A stretch of 64,000 nt of DNA. It comes from Lachnospiraceae bacterium (lineage in GTDB: Bacteria > Bacillota > Clostridia > Lachnospirales > Lachnospiraceae). The stretch spans positions 127,733-191,732 of the forward strand of contig JAGBEO010000001.1 in assembly GCA_017936885.1 (NCBI GenBank), given 5' to 3'. This document shows, one piece after another, positions 1 to 64,000 of the stretch. The notes under the pieces were generated by a model. It did no database searches. It was given only the letters and a program-made list of their open reading frames with translations, and had not been told where the DNA came from. Numbering within the stretch: position 1 is the first letter of the stretch; every line of letters starts with the position of its first letter. Position numbers and translations under genes: made by a program.

Positions 1-214
1 ATATGGAATGTAAAAAGGATGTATCCAGCTTACCATTTACTACAAAAATTCTTGCATAGTTCTGCAGACCAACCCATGACCAATCCACAACTGTTGTAAA
101 TTTACAGAAGGATAAGAAAATACCATATACAAATGGAACAATAAATCCAATCGCAAAAGCGATCAATGTCGGCATTACAAATAGTGGGAAATATCGTTTA
201 ATTGCTTTCTCCAT
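1..214 (-). CDS. Sugar ABC transporter permease, N-terminal part (runs off the window)
   Basis: The reading frame starts at the ATG at 214 and stays open to the window edge, giving about 71 residues. It begins MEKAIKRYFPLFVMP, has one hydrophobic segment (about residues 9-35), and then a stretch containing GLQNYARIF. That pattern matches the first transmembrane helix and following loop of MalF/UgpA-type inner permeases of carbohydrate ABC importers. It lies directly downstream of a binding-protein gene on the same strand, separated by a stem-loop, which is the usual binding protein then permease order. Which sugar it carries cannot be told from this fragment. Confidence 0.8.
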   Translation of the reverse strand, partial: MEKAIKRYFPLFVMPTLIAFAIGFIVPFVYGIFLSFCKFTTVVDWSWVGLQNYARIFVVNGKLDTSFLHSI

Positions 215-237
215 AATTCTACCCTTTCTCTTCTTGA

Positions 238-272
238 TAAAAGGGGCAAGTGAATACTCACTCACCCCTTCA
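238..272 (-). terminator. Intercistronic stem-loop between binding protein and permease
   Basis: An imperfect inverted repeat (arms around AAGGGG...CCCCTT, two mismatches near the middle) sits between the stop of the binding-protein gene and the permease start. On the minus strand it is followed only by a short T run. It therefore looks more like a leaky terminator or mRNA-stabilising hairpin than a full stop. Such a structure would allow more binding protein than permease to be made. Confidence 0.5.
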
Positions 273-297
273 CATTTCCTATATTATCTCTTGAAAA

Positions 298-1734
298 TTA
301 CTGCTCGTTAGACAACTCCCAGTAATATGCCCACTGGTCTACATATGCTGTCTTAACATCATCCCATGAGCCGCCTCTCTCTGTGTACTCTGTAAGAGGT
401 GCTACGAAATCTGCTCTCCAGTCATCTACGGAAGGTGTAGCATTAAAGCTCCATGCTACGGATGTCTTACCTGCTGCTGCATACTCGTTAACCATAGATG
501 CAAATCCGTTCTTAGACTCAAACTCGCCTGTGAAGGTATCGAAAGGAGCTGTAAGTCCCATCTGGTTGGTGATAGCATCACGACCTTCGTCAGAAGTGAT
601 AACCCAGTCTAAGAATGCTAAAGTAGAATCAATATCTTCCTGAGATGCCTGTGCATTAACTGCCCAGTGGTTCTCTGTACCAACTGCAAGACCTTCATTC
701 TCATCATCTACACCAAAGTAGATAGGCATCATGGAAAGATCATCTGTTGTTACAATGTAACCGTTCTCGTTGTCCGGAGCAAATGCTGCGTACTCCCAGT
801 CACCATTCTGATAGAATACTGCTTCACCAAGACCAAGTTCCTGCTCAGCATTGTATGCGCCGGAGTCAAGTGTTGCAGCATCTGCGGAAGAAGTGCTGAT
901 ATACATATCCCATACATTCTTGAAGTTATCCAGATACTTGCCTGTTACAGTTCCCTGACCTGCAACCAAGTCGCAGCCTGCATCTTTGAACTCATAGTAA
1001 AGAGCAAGACCTGCAAGATGTCCGGAGAATCTCCAGTTAGAACCACTGTCAAGACCAGCAGAAGCAAATGCGCCTGTCAGGTTTGTTCCGAGTGCATCGT
1101 TGATCTCGTCTACACGATTGTTAATGTCTGTTGCTACTGCATTCAATGTCTCAAAGTTATCAATTTCATCTACGGAAGAAATAACTGCACCTTCCAGACC
1201 GCAATAACCTTCCAGAATTGTCTTGTTGTAAATAATACCATAGCACTCATAGCAGTTTGCAACTGCTGCAACCTTGCCGTCATACTCAAGTGCCAGAGAT
1301 TTATCTGTCAAGTGCTCATAAAGAGAACTATCTTTCAGATCATAGATATAATTAGCATACTCTGCACAGTCTGCTGTACTACCGATGTTAAAGATTGTAG
1401 GTGCCTCGGACTTAGCTAACTCAGACTGTAATGTTGTCTTATACTGTCCGTCTGCTGCTGTAACTACTGTTACGTCAACACCTGTCTGCTCTGTATAAGT
1501 TGCGGCCAGATCCTGCCATGCGCCGTCTGTCTCAGGCTTGAAGTTTAATAAGTATACAGAACCGCTTCCTGCATCTGTTGAAGCCTCAGCACTGTCAGAG
1601 CTTTCTGCTGCTGCTTCTTCTGTTGCTGCTTCGCTTGTTCCCTCTGTTGTAGTCGCGCTGTCAGAGCCGCATCCTGCCAACATAGAAGAAATCATTGTTG
1701 CGCAAAGTAAAACACTTACGATTTTCTTTTTCAT
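298..1734 (-). CDS. Carbohydrate ABC transporter substrate-binding lipoprotein (family 1)
   Basis: A 478-residue protein that captures a sugar outside the cell and delivers it to the membrane permease encoded just downstream. The N-terminus is a lipoprotein signal peptide with lipobox LAGC; Cys22 is the predicted lipidation site. It is followed by a Ser/Thr/Glu/Ala-rich linker to about residue 58. The remainder resembles family 1 extracellular solute-binding proteins, with features such as YNKTILE, FYQNGDWEYAAF and a C-terminal W-rich region. It is the first gene of an importer operon behind a good promoter at 1874-1902 and an operator-like repeat array. The substrate is not evident; oligosaccharides are the family norm. 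Confidence 0.9.
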   Translation of the reverse strand: MKKKIVSVLLCATMISSMLAGCGSDSATTTEGTSEAATEEAAAESSDSAEASTDAGSGSVYLLNFKPETDGAWQDLAATYTEQTGVDVTVVTAADGQYKTTLQSELAKSEAPTIFNIGSTADCAEYANYIYDLKDSSLYEHLTDKSLALEYDGKVAAVANCYECYGIIYNKTILEGYCGLEGAVISSVDEIDNFETLNAVATDINNRVDEINDALGTNLTGAFASAGLDSGSNWRFSGHLAGLALYYEFKDAGCDLVAGQGTVTGKYLDNFKNVWDMYISTSSADAATLDSGAYNAEQELGLGEAVFYQNGDWEYAAFAPDNENGYIVTTDDLSMMPIYFGVDDENEGLAVGTENHWAVNAQASQEDIDSTLAFLDWVITSDEGRDAITNQMGLTAPFDTFTGEFESKNGFASMVNEYAAAGKTSVAWSFNATPSVDDWRADFVAPLTEYTERGGSWDDVKTAYVDQWAYYWELSNEQ

Positions 1735-1798
1735 TTTGTTTTCCTCTCCCTTTTTAATTTGAAATGTGTTGTGTGTGTATATGTAATATACTTCCTTT

Positions 1799-1870
1799 TG
1801 GTAACGCTCTCGGTAACATTCTCGGTACTGTTGCCGGTATCGTTATCGGTAACGTTTCCGCTAAGTTGGG
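1799..1870. repeat. Six tandem 12-bp units with CGGTAACG-like cores; probable operator array
   Basis: Six consecutive units in exact 12-bp register read tggtaacgctct, cggtaacattct, cggtactgttgc, cggtatcgttat, cggtaacgtttc and cgctaagttggg. Units 4-5 include a near-palindrome with a central CG at 1841-1854 (CGTTATCGGTAACG), the style of LacI/GalR-family operators. The array starts at the expected transcription start of the promoter at 1874-1902. A bound repressor would therefore block transcription of the binding-protein gene. The regulator itself is not in the window. Confidence 0.6.
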
Positions 1871-1873
1871 TTA

Positions 1874-1902
1874 AGCATATCACCCTAAGCTTTTTTTGAC
1901 AA
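1874..1902 (-). promoter_or_regulatory. Promoter of the sugar importer operon
   Basis: On the minus strand, TTGTCA (1897-1902) and TATGCT (1874-1879) are separated by exactly 17 bp. This is a near-consensus sigma-A promoter pointing at the binding-protein gene. The 12-bp repeat array follows directly downstream. Confidence 0.7.
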
Positions 1903-2002
1903 GGGGTTTTTTGAATTTTTGCGGCATTTTTGCTGTTTTATACAGAAATGGATTTTCGTTTTTATACAAATTGAACAAAAAAAAAATTATTGTTATACGC
2001 CT

Positions 2003-2623
2003 TTAATCAAACATTGTCGTCCAATGTTTTGCACTATTTGCTTCAAAACACATTGCAATCTGTTCTGCCGTGTTTTTTTCAGTTGCAAGCTTGGGCAATT
2101 CGTCCATGCCGAAATATCTGCTCTCTGTTGTTTCAATGTTTTCCTCGAAATTACCGCCTATGACGGAACATAGCACAAAAATTTTGCACACTTTATAAGC
2201 ATAGATCGGCAGATTGTGCTTTTCTCTGTCCTGAACCGCGATAATCTGATCTGCCGAAACATCCAGCCCGGCTTCTTCTTTGACCTCTTTCACGGTATTT
2301 TCTTTGACGGATACATTGACATCACACCAACCGCCCGGCAAGGACCATGTGCCGTTATTTTCTTTTACAAGTAGAATTTTATTGTCTTTAAAAATAGCGG
2401 CTCTCGTATCTATTTTGGGTGTCTGATATCCCATTTCATTGCAGAACAGATCTTTGACTTTATGGAGCGGTATCTCTGACTGATCACTGAGCATTTCAGC
2501 GGAAATTTCCCTGATCCGCTCATACCGTTCCATGTCAAACTTATCTTTTCCATAAAATAAGCCCGCTTGTGCAAGGCTTTGCAGTTCGACTGCCCATTGC
2601 AGCCACTTTTCATTCTTGTCCAT
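2003..2623 (-). CDS. NUDIX hydrolase with N-terminal helical extension
   Basis: A 206-residue protein. Residues 1-65 form the small helical domain found ahead of the NUDIX fold in a subgroup annotated as ADP-ribose pyrophosphatase-like. Residues 70-200 are the NUDIX domain, which hydrolyses nucleoside diphosphates linked to another moiety. The NUDIX box is visible as GGWCDV...KEVKEEAGL. Compared with the G-x5-E-x7-REUXEEXGU consensus, the first Glu is Val and the Arg is Lys. The metal-binding EE pair is intact. The gene starts 8 nt after the TIGR04076-type gene, as the last member of the pyridoxamine kinase operon. The exact substrate is unknown. Confidence 0.85.
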   Translation of the reverse strand: MDKNEKWLQWAVELQSLAQAGLFYGKDKFDMERYERIREISAEMLSDQSEIPLHKVKDLFCNEMGYQTPKIDTRAAIFKDNKILLVKENNGTWSLPGGWCDVNVSVKENTVKEVKEEAGLDVSADQIIAVQDREKHNLPIYAYKVCKIFVLCSVIGGNFEENIETTESRYFGMDELPKLATEKNTAEQIAMCFEANSAKHWTTMFD

Positions 2624-2631
2624 AGGTTCAT

Positions 2632-2895
2632 TTACTCTTTCACAATTTCAATCCTAAACACGTTAATGGTATCTACATCCGGACAGCAAAACACTGCCGT
2701 TCCCTCCGGTTGTCCGGGTATATTACCACCATAGCGGAGAATGTCTATATAGGGAAACGCCACATGCATAGCCATGGGACACAGCTTGCCCCTCTCTGTA
2801 TCAAAATCAAAAGAATCGCCCACCTTATGTCCTCTGTGACACCCCTTTTCGCCGATCCGGTCTATGAGTGTTATTCTGATCTTTGGTCTGCTCAT
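2632..2895 (-). CDS. TIGR04076-type small conserved protein
   Basis: A protein of about 87 residues starting MSRPKIRITL, with Cys residues in KGCHRG, KLCPMA and FCCPD. This resembles the uncharacterised TIGR04076 family. I prefer the ATG at 2895 over the upstream ATG at 2916. It overlaps the stop of the kinase gene as ATGA and has a GGGGGT ribosome binding site about ten bases upstream, whereas the upstream ATG has none. Tight coupling to the pyridoxamine kinase and NUDIX genes suggests co-expression. The biochemical role is unknown; the cysteines could bind a metal. Confidence 0.75.
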   Translation of the reverse strand: MSRPKIRITLIDRIGEKGCHRGHKVGDSFDFDTERGKLCPMAMHVAFPYIDILRYGGNIPGQPEGTAVFCCPDVDTINVFRIEIVKE

Positions 2896-3710
2896 TCGTC
2901 TATTACCCCCAGACATGATTCAATTAAGATACCTTTATAAGTGTCTTCATTTCCCATGTTTTCTTCTATCATTCTTTTTACAACACGCATGGACTTCGCC
3001 ACACTTGTTTCCATATCGTTGCCATTTAAGATACTTCCAAGCAGAACTGCCGAAAAAATATCTCCAGTACCAGGAAATCTAATGGGAATACATTCATAGG
3101 TGAGGCTAAAGTAACGGTCTTGTGCAGCATCATAGCATGCCACCTGATCTATACCGTTGCTATTAACACTTGTGATAATTACGGATTTTGCACCGATTTC
3201 CCGTATTCGCTCAATCAGGCATCTGATATCCTCCTCACTTGGGTTCTCCTGATAGTCCGCCCCAGCCAAGTAAACTGCTTCCGTATAATTAGGCATGACA
3301 TAATCAGCACAAGACACCAGCTTTCTCATATTTTCAACCGTTTTATCGCTCATGCCGTTATATAATTTCCCATCATCCCCCATGATCGGATCGCAGAAGA
3401 TCAACACTTGATTCTGTGACTGTTTCAGACAGTAATTGGTCACCAGATCCGCTTGTTCTTCATTGACAATAAATCCGGTTGAAACAGCATGAAAAGAAAA
3501 GCCCAGCTCATCCCAGACACGCAATGTATTCTTCATATAGTCCGTTGTGTCAAGAATATCAAACTTACCGTAATCCAGTGTATTGGATACCAGTGCAGTC
3601 GGTAAATTATATACGTTGACCCCCATATGGGAAAGAACCGGGATCATGGCTGACAATGCCACTTTACCATAGCCTGCCATATCATTGATTAGTAAAACCT
3701 GATTATTCAT
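2892..3710 (-). CDS. Pyridoxamine kinase (PdxY/PdxK-type, PfkB fold)
   Basis: A 272-residue kinase of the ribokinase superfamily that phosphorylates pyridoxamine/pyridoxal in vitamin B6 salvage. It shows NDMAGYGKVAL at the N-terminus, FCDPIMGDDGKLY in the middle (metal and phosphate region), PNYTEA, and the C-terminal anion hole and catalytic base in FPGTGDIFSAVL (GTGD). The start is the ATG at 3710, behind a strong GGAGG at the normal distance; the frame extends to an upstream TTG but that lies inside the ribosome binding site. It follows a small zinc-ribbon gene by about 23 bp and overlaps the next gene by 4 nt, so these genes form one operon. Confidence 0.88.
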   Translation of the reverse strand: MNNQVLLINDMAGYGKVALSAMIPVLSHMGVNVYNLPTALVSNTLDYGKFDILDTTDYMKNTLRVWDELGFSFHAVSTGFIVNEEQADLVTNYCLKQSQNQVLIFCDPIMGDDGKLYNGMSDKTVENMRKLVSCADYVMPNYTEAVYLAGADYQENPSEEDIRCLIERIREIGAKSVIITSVNSNGIDQVACYDAAQDRYFSLTYECIPIRFPGTGDIFSAVLLGSILNGNDMETSVAKSMRVVKRMIEENMGNEDTYKGILIESCLGVIDE

Positions 3711-3733
3711 ACTTTTTTCCTCCAAAAAGATAT

Positions 3734-4033
3734 TTATCGTCCTTTCTTAAAACATCCGCTTCCACGGTATGTATTAACACTACAAGTAAAGACCTGCCCA
3801 CATGACTTACATTTAATCGTGTGAAAAATGATATCATCGACCCAATGGTCATTTTCGTCTTTTACACGATCTATTTCACAATTCTTTTCAACCACTTCGA
3901 AATTTCCGCTTTGCAGCAATTTTTTGATATAAGAAAGACATTTTTCATAATCTTTCGGCGAATAGAAAGACGCTTTAAGAATAATATTGCTGCAGCTATT
4001 ACAAATACTCTCTTCTTTCATTGCTTTAGTCAT
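3734..4033 (-). CDS. Small zinc-ribbon-like hypothetical protein
   Basis: About 99 residues if the ATG at 4033 is used (GGAAG upstream). An ATG at 4060 would add nine residues but has no ribosome binding site. Two CxxC pairs, ICNSC near the N-terminus and KCKSC near the C-terminus, would form a zinc ribbon. I do not recognise a named family. It is the first gene of the pyridoxamine kinase operon, with an extended -10 promoter at about 4231. No function can be assigned. Confidence 0.65.
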   Translation of the reverse strand: MTKAMKEESICNSCSNIILKASFYSPKDYEKCLSYIKKLLQSGNFEVVEKNCEIDRVKDENDHWVDDIIFHTIKCKSCGQVFTCSVNTYRGSGCFKKGR

Positions 4034-4230
4034 TTCTCCACTTCCACTATGTTCTTTCATTTATGCAAACAATGCCTTTTCCAAACATACTAACTGCACA
4101 ATTTTCTTGCCATAGCAAGTCTTCTGTAAATTCTCGTCAATCCTTAAAATGCCAAGCCCGTTGTGATAGAATTCCCTCACGTTATATCTTCCTTTAAAGA
4201 CTACAACCCATGAAACGGAAAATTTTATAC

Positions 4231-4239
4231 ATTATACCA
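4231..4239 (-). promoter_or_regulatory. Extended -10 promoter for the pyridoxamine kinase operon
   Basis: On the minus strand TGGTATAAT fits a TGn-extended -10 element. No good -35 lies 17 bp upstream. The 4034-4480 gap otherwise holds the MarR promoter and operators described separately. Confidence 0.45.
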
Positions 4240-4342
4240 CAAAACATCAATATATGACGTACTGATTGAAATACTTTTCGTAATCACAAAGAACATATCA
4301 TTTTAAATAAAATTTAAATATTAAATATATTTTCTCAAAACA

Positions 4343-4388
4343 GTTGACAAAGGCAACTTTCTATTTTATATTTGTTGATAAAGTCAAC
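4343..4388 (+). promoter_or_regulatory. MarR-GNAT promoter with two 15-bp inverted-repeat operators
   Basis: TTGACA (4344-4349) and TATATT (4367-4372) are 17 bp apart. Two copies of an inverted repeat overlap it: GTTGACAAAGGCAAC at 4343-4357 covers the -35, and GTTGATAAAGTCAAC at 4374-4388 lies just after the -10. Their centres are 31 bp apart, about three helical turns. This geometry is typical for autorepression by a MarR dimer, and the gene downstream encodes one. Confidence 0.75.
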
Positions 4389-4480
4389 TGTTTTTATACG
4401 TATATGAGGAAATTGTTCGATGAACACTTTTCCAAAAAGAACATGTAGAGCTGGAAAACGCTTTGGAATGGAGGAAAAAA

Positions 4481-5410
4481 ATGAAGAACGAAATGGGGAA
4501 AAATATTGATACGATTACAGAAATACGGGGATTCAACCGCTTTTACACAAATATTCTCGGACTTTTAGAAAAGGATTTGTATGGCTCCGGCTACTCTCTT
4601 TCAGAAGCAAGGGTGCTATTCGAAATCAGCAAAACTGAAAATTGTACGGCTGTGCAGTTATGCAATACATTAAAAATGGATCGCGGCTATATGAGCCGTA
4701 TTATTTCTAAATTTGAAAAAAACGGTTTGATCAGCAGGCGCGAAAGTGAAACTGACAGCCGGGCATTTAACATTCAACTGACAGCAGGGGGAAATAGACT
4801 TTTCCATGAGTTAAATGAGCGTTCCAATCAACAAATCGAGGATCTTCTTTTGAAATTAAATGAGGATGAGAAACTAAAACTATTGAAATCAATGGAGACG
4901 GTTAAAAAATATTTGACAAAGGCAACTGCAAATATCCTGATCCGTCCTTATAAGAAATCAGATATCTCCTACGTGATAGACAGACAGCTTTCCTTATATG
5001 AAACAGAACGTCATTTCACATCCGAGGTCTGGAAAACATATCTGAAACAGGGTGTACTGGAACTTTTAGAAAAGTTCGATCCCCGCAAAGACTGCATGCT
5101 GATCTTAGAGTATAACGCCAATCCGGCGGGCTGCGTCGCTATCACACACACTGACGACGATACCGCCCAGTACAGGTATTACTTTGTCGAACCGGAGTTG
5201 AGAGGGATCGGTGTCGGACACCGGCTCTTGGAAGAAGCACTTTCGTTTTGTAAGGAGAAAAAATATCGGCACATTTTCCTGTGGACAGTAAGTGCACAGG
5301 AAACCGCACGCAGTTTATATAGTAAAGCGGGATTTACATTAACGGAAAGTCATGAAAACAATGATTGGGGCGTCCCTGTGACAGAAGAGAAATGGGAAAA
5401 GGACTTATGA
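4481..5410 (+). CDS. MarR regulator fused to a GNAT acetyltransferase
   Basis: About 309 residues. Residues 1-145 are a MarR winged helix (LSEARVLFEI, the recognition helix near MDRGYMSRIISKFEKNGLI, and the wing SETDSRAFNIQLT). Residues 152-309 are a GNAT domain with the acetyl-CoA loop near VEPELRGIGVGHRLLEEA and C-terminal YSKAGFTLTE. The start is the ATG at 4481 behind GGAGG; the frame extends upstream only to a TTG. Fused MarR-GNAT proteins are known in bacteria and may couple ligand or acetyl-CoA state to gene control. An exact 15-nt copy of the promoter operator sequence lies in the coding DNA between the two domains. The gene ends convergently, overlapping the next gene by 6 nt. Confidence 0.9.
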   Translation: MKNEMGKNIDTITEIRGFNRFYTNILGLLEKDLYGSGYSLSEARVLFEISKTENCTAVQLCNTLKMDRGYMSRIISKFEKNGLISRRESETDSRAFNIQLTAGGNRLFHELNERSNQQIEDLLLKLNEDEKLKLLKSMETVKKYLTKATANILIRPYKKSDISYVIDRQLSLYETERHFTSEVWKTYLKQGVLELLEKFDPRKDCMLILEYNANPAGCVAITHTDDDTAQYRYYFVEPELRGIGVGHRLLEEALSFCKEKKYRHIFLWTVSAQETARSLYSKAGFTLTESHENNDWGVPVTEEKWEKDL

Positions 5411-5971
5411 GTCCTCTCTCCCACCCCAAACTCCTTTTGAAATGATCATATTGCATCTGCTCCATAACTCATCTTGATATGGAAATGCGTTTTTTGTAAT
5501 ACTCCGCTGCGTAAATCCCGCTTTCTCATAACAATGTTTCGCTGCGGCATTTTCATCGAATACATTTAGCTGTACGAATTCTGCTCCGGTTATTTCAAAA
5601 GCATATTTCACTGCCAGCCGCATCATTGCCTGCCCATAGCCTTTTCCTCTTTTTCTCTGATCCACAATAACAAACTTGAAGAATCCGGCATTATTACTTG
5701 TGTCAACGGAATAGACAAAAAATCCTATCGCGGTTCCGTCGTTTTCTGTTGCCACATATGCACAGTCTGTCCATTCTACGGCGTTTTGCTCCAGCATTTT
5801 ATGCAGATTTTCCTTAAGTATGGGATAAGGAAGCCGGTTTGCACACCATAAGGCGTGTATTCTTTCGTTATCAATCCATGATGCTATATGTGGATAATCT
5901 TCACTTTCGATATAGGGTCTTATTCGCATTGTCCTTTTTCCATTCCTCTTCCAACAGTTCCATGCCTCCAT
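5405..5971 (-). CDS. GNAT family N-acetyltransferase
   Basis: About 188 residues. It shows GNAT motif A in VDQRKRGKGYGQAMMRLAVKYA (RxxGxG acetyl-CoA loop) and the C-terminal LNVFDENAAAKHCYEKAGF, typical of single-domain acetyltransferases acting on small molecules or protein N-termini. I choose the ATG at 5971 because GGGAGG lies just upstream. An ATG at 5929 (MRIRPYIESED) would also give a complete domain. It faces the MarR-GNAT gene, with the two stops overlapping. The substrate is unknown. Confidence 0.85.
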   Translation of the reverse strand: MEAWNCWKRNGKRTMRIRPYIESEDYPHIASWIDNERIHALWCANRLPYPILKENLHKMLEQNAVEWTDCAYVATENDGTAIGFFVYSVDTSNNAGFFKFVIVDQRKRGKGYGQAMMRLAVKYAFEITGAEFVQLNVFDENAAAKHCYEKAGFTQRSITKNAFPYQDELWSRCNMIISKGVWGGREDS

Positions 5972-6032
5972 GAGAACCTCCCTCCCATTTTCATTGCAAA
6001 CCACATTCTCCGGATTCTATCGATCAATCTGT

Positions 6033-6815
6033 TTATATTGTCTTCAGATAATCTGCATTGTTCTGTTTCCTGTATTTCCCCGGCGTTATATTTTTGCAGG
6101 TTTTAAACTGCCTTATAAAATGCTCCGTATTATTATATCCGCACTGCTCCGCAATCTTGGCAATCGAAAGATTGCAGGATAACAATAATTCACAGGCAAG
6201 TTCTATCCGGCTTGCGATCACATCATTCATGCAGGTTGTATGAAAATATTGCTGATACGCAGCGTGCAGATACCCAGTGCTGATATTGAGTTTCTCTGAC
6301 ATATGCGGAACGGTCCACTTCCCGGCAGGGTTCTGGCATATCTCCTTGCGCAGATCGACAAGCTGGTAATATATTTCCGGAAACCTCGCCGTTTGATTTT
6401 CATCGGCAATCATATGTACAAGCGACTCAACCAGATGATTCAATATGGTATCCCGATGAGCGGCGACACCATAGTATTGTGTACAAATGATATGGAACAG
6501 CTGATAAAATTCCGTTGGCTGACGCATAACAATAGGTGTCCCATAAGGAAAATGGTCATCCGTAATGGGACGGTCAGAGGTAAAATGCATCCAGCAGTCT
6601 GTGTAGGATTCTTCAATCGCGTGGTAGCGCTGTTTCTGATATGGTTTAAAAAGCACGGCACAGTCTGACGGATAATCATTCCATACGTCGTCCACAAGAA
6701 AACGCCCGGAGGTTCTTGTCAATAAAAGCATATATTCAGGAAATCCATTCGGGCGGTCTACCTCAAAGGATGCATCATGGTCTGCGTCTTCCCCCATTTT
6801 AACAATCTCAATCAT
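6033..6815 (-). CDS. AraC family transcriptional regulator
   Basis: A 260-residue regulator. It has an N-terminal cupin-like effector domain (about 1-145) and a C-terminal pair of helix-turn-helix motifs (about 165-255), including LNISTGYLHAAYQQYF and the signature region IAKIAEQCGYNNTEHFIRQFKTCKNITPGKYR. The frame extends to 6974, but that DNA contains the promoter TTGACA-17-TATACT (6870-6898). The ATG at 6815 has a GAGAGG ribosome binding site, so it is the start. It is divergent from the GH53 galactanase, so it probably controls that gene in response to a galactose-containing sugar. Confidence 0.88.
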   Translation of the reverse strand: MIEIVKMGEDADHDASFEVDRPNGFPEYMLLLTRTSGRFLVDDVWNDYPSDCAVLFKPYQKQRYHAIEESYTDCWMHFTSDRPITDDHFPYGTPIVMRQPTEFYQLFHIICTQYYGVAAHRDTILNHLVESLVHMIADENQTARFPEIYYQLVDLRKEICQNPAGKWTVPHMSEKLNISTGYLHAAYQQYFHTTCMNDVIASRIELACELLLSCNLSIAKIAEQCGYNNTEHFIRQFKTCKNITPGKYRKQNNADYLKTI

Positions 6816-6869
6816 AAGATACCTCTCAGGAAAAACATATTTAATATGATAATATATCAATTTTTTATG

Positions 6870-6898
6870 AGTATAATTCATTGTAAAATCAGTGTCAA
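6870..6898 (-). promoter_or_regulatory. Promoter of the AraC regulator
   Basis: On the minus strand TTGACA (6893-6898), a 17-bp spacer and TATACT (6870-6875) form a near-perfect sigma-A promoter. It shows that the upstream ATG codons in this frame are not used. Confidence 0.75.
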
Positions 6899-6937
6899 TA
6901 TAATATCGTAAATAGTAGGACGTGCGCAACCGTTTGT

Positions 6938-6964
6938 CCAATAAGAAAGAACTTACCGTATTGG
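6938..6964. promoter_or_regulatory. Inverted repeat CCAATA...TATTGG upstream of the galactanase gene
   Basis: CCAATA (6938-6943) and TATTGG (6959-6964) form an inverted repeat about 50-70 bp upstream of the GH53 start, in the region where an AraC activator would bind. No strong sigma-A promoter is visible for GH53, in line with an activator-dependent promoter. Confidence 0.35.
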
Positions 6965-7011
6965 GGTAACACATTAAGTTAATGCTTTATCAGAAGAGGA
7001 GGATATATAAT

Positions 7012-9063
7012 ATGAAGCGTTTTCACAAGAAATTACTGGCTTTATGTATCAGTGCCGGTCTTTGTTCCGCTGCTTTGGCAGGATGTGGCGCAAGTGATAC
7101 GGAATCTGCCGCAGTAACAGAGGAAACTACACAGGCTGAGGAATCCGCACAGACAGAATCTACTATCGAAGTAACCACTTTCCCGCTGCCGGAGGGTCCG
7201 GAAGAATCTGAAATCTTTATAGAACCGATTGCAGACATTTCCGATGACTTTATCCGCGGTATGGACGCATCTGCCGTACTTTCCCTGGAAAACAGCGGCG
7301 TTACTTATTATAATTACGAAGGTGAAGAACAGGATGTTTTCATGACGCTGGCACAATCGGGCGTCAATTACATACGTTTGCGTGTGTGGAATGATCCGTA
7401 TGATGAAAACGGCAACGGATACGGCGGCGGTAATAATGACCTTGCTACTGCGATCGAACTGGGTAAACGGGCAACCCAGTATGGTATGAAAGTATCTATT
7501 GATTTCCACTATTCCGACTTCTGGGCTGATCCAAAGAGACAACATGCGCCTAAGGCATGGGAAGGCATGAGCGGCGAGGAAAAAGCTGATGCTCTCTATA
7601 CATTTACCAAAGAAAGCCTTACAGAACTTCTTGATGCCGGTGTCAATGTAGGCATGGTACAGATCGGTAACGAGATCAACAACGGTATGTCCGGCGAGAC
7701 AGACGTTCCGACAGTCATGAATCTTCTGTGTTCCGGAAGTAAAGCCGTCCGTGAGACATCTGAAGCTTACGGAAAAGATATTCAGGTTGTGGTACATTAC
7801 ACAAATATCGAACTGACCGACGAAATAGACAATATTGCTTCCAATCTGGAAGAATACGGCGTTGATTATGATATTTTCGGTTTATCCTATTATCCGTTCT
7901 GGGACGGTACAAACGAAAATATGCAGGCTGTTGCCACCAACATACAGGAAAAATATGGCAAAGAGGTTATTATTGCTGAAACTTCCTATTGTTATACTAC
8001 CGAAGACGGTGACGGCTTCGCAAACAGCTTCGACGGCATAGAGGGTATCGTTGATGGTTATGCCGCAACCGTACAGAGCCAGGCTACTATGATCCGTGAT
8101 ATCTGTGCAGCGGCAAATGAAGCCGGTTTGCTCGGTGTATTCTATTGGGAAGGCACATGGATCCCGGTCGGTGATGCAACGGCAGATAATTCTTCTATCT
8201 GGGAAAAATACGGAAGCGGCTGGGCAAGCAGCTATGCCGGCGAGTATGACCCGGACGATTCCGGATTATATTACGGCGGCTGTTCCTGGGATAATCAGGC
8301 AATGTTTGATTTCGACGGTTATCCGCTTGCATCCTTAAACGTATGGAAATACTTAAAATACGGTTCCACCGCACCTTTGGCAGTTGATTATGTACCTTCA
8401 CTTTCCGCTACCTTTGATGTGGGAGCTGAAATCGAACTTCCTGAGACGGTTGAAGTTGTTTACAATGACCGTTCCGCAAATGAAGAAGTTGCTGTCACAT
8501 GGGATGAGGCACAGCTTGCCGCGATCGACACGAGTGTCGGCGGAACTTATGAGGTTACAGGTTCTCTCGAAGACGGTACAACCGTACCCTGTGCCATTGA
8601 AGTCGTAATGGCTAACTATGTTCAGAACCCAAGTTTCGAAGATGCCGATACTTCCATGTGGAATGTTACATACGAAGGCGACACGAATCCTACAGATTTC
8701 CAGTCAAAGGCAGATGACGCTTATTCCGGTGAGATTGCTTTCCATTTCTGGTCAGGAGATTCCGATATGGACTTTGCTATTGAACAGGAGATCACGGTTC
8801 TGGCGCCGGGCACCTATCAGCTTTCCGCTTTTGCGCAGGGCGGAGATATGTCTGATGATTCAGAATTGGAATTATATGCGATTGTGGATGGCGAAGAGCA
8901 GACTGCTTCCTTTATGGTAGCCGGTTGGGCAAACTGGCAGAATCCTTCGATTCCTGAGATAAGGGTTACGGATGGTACACTTACAGTCGGTGTACGCATG
9001 AAGTGTAACGTTGGAAGCTGGGGAACTGTGGATGACTTTACCTTGAACAAGGTTTCTAACTAA
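7012..9063 (+). CDS. GH53 arabinogalactan endo-beta-1,4-galactanase, cell-surface lipoprotein
   Basis: A 683-residue enzyme that cuts beta-1,4-galactan side chains of pectin at the cell surface. The ATG at 7012 follows GAGGAGG and gives a lipoprotein signal with lipobox LAGC (Cys25); the upstream ATG at 6982 would precede the ribosome binding site. Residues about 70-420 are the GH53 barrel. The general acid/base is Glu221 in QIGNEINNG and the nucleophile is Glu323 in IIAETSYCY. Next comes an Ig-like (Big_4-type) domain at about 450-535. A C-terminal beta-sandwich starts NPSFEDADTSMWNV and resembles galactan-binding CBM61. It is divergent from an AraC regulator. It would feed galacto-oligosaccharides to an importer. 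Confidence 0.92.
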   Translation: MKRFHKKLLALCISAGLCSAALAGCGASDTESAAVTEETTQAEESAQTESTIEVTTFPLPEGPEESEIFIEPIADISDDFIRGMDASAVLSLENSGVTYYNYEGEEQDVFMTLAQSGVNYIRLRVWNDPYDENGNGYGGGNNDLATAIELGKRATQYGMKVSIDFHYSDFWADPKRQHAPKAWEGMSGEEKADALYTFTKESLTELLDAGVNVGMVQIGNEINNGMSGETDVPTVMNLLCSGSKAVRETSEAYGKDIQVVVHYTNIELTDEIDNIASNLEEYGVDYDIFGLSYYPFWDGTNENMQAVATNIQEKYGKEVIIAETSYCYTTEDGDGFANSFDGIEGIVDGYAATVQSQATMIRDICAAANEAGLLGVFYWEGTWIPVGDATADNSSIWEKYGSGWASSYAGEYDPDDSGLYYGGCSWDNQAMFDFDGYPLASLNVWKYLKYGSTAPLAVDYVPSLSATFDVGAEIELPETVEVVYNDRSANEEVAVTWDEAQLAAIDTSVGGTYEVTGSLEDGTTVPCAIEVVMANYVQNPSFEDADTSMWNVTYEGDTNPTDFQSKADDAYSGEIAFHFWSGDSDMDFAIEQEITVLAPGTYQLSAFAQGGDMSDDSELELYAIVDGEEQTASFMVAGWANWQNPSIPEIRVTDGTLTVGVRMKCNVGSWGTVDDFTLNKVSN

Positions 9064-9093
9064 TTCGTAACACGTTACGACAGATGATGCATG

Positions 9094-9134
9094 AAAAGGC
9101 AGGGAATTTCAGATTTCAGAAATCCCTGCCTTTT
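9094..9134. terminator. Bidirectional terminator between GH53 and the HAD gene
   Basis: AAAAGGCAGGGA...TCCCTGCCTTTT forms a long stem followed by T runs on both strands. Its right arm lies inside the last codons of the minus-strand HAD gene, so it serves both convergent genes. Confidence 0.75.
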
Positions 9135-9957
9135 GTGATGATATGTTCTCTGCAAGCCATCTGGCTACACCATCGGAATTGTTATCACCGATAATCCCTG
9201 TCGCAATTTCTTTCAGGCTTTCCATGGCATTCCCTACCGCATAGGCTTCATCCGCAGCTTGAAACATAGAAATATCGTTTAAGGAATCGCCGAATACTAC
9301 CACCCTTTCACAGTTATATTGTTTCTGCAGTTTCCGGATCGCCTTTGCTTTTGTGGCATCTTTAGGGCATATCTCCAACCAATATTCCGGTCGGTATTTA
9401 TCCTGCTGAAAAACGCAGATCCATTCGTCGCTGTCTTTTACCCGGCTATACAACGGTTCCAATTCCTCCCGCTCCCCAATAAAGGTAAAATAACAGACTT
9501 CACCTTCATACAGTTCGTCTTCTGTCAGCACTGCACGAAGCCTGCCGTCATCGGCATGATCTACTAAATACTGTTGAAACCCTTCATTCAACATGCCTTT
9601 TAAGTATGACTTTTGTTCTTTTCCGTCAATATATGATGTGGCAAATCCGAAAAGCGTTAATCCTTGTGTACATTGCCGGACAGACTGAAGATTTTCCTGC
9701 GTAAACATAGCGATCTCGATTTCTTCCTGTGTCTGCGGATCTGCAAATATCGTGCCATTACGTATGATAACAGGCAGTTGAAAATCAATATCTTTGGTAA
9801 CCGCGGAAGCGCTGTTTATAGACCTCGCCGTCGCATATGTAACTAACAAACCGTGTTTTATCAAGTTATTCAGGATTGTTACTGATGTTTCTGAAATGGA
9901 CTTATCATCTTTCATCAAGGTTCCGTCTAAATCTGTAACGTAAAGTGTCTTTGCCAT
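9109..9957 (-). CDS. Cof-type HAD-IIB hydrolase
   Basis: A 282-residue cytosolic phosphatase of the Cof subfamily, which dephosphorylates sugar phosphates, FMN or pyridoxal phosphate. Motif I is VTDLDGTL (nucleophile Asp at about residue 8). Motif II and the cap follow, and motifs III/IV are VVFGDSLNDISMF near residue 220. The start at 9957 has AAGGAG upstream. It stands alone, convergent with the GH53 gene, and its 3' end is shared with a terminator. The substrate cannot be read from the sequence. Confidence 0.88.
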   Translation of the reverse strand: MAKTLYVTDLDGTLMKDDKSISETSVTILNNLIKHGLLVTYATARSINSASAVTKDIDFQLPVIIRNGTIFADPQTQEEIEIAMFTQENLQSVRQCTQGLTLFGFATSYIDGKEQKSYLKGMLNEGFQQYLVDHADDGRLRAVLTEDELYEGEVCYFTFIGEREELEPLYSRVKDSDEWICVFQQDKYRPEYWLEICPKDATKAKAIRKLQKQYNCERVVVFGDSLNDISMFQAADEAYAVGNAMESLKEIATGIIGDNNSDGVARWLAENISSQKAGISEI

Positions 9958-10015
9958 ACTCCTTGTTCCCTTTTTTATTTATTGACTTCCGATTATAATC
10001 CAATCTACCGCTTTA

Positions 10016-10558
10016 TTATATCTCATTAGATACTTTTTTCAAAACCAATAATTCACCGGAACTTGCTATCACAAGATACCTGCCGCATTTACTAAACCCA
10101 TAACCTCTTATCTCATAATCATCAAACAAGATAAAACTCTCTTCCGGATTCTGAATATACAACTTGTAATCTGACATAAAAACAATTTTTTGTCTTGGAT
10201 ATTCCGGCGCGACCATCTCTACCCTGTCTCCCGCTTTCGTATGGCATCTTAATCCGCCTCCGCCAATGCCTGCTATATGTATCACTTCATTGCCTAACTG
10301 TTCAGCTATCGCAATCAAATCATCCTCATCGTAATTTTCCTCACAAAACTTGATTTCTCCTGTTTCACAGTTGATCACAGATTGCCCCTGGGAAGAAATA
10401 CAAACTAGCATGGATGTCAAAACTTCCGAAAAGCCTACATATAATAATCCGCCAACTGTGATCTCTATTACTTTGTCCCATCCGTCAGGAATTCCATAAG
10501 GTATTTTATCTATGATATTTATTAAATGATTTCTATTGTGTTCTTCAATCTTATTCAT
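10016..10558 (-). CDS. Hypothetical protein, 180 aa
   Basis: A soluble protein without signal peptide or membrane helix. It contains GIPDGWDKVIEITVGGLLYVGFSE, then CETGEIKFCEE, and a C-terminal half of short beta-like strands (KIVFMSDYKLYIQ, GYGFSKCGRYLVIASSGELLVLKK). The C-terminal pattern resembles one or two blades of a propeller-like fold, but I do not recognise a family. It is a single gene between the HAD and GNAT genes. Confidence 0.65.
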   Translation of the reverse strand: MNKIEEHNRNHLINIIDKIPYGIPDGWDKVIEITVGGLLYVGFSEVLTSMLVCISSQGQSVINCETGEIKFCEENYDEDDLIAIAEQLGNEVIHIAGIGGGGLRCHTKAGDRVEMVAPEYPRQKIVFMSDYKLYIQNPEESFILFDDYEIRGYGFSKCGRYLVIASSGELLVLKKVSNEI

Positions 10559-10686
10559 TGTTACTCTCTATGAACTTACTCCGGCATCGCTCATTCCACC
10601 ATATGTTTCCACGCCGCGCCGCTTCTTCTTTGCATTTTCTAAATTAGTTGTTACACCTTACCAACCTCTATGGTAAATAATGAAGA

Positions 10687-11160
10687 TTACAACTTGCAGA
10701 CCATTATATATTCCTCATCCTTTTCATCAATGATTTCAAATCCCACATTCCAATACATTTTCACAGCATAATTTGCCTTTTGAACTGCAAGCGATGCCTG
10801 TTTATATCCCTGCTGCCGCAAAAGACAAAGCATTTCTTTCATCATGGCAGTTCCTATTCCCATATTTCGATATTCTTTCAAAAGAGAAATTGCAAAGGAA
10901 GGTGTCTCGTCATCAATATGTCCGTAATCATTCATAATACGAACCCAGACTGCTCCTGCAATTTTTCCACTCACTTCGGCGACTAAACCGATATCTCCCT
11001 TTTTCTTTCCGAAATCCGTTACATACACTTGTAATTCCGGAGTTTTTATGATTGTTCTTGGCGGAGCAGACATGCCCTCCGGGATAAATATTGCTTCATA
11101 CAAAAAATCCTCAAGGAGACTGTATTCTTCTTCTGCTATTTTTCTAATTGTATAATTCAT
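10687..11160 (-). CDS. GNAT family N-acetyltransferase
   Basis: About 157 residues starting MNYTIRKIAEEEYSLLEDFLYEAIF. Motif A is LLKEYRNMGIGTAMMKEML, and the C-terminal part has KANYAVKMYWNVGFEIID. I choose the ATG at 11160, behind AGGAAA, because the family normally begins at MNYTIRK. In-frame ATGs at 11190 and 11208 would make it overlap the preceding GNAT gene by up to 13 nt. It is the second of two adjacent acetyltransferase genes. The substrate is unknown. Confidence 0.82.
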   Translation of the reverse strand: MNYTIRKIAEEEYSLLEDFLYEAIFIPEGMSAPPRTIIKTPELQVYVTDFGKKKGDIGLVAEVSGKIAGAVWVRIMNDYGHIDDETPSFAISLLKEYRNMGIGTAMMKEMLCLLRQQGYKQASLAVQKANYAVKMYWNVGFEIIDEKDEEYIMVCKL

Positions 11161-11195
11161 ACTTTCCTGCTCTGAGTTGTTACTTATCATTGCTT

Positions 11196-11624
11196 TTATT
11201 CTTTCCATATCATAAAGTATTCTTTTTCACCGGTATTGTCGTCCGTGTTTTCGCATTGGATCTTAAAGTTTTCTCTTTGATAGAATTTTACCGCCCGCAT
11301 ATTCTTTTGATATACGCTCAAACTTAATTGCTTTCTGGTACTCTTTAAAAAGTCCAGTAACTGTTTGCCTATGCCGCAGGATTGTATTTCATTCCAGACA
11401 AAGATTCCTGCAATATAATCATCACTTAATCCGACAAAACCCTGTATTCTCTTTTCATTCTCATCTTCATACACATACACTTCCGCCTGTGAAATCATCT
11501 CTTTCACCGCGTCAAAATGATCCTGCCAGTATTGTGCGGGAATAAAGTAATGGGCTTTTATGTTGGTATCCAGCCATATGTCTGCGACCCTGTCTATATC
11601 TTTTTCCAGTAATTTTCTGATCAT
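11196..11624 (-). CDS. GNAT family N-acetyltransferase (YiaC-like)
   Basis: A 142-residue single-domain acetyltransferase beginning MIRKLLEKDIDRVADIW. The acetyl-CoA loop is WNEIQSCGIGKQLLDFLK and the C-terminal motif is VYQKNMRAVKFYQRENFKI. A GGAG ribosome binding site lies eight bases upstream of the ATG. It is immediately upstream of another GNAT gene, so the two are probably co-transcribed. The family acetylates protein lysines or small molecules; the target here is unknown. Confidence 0.85.
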   Translation of the reverse strand: MIRKLLEKDIDRVADIWLDTNIKAHYFIPAQYWQDHFDAVKEMISQAEVYVYEDENEKRIQGFVGLSDDYIAGIFVWNEIQSCGIGKQLLDFLKSTRKQLSLSVYQKNMRAVKFYQRENFKIQCENTDDNTGEKEYFMIWKE

Positions 11625-11652
11625 GACGCTTTCTCCATTCGAAAATCGAAGT

Positions 11653-12150
11653 TTATTGATAATACTCTTTTCTAACCTCCATCAATGCAAATCCTAAAAG
11701 ATTCTGCCCCTTCCACTTATTGATATCAAATCTGTCCTCATTGGTCATGCTTAATCCGATCCCCCAGATTCTATCATTTACGGCACATTCCGCCAAAAGA
11801 GAATTTCCGGTATCTATCAGCATTTGCCGCAAATCTTCATTATCCCTAAACTTATGAAGCAAGCCGTTATATACGATAATCTGCCGTACACCACTCCATA
11901 AAATATCATTATAACCGGCAACTTTCCTTCCGAGATTTTTTATTTCAGCCACATCATCAACTGACATTATCTTATCTGCCGTATCAGTATCTTTAAACAG
12001 ACATGCCTTTTGGTACATCATATACTGTTCCATAGAAGTAAATGTTATATGATCTGCTTGGAATTTTGAAACATACCAATTACTTAAATAGCCATTTTCT
12101 TCATCTGGATTATGGAAACATATTATTTTTTTATCTGACAATCTGATCAC
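11653..12150 (-). CDS. NADAR family protein (YbiA-like N-glycosidase)
   Basis: About 160 residues. Family hallmarks are visible: NGYLSNWYVSKF, MEQYMMYQKA, LAECAVNDRIWGIGL and WKGQNLLGFALMEVR. NADAR proteins cleave N-glycosidic bonds of ADP-ribose-type or riboflavin-intermediate compounds, and some reverse ADP-ribosylation of guanine. There is no ATG at the expected start. The frame opens with GTG at 12150. A TTG at 12141 is preceded by AGGTGA at good spacing and may be the true start. The neighbours are GNAT genes; no toxin partner is visible. Confidence 0.85.
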   Translation of the reverse strand: MIRLSDKKIICFHNPDEENGYLSNWYVSKFQADHITFTSMEQYMMYQKACLFKDTDTADKIMSVDDVAEIKNLGRKVAGYNDILWSGVRQIIVYNGLLHKFRDNEDLRQMLIDTGNSLLAECAVNDRIWGIGLSMTNEDRFDINKWKGQNLLGFALMEVRKEYYQ

Positions 12151-12289
12151 CTACTTTACGTACTGCTAAATCCAATCTACACAAAATCTATCGATTGATT
12201 TCCCTTCATTGGCTTATACTTTTATTCATCCTATATACATACTTTCAAAATATAAGTAAATTATATCATATTTATCTACAAATGAATTA

Positions 12290-12331
12290 TTAAAAAGAAA
12301 CAGAGGGGCACTCTATACGATATGCCCCTCT
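12290..12331 (-). terminator. Terminator of the phosphorylase operon
   Basis: GAGGGGCA...TGCCCCTC forms an 8-bp stem. On the minus strand it is followed by TGTTTCTTTTT, a typical U-rich tail. It lies about 80 bp after the stop of the GH94-like gene. Confidence 0.75.
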
Positions 12332-12408
12332 TCCTTTAAAATTTCTCTATGCTGGTTCTTCAAGCGTTATCTTATTTTTGTTGCTTATCTTTGTTTTTCC
12401 TCTTCTTT

Positions 12409-15400
12409 CTACGCAATCTCCACCATAATCTCAGCCACATCTCCATCACGCACAGCCTGCGCTCTTGCCGCATCCAGAGAAGCACCATTTACGGCTTCAC
12501 TTCTGCCATCCTGATAAGTGATCGTGATCTTCTGCACGGTATACTCACCCGGAATGTACGCTTTCTTATCTGCCAACAGATAGGTAACCGGAATCGTGCC
12601 TAAGAACGTAGCTTTTACCTGCTTATCCTCTCCTACCAGATAAGAAGGCAGAAGCGGTGCAAAGGTCAGCGTGAGTTCACCGCCCTCTACGGTAAAGGGA
12701 TGTAAACCAAACATCATCAACGACCACATATGGATAAATTCCACCGTGGAGCCGCTAAGTCTCGCCACAAAGCCTTTGCCGTGGATATTCTTATTCGGGT
12801 TCTTGCTGCTGACGATAAAGGAGGAATTCTCATAAATACTTCTTCCGTACACCTTCGGATCAAGGAACGGGATTGCAGCCTTGTGGAAGTCATCTGCAAA
12901 CTCCTGATACATACCGGATTTCAATAACTCCAGCAGATATTTATATTCCATGTGCAGCCAGATGGACTCATTCTCAAGCCACCCCGGATTGAAGGCTTTA
13001 CAACGTCCCACCTCAAAGGAAGCATCCGCCAGGGAAGCGTTGACCTTGTACATATTCAGCTTCTCATCATAGAGATCACTGTTCTTCACGGAATCATAAA
13101 GCTTCTTCTTATCCGCAATGGAATGATCCAGCTTCAGATAACGAACCGGACCTTCCAGGAATAACGGAATCTTCTTAACCGCAAAGTGAGTCGGATGAAT
13201 GCCTTCTGCATCCTCTGTATACTCTGTCACATCATAGGCAAAATAGGTCGGGCAGATACCATTCTCCATAGCACACGCCTTTTTAATACCGATCTCCACG
13301 ATCTCATAGAATAACTGTAAAGACTCGATCAGCTCTGCGGCGCTCTTCTCCACACGGGAGCCTTCGATACCGTCGTAGACTTTATCCCAGTAAGTCTCTT
13401 TGATATCATTGATTTGGTTCCAGTAAGATACCACTTCCTGCTCTGTCTTCAGTGTCTCTTTTTCCTTGTTGACTAATGCAGTCACTTCATCCAGCAGCCA
13501 TGCGGATTCGGAAATCATATTGACACTGATGTCATATTTCTGAAGTGCCTTGATTGTATATGCCAAAGTACGTCCCAATTCATAGGTTTCCGCCATAGAA
13601 GAACCAAGCAGTCCCGGCAGACCATTGAGTGCATCATACCAGCCGGGCTTACCGCCTTCCATCTCGATACCCATACCGTAAGCATCCAATGCGGCAAATT
13701 TTGTCGTGCAGAGAATGACAAGTTTCTCAAGCAGGGAAGAGGTAACAACCTCGCCCGTACCTTTTCCGCTTTTTACCAGCTTGCAATCCGTATCACGCTT
13801 ACTTTCTTCCTTTAGGGCATGGTACTGGCGGATACCGTTTGCCGTCTTCTCATACCGTTTTGCACGTTTGTTGATTGCTACCTGGGATAAAAACCATGTA
13901 TAGCTTTCATCCGTCAATAATTCTCTTTCTTTTTCCGGATAAAGATTTAAATAGCTCTCGATCAGATCCAGGTTGTAAGTCCAGTGGTCAGACCAGTAGC
14001 CTTCCCCGAAATTACCGTTCATCTGGCTGACTGCCTGCTCCATCACCTGTTCAAACAGGCGACCGGCTTCTTCATCCGTAACCTGCACCTTGCAGTTTTC
14101 TAATACATGGAAGAAATGTCCCGGTGTAAAAGGTTGCTGTAAGGCATCCAGAACCGCCTCTTTCTCCTCCTGCGCTATTGATGCGAAAATCTTCTCCCCT
14201 GCTTCTCTCGGCAGGACATAAGTTACTTTCTCAATGGAAAGCGGATTGTAACCGTCTAACTGAAGCAGGTTATAAAAGGTTTTAATATTTTCCGTTCCCA
14301 CAAAAGGGGTAAAGAAATTATCACATCTTCTGTTCTGGTTCACATCACGGTAACTGCCATTACCCTGTGTATAGAATTCCGGCAACATGGCGAAATAATT
14401 ATACTCTCTCTCCAAATCTCCATGCTTTCTGGAATAAACGTAGAAAATCTTGTTGCCGCCCAGAGTGATCGGATAACCGCCGCGCAGCACATTATCCATA
14501 TAGGTATAACGGCAGTATGCATCGAAATCAGGACATGCCGTATGCGTATCGATCTTATCACACAACTCTTCCGTCAACTGTCTTGACCGGAGCAATTTTT
14601 CTTCAAAGAATGTTCCGTCCATTTCCTTTGACACAAATTTCTGCAAAGTCTCATAATTGCATACCTGTCCCATTACTTCATATAATACGATAGACTCTGA
14701 CGGCGCTAACGTCTTCTGTGTTCCATAGAAACTACAGGGGAACTGGTTCTGAGTTACCTGTTCCTTCTCCAAAACGCCCTGCAGTCCGCCTTTTTTGAAG
14801 TTGACTGGCATAGTTAATGAGGAATCGTAGCCAAAAACCACATCCGGATCTACCACCGCAGGAAGCTTGGTGCCGTCCGCCATGCATCCGAACGAGAAAT
14901 TACCTTCGATGACCTCTGTGACCGCTGCCGTATCGGCACTGCTTGCCCTATTCCGGAAGAAAGGCACCTTCGTCTCCACATGCTCTACCTGCATCCACGC
15001 TTTGACCAGATTACCCATAGTCTTTAAATCTTCATTGCTCACGCCATAAGTAATAAAAGCAGGCATGCCATCCAGTATTTCCACGTCTTTTGGCTGATCT
15101 GCCACATTCGTGATCTCTACTTTTCTGACTAAGGCTCCTACCTTTTCCTCCGGCAGAGTATAATAGGTCACATGTGTTTTCATTTCATGCTTCTCATTAG
15201 TCTCTTCAATTTCCAGTCCGTTTTGGTAAATCGTCATGTGATGGGGCTCTTTTTCTTTGGCAAACGCCTCGAAATATTTACCGTCCACTTTCATAAAAGT
15301 ACGGAAACCCGTGCGCTTCACATTCTGAAAGCACTGGTGCGCCGGAGAAAACTCCATAATGGCATTATCTTTATTCTCCGAACCAAAAGTTGCCACACAC

Positions 15401-15528
15401 TGACCGCGGTTCACATAATAGCACCACACTGGAATGCCGTGAATGCCGCTGATACCCGGCAGGAAACTTGCAAAGGTAGATTTCTTCCCATAATTTTTGA
15501 TAACAAATGCCTTCTCTTTCTGACTCAT
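12409..15528 (-). CDS. Large GH94-like glycoside phosphorylase (cellobiose phosphorylase-related)
   Basis: About 1039 residues, cytosolic. It begins MSQKEKAFVIKNYGKKSTF and resembles the inverting phosphorylases of GH94 and its large relatives (GH149/GH161 size class). These split a beta-glucan oligosaccharide with phosphate to release a sugar 1-phosphate. Visible features are an N-terminal beta-sandwich with WCYYVNRGQCVATFGSENKDN, an (alpha/alpha)6 barrel region with YWSDHWTYNLDLIESYL, and GKPGWYDALNGLPGLLGSS. In that last segment an Asp aligns roughly with the catalytic DWND of GH94. The start is the ATG at 15528 (GGAAGG upstream). It is the last gene of an operon with a cupin and a HAD-IIA phosphatase. 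The exact family and substrate are uncertain. Confidence 0.68.
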   Translation of the reverse strand: MSQKEKAFVIKNYGKKSTFASFLPGISGIHGIPVWCYYVNRGQCVATFGSENKDNAIMEFSPAHQCFQNVKRTGFRTFMKVDGKYFEAFAKEKEPHHMTIYQNGLEIEETNEKHEMKTHVTYYTLPEEKVGALVRKVEITNVADQPKDVEILDGMPAFITYGVSNEDLKTMGNLVKAWMQVEHVETKVPFFRNRASSADTAAVTEVIEGNFSFGCMADGTKLPAVVDPDVVFGYDSSLTMPVNFKKGGLQGVLEKEQVTQNQFPCSFYGTQKTLAPSESIVLYEVMGQVCNYETLQKFVSKEMDGTFFEEKLLRSRQLTEELCDKIDTHTACPDFDAYCRYTYMDNVLRGGYPITLGGNKIFYVYSRKHGDLEREYNYFAMLPEFYTQGNGSYRDVNQNRRCDNFFTPFVGTENIKTFYNLLQLDGYNPLSIEKVTYVLPREAGEKIFASIAQEEKEAVLDALQQPFTPGHFFHVLENCKVQVTDEEAGRLFEQVMEQAVSQMNGNFGEGYWSDHWTYNLDLIESYLNLYPEKERELLTDESYTWFLSQVAINKRAKRYEKTANGIRQYHALKEESKRDTDCKLVKSGKGTGEVVTSSLLEKLVILCTTKFAALDAYGMGIEMEGGKPGWYDALNGLPGLLGSSMAETYELGRTLAYTIKALQKYDISVNMISESAWLLDEVTALVNKEKETLKTEQEVVSYWNQINDIKETYWDKVYDGIEGSRVEKSAAELIESLQLFYEIVEIGIKKACAMENGICPTYFAYDVTEYTEDAEGIHPTHFAVKKIPLFLEGPVRYLKLDHSIADKKKLYDSVKNSDLYDEKLNMYKVNASLADASFEVGRCKAFNPGWLENESIWLHMEYKYLLELLKSGMYQEFADDFHKAAIPFLDPKVYGRSIYENSSFIVSSKNPNKNIHGKGFVARLSGSTVEFIHMWSLMMFGLHPFTVEGGELTLTFAPLLPSYLVGEDKQVKATFLGTIPVTYLLADKKAYIPGEYTVQKITITYQDGRSEAVNGASLDAARAQAVRDGDVAEIMVEIA

Positions 15529-15599
15529 TCTCGTAACCTTCCCTTTCATATTATGATGTTTATAATCCATAATTTCTTCATCTTCTCACTGCTCATGAA

Positions 15600-15645
15600 G
15601 ACGCTCTCCTGCAGGCAACAGGGCATAGCCCTCGCAGGAATCAAA
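15600..15645. other. Intercistronic hairpin region between cupin and phosphorylase genes
   Basis: TCCTGC (15607-15612) pairs with GCAGGA (15634-15639), with an inner AGGGC/GCCCT stem. There is no T run on the minus strand, so it is more likely an mRNA-processing or stability element than a terminator. Confidence 0.4.
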
Positions 15646-15707
15646 TGCCTAACACTTATTATAATGGGTGTGTTTTTAGAAGGCACTCTTCTTTTTATAA
15701 AAAGGTG

Positions 15708-16109
15708 TCATTTTTTTAATTCCGCAAGACATGCCCTTACCTCATCATTAATCAGAATACTTGGAGAATTGTCGTCACAGGTATCATCAGCCTCTACGAT
15801 CAGCACCATTGCATCTTCTGACAAAGTATGTGTATGATAAGCTCCTGCCTTGACATTATAAATCTTGCAAGGCTCCAGTTCCACCCCGTGAATGGTTTCC
15901 AGCGTCTCATCCTCAGCCAGAAACAGCGTACACGTTCCGCGCAGTAAAATAAACGCTTCGTCTGTTTTATCATGCTTCTGGAAATTCGTCATATTCTCTA
16001 TCAACAGTTCCGGATGATAATTCAAAACTGCTACCCGAAATCCCCTGCAGGATAATAGCGGCTGATAACCGATGCCTTCATACTCTAATACTTCCAATAA
16101 ATTTTCCAT
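15708..16109 (-). CDS. Small cupin-domain protein
   Basis: A 133-residue single cupin. Motif 1 is seen around KHDKTDEAFILLRGTCTLFL and motif 2 around YNVKAGAYHTHTLSEDAMVLIVE. Conserved His and Glu residues could bind a metal. Such proteins are often sugar isomerases, lyases or ligand sensors. It lies between a HAD-IIA phosphatase and the large phosphorylase on the same strand, which suggests a part in handling a sugar product. The specific role cannot be assigned. Confidence 0.75.
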   Translation of the reverse strand: MENLLEVLEYEGIGYQPLLSCRGFRVAVLNYHPELLIENMTNFQKHDKTDEAFILLRGTCTLFLAEDETLETIHGVELEPCKIYNVKAGAYHTHTLSEDAMVLIVEADDTCDDNSPSILINDEVRACLAELKK

Positions 16110-16131
16110 ACTCTTTCCCTTTCTGTTCTTC

Positions 16132-16980
16132 TTATAAAAATGATATCATATCCTTCACTGATTCAAAAATCAAGTGTGGTACTACGTCAGACTCCGATAC
16201 ATCTGACAGTGTCGCTTCACCGCTCAAAACCAGAACACTCTGCAATCCGTGATTCCTTCCCGCCGCAATATCCGTGTATAAGCGGTCTCCTACCATAGCG
16301 ATCTGGTCTCTTGCAATACCCGGCTGCTTCTTGCTGACTCTCTTGGTCAAATACTCAATAATATCTCCATTGGGCTTTCCGATGATCCTGTCGGGATAGC
16401 GAAATGCCGATGCGTGAATAAAGGCATGTATCGCCCCCGCATCCGGGATAAATCCGGTCTCTGTAGGACAATTATAGTCCGGATGGGTAGCGATATAGGG
16501 AAGCCTTGCCCTCACATGGTCACACACCTTGCACATCTTCTGATAATCCAGAGAGGTATCAAAAGCTGTCACCACCACATCGGGAGTTTCATCTTCCAAG
16601 GTGATGCCCGCCTGCACAAATTCCTCCTGTAATAGGGAATTTCCCAGCAGAAATACTTTTTTCCCTGGAAAATGCTGCTGTAAGTAGTAAATCGTCGCCT
16701 GCCCCGAAGTAATGATTTTCTCTTCCCCCACATCCAACCCCATCCGATGCAGCTTCTCCACATAGACCGATGCGTTTTTGGAGGAATTGTTTGTGAGAAA
16801 TACATAGCTCCTGCCGGATTCTTCTATCCTGGCAAGGAAATCCATTGCACCTTCTATCCACTGCTCTCCTAAGTAGATTGTACCGTCCATATCCAGCGCA
16901 AAACAACGGATCTTTTCCAGGATATGCTCTATATCCTGATTTACAGCAGGAATATTCTTCTTTGCAGCTTCTTTTTGCAT
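16132..16980 (-). CDS. HAD-IIA family phosphatase (NagD/AraL-like)
   Basis: A 282-residue cytosolic phosphatase. Motif I is FALDMDGTIYLGE (nucleophile Asp near residue 31), motif II is FLTNNSSKN, then GKPNGDIIEYL and MVGDRLYTDIAAGRNHG (motif IV). NagD/AraL-type enzymes dephosphorylate sugar phosphates and nucleotides. It is the first gene of a three-gene operon with the cupin (23 bp gap) and the GH94-like phosphorylase. It may therefore trim a sugar phosphate made in that pathway; this is inference. An AGGAG lies about 11 bases upstream of the ATG, slightly far. Confidence 0.85.
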   Translation of the reverse strand: MQKEAAKKNIPAVNQDIEHILEKIRCFALDMDGTIYLGEQWIEGAMDFLARIEESGRSYVFLTNNSSKNASVYVEKLHRMGLDVGEEKIITSGQATIYYLQQHFPGKKVFLLGNSLLQEEFVQAGITLEDETPDVVVTAFDTSLDYQKMCKVCDHVRARLPYIATHPDYNCPTETGFIPDAGAIHAFIHASAFRYPDRIIGKPNGDIIEYLTKRVSKKQPGIARDQIAMVGDRLYTDIAAGRNHGLQSVLVLSGEATLSDVSESDVVPHLIFESVKDMISFL

Positions 16981-17172
16981 ACGCTACTCTTCTCCTGTTC
17001 TCATTTAGAATCACTCTTTGATTATGCCTGCTTTCAGTATATTAATGTTTTACTTTTGATGCAACTATTTTCTATGTCTCCCCTTGCTTGAATCCCATCT
17101 CTTGATATGGTACGATTAAAAATAAATACATAGCGGCTGATACAACCATGCAGCGCGGAAACGAGGATATCT

Positions 17173-17934
17173 ATGAAAGAAAAATTATATACCATTCCCT
17201 TAAATGATGCGATGAATGCAAGGGATGAATGTCCATTCTGCTTCATTGAGAGAGACGTAGAACAGGATTTATTGGATTTTACTTTAGGTTCCGGCTCTTC
17301 TTATATGGAAAGTGATGTCAGGGAAATAACTGACAAAGCAGGTTTCTGCAGGGCACATTTCAAGAAAATGTTTGACTATGGAAATACGCTTGGCAACGGC
17401 TGGATTTTGAAAACTCACTATATGCAGATAAACCGGGAAATGAAAGAACAGTTTAAAAATTATAAACCCGGTAAGACTTCTTTAAAGGACAAATTCAAAA
17501 AGCAGACGGAACGCACCAATCCGATCGGTATCTGGGCGGCAGAGAAAGATCATTCCTGTTACATCTGCAATCGTTTCCGTGATACCTACGACCGCTATCT
17601 GGATACTTTTTTTGTTATGTATAAAAAAGATGAAGAATTCCGCGAGAAAGTAAAAAACAGCAAGGGCTTCTGCCTGCATCACTTCGGCGACCTGTGCGAA
17701 GCTGCTGAAAGCCGCTTGAATGAGAAAGAAAAGGCTGCCTTTTTTGAAATGAGCTTCCAACTGATGGAAACAAATATGGCAAGACTTGCCGAAGATGTAT
17801 CCTGGCTGGTGGAAAAATTTGATTACCGCAACAAAGATGCGGACTGGAAAAATTCCAAGGATGCGATCCAACGCGGTATGCAGAAATTAAAAGGCGGGTA
17901 TCCTGCGGACCCGCCATATAAGATGAATAAATAG
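17173..17934 (+). CDS. DUF6062 family protein with repeated cysteine motifs
   Basis: A 253-residue soluble protein beginning MKEKLYTIPLNDAMNARDECPFC. Two repeats are visible, each with a CxxC followed later by a GFC-xx-H element: CPFC with GFCRAHF in the N-terminal half, and CYIC with GFCLHHF in the C-terminal half. This suggests an internally duplicated metal- or cluster-binding fold. The family is common in Lachnospiraceae and uncharacterised. GAGG precedes the ATG by six bases. It stands alone, divergent from the HAD-IIA operon. Confidence 0.8.
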   Translation: MKEKLYTIPLNDAMNARDECPFCFIERDVEQDLLDFTLGSGSSYMESDVREITDKAGFCRAHFKKMFDYGNTLGNGWILKTHYMQINREMKEQFKNYKPGKTSLKDKFKKQTERTNPIGIWAAEKDHSCYICNRFRDTYDRYLDTFFVMYKKDEEFREKVKNSKGFCLHHFGDLCEAAESRLNEKEKAAFFEMSFQLMETNMARLAEDVSWLVEKFDYRNKDADWKNSKDAIQRGMQKLKGGYPADPPYKMNK

Positions 17935-17980
17935 ACTCAAATCTGACTCCAAAACATAATCATATATAATATACAAAAAA

Positions 17981-18020
17981 GCCCCTTTCGTCAGGCTTAT
18001 ATTACCTGGCAAAAGGGGGT
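17981..18020. terminator. Bidirectional terminator, strongest on the minus strand
   Basis: GCCCCTTT..CAGG pairs with CCTG..AAAGGGG around a short loop. On the minus strand the stem is followed by CTTTTTTG, ending the acidic membrane-protein gene. On the plus strand the run is weaker (TATTTCTTTT). Confidence 0.75.
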
Positions 18021-18054
18021 ATTTCTTTTCCTATGAACCGGATGGATATTTATA

Positions 18055-18426
18055 TTACATAGCATCCATAGATCCGTCACTGTCATCCTCATCATCAAAG
18101 AACTCTTCAACCTTCGTTTCAGCTTTCCGGGCAGCCTCCTCTGTCTTCTCAGCCGCTTCTTTCGCAGCACCCACAATTTTCTCTGTAGCGTCTGCCTTAG
18201 CCGCATCCAGCCCCTCTTTAAATTCCTCTGCCTTGTCCAGATCTAAATCGACGTAATTCCGATCAGTGTCATCGTCTAAATCCTCATCAAAATTGTCGAA
18301 ATCATCATCATCCTCGAAATCATCATCCACAAAAGAATCTTTATTTTGCAGATAATAATATGCTCCTGCTGCTACGGCGCCAAGAGCCGCTGTCACCATT
18401 AAAAACTTACCAAATTTCTTCGCCAT
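18055..18426 (-). CDS. Membrane-anchored acidic, coiled-coil protein (YtxH-like)
   Basis: A 123-residue protein. Residues about 7-25 form one transmembrane segment (FLMVTAALGAVAAGAYYYL). Residues 30-60 are extremely rich in Asp. Residues 65-110 are an Ala/Lys/Glu helix likely to form a coiled coil, and the C-terminus is acidic again. The layout recalls YtxH-type stress proteins, though no specific motif proves it. It is a single gene with its own terminator. Possible roles are envelope-associated, but nothing in the sequence settles this. Confidence 0.7.
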   Translation of the reverse strand: MAKKFGKFLMVTAALGAVAAGAYYYLQNKDSFVDDDFEDDDDFDNFDEDLDDDTDRNYVDLDLDKAEEFKEGLDAAKADATEKIVGAAKEAAEKTEEAARKAETKVEEFFDDEDDSDGSMDAM

Positions 18427-18601
18427 CAGTGTTCTCCTTTCACCGTTTCTTATATCAATATATTAATACTATTTTGCAAAAATGAAAAGAGAATATGTAT
18501 AAAAAAAGCGTAAAAATTATTTATGGTAAAAATTATTATTACATCCTGTCCACAACATCTTGTATCTTAAAATTTTCTGAAAACTAGTTTCGTTTCAATC
18601 A

Positions 18602-18650
18602 TTGAATCCCCTCCCAATTTATGCTATATTAAAATTCGACTCATAAAGTC
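18602..18650 (+). promoter_or_regulatory. TetR gene promoter with 13-bp inverted repeat
   Basis: TTGAAT (18602-18607) and TATATT (18625-18630) are 17 bp apart. GACTCATAAAGTC at 18638-18650 is an inverted repeat placed at about +1, a natural site for autorepression by the TetR protein encoded downstream. Confidence 0.55.
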
Positions 18651-18685
18651 AACACACGACAATATTTATGGAAATTGGGGAAATT

Positions 18686-19288
18686 ATGAACGAAAAATTT
18701 TTTGATCTAAAAAAAGAAAAACAGGACCGGATGATTAATGCCGCACTGAAAATTTTTGCCCTGCATGGCTATAAACATGCCAGCACGGATGATATCGTTG
18801 GCGAAGCAGGGATCAGTAAGGGACTCTTATTTCACTATTTTGGCAGCAAGCTTGGTCTCTATACCTTTCTCTATGACTACAGCGTGCGCTTTATGAAGCT
18901 TGAACTGACCAGCGGAGTCTCTTCCACCTCGACCGACTATTTCGAGATCAGAAAACAGATGGAATATGCCAAAATGCAGGTTTTGAAAAATTACCCGTAT
19001 ATGCAGGGATTTTTAAACCGCTGCAAATCAGAGGATGTCAATGAAGCATTAGTTGCAATCGAAAAACAGCGCAATGTCATTCAGGATGTCTATGCGGTTC
19101 TAAAAAATCAGTCTGACCGCTCTCTCTTCGTAAGCGATGTAGAATTTGAAAAGCTGGATTCCATGTTAGACTATACGATCAACGGTCTGATGACGGCACG
19201 CTTCGACAGTTCCTCATTCCAGCCGGAGATGCTGTATGAAGAGACAGTATCTTACCTGGATATGATGAAAAAGATTGCCTACAAATAA
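18686..19288 (+). CDS. TetR/AcrR family transcriptional regulator
   Basis: About 200 residues. The N-terminal helix-turn-helix is clear: MINAALKIFALHGYKHASTDDIVGEAGISKGLLFHYFGSK. The C-terminal ligand-binding helices follow (residues about 65-200). I start at the ATG at 18686 because TTGGGGAAA lies just upstream; the ATG at 18668 has no ribosome binding site. No obvious target gene is adjacent, since the next gene is convergent, so besides its own promoter the regulon is unknown. Confidence 0.87.
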   Translation: MNEKFFDLKKEKQDRMINAALKIFALHGYKHASTDDIVGEAGISKGLLFHYFGSKLGLYTFLYDYSVRFMKLELTSGVSSTSTDYFEIRKQMEYAKMQVLKNYPYMQGFLNRCKSEDVNEALVAIEKQRNVIQDVYAVLKNQSDRSLFVSDVEFEKLDSMLDYTINGLMTARFDSSSFQPEMLYEETVSYLDMMKKIAYK

Positions 19289-19312
19289 TTGTAAATGCAC
19301 GAATAAAAAGTA

Positions 19313-19357
19313 AAGTCTGATCCTAAGCACCGCTACCGCTTAGCACCAGACTTTTTT
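19313..19357. terminator. Bidirectional terminator shared by TetR and MocR genes
   Basis: AAGTCTG..CTAAGC pairs with GCTTAG...CAGACTT, followed by TTTTTTT on the plus strand. The right arm covers the last codons and stop of the minus-strand MocR gene (stop at 19340-19342). Confidence 0.78.
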
Positions 19358-20755
19358 TAATATCGCTATTCCTTCCCGGATCTCTTCCACTGATAAGGCA
19401 CCATACCCGAGAATCATCGCTGCCGGTTCAGACACTTTTTCATCTGTTTCCATTCGGAAAGCACCCATACAATACACTTTTACACCCATTTTCTCTGCCG
19501 ATGCCGCCAACTCTTCTTCACTTCTGCCCCTCTTATCCGTCATAAGAATATGCAGTCCGGCATTACCGCCGCTGATACTGAAATACCGCTCAAGCGGCCT
19601 GATCTCATTCATAAGGAAATCATGTTTCATACGGTACTGTTTACGCATTTTATTCAAATACCGCTCGAAATAACCGTCTCTGATGAACTCGTTTAAGATC
19701 GTCTGATCGATTCGCGATACCGTAGAAGAAAAAAAGCTGCATTCTTTTCTGTATTTCTCCAAAAGCGGGTAGGGCAGCACCATATAACTGATACGGATTG
19801 CCGGAGCGATCGCCTTCGAGAAAGTTCCGATATACACGACCCGTCCGTTGGTATCCGATGCCTGCAAAGACGGCAAAGGCTTCCCTTTATACCGGAATTC
19901 ACTGTCATAATCATCCTCAATCAGATAGCGTCCTTCCTCTTCCACCGCCCATTTCAGCAATTCCATTCGTCGTCCGATGGGAATCGCCACACCGGTAGGA
20001 TACTGATGCGAGGGCATGACATATGCCACCTGTGCATCCGTTTTGCGCAAGGCATCCACCCTTATACCGTTTCCATCCATAGGTATGAAGGAAACGGGGT
20101 ATGCGAAAGACCGAAATATCTTATAGGCCCTCACATAGGTAGGATTCTCCATCGCCACATGAATGTGCCGTCCCAATATTTTCTCCAATAAAAGAAGCAG
20201 GAAATCATTCCCTGCTCCGATAATAATCTGTTCCGGCTCACAGTTTACACCACGGGAGCCATGCAGATAACGACAGATGGTCGTTCTCAGTTCTAAATCT
20301 CCCTGCGGTTCACCCAGCGCAAACATACTACTCTTAGCATCTACGAGAATGTTCTTCGTGATTTTCTTCCATGTCGCATACGGAAAAAATCTCATATCAA
20401 TGGCATTCGGCGAGAAATCATACGGATAAACCGCCTGATCTTCCGCTGTCACACGCCTTAGCTGCGTATCCGGCGGCTGCATCTTGATTTCGTAGAGATT
20501 ATCCGGCGCACATACAAAATACCCTCTCTTCGGTCTTGCTTCCAGATACCCTTCCGCAACCAATTGTCCGTATGCCATATCCACCGTGGTTCTGGATACC
20601 TGCAAATACTCCGCCAAGAATCTGGCAGACGGCAGTTTCTCATTCTGCAGCAGGTTTCCTGCCCGGATCTCATTCCGGATATACTCATAGATCTGTTCGT
20701 ATAATGTTTTATTGCTTTCAGGATGTAACTGAATATGAATCGGTAATTCTTTCAT
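19340..20755 (-). CDS. MocR family regulator (GntR helix-turn-helix plus aminotransferase-like domain)
   Basis: A 471-residue protein. Residues 10-80 are a GntR winged helix (LYEQIYEYIRNEIRAGNL, then LPSARFLAEYLQVSRTTVDMAY). Residues 115-470 are a fold-type I PLP domain. The PLP-binding Lys is in GTFSKAIAPAIRISYM, and IEDDYDSEFRYKGKPLPSLQ is a typical MocR stretch. Members such as PdxR regulate vitamin B6 synthesis, GABA use or other amine metabolism. The neighbours are not informative. A pyridoxamine kinase lies 16 kb away, but a link is only conjecture. Confidence 0.9.
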   Translation of the reverse strand: MKELPIHIQLHPESNKTLYEQIYEYIRNEIRAGNLLQNEKLPSARFLAEYLQVSRTTVDMAYGQLVAEGYLEARPKRGYFVCAPDNLYEIKMQPPDTQLRRVTAEDQAVYPYDFSPNAIDMRFFPYATWKKITKNILVDAKSSMFALGEPQGDLELRTTICRYLHGSRGVNCEPEQIIIGAGNDFLLLLLEKILGRHIHVAMENPTYVRAYKIFRSFAYPVSFIPMDGNGIRVDALRKTDAQVAYVMPSHQYPTGVAIPIGRRMELLKWAVEEEGRYLIEDDYDSEFRYKGKPLPSLQASDTNGRVVYIGTFSKAIAPAIRISYMVLPYPLLEKYRKECSFFSSTVSRIDQTILNEFIRDGYFERYLNKMRKQYRMKHDFLMNEIRPLERYFSISGGNAGLHILMTDKRGRSEEELAASAEKMGVKVYCMGAFRMETDEKVSEPAAMILGYGALSVEEIREGIAILKKVWC

Positions 20756-20777
20756 CTAATCCCCATGTCAAAGAAGT

Positions 20778-21641
20778 TTACTTTCTGGCCGCATTCTTCT
20801 CTTTGATCTTCTTCATCAGCATTTCCTTGACGTCCCTTGCCTTATCCTTCATACGAGGATTCGCATTCGGAGAGGTAAGAATACCGGTGATCAGACGGCT
20901 GGACACGTCATACTGCTCAAACCGCATCGCCGTAACTGCGATCAGGTAATCTACCGTAGGTTCATCCATACCGCACATCGGGAAATTCTCGGTCTGTCTT
21001 GCCGCTAAGAAGCCTTCCAATGCATTTCTTAAGAATTCATTTTCTTCGTCCTCACACTGCTTCTTCTGTGCTTCATAATCCGGCAGATTCTTGTCTAAGT
21101 GCTCCGCCTTTCCGCGCAAAAGCCATGCAGTCTTTAAACAAATATAGGCTTTTTCACTGTTTTTCGCCTGTTTCACAATCGCGTTTGCCAGCGTCAGTTT
21201 ATATCTCTCTAAAGCTTCATCATAAGTGTAGATTTCTTTGGTCTCTTTCTGCGGTTTAAAGGTGGCAGAAATCGTCTTCTGTATGTTCTTCGCCTGCGGA
21301 GAAGTAAGGAACTTGAAAAATCTGCTCAGTGCTGCATAACCGCATGACGGACACATGATAACATCGTATTTCAGCAGATCGATTTGCTCATATCTGGGTC
21401 TTAAATCAAGATCGCTCCCTGCTAACTTAGCCTTGCCGATTTTAACGGTTCTTGCCTTAAACTCTCTGTCGCAAATGGGACAGGTAAAAGATTTATCAAA
21501 CAGGAAATCCTGCTCCTGCACCACCGGCGGCTTAGGTTTGCCGTCCGCACCGGACTCCGCCTTCTTCGTTTCCTCGTATAGATTCATATTTTCCAGATTA
21601 GTTAAACCAAACTGCTCCAACCCTGACAATAGTCCTGCCAT
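20778..21641 (-). CDS. DUF2225 domain protein with zinc-binding cysteines
   Basis: A 287-residue protein. Residues about 50-105 contain two CxxC pairs, FTCPICDREFK and IMCPSCGYAAL, which should form a zinc ribbon. The rest is helical, with TPR-like character (YKLTLANAIVKQAKNSEKAYICLKTAWLLRGK) and a basic C-terminus. This matches the uncharacterised DUF2225 family of Firmicutes. GGGAGG sits upstream of the ATG. It lies 22 bp upstream of the MocR gene on the same strand and 56 bp after glnS, so the three may be read together. Confidence 0.82.
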   Translation of the reverse strand: MAGLLSGLEQFGLTNLENMNLYEETKKAESGADGKPKPPVVQEQDFLFDKSFTCPICDREFKARTVKIGKAKLAGSDLDLRPRYEQIDLLKYDVIMCPSCGYAALSRFFKFLTSPQAKNIQKTISATFKPQKETKEIYTYDEALERYKLTLANAIVKQAKNSEKAYICLKTAWLLRGKAEHLDKNLPDYEAQKKQCEDEENEFLRNALEGFLAARQTENFPMCGMDEPTVDYLIAVTAMRFEQYDVSSRLITGILTSPNANPRMKDKARDVKEMLMKKIKEKNAARK

Positions 21642-21697
21642 TACTTTATCCTCCCATTAATCCGTCACTGTTTCAAAGCCTTATAAATTATTGTACC

Positions 21698-23410
21698 CTA
21701 ATTCTCCTTCTTCGGCAATACATAGGAACTCTTGAGCGATACAATTCTGTTAAATACAAGCGCTCCCGGTTTACTGTCTTTATAATCCACACAGAAGAAT
21801 CCCTGTCTGACAAACTGGAAGCTGTCATATGCCTTCGCATCCTTCACGGAAGGCTCGATATAGCACTCCTTTAACACTGTCAGGGAATTCGGATTCAGAT
21901 TCAGACTGCCATCCTCATTATAGACCCCCTTCGCTTCGTCGATAATGTTCTCATACAGTCTGACTTCTGCCTTAACGGATTCGGCTGCGGATACCCAGTG
22001 AATCGTTCCCTTCACCTTTCTTCCATCCGGGCTGTTGCCGCCCTTAGACGCCGGATCATAAGTACAATGTACTACCGTTACCTTGCCGTCAGCATCTTTT
22101 TCATAGCTGACGCATTTTACAAAATAAGCGCTCATGAGACGGACTTCATTACCCGGGAAAAGCCGGAAGTATTTCTTAGGCGGTTCCTCCATAAAGTCTT
22201 CTCTGTCGATATAAAGTTCCCTGCCAAAAGGCACTTCTCTCTTACCAAGCGATTCATTCTCCGGATTATTGATCACTTCCAGCATCTCGGTCTGTCCTTC
22301 CGGATAATTGTCAATCACTAATTTAATCGGATCAAGCACTGCCATCACACGGGAGCGCTTCATCTTCAAGTCTTCTCGGATACAGTATTCCAGCATAGAA
22401 TACTCTGCGGAAGAATTTGCCTTGGACACACCGCACAAATCTACAAACATTTTGATGGACTCCGGTGTGAATCCGCGTCTGCGCAGTGCCGCGATGGAAA
22501 CCAGTCTCGGATCATCCCAGCCGTCAACAATGCCGTCTTCCACTAACTTCTTGATATATCTCTTTCCAGTGACTACATTAGTCAAATACATCTTCGCAAA
22601 CTCAATCTGTTTCGGCGGATGAGGATACTCTAATTCCGTTACCACCCAGTTATAAAGCGGTCTGTGATCCTCAAACTCTAAGGTACAGATAGAATGGGTA
22701 ATGCCCTCAATGGCATCCTCAATAGGATGCGCATAATCGTACATCGGGTAGATACACCATTTATCGCCTGTGTTCTGATGGGACAAATGTGCCACACGAT
22801 AAAGAATCGGATCACGCATATTGATATTAGGAGATGTCATATCGATCTTCGCACGAAGCGTCTTCTCCCCGTCAGCGTATTTGCCCTCCTTCATTTCTTC
22901 AAAAAGCTGCAGATTTTCCTCTACGCTTCTATCTCTGTTCGGGTCATTCTTGCCCGGCTCTGTCAGAGTACCGCGGTATTCTCTCATTTCTTCCGCGGAC
23001 AAATCGGAAACATACGCTTTGCCCTTCTTAATCAGCTTAATGGCACCCTCATACATCTGATCGAAATAGTTGGATGCAAAAAACAATCTATCCTCATAGT
23101 CAGCACCAAGCCACTGTACATCGGCCTTAATGGACTCTACGAACTCACTCTTTTCCTTAGTTGGATTGGTATCATCGAAACGCATGTTAAATTTACCGCC
23201 ATACTGAGCTGCCAGTCCGGAGTTTAATAAGATGCTCTTGGCATGTCCGATATGCAGGTAACCGTTGGGTTCCGGCGGGAATCTGGTGTGCACGGTATCG
23301 TAAACACCCTCTGCCAAATCCTTCTCAATGATCTGTTCGATAAAGTTCTTAGAAATCACTTCCTTGCTTTCTGTGCCTTCTGCTGTCATATTCTTCTCAT
23401 TCTCACTCAT
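21698..23410 (-). CDS. glnS: Glutamine--tRNA ligase
   Basis: A 570-residue class I aminoacyl-tRNA synthetase that charges tRNA-Gln. The HIGH motif is in [19 protein letters not shown]. The KMSKS loop is the diverged [22 protein letters not shown] type seen in clostridial Gln[12 protein letters not shown] and the C-terminal anticodon-binding beta-barrel region ([19 protein letters not shown]) complete the fold. The length is as expected. Many Firmicutes lack GlnRS and use GatCAB instead, so its presence is a useful taxonomic hint for Clostridia/Lachnospiraceae. I see no T-box in the 130-bp leader. Confidence 0.93.
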
Positions 23411-23543
23411 AGATATCTGCGTGGCTGTTCTACGGTCCGCTGTCCGGCAGTTTCTCTTCCTCTAATGCTGATCCAGCCACTACCTCCTTCTGTTGCGTTC
23501 TTATTAATATTACCATAGGCAGGATAAAATAGGAAGAAAAAAA

Positions 23544-26500
23544 TTACTGGTCAAGCTGTCTTACCGCCTCTTCATAGATATCCTGCACATCATAGACCGG
23601 CACACGATATATAGCGTATCTGTCCTTCGTATAAAGCATGTCCGCATCATCATCCAGTGCCAGAAAACTATCCACATGAGCTGTCAGCTCTCCCGCCGGT
23701 GTTGCCAGATAGGCGTCATACTCGCCCTGAAAGATACCGTAATCTTTACCTTTGCTATAATGCCAGGAGCACAGAATATCTTCCATATCCCCAAAGCCTT
23801 CTGTCTCTGCCACGGTAAGCCCATCATCGGTTTTCAGTTCAAAAGCCCTGACTGATCCGTCCCGATAGACTACATAGAGCATATTATCTGTATAATCTTC
23901 ATTTTGGTTATTTCCTCCGAAGAAAATACGCTCCACGTAGGTACTGTTAATATCCTGAATGACGGCTGATTCAGCCCAACCTTCATTCTGATACAAACGC
24001 AGCGTATCATCTGTCTCAAAAACATAGGCATGCCAGTGTATGCCGCTGGCATAAGCACAATGTTCCTCATAACTGACATCTGTCCACTCATGCACCTTTG
24101 CCTCTTCTTCCTCAGACAGATAATTCAAATACAGCTCCTTATCTCCCGTATCAAAGGCATCCAACCAATAAGAATAACTTCCGTCTCTCCCCCAAATGCT
24201 CACATGATAGCACACATTACCGTAATGGGAAAAGCTCACCTCTTCCGGACTGCTGCAGTCATTTTCCACCCCTGCCCGTTTCGTACCGGTCTCTATCTCC
24301 AAAATCAAAATCTCATCTGACGTAACGAGTGTCAGATATGGATAAAATGGATAACCGCCGTAAGTTGCCTCCGGCTCTGTTTCAAAAGTCAGATCCACAA
24401 AATCCATGCCCACATAATAACCGTCCTCCGACTCATATTCCCAAAGTACTTCTCCCGTGTTCGTATCCAGCATTAAAATATCCGTTGCCGCACCATCCCC
24501 ATAAACCGCTACTGCCATCCTGCTGCCGTCTTCACTCAGCACCGCCTCACGGGGTTCTTTCTCCAATGTACAGAGAAGCTGTGCATCGGGTGCCATCGCC
24601 TGGCGATAGAGCGTAATCACTTTGCTTCGATAGGGAAGGGTCAGCCAGTAATCGTTCCCCCACGTAAATGTTTTCACATTGGCAGAAGTGCACTGCGCAA
24701 AAGATTCCCCCACATAGTCTGTCATGGTATCCAGATTCACATAATGCCATTCCCCATCTCTGGTAAACACAAGAAAAGCATTGGAGTCCAGATAATTTCC
24801 CAGTTCTACCAGCTCTGTGCCGAAAGAAAAGCGATCCTCAACTCCGCCTCTCCTTTTGTCAAGCACAAGCAGTTCATCATACGTGGAACAAACCACGTAA
24901 CAGCTTCCCTGCGCAGATGCTATCGAGGTTTCATAAAGCCATTCTCCCTCCAGCTCATAGCTCCACAAAAAATCCGATTCCTTCGTCAGATCACAGGCAT
25001 ACAACCTTCCCCGCATATTGCCTGTATCCAAAATATTGTCCGTTTCTTCACCGGTATCCCCATCATTCACAATATAAAGAATCTCCCCGTCAAACCGAAG
25101 ATGCTTCGTATAATTGTAAGGCATGGAATAAGTATGCAGACAAGCGCCATCCGCTGTACGGTATACCCTTACCTCCCGCGTCTCAGACTCCTGCTCTGTG
25201 CTTTCCAAAGTCTCCCGAATCACTGACACTGCATACAGACTGCCGTCCTCACTGATCCTGCAGGCATCCTGCAGCTCTGTATTTTCCTCAGTCCAGTCCA
25301 TCGTGGCAAGTATCTCTCCCGACTCTCCCTGTATCACGGTATAGCCATCCTGACATTGTATGATTGCAATGCCAGCTTCTTCCGCATAAGATATTTGCCG
25401 GAATAACCCACAGAGGGACGTGTCCCTAACACAATATTTATCTTTGCCGGTGGTCAGATCATAGAGCGCCACACCGTCCTCTGTCGGATGGAAAAAGGCA
25501 TCTTCACTAATAAAAAGTGCCTGCTCTTCCTCACGCAAGACACCCTCCGGAAGCAGCATATTGACAAGACGTTCACCGCTTGCCCCGTCCCATACCACGA
25601 GAGAACCAAATTCATCCACGGATAAAAGCCTGCTGCCCTCCGGTGATGTCTGCACAAACATAATCGTTGTATCTGCCTCCAACAGTCTGTCCGGCATAAT
25701 CTTCGTACCGTTCTCATAGAGCCGCAGGCTCTCCGACAAAGCATATGACGCCTGTGCCGTATAAGGAATTTCCTCATTGCCAGGCTGGGGAAATACTGCA
25801 AAAGCAGTCTCCATGGCACCGATTCTGTCACCATCCTCCAACAATCGCTCCGCAACCCCTGCCTGAATGATACAATTACTGCGTACTGCCTCCCGGTACT
25901 GTGCCTCTATCTCGTCTGCCTGGGCTGCAATCTCCACCGCCTGGGCTTTAATCTGCGTATTCTGATGCTGTATTCGAAGCGTCATCATAGTGCTGACTGC
26001 ACCAAACAACAGACATGCCGCGCTGACTGACACGGATGTCATAATAATTTTACGGGTTCTCTGTTCTTTGTGACGCTGCTTCAGTTCGTCATAATTGCAA
26101 TCAAACATAGGCGCCGCAAGGCGTAACAGCTCACTTTTGATTTTTCTCTTCATTTCCTTATGATTGGTACCTCTGACATCCGCTGCCAGCGGCTCCACAG
26201 GTATCTTTTTCTTAATGACACTGCCGTCAGTCCGAACCTCTTCCTCTTCACGATAGAGCAATTCTTCCGGGAAAGAATCAACCGGCTCTCCCTCCACCAA
26301 TACCGCAAGTACATGATCCCTGTCATGCATCTCAATAAAAGTCTCAATCTCCTTACGGCACCACATTGACTCATTTAGTCGAGGTGAACAAATAACGATC
26401 AGATACTCCGAATGTTCCAAAGCATCCGTAATCGGATCTGCCAGATTCGCCACTAACGGCAGTTCCTCCCTATCCCGGAAAACCCGATGGATGCGGGTTT

Positions 26501-26723
26501 TGACGGCAGAATACTTACTCTGCCCGGCAGCATCGGAGAATGAATCCTCTGTTTGCTTTTCTATCTCCGCTTTCTTCTGCTTAATTACACTCGCAGGCAG
26601 TTTAAAGTTCTCTAACTGTTTATGCAGCGTCTCTGCCACATAACTGTCTAATTCGGCATGCCTGTAACTGATAAAAGCATCGTATTGCCATGTTGTTCCG
26701 GTTGTATTATCCCTTTTTCCCAT
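23544..26723 (-). CDS. TIR domain protein with one membrane helix and a large beta-propeller-like domain
   Basis: A 1059-residue protein. Residues 12-150 are a TIR domain (YDAFISYRH, VFRDREELPLVANL, then SPRLNESMWCRKEIETF), in which Glu125 is at the position of the NADase glutamate of catalytic TIRs. Residues 226-249 form one transmembrane helix preceded by a basic stretch, so the TIR side should be cytosolic. A helix or coiled coil spans about 250-300. Residues 340-1059 are repeated beta strands of WD40/PQQ-like character (SRLLSVDEFGSLVVWDGASGE, LDTNTGEVLWEYES), predicted outside the cell. The architecture resembles a receptor with an extracellular propeller and an intracellular NAD-cleaving or scaffold domain. 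No partner gene is obvious. Confidence 0.82.
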   Translation of the reverse strand: MGKRDNTTGTTWQYDAFISYRHAELDSYVAETLHKQLENFKLPASVIKQKKAEIEKQTEDSFSDAAGQSKYSAVKTRIHRVFRDREELPLVANLADPITDALEHSEYLIVICSPRLNESMWCRKEIETFIEMHDRDHVLAVLVEGEPVDSFPEELLYREEEEVRTDGSVIKKKIPVEPLAADVRGTNHKEMKRKIKSELLRLAAPMFDCNYDELKQRHKEQRTRKIIMTSVSVSAACLLFGAVSTMMTLRIQHQNTQIKAQAVEIAAQADEIEAQYREAVRSNCIIQAGVAERLLEDGDRIGAMETAFAVFPQPGNEEIPYTAQASYALSESLRLYENGTKIMPDRLLEADTTIMFVQTSPEGSRLLSVDEFGSLVVWDGASGERLVNMLLPEGVLREEEQALFISEDAFFHPTEDGVALYDLTTGKDKYCVRDTSLCGLFRQISYAEEAGIAIIQCQDGYTVIQGESGEILATMDWTEENTELQDACRISEDGSLYAVSVIRETLESTEQESETREVRVYRTADGACLHTYSMPYNYTKHLRFDGEILYIVNDGDTGEETDNILDTGNMRGRLYACDLTKESDFLWSYELEGEWLYETSIASAQGSCYVVCSTYDELLVLDKRRGGVEDRFSFGTELVELGNYLDSNAFLVFTRDGEWHYVNLDTMTDYVGESFAQCTSANVKTFTWGNDYWLTLPYRSKVITLYRQAMAPDAQLLCTLEKEPREAVLSEDGSRMAVAVYGDGAATDILMLDTNTGEVLWEYESEDGYYVGMDFVDLTFETEPEATYGGYPFYPYLTLVTSDEILILEIETGTKRAGVENDCSSPEEVSFSHYGNVCYHVSIWGRDGSYSYWLDAFDTGDKELYLNYLSEEEEAKVHEWTDVSYEEHCAYASGIHWHAYVFETDDTLRLYQNEGWAESAVIQDINSTYVERIFFGGNNQNEDYTDNMLYVVYRDGSVRAFELKTDDGLTVAETEGFGDMEDILCSWHYSKGKDYGIFQGEYDAYLATPAGELTAHVDSFLALDDDADMLYTKDRYAIYRVPVYDVQDIYEEAVRQLDQ

Positions 26724-26835
26724 TGTATTTTCCTTATATTATTTTTCTTTGCTAATTTTGACCAATCCAATCAATCCTTTGCTTTCTGATGTGACCTTTC
26801 AAAAAAATTTCTACCACTTTAATCCAATTATGTGA

Positions 26836-28386
26836 CTATTCATGCGTTTGCACTTCCTCATATGTATGGAAGAAAATATCCCGCTCTACTACATAGATAT
26901 CATGCCTGTCATCGCACCGTACAGCCAGATAATCCCCTTCTTTGCCCAACATATATTTCTCTTCATCCCACGCTGTAAACACCTTAACCCTTCCGGTCAA
27001 TTCTTTCGCATGGATGTGCGTGCCGCCGCTGGCAATGCATATTTTCGCATAGTCGCTCAGCTTCAGCACTTCCCCTGTGGCGCGATTGTGAATTGTGGGT
27101 TCATATAAAGTATTGCAGTGTGCATGGGTTTCATCCTCACAGTACGGTTTCCGTGTCGCCTCATAGGTTCTCTCAAATTTCTCTCTGATGTTGGGATATA
27201 CCTCTCCTTTAATACCGATCATGATAATCAGATCCTCTTCCACCATCATATCCACATCGCCTTCCAGCGTACGAATAGTGATCGGTGTGCCAACCGGCAG
27301 TACATCAGTTGCGTTCACATAACCAAGTGGCAACGGCTTTTTCACGTAAGACTTCATTCCCGTAATTTCTATTTCATATTCCTTGGCATAGATAATCTCA
27401 CAGTGATCGAAATAGTCATTCAGCCGTTCGCTGAAAAAAGCCTCTGAATGCATCGTCGGATAGGATTCCTCATAGAGAACCTTATTGATAAAACCGCCTG
27501 CCTTCTCTCTGTGTCCGCCGCCAGAACCTACTCCTTCTGCCAAAAAAGCTGCCAGTTCATTGGCTTGCACCTCTTTCACACAACTACGGACGGAAAACTT
27601 GTATCCGTCTTTTGTTTCATTATAAACAACACAGCAGTTTACCTCTGCCACCTGATTGAGAAAATCGCTGATCAGTCCCAAAATATTCGGGTCACAGGGC
27701 TGTGCCTTGATAATCCCATATTTATAGTCATCATTATAGATATGCCGGATCATCGCTACTCCCGCAATCTCCATTTCCTGTAAAGACAGATTGGAATTAC
27801 GAAATAAGGTAATCAGTGTTTTCTCACAGGGCAATGCTTCCCGCATATCCATATCCAGCGGATTATAAATTTCCGAAAATTGATTGGTATCCGTATAAAG
27901 TCCGTAATACAAAGCCGTTCCCAGCTTTGTATCCCTGATCTCGTACCCCGCTTCACGAAGCATGTTCCAGACCAGTGTAGAACAACTGCCCAAGTGGGGA
28001 TTGATCTCACTTTTCTTCACGTCCCGTATTTCTACCTGATGATGGTCTATGATTGCCGCCTCTTTTGCCGGAAGGAACGTCACATTGCCTGCTCCATACT
28101 GGCAATCCGTAGTAATCAATAATCCCGGTACCTGCCCGTCCGGCTCTTTTGCCAAAAAGGCACCCGTATCTTCTATATAGGAAATAGGGATGTTCAGATG
28201 CTCCAGCATCAGAAGCAGATTCGGTTTCTGTATCTTGCTTCTGCCGCAATAGATAAGGTGCACTTCTTTACCTAGGCTTTGAAAGTATACATACAATGCA
28301 TAACCGGAAGCTATGGCATCCGCGTCAGGGTTATCATGACACTGTATGGTGATGGGATCGTATGCTGCAAGTTCTGTTAATTTCAT
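26836..28386 (-). CDS. DHH family phosphoesterase
   Basis: A 516-residue protein. Residues 1-300 contain the DHH/DHHA1 phosphoesterase core: HDNPDADAIASGYALYV, TTDCQYGAGN, IDHHQVE and the C-terminal glycine-rich GVGSGGGHREKAGGF. This fold hydrolyses short oligonucleotides, cyclic dinucleotide products or related phosphodiesters. About 200 further residues (KSYVKKPLPLGYVNATDVLPVG and THAHCNTLYEPTIHNRATG) form an extra domain that I do not recognise. The start is the ATG at 28386 behind GGAG; the frame is open 20 codons further upstream but without a ribosome binding site. The specific substrate is unknown. Confidence 0.85.
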   Translation of the reverse strand: MKLTELAAYDPITIQCHDNPDADAIASGYALYVYFQSLGKEVHLIYCGRSKIQKPNLLLMLEHLNIPISYIEDTGAFLAKEPDGQVPGLLITTDCQYGAGNVTFLPAKEAAIIDHHQVEIRDVKKSEINPHLGSCSTLVWNMLREAGYEIRDTKLGTALYYGLYTDTNQFSEIYNPLDMDMREALPCEKTLITLFRNSNLSLQEMEIAGVAMIRHIYNDDYKYGIIKAQPCDPNILGLISDFLNQVAEVNCCVVYNETKDGYKFSVRSCVKEVQANELAAFLAEGVGSGGGHREKAGGFINKVLYEESYPTMHSEAFFSERLNDYFDHCEIIYAKEYEIEITGMKSYVKKPLPLGYVNATDVLPVGTPITIRTLEGDVDMMVEEDLIIMIGIKGEVYPNIREKFERTYEATRKPYCEDETHAHCNTLYEPTIHNRATGEVLKLSDYAKICIASGGTHIHAKELTGRVKVFTAWDEEKYMLGKEGDYLAVRCDDRHDIYVVERDIFFHTYEEVQTHE

Positions 28387-28477
28387 GGTTTCTCCAATCT
28401 GTAATGTACTGTTAATAATCATATCAAAAAGAGAAGAAAAGGACAATCATGCATTATCCTTTTCTTCCATGTTCTTC

Positions 28478-29063
28478 CTATGATATCTGTTTCTCAAACT
28501 CCTGGATAGATCTGACCTTCGCTGCCAACTTACTCCACTTTTTCAAAATACGCATTTCTTCCTGCTCTCGTACGGTATTCTTCATACATGCTCATATAGT
28601 TCAGTTCTACCTCCTCACTCCGTTTGACCTACTCTACCATCCGATGCATCTCCTGTAGATCATCGTTGCAGGCATTTTCCATCGTTGTGTCCTCCATATA
28701 CGTAAGGAGCTGCCGTAACGTTTCCGATACAACGCCATGTATACCTTTCGTGTATAGGAAAATGGTTACCGCGCCATCCTCGTAAGGCATATCGGGATCT
28801 TCTATGCATCGGTTTTTGATCGTATAGATGACCCGGTCGCGCCCGAACGGATCAAAATCTTCCTCTTCAAAATAAACGTCCAGCCGCGCGCCGTGCAGGT
28901 TCGTATCGCTTCCGGGATAAACCTTCTGAGGAAATACTTTCAGTCTGCCGAAGATGATCTCCAGAAGTTTCTTCCCAAACTTCTCTCCGATCTCCGGATA
29001 ACTCAGTACCGACTCAAATAAAAAGTTCTCCAATAAATTCATATCCTCCAGTTTTTTCTGCAT
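28478..29063 (-). pseudogene. Decayed Rpn family (PD-(D/E)XK) nuclease / putative transposase gene
   Basis: The frame starts MQKKLEDMNLLENFLFESVLSYPE and reaches HGARLDVYFEEE. It then jumps to DFDPFGRDRVIYTIKN, so it lacks about 65-70 residues that in the intact copy at 34322-35188 contain the catalytic YNAEMQ segment. An in-frame TAG at 28629-28631 ends this frame. In-frame translation beyond it continues with recognisable family sequence (VKRSEEVELNYM). The C-terminal LKKWSKLAAKV is found in another frame, ending at 28478. So there is one large deletion, one nonsense codon and one frameshift with deletion. The gene cannot make an active nuclease. Confidence 0.8.
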
Positions 29064-29239
29064 CTGCATTTCTCCTTTCGTATCGGTGAAAAGCAGATAT
29101 GCGGACACTGAACCTACTGTGTCATGCTGTATTACCTGACTTTCCACCCTCTTTAATTGTATTCATTCGGGGATCGTCAGGCGAATTGCCGTTATCGAAA
29201 ATTAATTAAGAATTTCTCGTTTCCCTGATATGTAAGTGT

Positions 29240-29282
29240 ATTGTAACAAGTACATTATAAATTGTCAAGTGCGTGTTACAAT
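29240..29282 (-). promoter_or_regulatory. Promoter toward the decayed nuclease gene, within a 9-bp inverted repeat
   Basis: On the minus strand TTGACA (29263-29268) and TACAAT (29240-29245) are 17 bp apart. ATTGTAACA (29240-29248) and TGTTACAAT (29274-29282) are perfect inverted copies flanking this promoter, which suggests control by a dimeric regulator. It lies about 180 bp upstream of the pseudogene start. Confidence 0.55.
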
Positions 29283-29662
29283 TCTATGTTATAAGTTTTT
29301 TCCGTTTCGATTTTTTGTTTTATTTCGTGCTATGTTCCTCATATCATAAGACGGTTCGCTCTTTTGCTATGGCAGTAGTCCTGTTACAGAAAGACAAGTC
29401 GCATTTGTATCCTTAACTTTGCTTTTTTTAGCATGAACAAGCTATTTTATTGCACAAATCTGCATGAAACGCTGTTTTTTGACATTTTAATTAAGCTATT
29501 TGCAAATTCAGTATTCAAATTCCACTATTTGTGTAATTGATTATATAATGATGCCGAATCATTAAATCGGATATTGAATTATTGCTTGTATTTTTAAATA
29601 AATCTGACTGTTTGGAAAAAATGACAAGATAGAAAAATGCGTACACTGGGGTGATGATTATA
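29283..29662. other. AT-rich gap upstream of agrB
   Basis: No gene is seen. A TATAAT at 29545-29550 lacks a good -35, as expected for an activator-dependent promoter. CTATTTG occurs at 29496-29502 and 29525-29531, and AAGCTATTT occurs at 29439-29447 and 29493-29501. These direct repeats are candidate binding sites for a LytTR regulator, but they do not match a published consensus exactly. Confidence 0.35.
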
Positions 29663-30238
29663 ATGAACCTGCTAATGAATCGGATCGCACAATTACATGA
29701 CTTTACGGATTATGAACTTAAACTCATTCGGTTCTATGTTACAGGCATTCTGTATGACATCACTAAAATGCTTGCAATCGGAATCTTCTTCTATTGTATC
29801 GGAAGATTTCCCGAATTTCTGTTCACATTAATTCCGCTTCTATTCCTTAGGAAAAACACAGGTGGATATCACTTAAAAACCTATTGGACTTGTTTTTTGG
29901 CATCTTTCATTTATTTTATTCTGGCAGGTATTGTGTTGCCGTCTACTGTTCCAACCGGTTTATCATGGATGCAGCTAACGTTGCTTGTTTGTGTGTGGAT
30001 TATTTATTATATTGGTCCTATTTCATCCAACAGAGAAATTAATCTAAACAAAGAACAATTGCATAGAGTTCATATTCACAGTTTTCAAATTGTATTCGTT
30101 ATCTCCGTTTTATTATTTCTATTCCCGGATACAAAATATCTTACTGTAAGCTTTTGGACTGTTGTACTACACAGCATCCAATTGATTATAACTAAAATGA
30201 AGAAAAGAGGTGAAAATAATGAGAAAGTATTTGGATAA
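29663..30238 (+). CDS. agrB: AgrB-like peptide-processing protease
   Basis: A membrane protein of about 191 residues that cleaves and cyclises an AgrD peptide during quorum sensing. The catalytic pair is visible in RKNTGGYHLKTYWTC: His70 and Cys77 are seven residues apart, as in staphylococcal AgrB. Several hydrophobic helices follow, and the tail is basic (ITKMKKRGE). I start at the ATG at 29663, about nine bases after GGGGTG; a GTG at 29651 and ATG at 29654 are in frame but too close to that site. The 3' end overlaps the agrD-like gene by 20 nt, so the two are translationally coupled. Confidence 0.9.
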   Translation: MNLLMNRIAQLHDFTDYELKLIRFYVTGILYDITKMLAIGIFFYCIGRFPEFLFTLIPLLFLRKNTGGYHLKTYWTCFLASFIYFILAGIVLPSTVPTGLSWMQLTLLVCVWIIYYIGPISSNREINLNKEQLHRVHIHSFQIVFVISVLLFLFPDTKYLTVSFWTVVLHSIQLIITKMKKRGENNEKVFG

Positions 30239-30344
30239 AATCCTTTTGGCTGGAAGTTTGTTGTGTCTGAGCTTGTTCCCGGTACATATTCCTTACAATA
30301 GTATATGCCTTTTTGGTGAACCAGATTTTCCAACAGAAGAGTAG
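30219..30344 (+). CDS. agrD: AgrD-like cyclic autoinducer peptide precursor (41 aa)
   Basis: A short gene that begins inside the end of agrB behind AGAGGTGA. The 41-residue product has the AgrD layout: a positively charged start (MRKYLDK), a hydrophobic helical leader (about 8-24), a core with Cys30 in NSICLFG, and an acidic tail GEPDFPTEE with the usual E-P...P pattern. The thiol of Cys30 would form the thiolactone. Only three residues separate Cys30 from the EP of the tail, whereas Listeria- or Clostridium-type peptides have about five. The ring would therefore be unusually small or the cleavage site shifted. Identity rests on position, coupling to agrB and the pattern. Confidence 0.82.
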   Translation: MRKYLDKILLAGSLLCLSLFPVHIPYNSICLFGEPDFPTEE

Positions 30345-30361
30345 AGCCATCCGCATAATGA

Positions 30362-30405
30362 TAATGCTGTCACATACATCGTCCTATATGTGACAGCTAT
30401 TATTT
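30362..30405. terminator. Bidirectional terminator between agrD and the agrC remnant
   Basis: AATGCTGTCACATA pairs with TATGTGACAGCTATT in a long stem, followed by ATTTTG on the plus strand. It also covers the 3' end of the convergent kinase fragment, whose stop is at 30384-30386. Confidence 0.7.
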
Positions 30406-30761
30406 TGCGGCAACATAATACTGAATTCTAAATATTGGTCTCCATTCTCCATCTTATTTTCAACCTTAATACCACCATCCAATTGCTTCAGCTTTTTTCT
30501 GATTTTGTCCAAGCCAATTCCTCTTCCAAAACCTTTGCTACTATAATTTCTTTGAAAGAATTTATCAATCTCTTCCCGTGAATAGAATATACTTATATTA
30601 GACACATAAAAGATATCCCACCCATCTTCTCTTTTGTATCCTATAATGATTTTCTTTTTCTCATAATCAGTTTCCAATAGTGCCTCAAGCGCATTATCTA
30701 TCAAAACTCCCCACATCTCAATAATCTCATATTCTGAGACTATTAACGGCAAAGCAATCAT
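30384..30761 (-). pseudogene. AgrC-like histidine kinase, C-terminal ATPase part, separated by a nonsense codon
   Basis: This 125-codon piece holds the GHKL ATPase domain: the N box in WGVLIDNALEALLE, a Y-rich middle, and the G box in SSKGFGRGIGLDKIRKKLKQLDGGI. It is in the same frame as the sensor part upstream, separated only by TAG at 30786-30788 and eight codons (reading IEIEHRLE) before the next ATG. Joined, the protein would be a normal AgrC-like kinase of about 430 residues. There is no clear ribosome binding site for a separate start, so this half is probably not made efficiently unless translation reinitiates or the TAG is read through. Confidence 0.8.
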
Positions 30762-30785
30762 TTCTAGTCTGTGTTCTATTTCAAT

Positions 30786-31670
30786 CTAATGACGTTTTAT
30801 CTCCTGTTCCTTTTGGTATAAGAATCCAGCAATCAACGGATTATCTGCTGAAAGTAATATTTGTGTCTCCTTATTGGATTCCAGTACAAAATTGCAATAC
30901 TTTTTCTGTCTATCCACAAGTTCTTCATAAGTATTCGTTGTATAAATAATGCTATAAATTGTATTTATATGATTCTTAATATCATGCTGTCTGTCACTAA
31001 TTAACACAATCAATTCTTCATAGGCTGAATAATACAATTTATTAATTTCCATCTCCGCCTTTCTCTTCTCCGTTTCAATTTTAGTTTTCTGCCACTCAGC
31101 TACTATAACAATCATCAAACCGGTAAAATATAATAGTTGTAAATAGTCTTTACCAGACAGATAACTTTTGTCTTTTGCCTCCAAAAGATTAACTACCAAA
31201 CAAGTGCATACAAACAATAATAAGCCTATATAAATTCTTCTATTTTTAAGTATTGAATTATAAAATTTGTTCAATATTTCACAATGCATCAATCCCCAAA
31301 GTACAGCAAAACATCCTGCATTAATCAGAAAAACTTTCTGTACTTCATTATTTTCACCTAGCAAAAAGGAAACAACGATATAAAATATCTGCTGTAAAAC
31401 AACCACAATTACAACTGTTAACAAGCAATTAAGTAAACTTTCTTTTATACCTTCTCCGTATTCACATAACCCATATATAAAAATAATGATATAGGATAAT
31501 GAAAATAAATAAGTCGGTAAGTTATATTCATTTATCAGTGTGGTTAATAAAATCTCAGATATAATAAAAGATATTGTTTTAATATCATACTTTACCCTCA
31601 TCCCAAAGAAAGTCGCAACACCATATAAGATAGCAAATATTTCCATTAATAAACCCAAACTTCTAACCAT
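30786..31670 (-). pseudogene. AgrC-like sensor histidine kinase, membrane and H-box part, cut by in-frame TAG
   Basis: About 294 codons. Six or so hydrophobic helices (residues about 4-190) form the peptide-sensing membrane domain. A dimerisation helix follows, with the phospho-acceptor His229 in DRQHDIKNHINTIYS. The frame then meets TAG at 30786-30788 just before the ATPase domain. The codon before it is CAT, and a single C-to-T change from CAG would explain the stop. The start is the ATG at 31670 with GAGGG upstream, overlapping the end of the LytTR regulator gene by 8 nt. Without the ATPase half it cannot autophosphorylate. Confidence 0.8.
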
Positions 31671-32388
31671 ACACAACATCCCTCATAAAAAACTTCTTAT
31701 ACATAACTCCGATTTCCACCGACTCCGAATATCCCCGCAGTTTAATATAACGATTCGCTATATCAATATGCTCAATATAATCTTTATTGATAATCGCATA
31801 CCGGCTGCATTGAATAAACCTCTCCGAATCCAATTCATTCAAGATATCTTTGCAAGGCAGATATGCCAACTTCACATCGCCATCTGTCGCATGGATGATA
31901 CGGCATCGCCTGCTGTTCTCAATATAGACGATCCGCTTTTTTTCTTTTTTATAAAGGAGTCCATTATTACGAAAATAAATACTTTCACTGCGCTCCGGCT
32001 GTAACGGCATAAGCAGAGCTTCCCTGATGTTCTTCTTAACATGCGCTGCATTATATGGCTTCTCTATATAACTATAACAATGAAAATCACGGCTGGAATA
32101 CAGCATTGGATCATCCAAAGACGTTACAAAAATAATCGGTGTATATTCATATTTTTTTTGCTGTCTGATATATTCTGCGAATTTAATTCCTGAGACATCA
32201 CCGGAGTAATGAGGATTTAAGATAATATCTATAAGAAACAAGTCAATACTGCCTTTTATCATGTGTACATAAGCCTGTTCCAGATTAGTGGCGCTTCTCA
32301 CTTCAATCTCAAGATCAAGTTCTCCGACAATTTTAACCAACATATCAAGGCTACTCTGGTTATCTTCCAGTATTAAAATTGTCTTCAT
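31663..32388 (-). CDS. LytTR family response regulator (first copy)
   Basis: A 241-residue regulator. Residues 1-125 are a receiver domain: the acidic pocket in ILILEDN, phospho-acceptor Asp54 in FLIDIIL, Thr/Ser in IIFVTS, and Lys in YIEKPY. Residues about 135-240 are a LytTR DNA-binding domain (IVYIENSRRCRIIHA, FIQCSRYAIINKDYIEHID). This is the class that partners AgrC kinases and activates agr promoters. It sits between an XRE regulator gene and the broken kinase gene in one operon. A paralogue lies at 33048-33782. Confidence 0.9.
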   Translation of the reverse strand: MKTILILEDNQSSLDMLVKIVGELDLEIEVRSATNLEQAYVHMIKGSIDLFLIDIILNPHYSGDVSGIKFAEYIRQQKKYEYTPIIFVTSLDDPMLYSSRDFHCYSYIEKPYNAAHVKKNIREALLMPLQPERSESIYFRNNGLLYKKEKKRIVYIENSRRCRIIHATDGDVKLAYLPCKDILNELDSERFIQCSRYAIINKDYIEHIDIANRYIKLRGYSESVEIGVMYKKFFMRDVVYG

Positions 32389-32409
32389 TACCAGCCACCC
32401 ATTTTCTAC

Positions 32410-32811
32410 CTATCCCTTGTCTTTAAACAGCCTGTCCAACGCTTTCTTAATATCCTCCAAGTCTGCATTCACAGACAAACTGCTGCTTTTTCCTTCTGTA
32501 AAATAGAACAATAATCTAACTAAAACTTTCATTTTCTCGACATCAGATGTCCTCTTGATCATTTCCAAAATATCTTCTGCACTCTCACTCACTCCATACA
32601 GCAGATAATCGGATGATACACTAAAATATTCGCACATCAGTGCTACTATTTTATTGGAAGGCACATGAACTCCCCGCTCATAACAACTTACCATATTCGT
32701 GCCGATCGATAGTATTTCCGCCAATTGTTCCTGCGTAATTCCTCTCGCTTCACGGAGTTCTTTTATTCTTTTTCCCAGACTATCACTATTAAACGAATAA
32801 TCCACAGCCAT
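32410..32811 (-). CDS. XRE family helix-turn-helix regulator
   Basis: A 133-residue protein. Residues 12-70 are a Cro/C1-type helix-turn-helix (LGKRIKELREARGITQEQLAEILSIGTNMVSCYERGVHVP). The C-terminal part is helical (SAEDILEMIKRTSDVEKMKVLVRLLFYF) and may mediate dimerisation. It is the first gene of the operon XRE, LytTR regulator, agrC remnant, so it probably tunes this signalling locus. This is an inference from position only. Confidence 0.85.
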   Translation of the reverse strand: MAVDYSFNSDSLGKRIKELREARGITQEQLAEILSIGTNMVSCYERGVHVPSNKIVALMCEYFSVSSDYLLYGVSESAEDILEMIKRTSDVEKMKVLVRLLFYFTEGKSSSLSVNADLEDIKKALDRLFKDKG

Positions 32812-32967
32812 CTAATGTCTCCCCAATATTTTCTTCTATTATATCCTTGTTGGGAATACGCTTTAACACGGTATTGGTGTTATAAACTAATAATAATACC
32901 ATTAGTTTCGTTTTAATTATATGCCATCCGCCACGCAAGGAAGACCAATTCTTCAAATTATTGTACA

Positions 32968-33020
32968 AAGAAAAAGAGCTATTGTTCCGGCAGCACATCA
33001 CTACCTTTACAACAGCTCTT
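32968..33020 (-). terminator. Terminator after the second LytTR regulator gene
   Basis: AAGAGCTGTTGT pairs with AACAATAGCTCTT around a long loop, followed by TTTCTTTG on the minus strand. It separates the second LytTR gene from the XRE operon, so the latter needs its own promoter. Confidence 0.65.
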
Positions 33021-33047
33021 AATCAGAGCACGCCTTAGACTATGCTC

Positions 33048-33782
33048 TTATTCTATTACCTCTAAAATTCTCCGTACCTCATTCTTATAAGTCATACCGA
33101 TTTCAACGCTTCCGAGATTATTCTTTAAATTAATTACCCGATTGACAATATCTGCATTATCTATATACGCACGATTGATGATCATATTTCTGCTGCATTG
33201 GAATATATCATCATTTCCAATTTCTACTAACAACTTATGCAGACTTATGTAATTGATGGCATCTGCCTCTCCATTACTTTTATGCAGGATAAGGCGATGT
33301 TTGTCCACCTCTGCGTATACGAATTCATCGGACGCTATCTGTATGATAATACCATCCTGTTTGAAAGAATAATACTTCCTGTCCGGTCTTTTCCCCGGAA
33401 AAAGCAGCGCCTCTGCAATTATGTTCATGACTCTCCGATCATCATAAGGCTTCTCAATATAAGTATGGCACCGCAAACGATCCATCGTATAGCGATTTAG
33501 ATCCTGCAAAGCCGTCACAAAGATAATCGGTGTGAACATATAACACTGCCGCTCCCGCATATGTTCAACAAAAGTAAGACCGGACACGTCATTTACCGCT
33601 CCGGTCTTCATCATAATATCAATAATAAACAGATCAATATTACTGTTAGCGGCGTATTGATAAGCCTCCTGTACATTTTCACATGCAAATATGATATCCC
33701 GCTCCTGACATACTTCGCGAACAATCCATTCCATGTACTCCCTTGAATCAGCATTATCTTCCAATATCAGTATTCTTTTCAT
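33048..33782 (-). CDS. LytTR family response regulator (second copy)
   Basis: A 244-residue paralogue of the regulator at 31663-32388. It shares ILILEDN, IIDIM (Asp55), PIIFVTALQD, YIEKPYDD, FQCSRNMIINRAYIDNADIVNR and VEIGMTYK. The receiver spans residues 1-125 and the LytTR domain about 140-244. It is monocistronic, ended by the terminator at 32968-33020. A TATAAT is present upstream at about 33840, but with a weak -35. No kinase gene is adjacent; it may share the agrC-like kinase or an unlinked one. Confidence 0.9.
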   Translation of the reverse strand: MKRILILEDNADSREYMEWIVREVCQERDIIFACENVQEAYQYAANSNIDLFIIDIMMKTGAVNDVSGLTFVEHMRERQCYMFTPIIFVTALQDLNRYTMDRLRCHTYIEKPYDDRRVMNIIAEALLFPGKRPDRKYYSFKQDGIIIQIASDEFVYAEVDKHRLILHKSNGEADAINYISLHKLLVEIGNDDIFQCSRNMIINRAYIDNADIVNRVINLKNNLGSVEIGMTYKNEVRRILEVIE

Positions 33783-33943
33783 CTCTTTTTCTCCTTAGCG
33801 TTTTATTCATGCAGCCTTGGATAAATTAGGCATACACATACTATTATAATCCGTTCCTAAGAAGAACTTCTGATAAAATGCAAATAATGCAATTCTATTC
33901 ACAAACTATATCTTTCGCACTGATTTTGCCATAAAAATGCAAT

Positions 33944-34249
33944 TTAGTACTGAATATCAAGTGTTCGTGCAACGGCACCGCAATATCCCCGGTATGCAAT
34001 TTTGTGCATCAAATTCATTCTACCGGCATCCTCCCACAGTTCATCCCCGCCGTTTTGTGTCTGTCGGCAGATCCACATTCCTGTCGTCTCAGTTCCGTCC
34101 GGCAGTTGAAAAGTTCCGGTGATAATGATATCGGATTTACCATCTTCGTCTGTGTCCTGATTGCTGCAGGCCGCTAATCCGGGAATCCCCAGTATCAGCA
34201 TATAAATCATCCTATACACTGCATGTCCGACATGCTTACTATGTTTCAT
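33944..34249 (-). CDS. Small putative lipoprotein
   Basis: About 101 codons from the ATG at 34249 (GGTGGTAAG upstream). A short basic start and a hydrophobic run end in LAAC, which could be a lipobox. An acidic DTDEDGKSD follows, then GTFQLPDGTETTGMWICRQT. The signal is plausible but the region is short and has no recognisable family, so it may be a remnant. It lies between a LytTR gene and an Rpn-type gene. Confidence 0.4.
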   Translation of the reverse strand: MKHSKHVGHAVYRMIYMLILGIPGLAACSNQDTDEDGKSDIIITGTFQLPDGTETTGMWICRQTQNGGDELWEDAGRMNLMHKIAYRGYCGAVARTLDIQY

Positions 34250-34321
34250 ACTGCTTACCACCAATCTACATTTATAGTTATTGGCAGTATATCGCAGATT
34301 GGCGGTAAATACACTCTGTAT

Positions 34322-35188
34322 TTAATTCATATTTTCCATAAAGTCTTTCAGATCCATTGACTTTGCCGCCAGTTTGATCCAGCTTTTCAACAGATCTGTG
34401 TCCTGTGTATTTTCAATCCGCTGTTTTAGTTCTTCCGGTATTTCTCCCAGATCATGCAGAAAAACATAAATGCTTTCCCTAAATGCTGCCTGCTTTCCCT
34501 GCTCTTTTCCTTCTCTTCTACCTTCTTCCTTGACATCAAAATCATGCAGCAGTTCTTTCATATACTCACGTCTCCATTTCTCATTGTGCCTTGTACGTTC
34601 AACTTCGCGATCAAGTTCCTCTGTGAATGCACTTTCTGCCTGCTCAGTCTCTATATATTGCAAAAACTTTCCGAGTTCTTCCGGGGCATCCTTCAGATTC
34701 CCTTTTGTATTAAAAAAGGATTTCGTGGTTCCGTCTTCCAGCACGAGGCTCATATCTTCTTCACATAAATGCCGGAACGTGTATTGATACAATCCTTTTC
34801 CAAAAGGATCAAACGTACAAATAAAAATAACATAGCTACTGTTTAATGCCGAATAAGGCAAGCCTTTTTCTATTAGGTTTAAATCTATTATTCCCTGATA
34901 ATAACGGCTTCTCTTCGGTAATTGATCCAAAGTCTCACTGCCACCTTTCTGCTGCATTTCAGCATTATAGACAGTGTTCATATTATCTGCCACGTAAACA
35001 TCCATACGGACACTTTTCCCCTGAGAGGTAATATTGATTGTTTTCTGTGTTTCGGGATATTCGATATCCTCTATTTCGATACCTAATAGGATTTCCAACA
35101 CTCTTTTACAAATTTTCTTGTTTTGCATAACCTTCCCAAACATAAAGTCATCCCGTAACTGCAGTTCTTCAAATTGTTTCTGATTCAT
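34322..35188 (-). CDS. Rpn family recombination-promoting nuclease / putative transposase
   Basis: A 288-residue protein of the PD-(D/E)XK nuclease superfamily, also annotated as PDDEXK transposase-like. The N-terminal LQLRDDFMFGKVMQNKKICKRVLE, the catalytic Asp in RMDVYVAD and the Glu/Gln in YNAEMQQKG are present, followed by RSRYYQGIIDLNLIEKG and a helical C-terminus. Rpn proteins promote RecA-independent recombination or act in phage defence. A promoter TTGATA-17-TATAGT lies at 35354-35382. A badly decayed relative is at 28478-29063. No terminal inverted repeats are seen, so I do not call it an active element. Confidence 0.88.
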   Translation of the reverse strand: MNQKQFEELQLRDDFMFGKVMQNKKICKRVLEILLGIEIEDIEYPETQKTINITSQGKSVRMDVYVADNMNTVYNAEMQQKGGSETLDQLPKRSRYYQGIIDLNLIEKGLPYSALNSSYVIFICTFDPFGKGLYQYTFRHLCEEDMSLVLEDGTTKSFFNTKGNLKDAPEELGKFLQYIETEQAESAFTEELDREVERTRHNEKWRREYMKELLHDFDVKEEGRREGKEQGKQAAFRESIYVFLHDLGEIPEELKQRIENTQDTDLLKSWIKLAAKSMDLKDFMENMN

Positions 35189-35353
35189 AACAGAATCTCC
35201 TTTCTTTGGTTGTGTAGTCCGCAGGAGATTCCGGTTGCTTTATCTTTGAAATCCCTGCTTCTATTTGTTGTGGATAAAAGCATAGATTTCTTTGATAAAT
35301 AGATTTGATAGCAGAATCACTCAAATGAAATATTGAAAGTATGCTTTGATTTT

Positions 35354-35382
35354 ACTATAGCAGTGTTTTGATGATTTATCAA
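35354..35382 (-). promoter_or_regulatory. Promoter of the intact Rpn gene
   Basis: On the minus strand TTGATA (35377-35382), a 17-bp spacer and TATAGT (35354-35359) lie about 170 bp upstream of the start codon. Confidence 0.6.
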
Positions 35383-35477
35383 GCAAAATTTATAAATATA
35401 GCGTTAATTTATAATGCAATTATTCATTCTAATCACGTATAATACAAGATTATCCTTTATATCTCAAATTCTCTAGA

Positions 35478-35734
35478 CAACAATTATATTCTTAGACTCC
35501 TATTTCGTTAGAATCAATTGTTGCATATTGTACATTTAATTCTTTTCTACATATATTGATAAATTATTTAATAATTATACGATATGTATAGTTTATATAC
35601 AAGTAAATTAAATACAAAAATACAATAATCCCACTGTACCGTCCTAAGTCCCAGAATAATCACCCGATGCGGGATTCATGATATAGGTACAATTTTTGTA
35701 CTTTTATAGAAAAAAAATATGTCGAATCATGAAT
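35478..35734. repeat. Cluster of inverted repeats in a 600-bp AT-rich gap
   Basis: No gene is seen between 35189 and 35770. The gap contains an imperfect inverted repeat CAACAATT..ATTCT / AGAAT.AATTGTTG at 35478-35523. GTACAATTTTTGTAC, a 15-bp palindrome, is at 35687-35701. ATTCATGA (35674-35681) and TCATGAAT (35727-35734) form an inverted pair around it. These could be operators, a small RNA, or the scar of an element. Confidence 0.4.
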
Positions 35735-35767
35735 TTATTGCGCGAATAGTGTGAAATCGAGCACGAA

Positions 35768-35796
35768 AAAAAGCCAGGCCTGACAGCCCGACCTAA
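35768..35796 (-). terminator. Terminator of the mtnA/aldolase pair
   Basis: On the minus strand GTCGGGC-TGTCAG-GCCTGGC (with two G-U pairs) is followed by TTTTTTT, just downstream of the aldolase stop. Confidence 0.7.
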
Positions 35797-35802
35797 ATCT
35801 TT

Positions 35803-36477
35803 TTATTTTCTTGGCACACCGCCCCGCTTCACGCCGAACTTACCGCGCATGGCAAGCAGCGCATCAATCTGCTCCCCGGACAGAAGATTCTGTTTTCCCA
35901 GAATTTTCTCCGTAATAAGCAGGATATTGGCATAATATTCCATAGACTCCAGCCTGTAGTAAGCGGTATAGGCATCTTCCGCCCATGTAACCGCCCCATG
36001 ATTGGCAAGCAGGATTCCGTTATGCGTATGACAATATGGGGCAATCACTTCGGGCACTTCCTTGCTGCCAAGCTCCGCATAAGGTGCGACAGGCACATCT
36101 CCCAGAGTAATGATTGCTTCTGCCAGCACCGGGGCATCCAGCGGAATCCCCGCAATGGCAAAGCATGTACAGATCGGCGGATGGGCGTGACAGACTGATT
36201 GGATATCAGGATTCTCCCGGTAAGCCCGCAGGTGCATTTTCAGTTCGGAGGATGGTCTGTATGTCCCTTCCAGTATCCTGCCGTCCAAATCCACTTTCAC
36301 CAGCATCTTTTTCTTCATATAGCCTTTGGAAACCCCGGTAGGCGTCGCCCACACTTCGTTATCTCCCGTTTTAACAGAAATATTGCCGTCATTTGCCGCC
36401 ACGAAATTACGCACATACATGCGCTGTCCGATATCGATGATGGCTTTCTTTGCCTGTTTTTCAGTCATATATTCCAT
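35803..36477 (-). CDS. Class II aldolase/adducin family protein
   Basis: A 224-residue metal-dependent aldolase of the fuculose-phosphate aldolase fold. It shows GNISVK and TPTGVSKGYM (phosphate binding), SELKMHLRAYRENPDIQSVCHAHPP with two zinc His, and LLANHGAVTW with the third. Because mtnA lies directly upstream, the likely substrate is 5-methylthioribulose 1-phosphate or 5-deoxyribulose 1-phosphate. These would be cleaved to dihydroxyacetone phosphate and an aldehyde, as in the DHAP-shunt variant of methylthioadenosine salvage. This role is inferred from context; fuculose- or ribulose-phosphate cleavage is the alternative. Confidence 0.85.
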   Translation of the reverse strand: MEYMTEKQAKKAIIDIGQRMYVRNFVAANDGNISVKTGDNEVWATPTGVSKGYMKKKMLVKVDLDGRILEGTYRPSSELKMHLRAYRENPDIQSVCHAHPPICTCFAIAGIPLDAPVLAEAIITLGDVPVAPYAELGSKEVPEVIAPYCHTHNGILLANHGAVTWAEDAYTAYYRLESMEYYANILLITEKILGKQNLLSGEQIDALLAMRGKFGVKRGGVPRK

Positions 36478-36499
36478 GCTGCCGCCTTCTCTTTCTTAT

Positions 36500-36580
36500 C
36501 TTCTGATACAGTTATAGTCTTACAGTTACAATCTTTAGTCTTACAGTTATACTCGCACCCTTATATTCTTACAGCTATAT
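36500..36580. repeat. Four imperfect copies of a CTTACAGTTAT-like motif
   Basis: ACAGTTAT/ACAGTTAC/ACAGTTAT/ACAGCTAT occur four times in about 75 bp between the aldolase and mtnA genes, most preceded by TCTT. The spacing is irregular. They may be regulator sites or a decayed tandem repeat. Confidence 0.4.
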
Positions 36581-36661
36581 TCTGTGCAGGGTCATTGTAC
36601 TCTGCACGCCGGAAGTTCCTTCCGTCGGAACATACATGCCGCTGTTTTATCCGTTCTTTCT

Positions 36662-37756
36662 CTATGGACAGATGCCTTTACCGGCTTTTTTCAGTGCGAA
36701 TATTTCTCGCAAAGACTCCGTATAAGGCTCTCTCGCAATGCCATACTCGGTCACAATCCCCGCAATCAGATCATGATCTGTCACATCGAATGCCGGATTA
36801 AACACCTTCACGCCCGCTGGTGCCATGGGCTTCTCATACCACATATCCGTCACCTCATGGGCTGGTCTTTGTTCTATCGTAATATCCGCCCCGGTAGGGG
36901 TATTCATATCAATGGTAGATGTGGGTGCGCAGATATAGACAGGCACATGATAGCGCTTGGCAACCGTTGCCACCACCGAAGTACCGATCTTATTGGCAGT
37001 ATCACCATTAGCCGCCACTCTATCACAGCCTACAAAAACCGCATTAACCCAGCCATTTCTCATCACGGTAGCCGACATATTATCACAGATCAGGGTTACA
37101 TCCACCCCCGAAGAATACAGCTCATAAGAAGTCAGTCTCGCCCCCTGAAGAAGCGGTCTTGTCTCATCTGCAAATACCCGGAAATGATAGCCCCGCTCCT
37201 GTCCCAGATAGATCGGTGCGGTTGCCGTACCATACTTGCAGGTTGCCAATTGCCCCGCATTACAATGGGTCAGAATCCCGTCTCCCGGCTTGACCAGAGT
37301 CAGTCCATACTCGCCGATTGCTTTACAAACATGAATATCCTCTTCTTTCATCAGAATAGATTCTGCTTTTAACTTATCTTTGATTTCAGCCACCGGCAGA
37401 TCCTGATTCTGCACACACACCTGCTCCATCCGGTTCAGCGCCCAGGACAGATTCACTGCCGTAGGCCTTGCGGAATTCAGATAATCCTTCTGTTTCCTGA
37501 ATTCTTCATAGAACACGGCGTAGTCATCCGTCTGAATCTGCTTTGCCAGCAGATAGATACCAAAAGCCGCCGCCACACCGATGGCCGGAGCGCCTCGCAC
37601 TTTTAACAGATAGATGGCATCCCATATCTCCTGTGCCGTATGCAAACTGATAAGTTCTGTCCGTCCCGGCAGAAGCGTCTGATCTATAATAACAAGCGCA
37701 TTGTTCGCATCATCCAGGGCCACTGTCTCATAATCCATGATATTTCTCTCATTCAT
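36662..37756 (-). CDS. mtnA: S-methyl-5-thioribose-1-phosphate isomerase
   Basis: A 364-residue isomerase of the eIF2B-like family that converts methylthioribose 1-phosphate to methylthioribulose 1-phosphate in methionine or purine-byproduct salvage. It has [34 protein letters not shown] (with the catalytic Cys), [13 protein letters not shown], and [18 protein letters not shown] with the catalytic Asp. AGAGG precedes the ATG at 37756; an internal ATG at 37738 is also possible. It is followed by a class II aldolase. No kinase or nucleosidase for the upstream steps is in the window. Confidence 0.92.
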
Positions 37757-37971
37757 GCCGCTTTCCTCTTACTTTCTGTGTTCCTCTCTTCTTTAATATT
37801 GTCTTATCACATTCCAATTTAAGCAGTTGCATCATTCTCTTACAAAAACGCCACACTTGGCCAGGTTCTTTCGAGTCTGGTGCCCGCTGTTCCCGAAACG
37901 GAACAGAAGCGTATCTGTGCCGGTTATACGATTTGTGCAATTTCAACACCCCAAATGGTTTTCGCAATCGC

Positions 37972-38457
37972 CTACATCATAATAATCTCTGCGAACTCGG
38001 CTCTTGCCGCCCGGCACAAATCCTCCGGTTTCAGCTCGATCTGGGAACCGATCCTGCCACCGCTGACAATCATAGTCTCCAGCGCTTTCGCCGATGCATC
38101 GATCCTTGTCACATACTGCTTCTTCATACCGACCGCAGTACAGCCGCCTCTGATGTATCCGGTGACTGCATTGATCTCTTTAACATGAATCATGGCAAGT
38201 GATTTCTCTCCCACCGATTTCGCCGCTTTCTTAAGATCAAGCTCCGCCTCAATCGGCAGCACGAACACGAAATAATTCTTGCTGTTCCCCACCGTCACCA
38301 GCGTCTTATACACCTTCTCATGAGGAAGCCCCAGCATATCCGCCACCTGTATTCCGTCTACAAATTCCCCGCACTCATAGGTATAATGTTCGAAAGGTAT
38401 CTTCTCTCTTTCCAAAATCCGCATGGCATTGGTTTTAATCTCTTTATTCTTGGCCAT
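37972..38457 (-). CDS. ybaK: YbaK/EbsC-type Cys-tRNA(Pro) deacylase
   Basis: A 161-residue editing-domain protein that removes Cys (or Ala) wrongly attached to tRNA-Pro. It begins MAKNKEIKTNAMRILEREKIPFEHY. The fold is recognised by VYKTLVTVG, FVLPIEAELDLKKAAKSVG, VTGYIRGGCTAVGMKKQYVTRID and the C-terminal GRIGSQIELKPEDL. The length is normal. It lies 42 bp downstream of an ABC-2 permease gene and may be read from that operon, though no functional tie is known. Confidence 0.9.
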   Translation of the reverse strand: MAKNKEIKTNAMRILEREKIPFEHYTYECGEFVDGIQVADMLGLPHEKVYKTLVTVGNSKNYFVFVLPIEAELDLKKAAKSVGEKSLAMIHVKEINAVTGYIRGGCTAVGMKKQYVTRIDASAKALETMIVSGGRIGSQIELKPEDLCRAARAEFAEIIMM

Positions 38458-38498
38458 AATATTTCAATCCTTCTTTCCTCTATTTCCCTCTTATTCTC

Positions 38499-39704
38499 TC
38501 ACAGCATCAGATAGTAGGTTACCGGAAACAGCTTCTCCAGCACCCCGAAAAGAGGGATGTACATCGCCAGCCTGATAAACACAGGTGCACAGACCAGACT
38601 GCCTAAAGTCAGAATCGGTATCGCCGCCGCTATTGTTTCCTGCCTGCGAAGTATCACTCTGAGTATACTGCAATACAACACTATAATGCACTGATAAATC
38701 ATGAAATGCGCGATCTCCTGACACCACATGCCCAGCTTCCAGACCCGCAGCAATGCTGCACCCATATTAAGAGTGCCGCCTGCTGCCCTATCGCCTACAT
38801 GATACTGCAATGCATCTGCCATCCACAGACAGAGCAATACCGCCAGCGAGGTAAAAACAGTCGGAATCCAGATGTTGACTATATAAGTCATCCAGTTTGG
38901 TGCTAACCTCAGAAAGCGCTTCTCTTTCTTATCCTTCTCATACTCCAACATGCCACACATGCCGCTGATAAAAATAAGTACCGCAAATACGCCTTTTATG
39001 GGGAAGACAGATGTGTCGTTTCCTACACCTGTGTCACCATTGTATTGACTTCTCGGGTCATCATCATTTTCTCTATAAACAAAAGAAAAAGTACTGCCGT
39101 CTGCCAGATGTGTCTCATAAGCATGTCCGGCAAATGAGACAATCTCTTCCGGGTCATATTCTGCTGCAAAATCTTCACTTTGTACAACCGCCTCCATATA
39201 TTCCCGGTAACAATTCTCCGAATACAACTGAAAAATCACCCCGGCAATCCGCTCTTTCGCCATACCGGTAATGCTGCTGGAAGCTGTTTCATAAACCGAA
39301 ATACTCTTATGCCAGTCATCCGCTTTCACACACTGCGCAATGTCCTCAGCTATCACGAAACCACAGTCCGCCTCGGACATTAACACAGCACGCTGTACTT
39401 CCATATCACTGTCATAAAACTCATATTGCAGGACGCTGCTGCCTTCCGGATTCGATGCTGAAATGTCCTGCAGTTTGGATAGGATCTGTTCGCTCCATTC
39501 ACTCTTTTCCACGCATACTGCCACCACAGCGCCGCCGCTGTCCTCTTGTTCGAGTACACCTACTGCACATCCCAGTATCGGAACAAGCAGCAGCAAACCG
39601 ATAAAAGCAGGCTGTTTTAGCAGTCTTTTGCTTAAAAGCCACAGCCAGATACAATATTGTCTGATTCTATCTGTTCTTATTTTATGTTCTCTCTGTTTCA
39701 TCAT
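38499..39704 (-). CDS. ABC-2 type transporter permease
   Basis: A 401-residue membrane protein. One N-terminal helix (about 30-55) is followed by a large extracytoplasmic domain (about 55-235). Five or six C-terminal helices follow (VFAVLIFISGMCGMLEYEKDKKEKRF, YIVNIWIPTVFTSLAVLLCLW, PILTLGSLVCAPVFIRL). This is the ABC-2 exporter permease layout. It sits next to a second, related permease (22 bp gap) and downstream of an ATPase gene, so a heterodimeric exporter is likely. The cargo is unknown. Confidence 0.82.
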   Translation of the reverse strand: MMKQREHKIRTDRIRQYCIWLWLLSKRLLKQPAFIGLLLLVPILGCAVGVLEQEDSGGAVVAVCVEKSEWSEQILSKLQDISASNPEGSSVLQYEFYDSDMEVQRAVLMSEADCGFVIAEDIAQCVKADDWHKSISVYETASSSITGMAKERIAGVIFQLYSENCYREYMEAVVQSEDFAAEYDPEEIVSFAGHAYETHLADGSTFSFVYRENDDDPRSQYNGDTGVGNDTSVFPIKGVFAVLIFISGMCGMLEYEKDKKEKRFLRLAPNWMTYIVNIWIPTVFTSLAVLLCLWMADALQYHVGDRAAGGTLNMGAALLRVWKLGMWCQEIAHFMIYQCIIVLYCSILRVILRRQETIAAAIPILTLGSLVCAPVFIRLAMYIPLFGVLEKLFPVTYYLML

Positions 39705-39726
39705 ATCTCTTCTCTGCCGTCAGGCT

Positions 39727-40977
39727 TCATCTGACATATCTGCGCCTGCACAGGCAGGCCAGGCCGCCCAAAAGCACTGTGTACAAGCACATCCCGCTCA
39801 CACAATCTCTCACCGTTTGACTCCGATATCCTACGAATATACTGCCCGCCGCCCGAATCAGATAGCCAGTCGGAAGTCTGCCGCCGATCTTCTGCATCAT
39901 TTCCGGCAAAAACACGGACGGTACCAGTCCTCCCGACAGATAAATCATCATAAGACTTACCACAAACAGCATCAGAATCCCGCTGATTCTACTTCCTGCA
40001 AGACTGTACAGACAATAAATAAAGGTACTGACCAGCACCATGCCAAGCAAAATCAAAACCACTGTCTCTGTCATCTGCTTTGCGTCTTGTACGCTTCTAA
40101 ACAGCTCCGTTTCCTGACCCGAATGCGCCATCCAAACCTTAGCCAGCCTTACTGCCGGCAGAAGCAATATACTCATAAGCCCTACACTGAGCAGTCCGCA
40201 CAGCCATTGACAAAAGTCCTGCCAAAGAAATCCGACTCCCTCTCTGCTTAACTGCTTCCGAAATACTGCAGGTTCCGGCTGCATCACTGGATACAATGCC
40301 ATGCCAAACAATAACAGGAACAATACTGCTGCCGATGCGGCAAAATACTGTAAAACACTCATTTGCCCGGTAACCGATAGCTGTTCCGTTTCATATAATG
40401 CAAGTCTGTCCAGGGCAAATGCCAGATTATAGCTGTCAATTTCCATTTCCATCACAGACAGCTTATCTGTAAAGCCGTACGCAGCTGCCGTATCTCCCGC
40501 ACCGTAGATCTCTGCCTGCGCCACATTCAGAAGCCCGGCTCCCGCATCTGTCAGTTCCTTAAAAAGCATAGCTTCCAGGCCAGCCTGCTTCGCAAAATAA
40601 ATTTCTACAGCCGGATTCTCTCCGTTCATAATCCCTTCCACCAACTGTTCCGGCAAAAGAATAAGCGCTGCCACTTCTCCTTCTCCCAAAAGGGAAAATC
40701 CTTCTTCCTCGGAAACCTGTCTGAAGGTACAAAACTCCGATACGCTTTCCATATTCTCAACGAATCCTATCGCCATCTGTGTCACGGCATTGTCCTCCCG
40801 TACCACTACCGCAATATCCACACCGACTGCCAACGGCTCTTTCTCCATGCTTTTTACACCACAAAAAGCAATCGTGCCTATGAGTACCATAAGCAGGATT
40901 GCTTGTAACAGCATACGCGGCAGTATGCGCATCATTTTATTCATTTCCATGTAAAGATATCGCATCCTCCGGTTCAT
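39727..40977 (-). CDS. ABC-2 type transporter permease
   Basis: A 416-residue membrane protein with the same layout as its neighbour: one helix near the N-terminus (LLQAILLMVLIGTIAFCGV), an outer domain (about 45-215), and a C-terminal set of helices (FAASAAVLFLLLFGMALYPV, VGLMSILLLPAVRL, ILMLFVVSLMMIYLSGGLVP). The loop GGLVPSVFLPEMMQKIGGRLPTGY is typical of ABC-2 permeases. It starts five bases after a small gene. It probably pairs with the downstream permease and the ATPase at 43154-43849. Confidence 0.82.
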   Translation of the reverse strand: MNRRMRYLYMEMNKMMRILPRMLLQAILLMVLIGTIAFCGVKSMEKEPLAVGVDIAVVVREDNAVTQMAIGFVENMESVSEFCTFRQVSEEEGFSLLGEGEVAALILLPEQLVEGIMNGENPAVEIYFAKQAGLEAMLFKELTDAGAGLLNVAQAEIYGAGDTAAAYGFTDKLSVMEMEIDSYNLAFALDRLALYETEQLSVTGQMSVLQYFAASAAVLFLLLFGMALYPVMQPEPAVFRKQLSREGVGFLWQDFCQWLCGLLSVGLMSILLLPAVRLAKVWMAHSGQETELFRSVQDAKQMTETVVLILLGMVLVSTFIYCLYSLAGSRISGILMLFVVSLMMIYLSGGLVPSVFLPEMMQKIGGRLPTGYLIRAAGSIFVGYRSQTVRDCVSGMCLYTVLLGGLACLCRRRYVR

Positions 40978-40982
40978 GGGAC

Positions 40983-41210
40983 TTACTCTTTTCTGTCAGG
41001 TTCCCCGGCATTCATATCCGTGTACATGTCAAGCAGCCCTACCGTTTCCGAGGCAGGCCTGCCGTACATGTTGCAGCATTTATGAGATACGTTTTTGCTC
41101 TGTTCTTCATTCTCATCGAAGGTGACGCTCATCCGGTATACCCCCTGTTCCGACTCCGTATCCAAATGATTCATGATTTCCGCAATCATTGCTTCCTCAT
41201 TTCTATCCAT
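40983..41210 (-). CDS. Small hypothetical protein of the ABC export operon
   Basis: About 75 residues from the ATG at 41210 (MDRNEEAMIAEIMNHLD), with AGGAG about ten bases upstream. The frame is open to 41267. It contains YRMSVTFDENEEQ, a Cys pair in HKCCNM, and a charged C-terminus. No family is recognised. It ends five bases before the first permease, so it is translationally linked to the transporter. Confidence 0.55.
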   Translation of the reverse strand: MDRNEEAMIAEIMNHLDTESEQGVYRMSVTFDENEEQSKNVSHKCCNMYGRPASETVGLLDMYTDMNAGEPDRKE

Positions 41211-41285
41211 GCCGCTGTCACTCCTGTTTCCTATCGATTTCATAAACTCAATATTTTCTGATAACATAGTATACTGACATCTATA

Positions 41286-43082
41286 TCAGTATGACAATAA
41301 ATCTAAAATACTTCCATATTCCTCTGCCAGCTTATAGAACAAATCACCAAGTTCAGCATAGGACATCTCAAAGATTGCTGTCTTTGCTTCCACACTTGGA
41401 GTAATTTTCTCCTGCAAAGGCTCCACCAAGATATCTCCGGTAATCTTGCAAAGTTCTTCTCCATCCATATCCATAGTAAACTTATCCAGTTCCAGTGCAA
41501 AGCTTTCGCCCCGTACGATATCATCAAGACTGCCCTCTGCCGCCATTTCAAAAGTATCTCCGTCTTCCTTCACCGAAACTGCCATATCGAAAGTATCCTT
41601 GGATGCATCACAGTTCATTGTAAGCTTCATCTTACCACTGTAATCTTCTTGTGCATAATCCATATATTTCATATCCATATCGATCTGATAGTTATCTTTC
41701 TCCAATGTTTGAACAAGCTGGCAAACCGCTTCCATCTTATCACCGAGGACATTGACCATCGTGATCTTACCCTGTATTTTATCAACGCTTCGCTCTTCTC
41801 CTAAGAAAAAGAGTTCCATATCCATGCTGGCTTCGCTGTCTAACAGTTCAACCGGATTTTCCAAGGTAATGCTCTCAATTCTGTTATCCTTATTGATTTC
41901 GAAAAGGAAACTCACATCGGAAGCAATAAACTGATCATAATCTTCCATTTCCTCATCCAAATCTATTTCTCCCATTCCATAGATATCAGTATAGTCATGC
42001 AGCATATCCATCACCAGTCTGTCTGTATCCTGCTGTGCAAACCTCATGCGGTATAATCCTTTTTCCACTTTCTCGATGGTCATGCTTTCACGACATGCTT
42101 CTATATCCTTGCCGTATTCTTCCATGAATTTACTTGCACTCGTCCAACTGCCGAGAGAAGTACTATCTTCCTCATCAGGGAATAGGTCGACGGAGAACTC
42201 CTCCATCGATGACTTTCCAAACAAATCATCCTCTGCAAAAACAGAGTCATTATACTGACTAACCACATTCTCTGTGTCGAAATACATATTCTCCAGAAAT
42301 AATTCCGGGACAGAGAAGCAGATCATCTCTTCATTTCCATATAAATCCAAATGTGCCACTTCATAGTTCATAACACTGAGCGCAGTAGAGGAAGCTAACT
42401 CTTTCGCCTGCATATCTTTATAAAGGTCAGTATCAATTCCAAGGGTTGTACTTCCCAAAAAGGTATCCGTCGTAAAATTCATTCTGGTCTTAACATGGCT
42501 GCCTTCTTCTTCCATCATTGCCAAAAGATCCTGCACACCGATCTTTTCTGCCAGAGGATTCTTCATCTCTTCCATCTCAGCACCCAGATTCTGAAAGCCT
42601 TTTGCAAACTTATAGGCTGCGGTATTGATATAATATGCCCGCACTGACACACCTAAAATAACAAACAATGCAATCACACATGCTATGACAGCCCACACTT
42701 TGCCCTTTTTCTTCTTGTTCTGTGGCTGATAGGGCTGTATTACGGGCTGGCTGTATGGCTGATTTGGCTGACCGTATGGCTGGTTCGGTTGTCCGTATGG
42801 CTGGTTCGGTTGCCCGTATGGCTGGTTCGGTTGTCCGTATGGCCGGTTCGGTTGTCCGTATGCTTGGTTTGGCTGACCGTATGTCTGACCGGACTGTTCA
42901 TATGACTGGTTTTGGTTTGGATGCCCCTGCATATAGATATTATCACTCACGTTGCCCTCATGCTCCGTTGCTGTCTGTACAGCAACTTCATTCTGGGGAG
43001 CAGACTGCTTTTCGCCCACGTCCGGTATCGGAATTTCCTGCGGTATCATATTATTTACTTGATTCTGATTTTTTTCATCCAT
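41286..43082 (-). CDS. Membrane protein with Pro/Gln/Gly repeat and large outer domain
   Basis: A 598-residue protein. Residues 1-60 are polar. Residues about 65-115 are tandem YGQPNQP-type heptads (about seven). After a basic KKKKGK stretch there is one transmembrane helix (VWAVIACVIALFVILGVSVRAYYI, about 129-152). The remaining 440 residues are rich in beta-like and acidic sequence (KMEAVCQLVQTLEKDNYQIDMDMKYMD) and are predicted outside. Orientation with the N-terminus inside follows the positive-inside rule. The repeat tail is thus cytosolic and may be disordered. It is encoded between the ABC ATPase and permeases and could be an accessory of that exporter. Confidence 0.7.
   Translation of the reverse strand: MDEKNQNQVNNMIPQEIPIPDVGEKQSAPQNEVAVQTATEHEGNVSDNIYMQGHPNQNQSYEQSGQTYGQPNQAYGQPNRPYGQPNQPYGQPNQPYGQPNQPYGQPNQPYSQPVIQPYQPQNKKKKGKVWAVIACVIALFVILGVSVRAYYINTAAYKFAKGFQNLGAEMEEMKNPLAEKIGVQDLLAMMEEEGSHVKTRMNFTTDTFLGSTTLGIDTDLYKDMQAKELASSTALSVMNYEVAHLDLYGNEEMICFSVPELFLENMYFDTENVVSQYNDSVFAEDDLFGKSSMEEFSVDLFPDEEDSTSLGSWTSASKFMEEYGKDIEACRESMTIEKVEKGLYRMRFAQQDTDRLVMDMLHDYTDIYGMGEIDLDEEMEDYDQFIASDVSFLFEINKDNRIESITLENPVELLDSEASMDMELFFLGEERSVDKIQGKITMVNVLGDKMEAVCQLVQTLEKDNYQIDMDMKYMDYAQEDYSGKMKLTMNCDASKDTFDMAVSVKEDGDTFEMAAEGSLDDIVRGESFALELDKFTMDMDGEELCKITGDILVEPLQEKITPSVEAKTAIFEMSYAELGDLFYKLAEEYGSILDLLSY
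42748..42895. repeat. 21-bp tandem repeat encoding YGQPNQP heptads
   Basis: Nearly identical 21-bp units (on the plus strand GGTTGTCCGTATGGCTGGTTC-like) are repeated about seven times inside the membrane-protein gene. The register keeps the reading frame. Near-identity of units suggests recent expansion and possible length variation between strains. Confidence 0.8.
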
Positions 43083-43153
43083 GGTAATAGTTTACTCCTT
43101 CCTCCACCTGTCTGTTTTCTGCGTCCTCGCTTTATACTTTCTGCAGTAACAGC

Positions 43154-43849
43154 CTAGAACATTTTTACCAAATCGGCCCCCCGCAAGGCCCGGTCAATCT
43201 GCTGCAGTCTTCCATCCTTCATGACATAAAGCTTATGGCATAACTCCAGTTCACTCTCCTCATGGGTAGTAATCACCACGGTTCCCTTGCGCTGTAAATA
43301 AACCTCTAAATAATTTCGAATATCTTCTTTGCAGATCAGATCCAGCGCCGCGCTCGGCTCATCCATCAAAAGTACCGGCGGCATACCTGACATAGCGATT
43401 CCGATACTCACACGTTTCTTCATCCCGCCGGACAACTTACTGGCCTGTTTGGTTACAAATTCCTGTACTCCGAGCAAATGCAGAAAGCCTTCTTCTAATT
43501 CCTGTTTCAGCCGTCCGGAATCAGGATACCACAGACGGAGATTATCATACACGGTAAGCTCCGGGATCAGCGGATTCTCCTGCGGCACATAACCCGTCAT
43601 TTTACGGATAACTTCTTTGCTGCAACGCATTTGGGGACCTGACCATGCCGCCTGCCCGTAATACCGGACCTCACCGGATTTCGGTTTCAGCGTGCCTGCC
43701 AGAATGGACAGAAGCGTGGATTTGCCGCAGCCGTTGGCACCCACAATACCGATGCACTCGCCCCGCTCTGCTGTAAATGAAGCGCCTTTCAAAACAGGTC
43801 TTCTGCCGTATGCACTTGTAATGTCCTGCACTGAAATCATTTTGTTCAT
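43154..43849 (-). CDS. ABC transporter ATP-binding protein
   Basis: About 231 residues. Walker A is GANGCGKST, the Q-loop region is YVPQENPLIPE, the signature is LSGGMKKRVSIGIAM, Walker B is VLLMDEPSAALD, and the switch His is in VITTHEES. It energises the ABC-2 permeases encoded downstream on the same strand. The start is uncertain: MNKMISVQDI at 43849 fits family length, but no clear ribosome binding site is present, and the frame is open to 43888. It is the first gene of the exporter operon. Confidence 0.9.
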   Translation of the reverse strand: MNKMISVQDITSAYGRRPVLKGASFTAERGECIGIVGANGCGKSTLLSILAGTLKPKSGEVRYYGQAAWSGPQMRCSKEVIRKMTGYVPQENPLIPELTVYDNLRLWYPDSGRLKQELEEGFLHLLGVQEFVTKQASKLSGGMKKRVSIGIAMSGMPPVLLMDEPSAALDLICKEDIRNYLEVYLQRKGTVVITTHEESELELCHKLYVMKDGRLQQIDRALRGADLVKMF

Positions 43850-43973
43850 GCATTTATAGTACCATAGATTGTCGGAAAACAAAAGCATTCTATTTTATAA
43901 GGAAAAACCTGTTATATACGCCGCCACACCCAAGACCGTTCCCATCCGGGATTTTGACAGATTGTAAAAAAGA

Positions 43974-44002
43974 TTGTCAATCTCTTTTACCCATTGTATG
44001 AT
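43974..44002 (+). promoter_or_regulatory. Promoter of the GH9 gene
   Basis: TTGTCA (43974-43979), a 17-bp spacer and TATGAT (43997-44002) lie 36 bp before the ATG. TTGACA (43953-43958) and TGTCAA (43975-43980) form an inverted pair that overlaps the -35, a possible repressor site. Confidence 0.6.
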
Positions 44003-44037
44003 AATTATATTAAGAAAAAATCGTACGGAGGTTCTAT

Positions 44038-45666
44038 ATGCAAATTTATGTAAACCAAGTTGGCTATCCACAAAATGCCAGAAAAGTTGCTGCCGCAAAC
44101 TTTCCCTGTCATTTTCAGCTAATCAACGCGCTGACAAAGCAATGTGCCTTAGACGGAACAGCCAGAACAAAGGGCTTCGATGATTGTTCCGGAGAAGAAG
44201 TATATCAAATTGACTTTTCAGATGTTACTGTACCCGGCTCCTATTATATTCTCGCAGAGAACGGTGTACAATCCCACGTCTTTCAAATCGGGGAAAATGT
44301 GTACGAATCATTAAAAACCGCTGTAATCAAGGCTCTTTACTTTCAGAGATGCGGATGTGAATTAACGGAAAAACATGCCGGTGTCTATACACACAAAGCA
44401 TGTCATACCACTCCTTCCGTTTTTCTGGATGACTACATAAATAAAGTGCCCGATCCGCAGCAGCTTGATATGACCGGCGGCTGGCATGATGCCGGTGATT
44501 TCGGAAGATATTCTTCTCCGGCTGCCGTTGCCCTTGCACATCTTCTGTATGCCTATGAACTTTTTCCGGATAAGCTTCAGATGGATCTCAATATTCCCGA
44601 AAGCGGCAATGATATGCCGGATCTTCTGAATGAATGTCTCTATGAGCTTACCTGGCTTATGAAAATGCAGGCTCCCGACGGCGGTGTCTATCACAAGCTT
44701 ACTTCCTTTTCCCATGCCGGTTTTATCATGCCCGAAGAGGATTCGGCACAATTTCTCATTTATCCGGTTTCCTCCATGGCAACCGCAGATTTCGCTGCCG
44801 TGATGGCTCTGGCTTCCAGAGTGTATGCTCCCTTCCGCTCTGACTTCTCCGAACAGGCGCTTACTGCAGCGAAGAAGGCATGGAGCTGGCTTGACTCCAA
44901 TCCTTATGTGGGCTTCCACAATCCTGCCGGAAGCAATACCGGAGAATATGATGATGAGAGTGATTTAGACGAACGGCTCTGGGCAAGTGCAGAGCTTCTT
45001 CGCACCGATAAAGAAAATGCCGCCGCTTATATAGAGAAACTGAAAGAATATTCTGCTCTGCCAATCAGTAAGACGGATTTCGGCTGGACTGATGTATCCG
45101 GGTTTGCCACCCTTACCATTCTATTTGACCCTGACCACAGTGCCGGAGATTTTGAAGCAGACTATAAGAAGGTTTTATTTGCCGAGGCCGACAGACTCTG
45201 TAAGCTGCAGGCGGGTTCCGGCTATCAGCTTGCCATGCAGCCGGAGGACTTTGTCTGGGGCAGCAATATGGTGGTCTGCAACCGCTCCATGCTTCTGATT
45301 CTGGCAAGCCTTCTTTCCGACAGCATAGAGGCTGCCGCTTATCGGGAAGCTGCTTTAAACCAGCTCCACTATCTGCTTGGACGCAATGCTATGGACACCA
45401 GCTACGTAACTGGCTTTGGAGAAAATGCTTTCAAAAACCCGCACAACAGACCAACCTATGCAGACGGCATCGAACTGCCTATGCCCGGCTGGGTAAGCGG
45501 CGGTCCTTTCAAGGCGCCCTGCGATGAGGCAGCCATAGAACGGATTCCCGCAGGCACACCTCCCATGAAATGCTATGTCGATCATGTGGACAGCTACTCC
45601 ACGAACGAAATTACGATTTACTGGAATTCACCCGTTGCGTTTATGACGGCATTCTTTTCTAAATAA
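44038..45666 (+). CDS. GH9 family glycoside hydrolase, no signal peptide
   Basis: A 542-residue enzyme. Residues 1-85 are the Ig-like domain found before GH9 barrels (MQIYVNQVGYPQNARKVA). Residues about 95-540 are the (alpha/alpha)6 barrel. The catalytic base region is GGWHDAGDFGRY (Asp151, Asp154). The general acid is Glu524 in DSYSTNEITIYWNSPVAF. GH9 enzymes are mostly secreted endoglucanases. Here there is no signal peptide, so it should act in the cytosol on imported oligosaccharides, as an exo-acting cellodextrinase, beta-glucosidase or glucosaminidase would. CGGAGG precedes the ATG. It stands alone between two minus-strand operons. Confidence 0.88.
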   Translation: MQIYVNQVGYPQNARKVAAANFPCHFQLINALTKQCALDGTARTKGFDDCSGEEVYQIDFSDVTVPGSYYILAENGVQSHVFQIGENVYESLKTAVIKALYFQRCGCELTEKHAGVYTHKACHTTPSVFLDDYINKVPDPQQLDMTGGWHDAGDFGRYSSPAAVALAHLLYAYELFPDKLQMDLNIPESGNDMPDLLNECLYELTWLMKMQAPDGGVYHKLTSFSHAGFIMPEEDSAQFLIYPVSSMATADFAAVMALASRVYAPFRSDFSEQALTAAKKAWSWLDSNPYVGFHNPAGSNTGEYDDESDLDERLWASAELLRTDKENAAAYIEKLKEYSALPISKTDFGWTDVSGFATLTILFDPDHSAGDFEADYKKVLFAEADRLCKLQAGSGYQLAMQPEDFVWGSNMVVCNRSMLLILASLLSDSIEAAAYREAALNQLHYLLGRNAMDTSYVTGFGENAFKNPHNRPTYADGIELPMPGWVSGGPFKAPCDEAAIERIPAGTPPMKCYVDHVDSYSTNEITIYWNSPVAFMTAFFSK

Positions 45667-45730
45667 AAAGCGCCACTCAGCAGTTTGCGCTTGCTACCAC
45701 TACTGCTCGAGCACTTTCCTATCACACAAA

Positions 45731-45778
45731 AAGGGCTGTCTCTTTTACGAATAGAAATCCGTAAAGAGACAGCCCTCT
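45731..45778. terminator. Strong bidirectional terminator between GH9 and etfA
   Basis: AGGGCTGTCTCTTT..ACG pairs with CGTAAAGAGACAGCCCT, about 17 base pairs around a ten-base loop. TTTTTGTG follows on the minus strand, ending the butyrate operon. Confidence 0.85.
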
Positions 45779-45844
45779 TAACTTTATAAATTATAGAAAT
45801 GTCTGCATTCCATCAGCCAGATCTAAATCACACTAGCCTTCTGC

Positions 45845-46891
45845 TTATTTAGCAGCAGCGATTTCAGCTTTCAAAGCTTCTGTCAGCTTCGGAACGATCT
45901 TGTTTAAGTCGCCTACGATACCGTAGTCAGCTACATCGAAGATCGGAGCATCTGCATCTTTGTTGATCGCAACAATGATGTCAGACTCTTCCATACCTGC
46001 TACGTGCTGGATGGCACCGGAGATACCGATTGCAAAGTATACGTTAGGACGAACCGTCTTACCTGTCTGACCTACCTGTAAATCCTTCGGTTTCCAGCCG
46101 GAATCTACTACTGCACGGGAACAGCTTACGGTACCGCCGAGTACGTCTGCCAGATCTTCCAAAAGCTTGAAGTTCTCAGGGCTTCCTACACCACGTCCGC
46201 CGGATACCAGAATCTTAGCATCCATGATATCTACAGTATCTACTACAGATTTAACAATATCAAGAATCTCTACATATTTGTTATCAGGAGTGAATCCGGG
46301 ATTGAACTCTTCTACAACTGCCTTAGCACCCTTGATTGGATCAATTTTCTGCATAACGCCTGCACGTACTGTGGCCATCTGAGGACGGTTATAAGGACAT
46401 GCAATCGTAGCGATTGTATTACCGCCGAATGCAGGACGTGTCATAAGCAGCTGATTGTGTAACTGCTCCTGACCGGGTACAGCCTGTAACGGAAAATCAC
46501 CGATCTCAAGAACAGTACAGTCTGCTGTCAGACCTGTAGCAACTCTTGCGGATACTCTGGGGCCTAAATCTCTACCGATAGCTGTTGCGCCAACCAGTAC
46601 GATTTCAGGTTTATACTGGTTAATGATAGAAGCAAGAGCATGTGCATAAGGCTCTGTTCTATACTCTTTTAATTCAGGATCATCTACTACGATAACCTTG
46701 TCAGCTCCGTACTCAGCAAGCTGATCTGCCAGCCCTTTGATACCGGAACCTAATAACATAGCTGTTACTTCTGTATTTAAATCTTTAGCGAGGTCTTTTG
46801 CTTTGCCAAGTAACTCGAATGCAATACTGCTGATCTCATTGTCTACCTGCTGAGCAAAGACATATACTCCCTTGTATTCTTCTAAATTCAT
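45845..46891 (-). CDS. etfA: Electron transfer flavoprotein alpha subunit
   Basis: A 348-residue FAD-binding subunit. With EtfB it forms the electron-bifurcating partner of butyryl-CoA dehydrogenase, coupling crotonyl-CoA reduction by NADH to ferredoxin reduction. The C-terminal FAD domain is clear: [58 protein letters not shown] and [21 protein letters not shown]. It is the last gene of the operon, before a strong terminator. Confidence 0.95.
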
Positions 46892-46949
46892 TTTACATTC
46901 CTTTCTCTATGCCGGAGCATAGCCTTATTATCGAATCTCTTTCTCTCAC

Positions 46950-46967
46950 GCGGCAGTTTTCCGCCGC
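46950..46967. other. Small GC-rich hairpin between etfB and etfA
   Basis: GCGGC and GCCGC form a 5-bp stem in the 95-bp gap, without a T run. It may set mRNA stability between the two subunits. Confidence 0.3.
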
Positions 46968-46986
46968 CTGTCCTTTCGGATTTAGA

Positions 46987-47769
46987 TTAGATTACATGCT
47001 TTACTTTCAGCTTATCAACAATGTAGCTTACTGCTTCATCAGGATCAAGCGTAACCTTCTCACCGGCACCTTTTCTTACTTTATCAGATGCTTTAGCGAT
47101 CTTGGTCGGTGAACCCTTCAGACCTAAGTTTGCATCATCTACGTCTTTTAAGTCTGCTCTGCCCCATACGGTGATCTCTGCTTTGTAAGCATCGAAGATT
47201 CCGCCCGGAGTCATGTAACGAGGCTCATTTAACTCAGAAAGAGCTGTAATCAGACAAGGCATCTTAGCCTTAACAACATGATATCTGTCCTCGTACTGAC
47301 GCTCAACGATTACGCTGTCGCCTTCGATTTTGATATCCTGTGCATAAGAGATTACAGGAATGTTAAGGTGCTCAGAGATCTGAGGACCAACCTGAGCCGT
47401 ATCACCATCGATAGCCTGACGGCCTGTGATGATAAGATCATACTCTAAGTTTCTGATTGCGCCTGCAAGTGTTGTAGAGGTAGCCCATGTATCAGCACCG
47501 CCAAGGACTCTGTCTGTTACCAGAACACCCTTGTCTGCACCCATAGCCATAGCCTCACGCAGAACTTCTTCTGCCTTAGGAAGACCCATTGTTACAACCG
47601 TTACTTCTGCACCGTACTGATCTTTCAATCTAAGTGCTGCTTCCAGACCAGCTTTATCATCAGGGTTCATGATGGTCAGCATAGCGCCTCTGTCAAGTGT
47701 TCCGTCGGGATTAAACTTAACGCCGCCCTTTGTATCAGGAACCTGTTTAACACAAACAACAATTTTCAT
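46987..47769 (-). CDS. etfB: Electron transfer flavoprotein beta subunit
   Basis: A 260-residue subunit starting MKIVVCVKQVPDT, the standard EtfB opening. It carries NPDDKAGLEAALRLKD, VTMGLPKAEEVLREAMAMGAD and the signature IITGRQAIDGDTAQVGPQISE. In bifurcating EtfAB this subunit binds the NADH-oxidising FAD. It lies in the order bcd, etfB, etfA usual for clostridial butyrate operons, with a 157-bp gap after bcd. Confidence 0.95.
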   Translation of the reverse strand: MKIVVCVKQVPDTKGGVKFNPDGTLDRGAMLTIMNPDDKAGLEAALRLKDQYGAEVTVVTMGLPKAEEVLREAMAMGADKGVLVTDRVLGGADTWATSTTLAGAIRNLEYDLIITGRQAIDGDTAQVGPQISEHLNIPVISYAQDIKIEGDSVIVERQYEDRYHVVKAKMPCLITALSELNEPRYMTPGGIFDAYKAEITVWGRADLKDVDDANLGLKGSPTKIAKASDKVRKGAGEKVTLDPDEAVSYIVDKLKVKHVI

Positions 47770-47926
47770 TGTATTTCTCTCCTTATATTTATTCGTTTAT
47801 TTAATACATGTCATTATCTATAAGCCGGCATTCGAAAATGTATTTCATCTTCTCTCACAATGCTGTGTTTTGCTCCGCTTCTGTTCCTGCGTACAGAAAA
47901 ACTCCGCAGGGCAAATACATACCGTC

Positions 47927-49078
47927 TTACTTAAGCAATGCGCCAGAGATTACCATACGCTGAACTTCGCTTGTTCCTTCGTAGATCTCCGTGATCTTAG
48001 CATCACGCATCATACGCTCTACATCGTACTCTCTGATGTAACCGTAACCGCCGTGTAACTGAACAGCCTTAGTTGTTACTTCCATAGCAACTTCTGCAGC
48101 ATATAATTTAGCCTTAGCAGCTTCTACAGAGTAAACCTTCTGTGTAGCCTTAGCCATAGCAGCCTTGTATACCAGTAACTGAGCAGCCTCTACCTTAGTA
48201 GCCATATCTGCTAACTGGAACTGTGTATTCTGGAAAGCGCCGATTGCTCTGCCGAACTGTTTTCTCTCTTTTACATACTCGATGGTTGTCTCTAATGCGC
48301 CCTCAGCAAGACCAAGTGCCTGAGAAGCGATACCGATACGTCCGCCGTCAAGAGTATGCATAGCGATGTTGAAGCCTTTACCCTTCTGTCCTAATAAGTT
48401 CTCCTTCGGAATACGGCAGTCTGTAAAGATCAGCTCGTATGTGGATGAACCGCGGATACCCATCTTCTTCTCTTTGGTACCGAATGTGAATCCCGGAGTA
48501 CCTTTCTCAACGATGAATGCGGAGATTTCTTTGGTCATTCTGCCGCGCTTCTCAACAGTTCCCGTGATAGCGAAGATAACGTATACGTCAGCTTCTTTAC
48601 CGTTTGTGATGAAGCACTTGGAGCCGTTCAATACCCACTCATCACCGTCTAATACAGCCTTAGTCTGCTGTCCCTGTGCATCTGTACCGGCACCGGGCTC
48701 TGTCAGACCGAATGCGCCAAGCTTCTCACCTTTTGCAAGGGGAACAAGGTATTTCTGTTTCTGCTCTTCTGTACCATATGTTAAAATAGGATCGCAGCAA
48801 AGGGATGTATGTGCAGATACGATAACGCCTGTAGTACCGCATACTTTGGAAAGTTCCTCAACACACATAGCGTATGTTAAAGGATCACAACCCTGTCCGC
48901 CGTACTCCTTCGGAACCGGGATTCCAAGGAAACCTAACTTAGCCATTTTCTCAACAGTCTCTCTTGGGAAAACTTCTGTCTCGTCTACCTCCTGAGCGAG
49001 AGGTTTTACTTCTTTTTCAGCGAACTCTTTAAAAAGAGATCTCGCCATTTCATGCTCTTTGCTTAAAGTAAAATCCAT
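47927..49078 (-). CDS. bcd: Butyryl-CoA dehydrogenase
   Basis: A 383-residue acyl-CoA dehydrogenase that reduces crotonyl-CoA to butyryl-CoA with EtfAB. It begins MDFTLSKEHEMARSLFKEFA. It has the FAD-binding FGLTEPGAGTDAQG and KCFITNGKEADVYV, and the C-terminal catalytic Glu in ITEIYEGTSEVQRMVI. The context (hbd upstream, etfBA downstream) identifies it as the short-chain enzyme of butyrate synthesis rather than a degradative one. Confidence 0.95.
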   Translation of the reverse strand: MDFTLSKEHEMARSLFKEFAEKEVKPLAQEVDETEVFPRETVEKMAKLGFLGIPVPKEYGGQGCDPLTYAMCVEELSKVCGTTGVIVSAHTSLCCDPILTYGTEEQKQKYLVPLAKGEKLGAFGLTEPGAGTDAQGQQTKAVLDGDEWVLNGSKCFITNGKEADVYVIFAITGTVEKRGRMTKEISAFIVEKGTPGFTFGTKEKKMGIRGSSTYELIFTDCRIPKENLLGQKGKGFNIAMHTLDGGRIGIASQALGLAEGALETTIEYVKERKQFGRAIGAFQNTQFQLADMATKVEAAQLLVYKAAMAKATQKVYSVEAAKAKLYAAEVAMEVTTKAVQLHGGYGYIREYDVERMMRDAKITEIYEGTSEVQRMVISGALLK

Positions 49079-49113
49079 GATTTTTTATTCCTCCATGTTT
49101 TTTTGTTATAGTC

Positions 49114-49953
49114 CTATTTTGAATAATCGTAGAAGCCCTTACCTGTCTTGCAGCCTAACTTGCCTGCACGAACCATTTTTCTAAGAAGCGGAGCCGGACG
49201 ATACTTCGGATCACCTGTCTCAGAGTAGATAACTTCCATGATAGCAAGAACGATATCAAGACCTACATAGTCACCTAACTGAAGAGGTCCCATCGGGTGG
49301 TTTGCACCCAGTCTCATTGCAGCATCGATATCCTCTACGCTTGCTACACCTGCTTCTAATACGCAGATACCTTCGTTAATCATCGGGATTAAGATTCTGT
49401 TAACAACAAAGCCTGCTGCCTCATTTACTTCAACAGGTGTCTTGCCGATCTCTTCTGCGATCGCTTTCACCTTATCAAATACTTCATCTGTTGTGTTCTC
49501 GCCACGGATGATCTCTACCAGTTTCATAACCGGAGCGGGATTGAAGAAGTGCATACCGATAACCGGTCTGTCAAGACCTGCGCCGATCTCTGTAATGGAA
49601 AGAGAAGATGTATTGGTTGCGAAAATACAATCTGCTTTACAGATATCCTGTAATTCTTTGAAGGTCTGTTTCTTAATATCCATTACTTCAAGAGCAGCCT
49701 CTACCACAAGATCGCAATCTGTACAGATTGTCTTAACGCCTGTTGTGATCTTAGCTAAGATTTTGTCTGCATCTTCCTGTGTCATTTTGCCTTTTGCAAT
49801 ACGTTTCTCGAAACCTTTTGCAATTTTGTTTTTGCCATTTGCAGCAAATTCCTCATTGATATCGCAAAGGAATACTTCGTATCCTTCTGTCTGGGCAAAA
49901 GCCTGAGCGATACCGGAACCCATTGTTCCTGCACCAATAATACCTACTTTCAT
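49114..49953 (-). CDS. hbd: 3-hydroxybutyryl-CoA dehydrogenase
   Basis: A 279-residue NAD(P)H enzyme that reduces acetoacetyl-CoA to 3-hydroxybutyryl-CoA. The Rossmann motif is [17 protein letters not shown]. The catalytic His is in [20 protein letters not shown], and Asn is in [17 protein letters not shown]. The C-terminal [16 protein letters not shown] and KTGKGFYDY are typical. It lies between crt and bcd with short gaps, in the same operon. Confidence 0.95.
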
Positions 49954-49979
49954 CGTAGTTCCTCCTATAAAATGTTTTA

Positions 49980-50765
49980 TTATTTGTTCTGGAATGGCTC
50001 TTTTACTTTCTCTTTATTCTTATCTAAGAAGAACGCCATACCGTATTTCTGATCCTCTGTCTCGAAGCAGTCACCGAATAATTTCTCTTCGATCACGATT
50101 GCTTCATCCATGCCGACTTCCAAGCCGTCATTGATCGCTTTCTTGCAGTTACGGACAGCGATCGGTGCATTCTTTGCGATACCGGAAGCCATCTTCTCTG
50201 CTGCCGCCATCAGCTCTTCCTGCGAATAAACAGCGTTTACAAGACCGATTCTTAACGCTTCGTCAGCCTTGATATTTCTTGCTGTGTAAATCATCTGTTT
50301 AGCCATGCCGGGACCAACAAGTCTTGCAAGTCTCTGTGTGCCGCCGAAGCCCGGTGTGATACCAAGACCAACCTCAGGCTGACCGAATACTGCATTATCG
50401 GAACAGATTCTGATGTCACAGCTCATGGAGATCTCGCATCCGCCGCCCAGTGCAAAGCCGTTAACTGCTGCGATTACAGGAATGGGGAATGTCTCTAATT
50501 TACGGAATACATCATTACCCTTCTTGCCGAAAGTTTCACCCTCAGCCTTGGTTAATGTGCTCATCTCACCGATATCTGCACCTGCCACGAAAGATTTCTG
50601 TCCTGCGCCTGTTAAGATCAGGCATCTTACTGTGTCAAGGTCTACGCCGTCCAGAGTCTTGTCCAGCTCGTCCAGTACAGTAGAATTTAAAGCATTTAAT
50701 GCTTTCTCACGGTTGATGGTAATGATACCAACCTGTCCTTTTACTTCATATAATACAAATTCCAT
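49980..50765 (-). CDS. crt: 3-hydroxybutyryl-CoA dehydratase (crotonase)
   Basis: A 261-residue enoyl-CoA hydratase-fold enzyme that dehydrates 3-hydroxybutyryl-CoA to crotonyl-CoA. It shows the oxyanion-hole segments [12 protein letters not shown] and [21 protein letters not shown], and the catalytic Glu pair region in [20 protein letters not shown]. The length is normal. It lies 16 bp after the thiolase gene and 26 bp before hbd. Confidence 0.95.
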
Positions 50766-50781
50766 GGTTTGTTATCCTTTC

Positions 50782-51963
50782 TTAGTCCATTTCAACGATG
50801 GTTGCACAACCCATACCACCGCCGATACACAGTGTAGCAAGACCTTTCTTAGCGCCTTTAGCCTGCATCTCATGAAGCAGAGTAACTAAGATACGGCATC
50901 CGGATGCTCCTACAGGATGTCCCAGAGCGATTGCGCCGCCGTTCGGATTAAGCTGTTTCTCTACGTCAATACCAAGCTCCTTACCCACTGCTACAGACTG
51001 TGCTGCGAATGCCTCGTTAGCCTCGATGATATCGAAGTCTTCGATCTTGTAGCCTGCTTTCGCCATAACCTTCTTAGTAGCCGGAACAGGTCCGATACCC
51101 ATAACCTCAGGTCTGCAGCCTGCCAGCGCGCCTGCTACGAATGTTGCCATAGGCTTAACGCCTAACTCTTTCGCCTTCTCCTCGCTCATAACAACGATAG
51201 CTGCTGCACCGTCGTTGATACCGGATGCGTTACCTGCTGTTACGAATCCGTCAGGGTTGATTGTACGAAGCTTCTGAAGTCCTTCGATGGTGGAACCCGG
51301 TCTTGGGCCTTCATCTACCTTGAACTCAACCATTTCTTTTTTCTTCTTAATCATTACAGGAACGATTTCTTTCTCAAAAGCACCGTTCTTCTGAGCTGCC
51401 TCTGCCTTTAACTGGCTGTTTAATGCGAACTCATCCAATTCTTCACGGGTAAGTCCCCACTCTCTGCAGATGTTATCAGCAGTCATAATCATGTGATAGT
51501 TGTTGAATGCATCCCAAAGCGCATCATTTACCATGGTATCTACTAAGGTTGCATTGTTCATTCTATAACCGTAACGGCCCTGCATTGCTGCATAAGGAGC
51601 CATGGACATATTCTCCATACCACCTGCTACTACGATGTCAGCATCACCAGCCTGAATCATCTGTGCTGCCATGTTGACACAGTTCAGACCGGAACCGCAT
51701 ACAACGTTCACTGTAACAGCGGGAACTTCATTCGGAAGACCTGCTTTGATGGAAGCCTGACGGGCTACGTTCTGTCCGAGACCTGCCTGGATTACACATC
51801 CCATATATACGTGATCAACCTGCTCAGGTGCTACACCTGCTCTGTTTAATGCTTCTTTGATTACGATTGCGCCAAGCTCCGGTGCCGGTGTTGTGCTCAG
51901 GGAACCACCCATGGTACCGATTGCTGTACGGCAAGCGCCTGCCAAAACAACTTTTTTTGCCAT
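50782..51963 (-). CDS. thlA: Acetyl-CoA acetyltransferase (thiolase)
   Basis: A 393-residue biosynthetic thiolase that condenses two acetyl-CoA to acetoacetyl-CoA, the first step to butyrate. The acyl-accepting Cys is in [16 protein letters not shown]. The catalytic His is in [17 protein letters not shown], and the second Cys in [13 protein letters not shown]. The start is the ATG at 51963 with GGAGG eight bases upstream; the frame extends five codons to an ATG that overlaps this site. It is the first gene of the six-gene operon behind the promoter at 52062-52090. No but or buk/ptb gene is in the window. Confidence 0.95.
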
Positions 51964-51982
51964 CTTTTTTTCCTCCATAATT

Positions 51983-52035
51983 TGTATTGTTTTTTACAAA
52001 AACCCCTGTTTTTAAAGGGTTGACAACGATTGTTA
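51983..52035 (-). promoter_or_regulatory. Leader of the butyrate operon with inverted repeat and weak hairpin
   Basis: TGACAACGATTGTTA at 52021-52035 is a near-perfect inverted repeat (six-base arms, three-base centre) in the transcribed leader. Next to it, AACCC..GGGTT followed by TTTTTG on the minus strand could act as a weak attenuator. The half-sites are oriented opposite to the Rex operator consensus, so Rex is not supported. Confidence 0.4.
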
Positions 52036-52061
52036 TTTTTTTGTCATTGTCCGCTGTTCCT

Positions 52062-52090
52062 ATTGTATCATAGGGATATCTTTTTTGCAA
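52062..52090 (-). promoter_or_regulatory. Promoter of the butyrate operon
   Basis: On the minus strand TTGCAA (52085-52090), a 17-bp spacer and TACAAT (52062-52067). The transcribed leader to thlA would be about 90 nt. Confidence 0.65.
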
Positions 52091-52097
52091 TGATTTC

Positions 52098-53339
52098 TCA
52101 TGCATCTTTTATGGCAGTTTTTACAGCATTTTCCATCGTGATTTCTGAAAAAGATTCTGTGTCCTGCCGCGTTCCTTCTTTGGTACTTTCCTGCGTGTTA
52201 TTTTGCGTATTTTTTTCTTGTTGCGTATCTTTCTCATTTTGATAAGATTCTACGGCAGGGTCTTTCATCTGATAAACTCTTTTCCATTCTTTGGTATCTT
52301 TTACTTTCGCCACCTCACTGCGGTTTTTATATAAGAATTTCGTCAATTCATAGCAGTCAATCCAGATTTCGTTATTGCCCTCTTTCTGGGATTCATCGAA
52401 GATAAGCTGCAATCCCCAATGGAGATGCACTACTTCTATGTTATTCACATTTTCCCTGGTACTGTAACCGGTATGTCCCATATAACCGATTACATCCCCC
52501 GCCGTCACCACACTGCCCTCCTGCAGGTTCTCGGCATAGGGGTAATTCTGCCGCAGATGTGCATAATAGTAATAGCGCTTGCCGTCAAAGCTGCGGATGC
52601 CGATGCGCCATCCGCCGTACTGGTTCCAGCCCAGCGCTTCCACATAGCCGGACTCCACACAGATAATGGGCGTACCGATCTGCCCCATCATGTCATGTCC
52701 TAAGTGCGGTCTGGCATACCCATAACTGCGGGAAGAGCCGAAATCATCATAATGGCTGTAATCAAATCCTTTGGCAATAGGCGAATAGGCTTTCAGTCCA
52801 TAGTAAGAAGCCATGCTGCCGTCCTCTGTCTGCAGGGAAAATTCTCCTACCATACCGCCAAGCACTGCCGTATATGCTTCCAGATAATAGTCGTAATACT
52901 CCATATCCTTTGTCAGCTGCTCCATGGTGGATTCTTTGCTCTGCAGAACCTTTGCCGCCTCCTGAATCTCCCTCACACTGTTTCTGTCAAACTTGCCGCC
53001 ATGCCTGGCTCCCACATAAGCAATCAGCTCAATCCAGTTTACATGCACCTCATCCTGATAAGTCGCCACATCCAGCTCATAAGCTGCTGACAGCACTTCA
53101 CAGCTCACATGAAATTCCACCCATTTGATATAGCTGCCGTCCGCCGTTACTTCGATTGCCTCTCCTTCTTCTGATGACCATGCCTTCTCTCCGCCGCTCC
53201 AGCCGGACGCTTCGAAACGGTTCCTGATTTCCCTCGTAATACAGACGCATCCAAGCGCAATCAAAAGAAGCAGTTCCAATTTTATGGCAAACCGGGTCTT
53301 CTTTTTCCTGCCGTGCTCCTGACAATTCCACATCTTCAT
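52098..53339 (-). CDS. M23 family metallopeptidase (peptidoglycan endopeptidase), membrane-anchored
   Basis: About 413 residues. One N-terminal hydrophobic segment (LELLLLIALGCVCI) anchors it outside the membrane. A helical stretch (about 75-165) precedes the LytM/M23 domain (about 175-330). Zinc ligands are in RPHLGHDMMGQIGTPI (HxxxD) and VVHLHWGLQL (HxH). The C-terminus is a Glu/Thr/Asn-rich tail. It would cut peptide cross-links in the wall, as sporulation and division factors of this class do. The ATG at 53339 is chosen (GGGAAATAG upstream); the frame is open to a TTG at 53405. Confidence 0.82.
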   Translation of the reverse strand: MKMWNCQEHGRKKKTRFAIKLELLLLIALGCVCITREIRNRFEASGWSGGEKAWSSEEGEAIEVTADGSYIKWVEFHVSCEVLSAAYELDVATYQDEVHVNWIELIAYVGARHGGKFDRNSVREIQEAAKVLQSKESTMEQLTKDMEYYDYYLEAYTAVLGGMVGEFSLQTEDGSMASYYGLKAYSPIAKGFDYSHYDDFGSSRSYGYARPHLGHDMMGQIGTPIICVESGYVEALGWNQYGGWRIGIRSFDGKRYYYYAHLRQNYPYAENLQEGSVVTAGDVIGYMGHTGYSTRENVNNIEVVHLHWGLQLIFDESQKEGNNEIWIDCYELTKFLYKNRSEVAKVKDTKEWKRVYQMKDPAVESYQNEKDTQQEKNTQNNTQESTKEGTRQDTESFSEITMENAVKTAIKDA

Positions 53340-53557
53340 ACTATTTCCCATCCCAAGGCGCATTCGTGTTTTTATCTGCAACACAATCTGCTTTATCGTA
53401 AACAATATATGAAATGATCCTCAATGATATGCGGATCGTTTCCTGCTTTCAGGGCACCTTTCCGTACAAATATTTCTTCCGGACGCAAACTGCAAACAGG
53501 CATCCACATGTCCGTGAATGCCTGTCCCGATTTTCAATATGCGATTGTCAGTATCTT

Positions 53558-54085
53558 CTAATTCTCCGGCTCAATCAGTCCGTATGTGTTACCCTTTCTC
53601 TTATATACCACATTAACCTGATCTGTCTCTGCATTGCAGAATACAAAAAAGTTATGGCCTAACAGCTCCATCTGTACGCAGGCATCTTCCGGATACATCG
53701 GTTTGATGTCAAACTTCTTCGTACGGCTGATCTGAACTTCTTCATCATCCATATAGTCTTTCTCTACAAATTCCTGACGGAAGAATCCCGCAGACTGCTG
53801 CTTATCCACCAGCTTGTTCTTATATTTCTTAAGCTGTCTCTCGATAATCTCCTCCACCAAATCAATGGACACGTACATGTCGCTGCTGACCTGTTCTGAA
53901 CGGATGATACTGCCTTTGACTGGAATCGTTACTTCTATCTTCTGTCTGTCTTTCTCGACACTCAATGTAACATGTACTTCTGTCTCCTCGGTAAAATATT
54001 TCTCCAACTTACCGATCTTATCCTCTACTGCTGCCCTTAACCCCTCTGTTACCTCGATGTTTTTTCCAATAATTATAAATTTCAT
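53558..54085 (-). CDS. hpf: Ribosome hibernation promoting factor, long form
   Basis: A 175-residue protein that binds stalled 70S ribosomes and joins them into 100S dimers in stationary phase. Residues 1-100 are the RaiA/HPF N-terminal domain (MKFIIIGKNIEVTEGLRAAVEDKIGKLEKYF). Residues about 115-175 are the dimerising C-terminal domain (KKFDIKPMYPEDACVQMELLGHNFFVFCNAETDQVNVVYKRKGNTYGLI). The start is the ATG at 54085. The promoter with TATAAT is at 54121-54150. It is monocistronic. Confidence 0.93.
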   Translation of the reverse strand: MKFIIIGKNIEVTEGLRAAVEDKIGKLEKYFTEETEVHVTLSVEKDRQKIEVTIPVKGSIIRSEQVSSDMYVSIDLVEEIIERQLKKYKNKLVDKQQSAGFFRQEFVEKDYMDDEEVQISRTKKFDIKPMYPEDACVQMELLGHNFFVFCNAETDQVNVVYKRKGNTYGLIEPEN

Positions 54086-54120
54086 GTCACTCATCCCTTC
54101 CATTGGATTATTGTGTAGTC

Positions 54121-54150
54121 ATTATAGCATATTTGCACTACTTTTTGCAA
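54121..54150 (-). promoter_or_regulatory. Promoter of hpf
   Basis: On the minus strand TTGCAA (54145-54150), an 18-bp spacer and TATAAT (54121-54126), about 40 bp upstream of the start. CTTGAAAGTCAAG at 54185-54197 is a 13-bp inverted repeat further upstream. Confidence 0.6.
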
Positions 54151-54303
54151 CAATTTAGAAATTATGTTTCCTCTTTTTTGACACCTTGAAAGTCAAGTGT
54201 TTTTACGGAAAAATCTTTTACATTTTACTTTTTCATTACAACTTCACAAAACATCCGTTCTTTCGGTTACCATAAATTTAAGTTATCTTTCCCACCCCAA
54301 AAA

Positions 54304-54374
54304 TGTGGATAATGTGGATAAATCAGTGTATAAATCATTTTCCCGATAAAAAGGCATATTTTGGATGTGGATAA
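54304..54374. promoter_or_regulatory. Three perfect DnaA boxes in the hpf upstream gap
   Basis: TGTGGATAA (the complement of TTATCCACA) occurs at 54304-54312, 54313-54321 and 54366-54374, all in the same orientation. The first two are directly adjacent. The surrounding 400 bp is AT-rich and gene-free. No dnaA, dnaN or other origin-linked gene is in the window, so a DnaA-binding cluster of regulatory or titrating type is more likely than oriC. Confidence 0.65.
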
Positions 54375-54483
54375 ATCAAAATGCCTGTTTGAAACAAAAT
54401 ATAAAATTAAAAATTGTTTTTGTACAAGATATACAAAAAAGACTACATGCAAGCTTTTTTATGAAAAATTTACGCTTGACACA

Positions 54484-54520
54484 AAAAGAGGCAAACCTTA
54501 AGGCTCACCTCTTATACTTC
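54484..54520 (-). terminator. Terminator of the NlpC/P60 gene
   Basis: On the minus strand AGAGGTGAGCC-TTAA-GGTTTGCCTCT (with some G-U pairs) is followed by TTTTTGTG, shortly after the stop at 54542. Confidence 0.65.
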
Positions 54521-54541
54521 TGTTTCTGTTTGCACTTTGTT

Positions 54542-55888
54542 TTAGAAAATACGTCTGATTGATAAAATGGAACGGTAGCTTGCATTGGACACGATGATAC
54601 CGGTTCTCTCGGTAGATGCGTGTACAATCTGTCCATTGCCGATATAGATTCCTACGTGACCGGAATAGCAGATGATATCACCCGCCTGTGCATTCTCCAG
54701 GCCGTTAACGGTAGCACCCACACTTCTGTCTGCTGCAGAAGAATGAGGCAGACTCACACCGAAGTTATTATATACACTCATAACAAATCCGGAACAGTCT
54801 GTACCGTTGGTCAAGCTGCTTCCACCGTATACATAAGGATTGCCGACAAACTGCAGGGCAAACTGTGCCACATCAGCTCCGCTGCTTCCTGTAGGACTTG
54901 CATATGTCTTACCGCCGCCGGAAGATTTTCCCGAGGAAGAAGAAGATGCATTCTCGGCTGCTTTCTTAGCCGCTGCTTCCTTGGCTGCCTTTCTGGCTGC
55001 TTCTTCCTTAGCAAGTCTTGCTTCCTCTTCTGCTATGGATTCTGCTTTTACAAACTCTGTGGATAAGGTAACGTAATCTGTGGATACGTAACCGTCACCT
55101 TCCTCGATATTTACTTTTACCCATCCGTCTAACTCTTCTGTAACGATCAGTTCATCCTGATCCGGCACCATACCGATAATGGAAGCATCTAATCCTGCCT
55201 GTTCTCTTACATACAAGGTTTCTGTCTGAACCGTTGCGATTCGGGTACCGACCTCTTTGGCATACTCTACGGCATCCTCACCGGTCACACAATACTCACC
55301 CTTCACATAACCTTCTACGGAACCGGAACTGATCTTATACCAGCCATCCTCTTCCTCGATAAAAGTACCTACGGACTTATTATAAAGCTTACCGACAATA
55401 GAACCGTCCTCACTGGCACTGTCTCTGACGTTTACATAGTCGTTTACTTTGGCAATAACCAGATTCTTGAAGCTTTCTTCCTCTTCCGTCAGGCCACTTC
55501 CTGCCGCTGTCTTTAAGTCTTTCGTATATCCTTCGCTGACTACTATCGTATCTTCAATCTTCTTCGGAGAGGTGGTACTGATACCGCCGCCTGCACTGGC
55601 AAGATCGGCAAAGCCACCCACCTGCACACTGCCGATGCTGGCCCCCTCTGCCACTGCCGTGTCATCTGTTTCTCCATTCTTTGCGGCCTCCCGCTCCGCT
55701 TCTTCTTTCAGATTAGAAAGTGAAGTAGATTTATCAGAATCCTGCAAAGAGAAATCAATGCCCGCCGATGGCAAAACGGAACCGATATTACCGGTTGCGC
55801 TTACATCTAAGCTCATTCCTGCAAAGGTAATTGCTGCTGCCATCGCACATGCTGTTATTTTTACGCTTTTTACGTTTTTTCTTTTCAT
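54542..55888 (-). CDS. Secreted SH3 and NlpC/P60 (C40) peptidase
   Basis: A 448-residue wall hydrolase. Residues 1-31 are a signal peptide (ITACAMAAAITFAGMSLDVSA). Two bacterial SH3 domains lie at about 145-215 (AKVNDYVNVRDSASEDGSIVGKL) and 220-280 (LYVREQAGLDASIIGMV). A charged Ala/Lys/Glu coiled segment and a Ser/Gly linker follow. Residues 335-448 are the C40 domain with catalytic Cys in GTDCSGFVMSVY and His in CYSGHVGIYIGNGQIVHAS. It cleaves D-Glu to diamino acid bonds in stem peptides. It has its own promoter (55929-55957) and terminator. Confidence 0.92.
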   Translation of the reverse strand: MKRKNVKSVKITACAMAAAITFAGMSLDVSATGNIGSVLPSAGIDFSLQDSDKSTSLSNLKEEAEREAAKNGETDDTAVAEGASIGSVQVGGFADLASAGGGISTTSPKKIEDTIVVSEGYTKDLKTAAGSGLTEEEESFKNLVIAKVNDYVNVRDSASEDGSIVGKLYNKSVGTFIEEEDGWYKISSGSVEGYVKGEYCVTGEDAVEYAKEVGTRIATVQTETLYVREQAGLDASIIGMVPDQDELIVTEELDGWVKVNIEEGDGYVSTDYVTLSTEFVKAESIAEEEARLAKEEAARKAAKEAAAKKAAENASSSSSGKSSGGGKTYASPTGSSGADVAQFALQFVGNPYVYGGSSLTNGTDCSGFVMSVYNNFGVSLPHSSAADRSVGATVNGLENAQAGDIICYSGHVGIYIGNGQIVHASTERTGIIVSNASYRSILSIRRIF

Positions 55889-55928
55889 AAATTACCTCAT
55901 TTGTTACAAATTTGTTACATCTGGCTAT

Positions 55929-55957
55929 AATATAGCATTGCCATTACGTTTTGTCAA
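55929..55957 (-). promoter_or_regulatory. Promoter of the NlpC/P60 gene
   Basis: On the minus strand TTGACA (55952-55957), a 17-bp spacer and TATATT (55929-55934), about 40 bp before the ATG. Confidence 0.7.
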
Positions 55958-56172
55958 CTACAGCATCTACCGTTAAAAAACGCGTATTTACGCTAATTAT
56001 TGTGGTTTTGCCAGAAATTCACAAATATTTCACAGCCCCTTACCATGAAATTATACCAAGTTATGCCGCCTTATCAAGGAGATATAAATCGTAACATTTT
56101 TGCAACAAATTGGTGCTCTATGTCATAATTATATGAATGAAATCTGAATACGTTCCGCGCATTTACTGCTGT

Positions 56173-57081
56173 TTAGGATAAATACCGTTCCACACCGGCG
56201 ACCGCACAGGCACCGTCTGCCACTGCCGTCACGATCTGGCGCACCTGCTTGGTTCTGATATCTCCTGCCGCAAAGATGCCCGGAACGCTGGTAAGGCAAT
56301 CCTCTCCCGCTATCAGATAACCGGATGCATCACGATCTATCATTTCACAAAAGCCTCCTGTGTTTGGACGCATACCGATCGCAATAAAGACTCCTTCTAC
56401 GTCTAATCTGCTGTCCGTACCATCTGTCACAGAATGTAACATCACGCCGTCCACCAGATCACTTCCGCAAATCCCGGACACCGTCTGATTCCAGTGCAGT
56501 TCCACATTCTCACAGGCAAAGAGCTTATCCTGCAGGCTCTTAGCCGCCCGCAGGCTGTCACGCCTGTGAATCAGATGGACTTTGCGGCACATGCGGGAGA
56601 GATACACTGCATCCTCTACCGCCACATCACCACCTCCAACCACTGCCACATCTCTTCCCTTGAAAAAAGCACCGTCGCAGGTAGCACAATAGGATACACC
56701 TTTTCCTTTAAACTCCTTCTCTCCCGGCACATTCAAAAGAGTATGCCCGGCCCCCATGGCGAGGATCAGGGTCTTGGCTTCATACACGCTGCCGTCGGCG
56801 GTCTCTACGATCTTAATGTCATTCTTCCCGCTCATGGCGGTCACTGCTGCCTGCTTGAACACTGCACCCATGGTCTGTGCATGTTCCTTAAATTTCATAC
56901 CCATATCAAAGCCGTTTATCCCCGGCATCCCCAAATAATTATCCACCTCGTAAGTATTGAGAACTTGTCCGCCGCTCATTGGATTTTGTTCTAACACAAG
57001 CAATTTCAGTCCGGCACGCATACCGTAAACTGCGGCAGATAAACCCGCCGGCCCGGAACCGATAATGATAAGATCGTACAT
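56173..57081 (-). CDS. trxB: Thioredoxin reductase
   Basis: A 302-residue NADPH- or ferredoxin-dependent flavoprotein that keeps thioredoxin reduced. The FAD motif is MYDLIIIGSGPAGLSAAVYG, the redox-active pair is in SYCATCDGAFF, the second Rossmann motif is VVGGGDVAVEDAVYL, and the FAD C-terminal motif is GIFAAGDIRTKQVRQIVTAVADG. The start is the ATG at 57081 behind GGAGG; the open frame extends 24 codons further but without a ribosome binding site. No thioredoxin gene is adjacent. Confidence 0.93.
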   Translation of the reverse strand: MYDLIIIGSGPAGLSAAVYGMRAGLKLLVLEQNPMSGGQVLNTYEVDNYLGMPGINGFDMGMKFKEHAQTMGAVFKQAAVTAMSGKNDIKIVETADGSVYEAKTLILAMGAGHTLLNVPGEKEFKGKGVSYCATCDGAFFKGRDVAVVGGGDVAVEDAVYLSRMCRKVHLIHRRDSLRAAKSLQDKLFACENVELHWNQTVSGICGSDLVDGVMLHSVTDGTDSRLDVEGVFIAIGMRPNTGGFCEMIDRDASGYLIAGEDCLTSVPGIFAAGDIRTKQVRQIVTAVADGACAVAGVERYLS

Positions 57082-57367
57082 ATTTTTTCCTCCATTCTTC
57101 TGCCTGTTATCTGACTGCCCCTTAACTGTCTGACAGCAATAGATTGACAGCATTTATCCTTTAGTATTTACCTTTTCTTACACTTTCATTTGTGTGATAT
57201 CATGGCACTTTTTCTTTTGATTTTATTATGTTATATTCATTATGTAACACAATACATCAGGTGTCAAAAAGTTCTTTGCACTGTTTCACTACGCAAATCT
57301 GCTCATGCAGCAATGCATCTGCACTAATTTCACAGCGCATGGGCCAAACATGATAAGGAGAAATGAT

Positions 57368-58102
57368 ATGACCGATATAGTCAAAAGAAAACACGCACTT
57401 GTGACAGGCGCGTCACGCGGCATCGGTGCTGCTATTGCCGAAGCTTTGGCAAAAGAAGGATACGACCTGTATATCACTTGTAAACACTCTGCAGAAAAAC
57501 TGACAGATTTGTCAGAATACTTGACAGACACATACCGCATCTCCTGTGTACCTGTCATTGCTGATATGGGAAATCCGACTGATGTAGCAAAGCTGTTTTC
57601 ACAAATAAATGATTTGGACGTGCTGGTCAACAATGCCGGCATTTCCTATGTGGGACTCCTGCACGAAATGAGCATCGATGAATGGCAGAATGTAATGCAG
57701 ACGAATTTAAGTTCCATGTTCTATACAAGCAGACTCGCCATTCCTGTGATGCTGCGAAAGAAAAGCGGCAGAATCATCAATATTTCCTCTGTGTGGGGCA
57801 ATGTCGGCGCTTCCATGGAAGTGGCTTACTCTGCCTCCAAGGGCGGTGTAAACAGCTTCACCAGGGCACTTGCCAAGGAACTGGCTCCGAGTCATATCCA
57901 AGTCAATGCCATCGCCTGCGGTGTCATCGATACGGATATGAATCAATGCTTTTCAAAAGAAGATATGGAAGCACTTCGCGAAGAAATCCCTGCTGACCGA
58001 ATAGGCCAAGCATCAGAAGTCGCCCAAATGGTACTTTCTGTCTTACATGCACCGGAATATATGACCGGACAAGTCATCACACTGGACGGCGGCTGGATCT
58101 GA
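57368..58102 (+). CDS. SDR family reductase (YmfI/FabG-like)
   Basis: A 244-residue short-chain dehydrogenase. The cofactor motif is ALVTGASRGIGAAIAEAL, with NNAGISYVG, the catalytic Ser in INISSVWG, and YxxxK in AYSASKGGVN. The C-terminal DRIGQASEVAQMVLSVL and GQVITLDGGW are standard. The sequence DLYITCKHSAEKL and the missing C-terminal extension resemble the 5-aminopentanone reductase (YmfI) that modifies elongation factor P, but a FabG role cannot be excluded. AAGGAG lies seven bases before the ATG at 57368. Confidence 0.85.
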   Translation: MTDIVKRKHALVTGASRGIGAAIAEALAKEGYDLYITCKHSAEKLTDLSEYLTDTYRISCVPVIADMGNPTDVAKLFSQINDLDVLVNNAGISYVGLLHEMSIDEWQNVMQTNLSSMFYTSRLAIPVMLRKKSGRIINISSVWGNVGASMEVAYSASKGGVNSFTRALAKELAPSHIQVNAIACGVIDTDMNQCFSKEDMEALREEIPADRIGQASEVAQMVLSVLHAPEYMTGQVITLDGGWI

Positions 58103-58112
58103 AACAGAACCT

Positions 58113-59471
58113 TTATGCCGCCCTCTCTTTCCCGGGCAGTCTGTGTAACACCACGAAGTAACTGATTACCAGCACCACATCCGCTCCGGTCCATGCCGCA
58201 ATCTCAGCGAAGAAAATCCCCGTCTTTCCTACCGCCAACGGCAGAAGCAGCGCAGTCAAAGTTCTCATAAGAAATTCCACAATACCGGACACCATGGGAA
58301 GCACCGTATTTCCCATACCCTGAATGGCAGATCTGGTCACATGCAGAATATATAATATAGGAAGACATACACTCATAACAGCCAGATAGAAATAGGCAAT
58401 CTGCATCGTCTGTTCCGCCACTTCCGGTGTCCCGGATATGAAAAGCCCCAGTATATTTCTTCCGAATATCAACATCACTGCCGCAATGACAGCAGACGTC
58501 GCAAGGGAAATTCCCACCGCAGCCCGCATACCGCTGCGAATACGGTCATATTTGCCCGCGCCGAGATTCTGACCGACATAAGTTACCATGGCATAGCCAT
58601 AGGAGATCGCGGCAATCTCCAAAAGCCCATAGAGTTTGTTGGTTGCCGTAAAGCCCGCTATGAAGATAACACCGAATCCGTTAACCACCGACTGTACAAT
58701 CATGCCTCCCACAGAAATAATTGCATTCTGAAATGCCATGGGCAGCCCCAGATAAAACAGCTTGCCGACCAGATTCGAATCGGGTATATAATCTTCTTTT
58801 TTCAAAAGAATAAAATCTATCTTTCTGATATGATAAAAACAATACAGGCTTGAAATTCCCTGTGCTATCACAGTCGCTGCAGCGGCGCCTGCGATTCCCC
58901 ACTGAAACACCATGACAAATATCAGATCCAGCCCAATATTGATCAGTGCCGCCACAACCATCGCATGCAGCGGTGTCTTACTGTCTCCCAAAGAGCGCAG
59001 GATACCTGCCAGAAGATTGTACGCCAGCACCACCGGAATCCCTATAAATATAATACGCAGATACAGCAGGGTATCACCGAGAATCGTATCTGGCGTCCGT
59101 AAGAGCCTGAGTATCGGCTCACAAAATATCTGTCCAGCACACAACAGCAGTACTGCCGAAAACAGAGACAGCATAATGGCATTGCCGATGACTTTCCGCA
59201 AGGAATCCAATTGTTTTGCTCCAAACTCCTGCGCCATCAAAATGGCAAATCCCTGTGCCAATCCCTCAATGACGCCCAGAAAAAGCCAGTGCATCCACTC
59301 TGCCGCACCCACCGCAGCCAAAGCGTCTACTCCCAGATATTTTCCAACCACCATCGTATCTACAACCGTATAGAGTTGTTGAAACACATTTCCCAGTGTC
59401 AACGACAAGGCAAATGTCAATATCAATTTTGAAGGTTTTCCCTCTGTCATTTCCTTAATGTGCGCTGCCAT
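58113..59471 (-). CDS. MATE family efflux transporter
   Basis: A protein of about 452 residues with twelve predicted helices. It begins MAAHIKEMTEGKPSKLILTFALSLTLGNVFQQLYTVVDTMVVGKYLG, the standard MATE opening. It repeats the pattern in the second half (LGLPMAFQNAIISVGGMIVQSVVNGFG, FTATNKLYGLLEIAAISYGYAMVTYVGQNLGAGKYDR). MATE proteins export drugs or metabolites using Na+ or H+ gradients. It ends 10 bp from the convergent SDR gene. It is divergent from a related MATE gene. Confidence 0.9.
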   Translation of the reverse strand: MAAHIKEMTEGKPSKLILTFALSLTLGNVFQQLYTVVDTMVVGKYLGVDALAAVGAAEWMHWLFLGVIEGLAQGFAILMAQEFGAKQLDSLRKVIGNAIMLSLFSAVLLLCAGQIFCEPILRLLRTPDTILGDTLLYLRIIFIGIPVVLAYNLLAGILRSLGDSKTPLHAMVVAALINIGLDLIFVMVFQWGIAGAAAATVIAQGISSLYCFYHIRKIDFILLKKEDYIPDSNLVGKLFYLGLPMAFQNAIISVGGMIVQSVVNGFGVIFIAGFTATNKLYGLLEIAAISYGYAMVTYVGQNLGAGKYDRIRSGMRAAVGISLATSAVIAAVMLIFGRNILGLFISGTPEVAEQTMQIAYFYLAVMSVCLPILYILHVTRSAIQGMGNTVLPMVSGIVEFLMRTLTALLLPLAVGKTGIFFAEIAAWTGADVVLVISYFVVLHRLPGKERAA

Positions 59472-59652
59472 AATGATAAGATCCCTTTGCATGATTTTGA
59501 CTTACGATTCAAAAGTCTTGTGCAATCGTATCATATAATACTAAAATGTACAATACGTTCTCTTGCACTCTCATTCTGTAAAAACTATAATAAAAATTAA
59601 AGCACTTTCTTATCACATATAATCTTATCACATATAAAAAGAAGGATTCATT

Positions 59653-61020
59653 ATGACTATGACACAGACCAAAACAGAAACAATGACCGAGGGCAATTCC
59701 CTCCAACTGATCTTAAAATTTGCGCTGCCGCTGTTATTAGGCAACCTGCTGCAGCAGACCTATAATATGGTGGATGCCGCTATCGTAGGACGATATCTGG
59801 GTACTGACGCACTTGCCAGTGTTGGTGCTTCCAGCAGTGTACAGTTCCTTGTCATGGGCTTCTGTATCGGCATCTGCTTAGGGTTCGCCATCCCCGTGGC
59901 ACAGCGCTTCGGTGCCGGAGATCATAAATCGATGCGGGAATATATTTTTCAGGGTGCGGTTCTTGCCGCAGAACTTGCTGCATTCTGCACCATTTTATGT
60001 GCTATCCTATGCCCGGATATTCTGCACCTTTTGTCTACTCCGGACAACATTTACGACAATGCCTATGCTTATCTGTTCGTACTGTTCTTAGGCATACCTT
60101 TTAATATTCTCTATAATTTTCAGGCAAGTATCCTGCGTGCCGTCGGCAACAGCAAGACACCGTTCTTCTTCCTTGCGTTCTCCACGGTACTGAATATTTT
60201 CCTGGATCTGCTGTGTATCATCGTCTTTCACTGGGGCTGCCGCGGTGCCGCGATTGCGACCATTACTGCTCAGGCAGTCAGCGGTATCTGCTGTTTCTTT
60301 TATATAATGAAGAAATACGAATTTCTCCATCCCCGCAGAGAAGAAATGTGTCTGGAAAATCATAAAATCGGTACTCTTCTTGCCATGGGACTTCCCATGG
60401 GGCTGCAATTCTCCATCACCGCTATCGGCAGTATGGTGATGCAGTCTGCCAACAACAGCTTAGGCTCTGTCTACGTCTCAGGCTTTACCGCAGGTGCCAG
60501 AATCAAGCAGTTCGCCATGTGTCCTTTCGATGCTATCGCCACTGCTGTTTCCACTTTCTGCGGGCAGAATCTGGGAGCCGGCAAATATGACCGTATTAAA
60601 CAGGGTATCCGGCAAGGTGCCATTGTAGGTGTATCTTATGGCGTTTTCATCGGTCTGGTACTGATTTTCTTCGGCAGAACACTGTCTTTACTTTTTATAA
60701 GCGGTACAGAAACAGCTGTTCTGGATGCTTCCGCCAAATATCTGCGCTGTATGGGATATTTCTACTGGGCACTTGGCATCTTAAATGTATTCCGTATGAG
60801 TACGCAGGGATTAGGGTATTCCGGACGTGCCGTATATGGCGGCGCCATAGAGATGGTTGCCCGAATCGTTGTGAGTGTATTCTTCGTACCGGTTTACGGC
60901 TATACCGCGATCTGCTTTGCAGACCAGTGCGCGTGGGTATCTGCCTGCCTGTATATCGTCCCTACCTGCCTGTTGTGTCTGAAGAAAGCGAAAAAAATGT
61001 GCTCCGGGGTTCCTTCATAG
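59653..61020 (+). CDS. MATE family efflux transporter
   Basis: A 455-residue, twelve-helix transporter with the same opening pattern (MTEGNSLQLILKFALPLLLGNLLQQTYNMVDAAIVGRYLG) and internal repeat (MGLPMGLQFSITAIGSMVMQSANNSLG, then CGQNLGAGKYDRIKQG). It is a clear paralogue of the divergently encoded pump; the intergenic distance is 181 bp. AAGGA precedes the ATG. Its last codons lie in the stem of a terminator. Confidence 0.9.
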   Translation: MTMTQTKTETMTEGNSLQLILKFALPLLLGNLLQQTYNMVDAAIVGRYLGTDALASVGASSSVQFLVMGFCIGICLGFAIPVAQRFGAGDHKSMREYIFQGAVLAAELAAFCTILCAILCPDILHLLSTPDNIYDNAYAYLFVLFLGIPFNILYNFQASILRAVGNSKTPFFFLAFSTVLNIFLDLLCIIVFHWGCRGAAIATITAQAVSGICCFFYIMKKYEFLHPRREEMCLENHKIGTLLAMGLPMGLQFSITAIGSMVMQSANNSLGSVYVSGFTAGARIKQFAMCPFDAIATAVSTFCGQNLGAGKYDRIKQGIRQGAIVGVSYGVFIGLVLIFFGRTLSLLFISGTETAVLDASAKYLRCMGYFYWALGILNVFRMSTQGLGYSGRAVYGGAIEMVARIVVSVFFVPVYGYTAICFADQCAWVSACLYIVPTCLLCLKKAKKMCSGVPS

Positions 61021-61039
61021 TTCCCCGGAGTTTTCTTTT
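61002..61039 (+). terminator. Terminator overlapping the end of the MATE gene
   Basis: CTCCGGGG (61002-61009) pairs with CCCCGGAG (61023-61030), followed by TTTTCTTTT. The stop codon of the gene (61018-61020) lies in the loop. Confidence 0.8.
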
Positions 61040-61097
61040 GCCCGAAACACTTCTTTCGTCTCTCATAGAAAGTTCTCTCCTGTTTTCAGAGCAGCTC

Positions 61098-61313
61098 TTA
61101 TACTTCTGCGGAAGGTTCCTCTTCTTCCCAAAACAGTTCGTCCAACGTCTTGCCAAGCACACGGCAGATGGAACGGCACAGCTTGATTGTCGGGTTATAG
61201 TCTCCCTTTTCTATGGCATTCATCGTCTGTCTGGACACACCTACTGCGTCCGCAAGCTGTTGCTGGGACATATCAAGGGCCGCCCTCGCCGCCTTTAATC
61301 TCAGGTTCTTCAC
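61098..61313 (-). CDS. Small XRE family regulator
   Basis: A 71-residue single helix-turn-helix protein (LRLKAARAALDMSQQQLADAVGVSRQTMNAIEKGDYNPTIKLCRSICRVLGKTLDELFW). This compact type is usually encoded with a small membrane protein carrying a YDERQ motif, as here; the genes overlap as ATGA. It probably represses its own operon through the paired 18-bp operators upstream of the partner gene. Confidence 0.9.
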   Translation of the reverse strand: MKNLRLKAARAALDMSQQQLADAVGVSRQTMNAIEKGDYNPTIKLCRSICRVLGKTLDELFWEEEEPSAEV

Positions 61314-61852
61314 TCATCTTCCTCCTTTGAACGGACATCTGCTTTACTTATCTTCCACCTTTTGGCAACAATAACAACCAGCATTGCAAGGAAAAGCAGT
61401 GCACACAAAGCGTTCATGGCACTGATCCCAAGCACACCGTCTTCGATCAACGTATCCGCCATAATATGGCTGACAACAGATAACACATTAACGATCACCA
61501 CAAGCACCATTAAGATAATCGTTTTCTTATCGTTTCCACTGATGCCAAAATAGGCATCTTTCCAGATACAATAGCCCGCAAATACACCCACTCCCAGGAA
61601 TGCACAAGCAGTAATCCCCACCGCAGGATGAATCGGTATATCGAAACCTCCCATCATCAACCCGTAAGCCAGAGAACTGATCAGCATAGCAAAAAATCCA
61701 TATTTATAACCTATCCCCTGTATAATTTTCTGCCGCTCATCATACTTTTCACTCTTAAGACCGCTTTTCTTTCTTATAACGTATACTATGGCTATAAGAA
61801 CAACCACAATAGCACAATACATTCCAAATGCATAAACATTATCGTACGTCAT
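61310..61852 (-). CDS. Small membrane protein of the DUF2178/DUF6442 type
   Basis: About 180 residues. Helices are predicted at about 5-25, 52-70, 78-98, 112-133 and 142-162. After the first helix lies KSEKYDERQKIIQGIGYKYGF, the conserved YDERQ element of this family. The start is the ATG at 61852 behind GGAGG. The gene overlaps the XRE gene by 4 nt and is first in the operon. The function of the family is unknown. Confidence 0.82.
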   Translation of the reverse strand: MTYDNVYAFGMYCAIVVVLIAIVYVIRKKSGLKSEKYDERQKIIQGIGYKYGFFAMLISSLAYGLMMGGFDIPIHPAVGITACAFLGVGVFAGYCIWKDAYFGISGNDKKTIILMVLVVIVNVLSVVSHIMADTLIEDGVLGISAMNALCALLFLAMLVVIVAKRWKISKADVRSKEEDE

Positions 61853-61981
61853 AATAACCTCCATTCTTACTCAACCTACAAATTTACATGTGTGCTCCGC
61901 GCACATTGCGTAAGGCACAAATTGTTGCATAACACAAACAAGTTCATATGAACATTTTTGTATTTCTTTCATATTACATAA

Positions 61982-62045
61982 TGTAAAATATATCTTACAT
62001 TAGTATCATATTGCTGAATCAGCATTTTGTCAAGTATATTTTACA
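61982..62045 (-). promoter_or_regulatory. Promoter with two 18-bp operators for the XRE/membrane-protein operon
   Basis: On the minus strand TTGACA (62028-62033), a 17-bp spacer and TATGAT (62005-62010). TGTAAGATATATTTTACA (61982-61999) lies just after the -10, and TGTAAAATATACTTGACA (62028-62045) covers the -35. They are variants of one inverted repeat. A further small palindrome, GCTGAATCAGC, lies in the spacer. Confidence 0.75.
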
Positions 62046-62189
62046 TTTTGCATAGACAAAGAGTTAGCCAGATAACTCGCACGCGTTAATCCGACAAGAT
62101 ATTTCCTATGGGGCTTTCCAAAGAAATTAGAAAAGAAGCTTTCTGCCAATAACTTGCAAAAAACTTCTTAATGATATTCGGAAAACTTC

Positions 62190-63440
62190 TCACAGCCAGT
62201 TGATTTTTCCCTCAAATACTATTTTGTCACTGCCCTGCGCGATGACGCCGATCTCATAGCAGTCATAGTATTTTCCGACATGTTTCATGACCCTATCCTT
62301 ATGCTCTTGCGGCACAACAAGATTAAACCCTACACCGCAGTTGAAGGTATGCAGCATTTCTTCATCACTGATGTTACCACTGTTGCGGATATACTTAAAG
62401 ATATTTAATACCCGCAGCCTGGACAAATTGATTCTGGCACACAGACCATCCGGTATCACTCTGCACAGATTGCCTTCTATGCCTCCACCTGTAATATGTG
62501 CCATTCCGTGCAATACTTCTTGATCAAACAGCTCTTTGACAGCCTTATAATAAGGCGTATGCGGTTTCATAATCTGCTCAATAAAGGTCAGACCGTCTAT
62601 CTTATCTAATTTGATCTGCGGCATTTTATCCATGAGCAGTCGTACCAAAGAATATCCATTGGTATGCAGACCATTAGACGCAATGGCTAACACAGCATCC
62701 CCTTCTTCGATCTTAGAGCCGTCTATCACCTTTGCCCTCTCTACAATTCCGGCAATACTGGAGGTCAGTACGTAGACTCCCGATTCTACTACTAAGGGCT
62801 GGATGGAGGTCTCGCCGCCCACCAGAGAACATTCATTGGCTTTGCAGGCTTCCGATATTCCTTTTACGAGGCTCTTAATGGTGTCTTTCTCTGCATTGCC
62901 GCACACAATCGTGTCCAATACCGCCAGCGGTTTTGCCCCCATAACAATGATATCATTTACAAGATGATTGATCATATCGTGGCAGATGGATTCCGTATAG
63001 CCGTATTCCATCGCCAGTTTCTGCTTGGAACCCGGTTCCTCAGACTTCAGCACAAGTACCGGATGCTTCAATTCCGGGAAGTTAATATCATACAATGACG
63101 CAAAAGGTCCTAAACCGTTAAGCACACGCCTGTCCGTGGTTTCCAAATGCTTCGCCATTTCCTTTTTGATCGTATCCGTATAGGTGATATCAATTCCGGC
63201 TTTGCCGTAGGACAATCCCTCTGCTTCTTTTTCCCTTCCGGCTAAGATCTCGTCTACTGTTACGCCGAGGGCAATTGCCAGATCATAAAGAACTTCTATG
63301 TTGGGATAGGTGGTGCCGTTTTCCCATTTGGATACTGCCTGAAAAGAAATGTTTAGCTGATCTGCAAGCTGCTGCTGGGTCATCCCTAGCTTCTTACGCC
63401 TCTCCATGATGAAGCTGCCGACTTTGATACTATTGAGCAT
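62190..63440 (-). CDS. XRE helix-turn-helix fused to a PurM-like (AIR synthase superfamily) domain
   Basis: A 416-residue protein. Residues 10-66 are a Cro/C1 helix-turn-helix (IMERRKKLGMTQQQLADQLNISFQAVSKWENG). Residues about 78-416 are a PurM/AIR synthase-type domain: SYGKAGIDITYTDTIKK, NGLGPFASLYDI, VNDIIVMGAKPLAVLD, LVGGETSIQP, ASNGLHTNGYSLVRLL, MAHITGGGIEGNLCRVIP. The nucleotide/phosphate motif DGVGTK of true PurM is replaced by EEPGSKQK, so activity may differ. The start is the ATG at 63440 behind GGGAGG. A 17-bp perfect palindrome at 63463-63479 is a likely binding site for its own helix-turn-helix. Purine-responsive control is a guess. Confidence 0.82.
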   Translation of the reverse strand: MLNSIKVGSFIMERRKKLGMTQQQLADQLNISFQAVSKWENGTTYPNIEVLYDLAIALGVTVDEILAGREKEAEGLSYGKAGIDITYTDTIKKEMAKHLETTDRRVLNGLGPFASLYDINFPELKHPVLVLKSEEPGSKQKLAMEYGYTESICHDMINHLVNDIIVMGAKPLAVLDTIVCGNAEKDTIKSLVKGISEACKANECSLVGGETSIQPLVVESGVYVLTSSIAGIVERAKVIDGSKIEEGDAVLAIASNGLHTNGYSLVRLLMDKMPQIKLDKIDGLTFIEQIMKPHTPYYKAVKELFDQEVLHGMAHITGGGIEGNLCRVIPDGLCARINLSRLRVLNIFKYIRNSGNISDEEMLHTFNCGVGFNLVVPQEHKDRVMKHVGKYYDCYEIGVIAQGSDKIVFEGKINWL

Positions 63441-63462
63441 GTCCGATACCTCCCTGTTTTTC

Positions 63463-63479
63463 ATTCTGTCTGACAGAAT
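63463..63479. promoter_or_regulatory. 17-bp perfect palindrome upstream of the XRE-PurM gene
   Basis: ATTCTGTC-T-GACAGAAT has eight-base perfect arms around a single central base and ends 23 bp before the start codon. A one-base loop cannot form a stable RNA hairpin, so a DNA operator is the better reading. Confidence 0.6.
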
Positions 63480-63621
63480 TGTGCTTTGCCGTTTCAAAAT
63501 TTGCGCTGTCGTAATGTATAGCAGATTTCTGTTCTCAGAATACCCTATCCTTGCGCTTTCCGGCAATAACCGCTTAAGGGAGTTTATCGGAGAAATTCAA
63601 CCAATAGGGGAATTGAGCAAT

Positions 63622-64000
63622 TTAATTATAATATTCCACAATATCATCCAAATTTTTCCTCGGTCTCTTAGCCGGGTGTTCGTCTTTATACCCAAGCGCA
63701 ACGGCTCCGGTTAACTGCGCCTCTGTTCCGATATACTCTGTCAGTTCCCGATAAGCAAAACAAGTATTACCGATCCACAACGTACCGACGTCTAAGGCTT
63801 CCGCCTGCAATAACATATTCTCAACCGCTGCCCCTATGGATAGCATATCATTGATTTCTGTAAATCTTTCATCTGCATTAATTGCTGTAAAAGGAGATTT
63901 CCCATTGGTATTAAGCACCATGATAATCACAGGCGCACTTTCCATGATGCGCAGCGTGTTTTCCGCATCAGGAATCCCATGCCCTGAGTCCGGCAGGCTT
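63622..64000 (-). CDS. Nitroreductase family protein, C-terminal part (runs off the window)
   Basis: The frame is open from the window edge to the stop at 63622, about 125 residues. It includes LRIMESAPVIIMVLNT, DMLSIGAAVENMLLQAEALDVGTLWIGN and ALGYKDEHPAKRPRKNLDDIV, the typical C-terminal half of FMN-dependent nitroreductases (KxRxKxLxD tail). An internal ATG at 63945 is not the start, since coding sequence of the family continues upstream of it. The substrate is unknown. Confidence 0.85.
   Translation of the reverse strand, partial: SLPDSGHGIPDAENTLRIMESAPVIIMVLNTNGKSPFTAINADERFTEINDMLSIGAAVENMLLQAEALDVGTLWIGNTCFAYRELTEYIGTEAQLTGAVALGYKDEHPAKRPRKNLDDIVEYYN

Follow-up and report, generated by a model that had tools for sequence, protein, structure and literature searches.

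A fusion of an XRE DNA-binding domain to a PurM-like enzyme domain in gut Clostridia, preceded by a conserved upstream element that suggests autoregulation

A single gene near the end of the window (the whole 64,000-nucleotide stretch of Lachnospiraceae bacterium DNA analysed here) joins a helix-turn-helix (HTH) domain of the XRE type to a domain resembling AIR synthetase, PurM. The locus raises the question of whether such a protein is an enzyme, a transcription factor derived from an enzyme, or both at once, and which genes its DNA-binding domain may address.

The fusion gene and its two domains

The coding region contained the following features.

62190..63440, minus strand: gene of the XRE-PurM fusion (416 aa), a single ORF from ATG 63440 to the stop at 62190, with a GGGAGG ribosome site
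63246..63410, minus strand: XRE/Cro-CI helix-turn-helix, residues 11-65 (PF01381 match, 67.4 bits)
62235..63212, minus strand: PurM-like domain, full length, residues 77-402 (TIGR00878 and AlphaFold2 model)
63024..63041, minus strand: EEPGSK loop, residues 134-139, corresponding to DGVGTK, residues 65-70 of E. coli PurM (phmmer alignment to 1cli)

The fusion of the two domains had been proposed by a sequence-only reading of this locus and was borne out. One open frame matched PF01381 (HTH_3, above its cut-off of 23 bits), the Pfam models AIRS (61 bits) and AIRS_C (78 bits), and the NCBIfam equivalog-domain model TIGR00878 (273.1 bits, cut-off 236.35). The most likely start is the ATG at 63440, which is preceded by GGGAGG, rather than the TTG at 63566 given by ORF calling. 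To collect orthologs, 84,980 species were scanned, each represented by a single genome; 196 stretches matched, 181 of them with a tblastn relative of the query. One scan pattern sat in the HTH, so that the stretches left aside may include some other XRE genes. Analysis was confined to the best 80. The fusion is real and not an annotation error, which had been named as the alternative: all 80 aligned from residue 1 to at least residue 393, at 71-86% identity to the window fusion, and each had an uninterrupted frame, 416-419 residues long except for one ortholog at a contig end (397). By their record names the orthologs were mostly from Lachnospiraceae and other gut and rumen Clostridia. The majority were MAGs, and named strains included Blautia parvula NBRC 113351 and Beduini massiliensis GM1. 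The mean identity to the window was higher in the AIRS part (80.5%) than in the HTH (75%). The recognition-helix region, which we take to be SFQAVSKWENG, lies in an XRE domain whose residues F33, Q34, S37, K38, W39, E40 and G42 were invariant in an alignment of 45 sequences.

An AlphaFold2 model of the fusion, built from 45 family sequences, had a mean pLDDT of 78 and a pTM of 0.69. Low-pLDDT stretches were residues 72-89, 108-120, 179-183 and 208-224, and the GGET motif fell inside these. The nearest solved structures were PurM (3m84_B, TM by target 0.87; 1cli, 0.90-0.91).

The DGVGTK motif of PurM had been described as altered, with GGET and NDI kept. The replacement by EEPGSK was confirmed, with E134, E135, P136, G137, S138 and K139 all invariant in the 45 sequences, as were GGET and the ND of NDI; the final I of NDI was variable. 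With respect to E. coli PurM (1cli), Asp65-Gly66-Val67 became Glu134-Glu135-Pro136 in the fusion (D65E, G66E, V67P). The residues corresponding to Asp94, Glu141, His190, Asn192 and His247 of 1cli are D163, E210, H259, N261 and H315, and these were invariant in the 45 sequences. His190, Asp65 and Asp94 are summarized in PMC3261824 as fully conserved in the archaeal PurMs studied and as proposed active-site residues. The first and last of these are present in the fusion as H259 and D163, and the position of Asp65 is occupied by Glu134 in the window and by Glu in all 45 aligned sequences, an acid-for-acid change. PDB titles name the Pyrococcus abyssi PurM mutants N186A and H239A, and N186 and H239 are taken here, by spacing only, as the equivalents of Asn192 and His247. 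The PurM-like domain of the fusion retains nearly all of the proposed catalytic residues and most of the site at which AIR synthetase binds ATP and FGAM.

Other PurM proteins and the EEPGSK clade

The distribution of the fusion was patchy. HTH and PurM parts were found together in 8 of 200 genomes of the window's family (G000, the window's own genome, and G014, G070, G086, G097, G107, G111 and G157), and the fusion was absent from G060, the sole other genome drawn from the same genus. In the same sample, G176 had an HTH-less relative and G131 showed the PurM part only. In that last locus (L099) the PurM part was visible from residue 71-72, the HTH being lost, broken or unassembled. Among 398 genomes of the phylum the fusion was seen in none but the window's own, and an HTH-less relative in 3. 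The 408 matching plasmid records were all below 60% identity, as were the 199 records of named phages (searched with the L216 protein, described below, as the only query); matches in the defence library were confined to the HTH part, two extending slightly past it. Where fusion and canonical PurM could be compared, their percent identities to the window were 83/78 (G014), 80/77 (G070), 85 over residues 1-317/82 (G086), 71/78 (G157), 66/81 (G107), 63/68 (G097) and 49/77 (G111). In close cases the conservation of the fusion roughly equals that of the housekeeping PurM; in others it is lower.

Across 81 fusion loci, many cut by contig ends and with genes named by eye, no gene cluster was found in more than 16 loci. 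The commonest neighbors were an ABC-transporter ATPase (16 loci) and, upstream, the ribosomal proteins S9 (12) and L13 (11), followed by an SDR on either side (11), a nitroreductase upstream (6) and a thioredoxin-reductase-like gene downstream (6). SDR-like and thioredoxin-reductase-like genes (named by eye) lay closely downstream of the fusion in L034, L050 and L053, and a similar pair was present farther downstream in the window's genome. In the window the fusion adjoins a small XRE gene (61098-61313), which overlaps a membrane-protein-like gene (61310-61864); past the small XRE gene lie two MATE-like transporter genes (58113-59492 and 59653-61020; all four genes named by eye).

The window's genome was checked for a separate, normal purM, as the earlier reading had suggested, and one was found at G000:C21:64667-65734, 34% identical to the fusion, which is therefore not the sole purM. 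Fifty fusion genomes of the 80, chosen by eye for spread, were then searched for other PurM proteins. A canonical PurM was present in 35 (423-448 bits), a divergent PurM-like protein in 14, and neither in one (G637). The divergent proteins scored up to 113 bits, far below the purM cut-off, some being half matches and one cut short. Their frames were mostly ~340-430 aa (218 aa in G617), and from weak score and length, not alignment, they are possibly of the Bacteroides type. They were seen in G614, G630, G618, G644 and G610 (L209-L213) and in G602, G606, G616, G617, G621, G626, G632, G634 and G639. A reading of the fusion as the sole PurM in 15 of the 50 genomes was rejected, since a looser threshold revealed the divergent protein in 14 of the 15. 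In 49 of 50 genomes the fusion stands beside a further PurM or PurM-like protein and is accessory. A PurL of the TIGR01857 type was found in 46 of the 50 and not in G612, G602, G632 and G637. In G637 (L076), possibly an incomplete MAG, the fusion has no evident source of FGAM, because no PurL, PurE or other PurM was found there.

A fully supported and very long branch (100/100, 2.43 changes per column) set the EEPGSK proteins apart from normal PurM in a maximum-likelihood tree built from 75 proteins. On the EEPGSK side of this branch, the 26 fusions formed a single clade (100/100), including L095, L096 and L101, in which the HTH is present; long branches meet in the tree, and the exact branching order is unsure. 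L101 (G111) fell within the clade despite loss of the EEPGSK motif itself. This fusion has lost ~50 residues in frame, including the EEPGSK-NDI core, and keeps the HTH, the remaining PurM domain and the promoter element described below (22 of 29 positions); the loss may be an assembly error. Outside the fusion clade stood the HTH-less EEPGSK proteins, four bacterial (L100, L104-L106) and three from viral contigs (L215-L217). In the viral-contig search only these three of 80 kept loci exceeded 38% identity, and five of the other 77 that were examined were normal PurM. The three viral contigs were 83-195 kb long (genes at L215:6001-7017, L216:5998-6993 and L217:5998-6972). In L215 the PurM-like gene follows an NAD+ synthase gene, and in L216 a macro-domain gene lies a few genes upstream.

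Fusions from all 50 genomes scored above the TIGR00878 cut-off, as did seven HTH-less members. In G281, G239 and G406 an HTH-less EEPGSK protein was the only PurM found (other matches at most 31 bits), and PurE was present in all three. PurL of G406 passed TIGR01857 with 1131 bits, in pieces; G281 and G239 had a 946-aa PurL-like frame that reached neither of the two model cut-offs (417-427 bits against TIGR01736, cut-off 526). Since the EEPGSK protein is the sole PurM found in these genomes beside PurL-like proteins and PurE, the EEPGSK type can probably make AIR, and by their sequences and gene content the HTH-less members look like working AIR synthases.

The very long branch may reflect a changed function. 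That the fusion is a PurM-superfamily enzyme acting on some other substrate, by which it would be autoregulated, seems distinctly unlikely to us. It would account for the length of the branch, for the three replacements in the loop and for a fusion in G637, where PurL and PurE were not found, and one viral HTH-less member follows the NAD+ synthase gene. This neighbor is a single case, however, and the passing of TIGR00878 by fusions and HTH-less members alike, together with the three genomes that have PurL-like proteins and PurE and show only the EEPGSK type, speaks against another substrate.

The upstream element, its putative operator and possible targets

The region upstream of the fusion gene contained the following features.

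63463..63479, no strand: 17-bp palindrome ATTCTGTC-T-GACAGAAT, in the predicted 5' leader, 22 bp from the start codon
63537..63542, minus strand: predicted -10, TATTCT, 21 bp after GGTTATTG, at the family spacing
63564..63585, minus strand: second conserved block, AAACTC-N8-GGTTATTG, overlapping the predicted -35
63596..63612, minus strand: putative operator O1; the family consensus is TTCAACC-N3-GGTTGAA, and the window has TTCCCCT-ATT-GGTTGAA, with a diverged left half

The palindrome at 63463-63479 had been put forward as a natural autoregulatory site. Its letters are present and perfect, but such a role is improbable, and it was rejected as the main operator: it lies downstream of the predicted promoter, was not found conserved, and palindromes of this size occur at a chance number. 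With arms of at least 8 and a spacer of up to 4, the window contained 8, compared with 6, 9, 10, 3 and 3 in five mononucleotide shuffles. That it serves in the leader as an operator or a translational hairpin is, in our estimation, very improbable. The exact word is rare in shuffles and stands close to the start codon, and its half GACAGAA also occurs in four other leaders; within the last 200 nt upstream, however, this half was found in only 5 of 87 fusion genes including the window's, at varying places.

A conserved element of 49 bp begins 85 bp upstream of the palindrome. It reads TTCAACC-N3-GGTTGAAT-N9-AAAYTC-N8-GGTTATTG, followed after 20-21 bp by TATnAT, and in the window it occupies 63564-63612, just after a nitroreductase-like gene (named by eye). 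The upstream regions of 87 fusion genes were compared (the window, the 80 orthologs and 6 from the survey of family genomes, with a few near-copies among them). Within 300 nt upstream and ungapped, at least 18 of the 29 fixed positions were matched in 84 of the 87 and at least 21 in 80; in 20 mononucleotide shuffles per region, 18 was reached in 15 of 87 cases and 21 in none. The 84 genes would thereby carry a palindromic site in their own promoter, as expected of XRE regulators, the palindrome of the window being half diverged. Four elements scoring 18-19 had, by eye, a one-base change in spacing. A predicted TATnAT-like -10 lay at 20-21 bp past the element in 81 of 84, and the final seven letters, GTTATTG, were nearly invariant; the upstream regions were otherwise unlike each other. 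The three misses were a gene with the element ~320 bp upstream (L058), a gene at a contig end with 160 nt upstream only (L078), and L085, where the element lies before a Cof-type HAD phosphatase gene (L085:4875-5821) that overlaps the fusion start. The HAD phosphatase and the fusion form an apparent two-gene operon.

Outside the upstream regions (80 ortholog loci, 1.78 million positions, both strands) 12 matches of at least 20/29 were found: the displaced element of L085 (24), 7 reverse-strand reads of the fusions' own operator and 4 others, all at 20-21 except that of L085. The HTH-less relatives (4 bacterial, 3 viral-contig) scored 13-16/29 in the 300 nt upstream, and the normal purM of the window's genome scored 15/29. 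By sequence, the element is tied to the clade that bears the HTH. In the window, the right half of O1 and the second block form a perfect consensus with a single occurrence (up to 3 mismatches) in the 3.57-Mb genome. The window's O1 alone at 3 mismatches was not above chance. The second block alone, at up to 2 mismatches, also had a match in 43 of 100 shuffles, so its weight rests on family-wide conservation and on the longer pattern. A reading of the operator as an RNA hairpin was rejected: among 64 distinct sites, pairing between the half-sites did not exceed what independence predicts, which fits a site in DNA and not a hairpin. No RNA family was found by an Rfam scan of 56000-64000 at gathering thresholds.

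Targets beyond the fusion promoter were searched for in nine fusion genomes with TYCAACYNNNRGTTGAAT, allowing at most 1 mismatch, and with the reversed pattern as control. Perfect operators were present in five of the nine genomes, all at fusion genes, and the fusion site of G603 had 1 mismatch. The fusion's own, diverged site was unmatched in G000, G596 and G597, and the search is blind to equally diverged targets elsewhere, including any pathway genes of the kind that BzdR controls. Other near matches were about as many as in the control (11 distinct sites in 12 rows, compared with 7); 9 lay inside mechanically called ORFs (at least 80 aa) and 2 were intergenic, before other XRE genes (G596, G600). 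At the G600 site the wider element was partly matched (22/29). The visible target would be the fusion gene itself, perhaps with sister XRE genes. A regulator with no target but itself must have some further output, an argument for a function of the PurM domain.

At L152:1501-2449 and L149:1501-3017, XRE genes whose recognition helix resembles that of the fusion had an O1-like site upstream; they may point to a wider XRE group that shares the operator. Further XRE genes of the same helix class numbered 2 and 3 in the fetched loci, a biased sample, as two were fetched via the operator search. The closest other HTH of the window's genome (L006) had no O1-like site above 10/15.

We consider it an even proposition that the fusion is an autoregulated, ligand-responsive enzyme of the PurM type. 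The autoregulation is suggested by the conservation of the element; ligand, catalysis and sign of control are what we infer. The XRE domain, as a dimer or tetramer, would bind the 49-bp element before its own gene. PurM is a dimer, and a dimer of the fusion would present two HTHs to the element. The 17-bp symmetric O1 would be centered near -74 of the predicted transcription start, and the second block would overlap the -35, a placement that would suit activation or repression; our slight preference is for self-activation, given the weak appearance of the -35 and the location of the upstream block, at a place where activators bind. Because the PurM-like domain keeps most of the ATP and FGAM site, occupancy of this site probably sets DNA binding, by which the fusion would adjust its own amount. 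As physiological output we envisage the enzyme itself, which would most likely carry out accessory chemistry of the AIR-synthase type beside the housekeeping PurM. Several observations weigh against this proposal: O1 of the window has a diverged left half and by itself is no better than chance, the operator search passed over the fusion's own site in three of nine genomes, the fusion of G637 has no evident FGAM source, the PurL-like frames of G281 and G239 score below the model cut-offs, the very long branch may reflect a changed function, Asp65 is Glu throughout the alignment, and with another PurM or PurM-like protein in nearly all fusion genomes the activity is not obviously needed.

The last two of these points would favor a sensor that has lost catalysis, in which the PurM domain binds a ligand of the purine pathway (FGAM, AIR, ATP or ZTP) and controls transcription in the manner of BzdR. 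This we regard as unlikely. The remodeled loop, the retention of the fusion in G637 without a visible purine pathway, and the BzdR precedent as summarized in PMC3602430 support it. No regulon was seen, however: perfect operators occurred only at fusion genes (with diverged sites missed), and most near matches fell inside called ORFs. The other catalytic residues are invariant, and in three genomes no PurM was found apart from an HTH-less EEPGSK member. The earlier claim of a regulator that senses a purine-type ligand goes beyond the evidence; its XRE-PurM fusion with probable autoregulation is supported by sequence comparison. The observations suit an autoregulated enzyme no less well than a pure sensor.

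A wider scenario, which we offer tentatively as possible, is that a PurM-clade enzyme captured an XRE domain and its operator-promoter in a single event and then spread among Clostridia of gut and rumen as a self-contained metabolic switch, which would read the occupancy of its own active site (FGAM/ATP or AIR) and control only its own synthesis, with catalysis as the sole output.

Comparison with known systems

The XRE-PurM fusion is widespread in gut clostridia and apparently undescribed. No Pfam or NCBIfam model for the architecture was found among the matches listed (all 18 for Pfam, the best 25 of 38 for NCBIfam), and among the open-access PMC matches listed, judged by title and opening of the abstract, none described a regulator built in this way, in agreement with the sequence-only reading. 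If the wider scenario holds, the fusion would to our knowledge be the first transcription factor of the PurM family. The family itself offers a clear example of an enzyme that has acquired apparent control over its own transcription, with one fusion clade, extant HTH-less relatives and one element before nearly all fusions examined. If catalysis persists, it would represent a one-gene feedback loop on a step of the purine pathway in gut and rumen bacteria, and possibly a genetic sensor of FGAM or AIR. The deep EEPGSK clade passes the standard purM model, and its members would probably receive the annotation of plain purM.

With PurM/AIR synthetase (TIGR00878; E. coli PurM, 1cli, 9jzw) the fusion shares a full-length domain above the cut-off, the same fold and the equivalents of His190, Asp94, Glu141, Asn192 and His247. 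It differs in the change of Asp65 to Glu, the EEPGSK loop, its separate deep clade, the N-terminal XRE domain and its accessory status in 49 of 50 genomes. NadR, BirA and PutA are bifunctional enzyme-regulators, in which an enzyme with a DNA-binding domain regulates by its own ligand. They control pathway genes, whereas the visible target of the fusion would be its own promoter and its enzyme part is PurM-like. The human Zincore with SEPHS1 is a eukaryotic multi-protein complex and is not known to carry a fused HTH. As far as its entry (PDB 9hjt) describes, it resembles the fusion in that a member of the PurM-like superfamily is part of a complex bound to DNA.

Enzyme-derived regulators are already known as a kind from BzdR, which, as summarized in PMC3602430, consists of an XRE DNA-binding domain and a shikimate-kinase-like effector domain, controls benzoate-degradation genes and has lost its enzyme activity. 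On that description, BzdR and the fusion share an N-terminal DNA-binding domain and an enzyme-derived C-terminal domain. The fold is shikimate-kinase-like in BzdR and PurM-like in the fusion, which, unlike BzdR, seems to target its own gene and keeps most of its catalytic residues.
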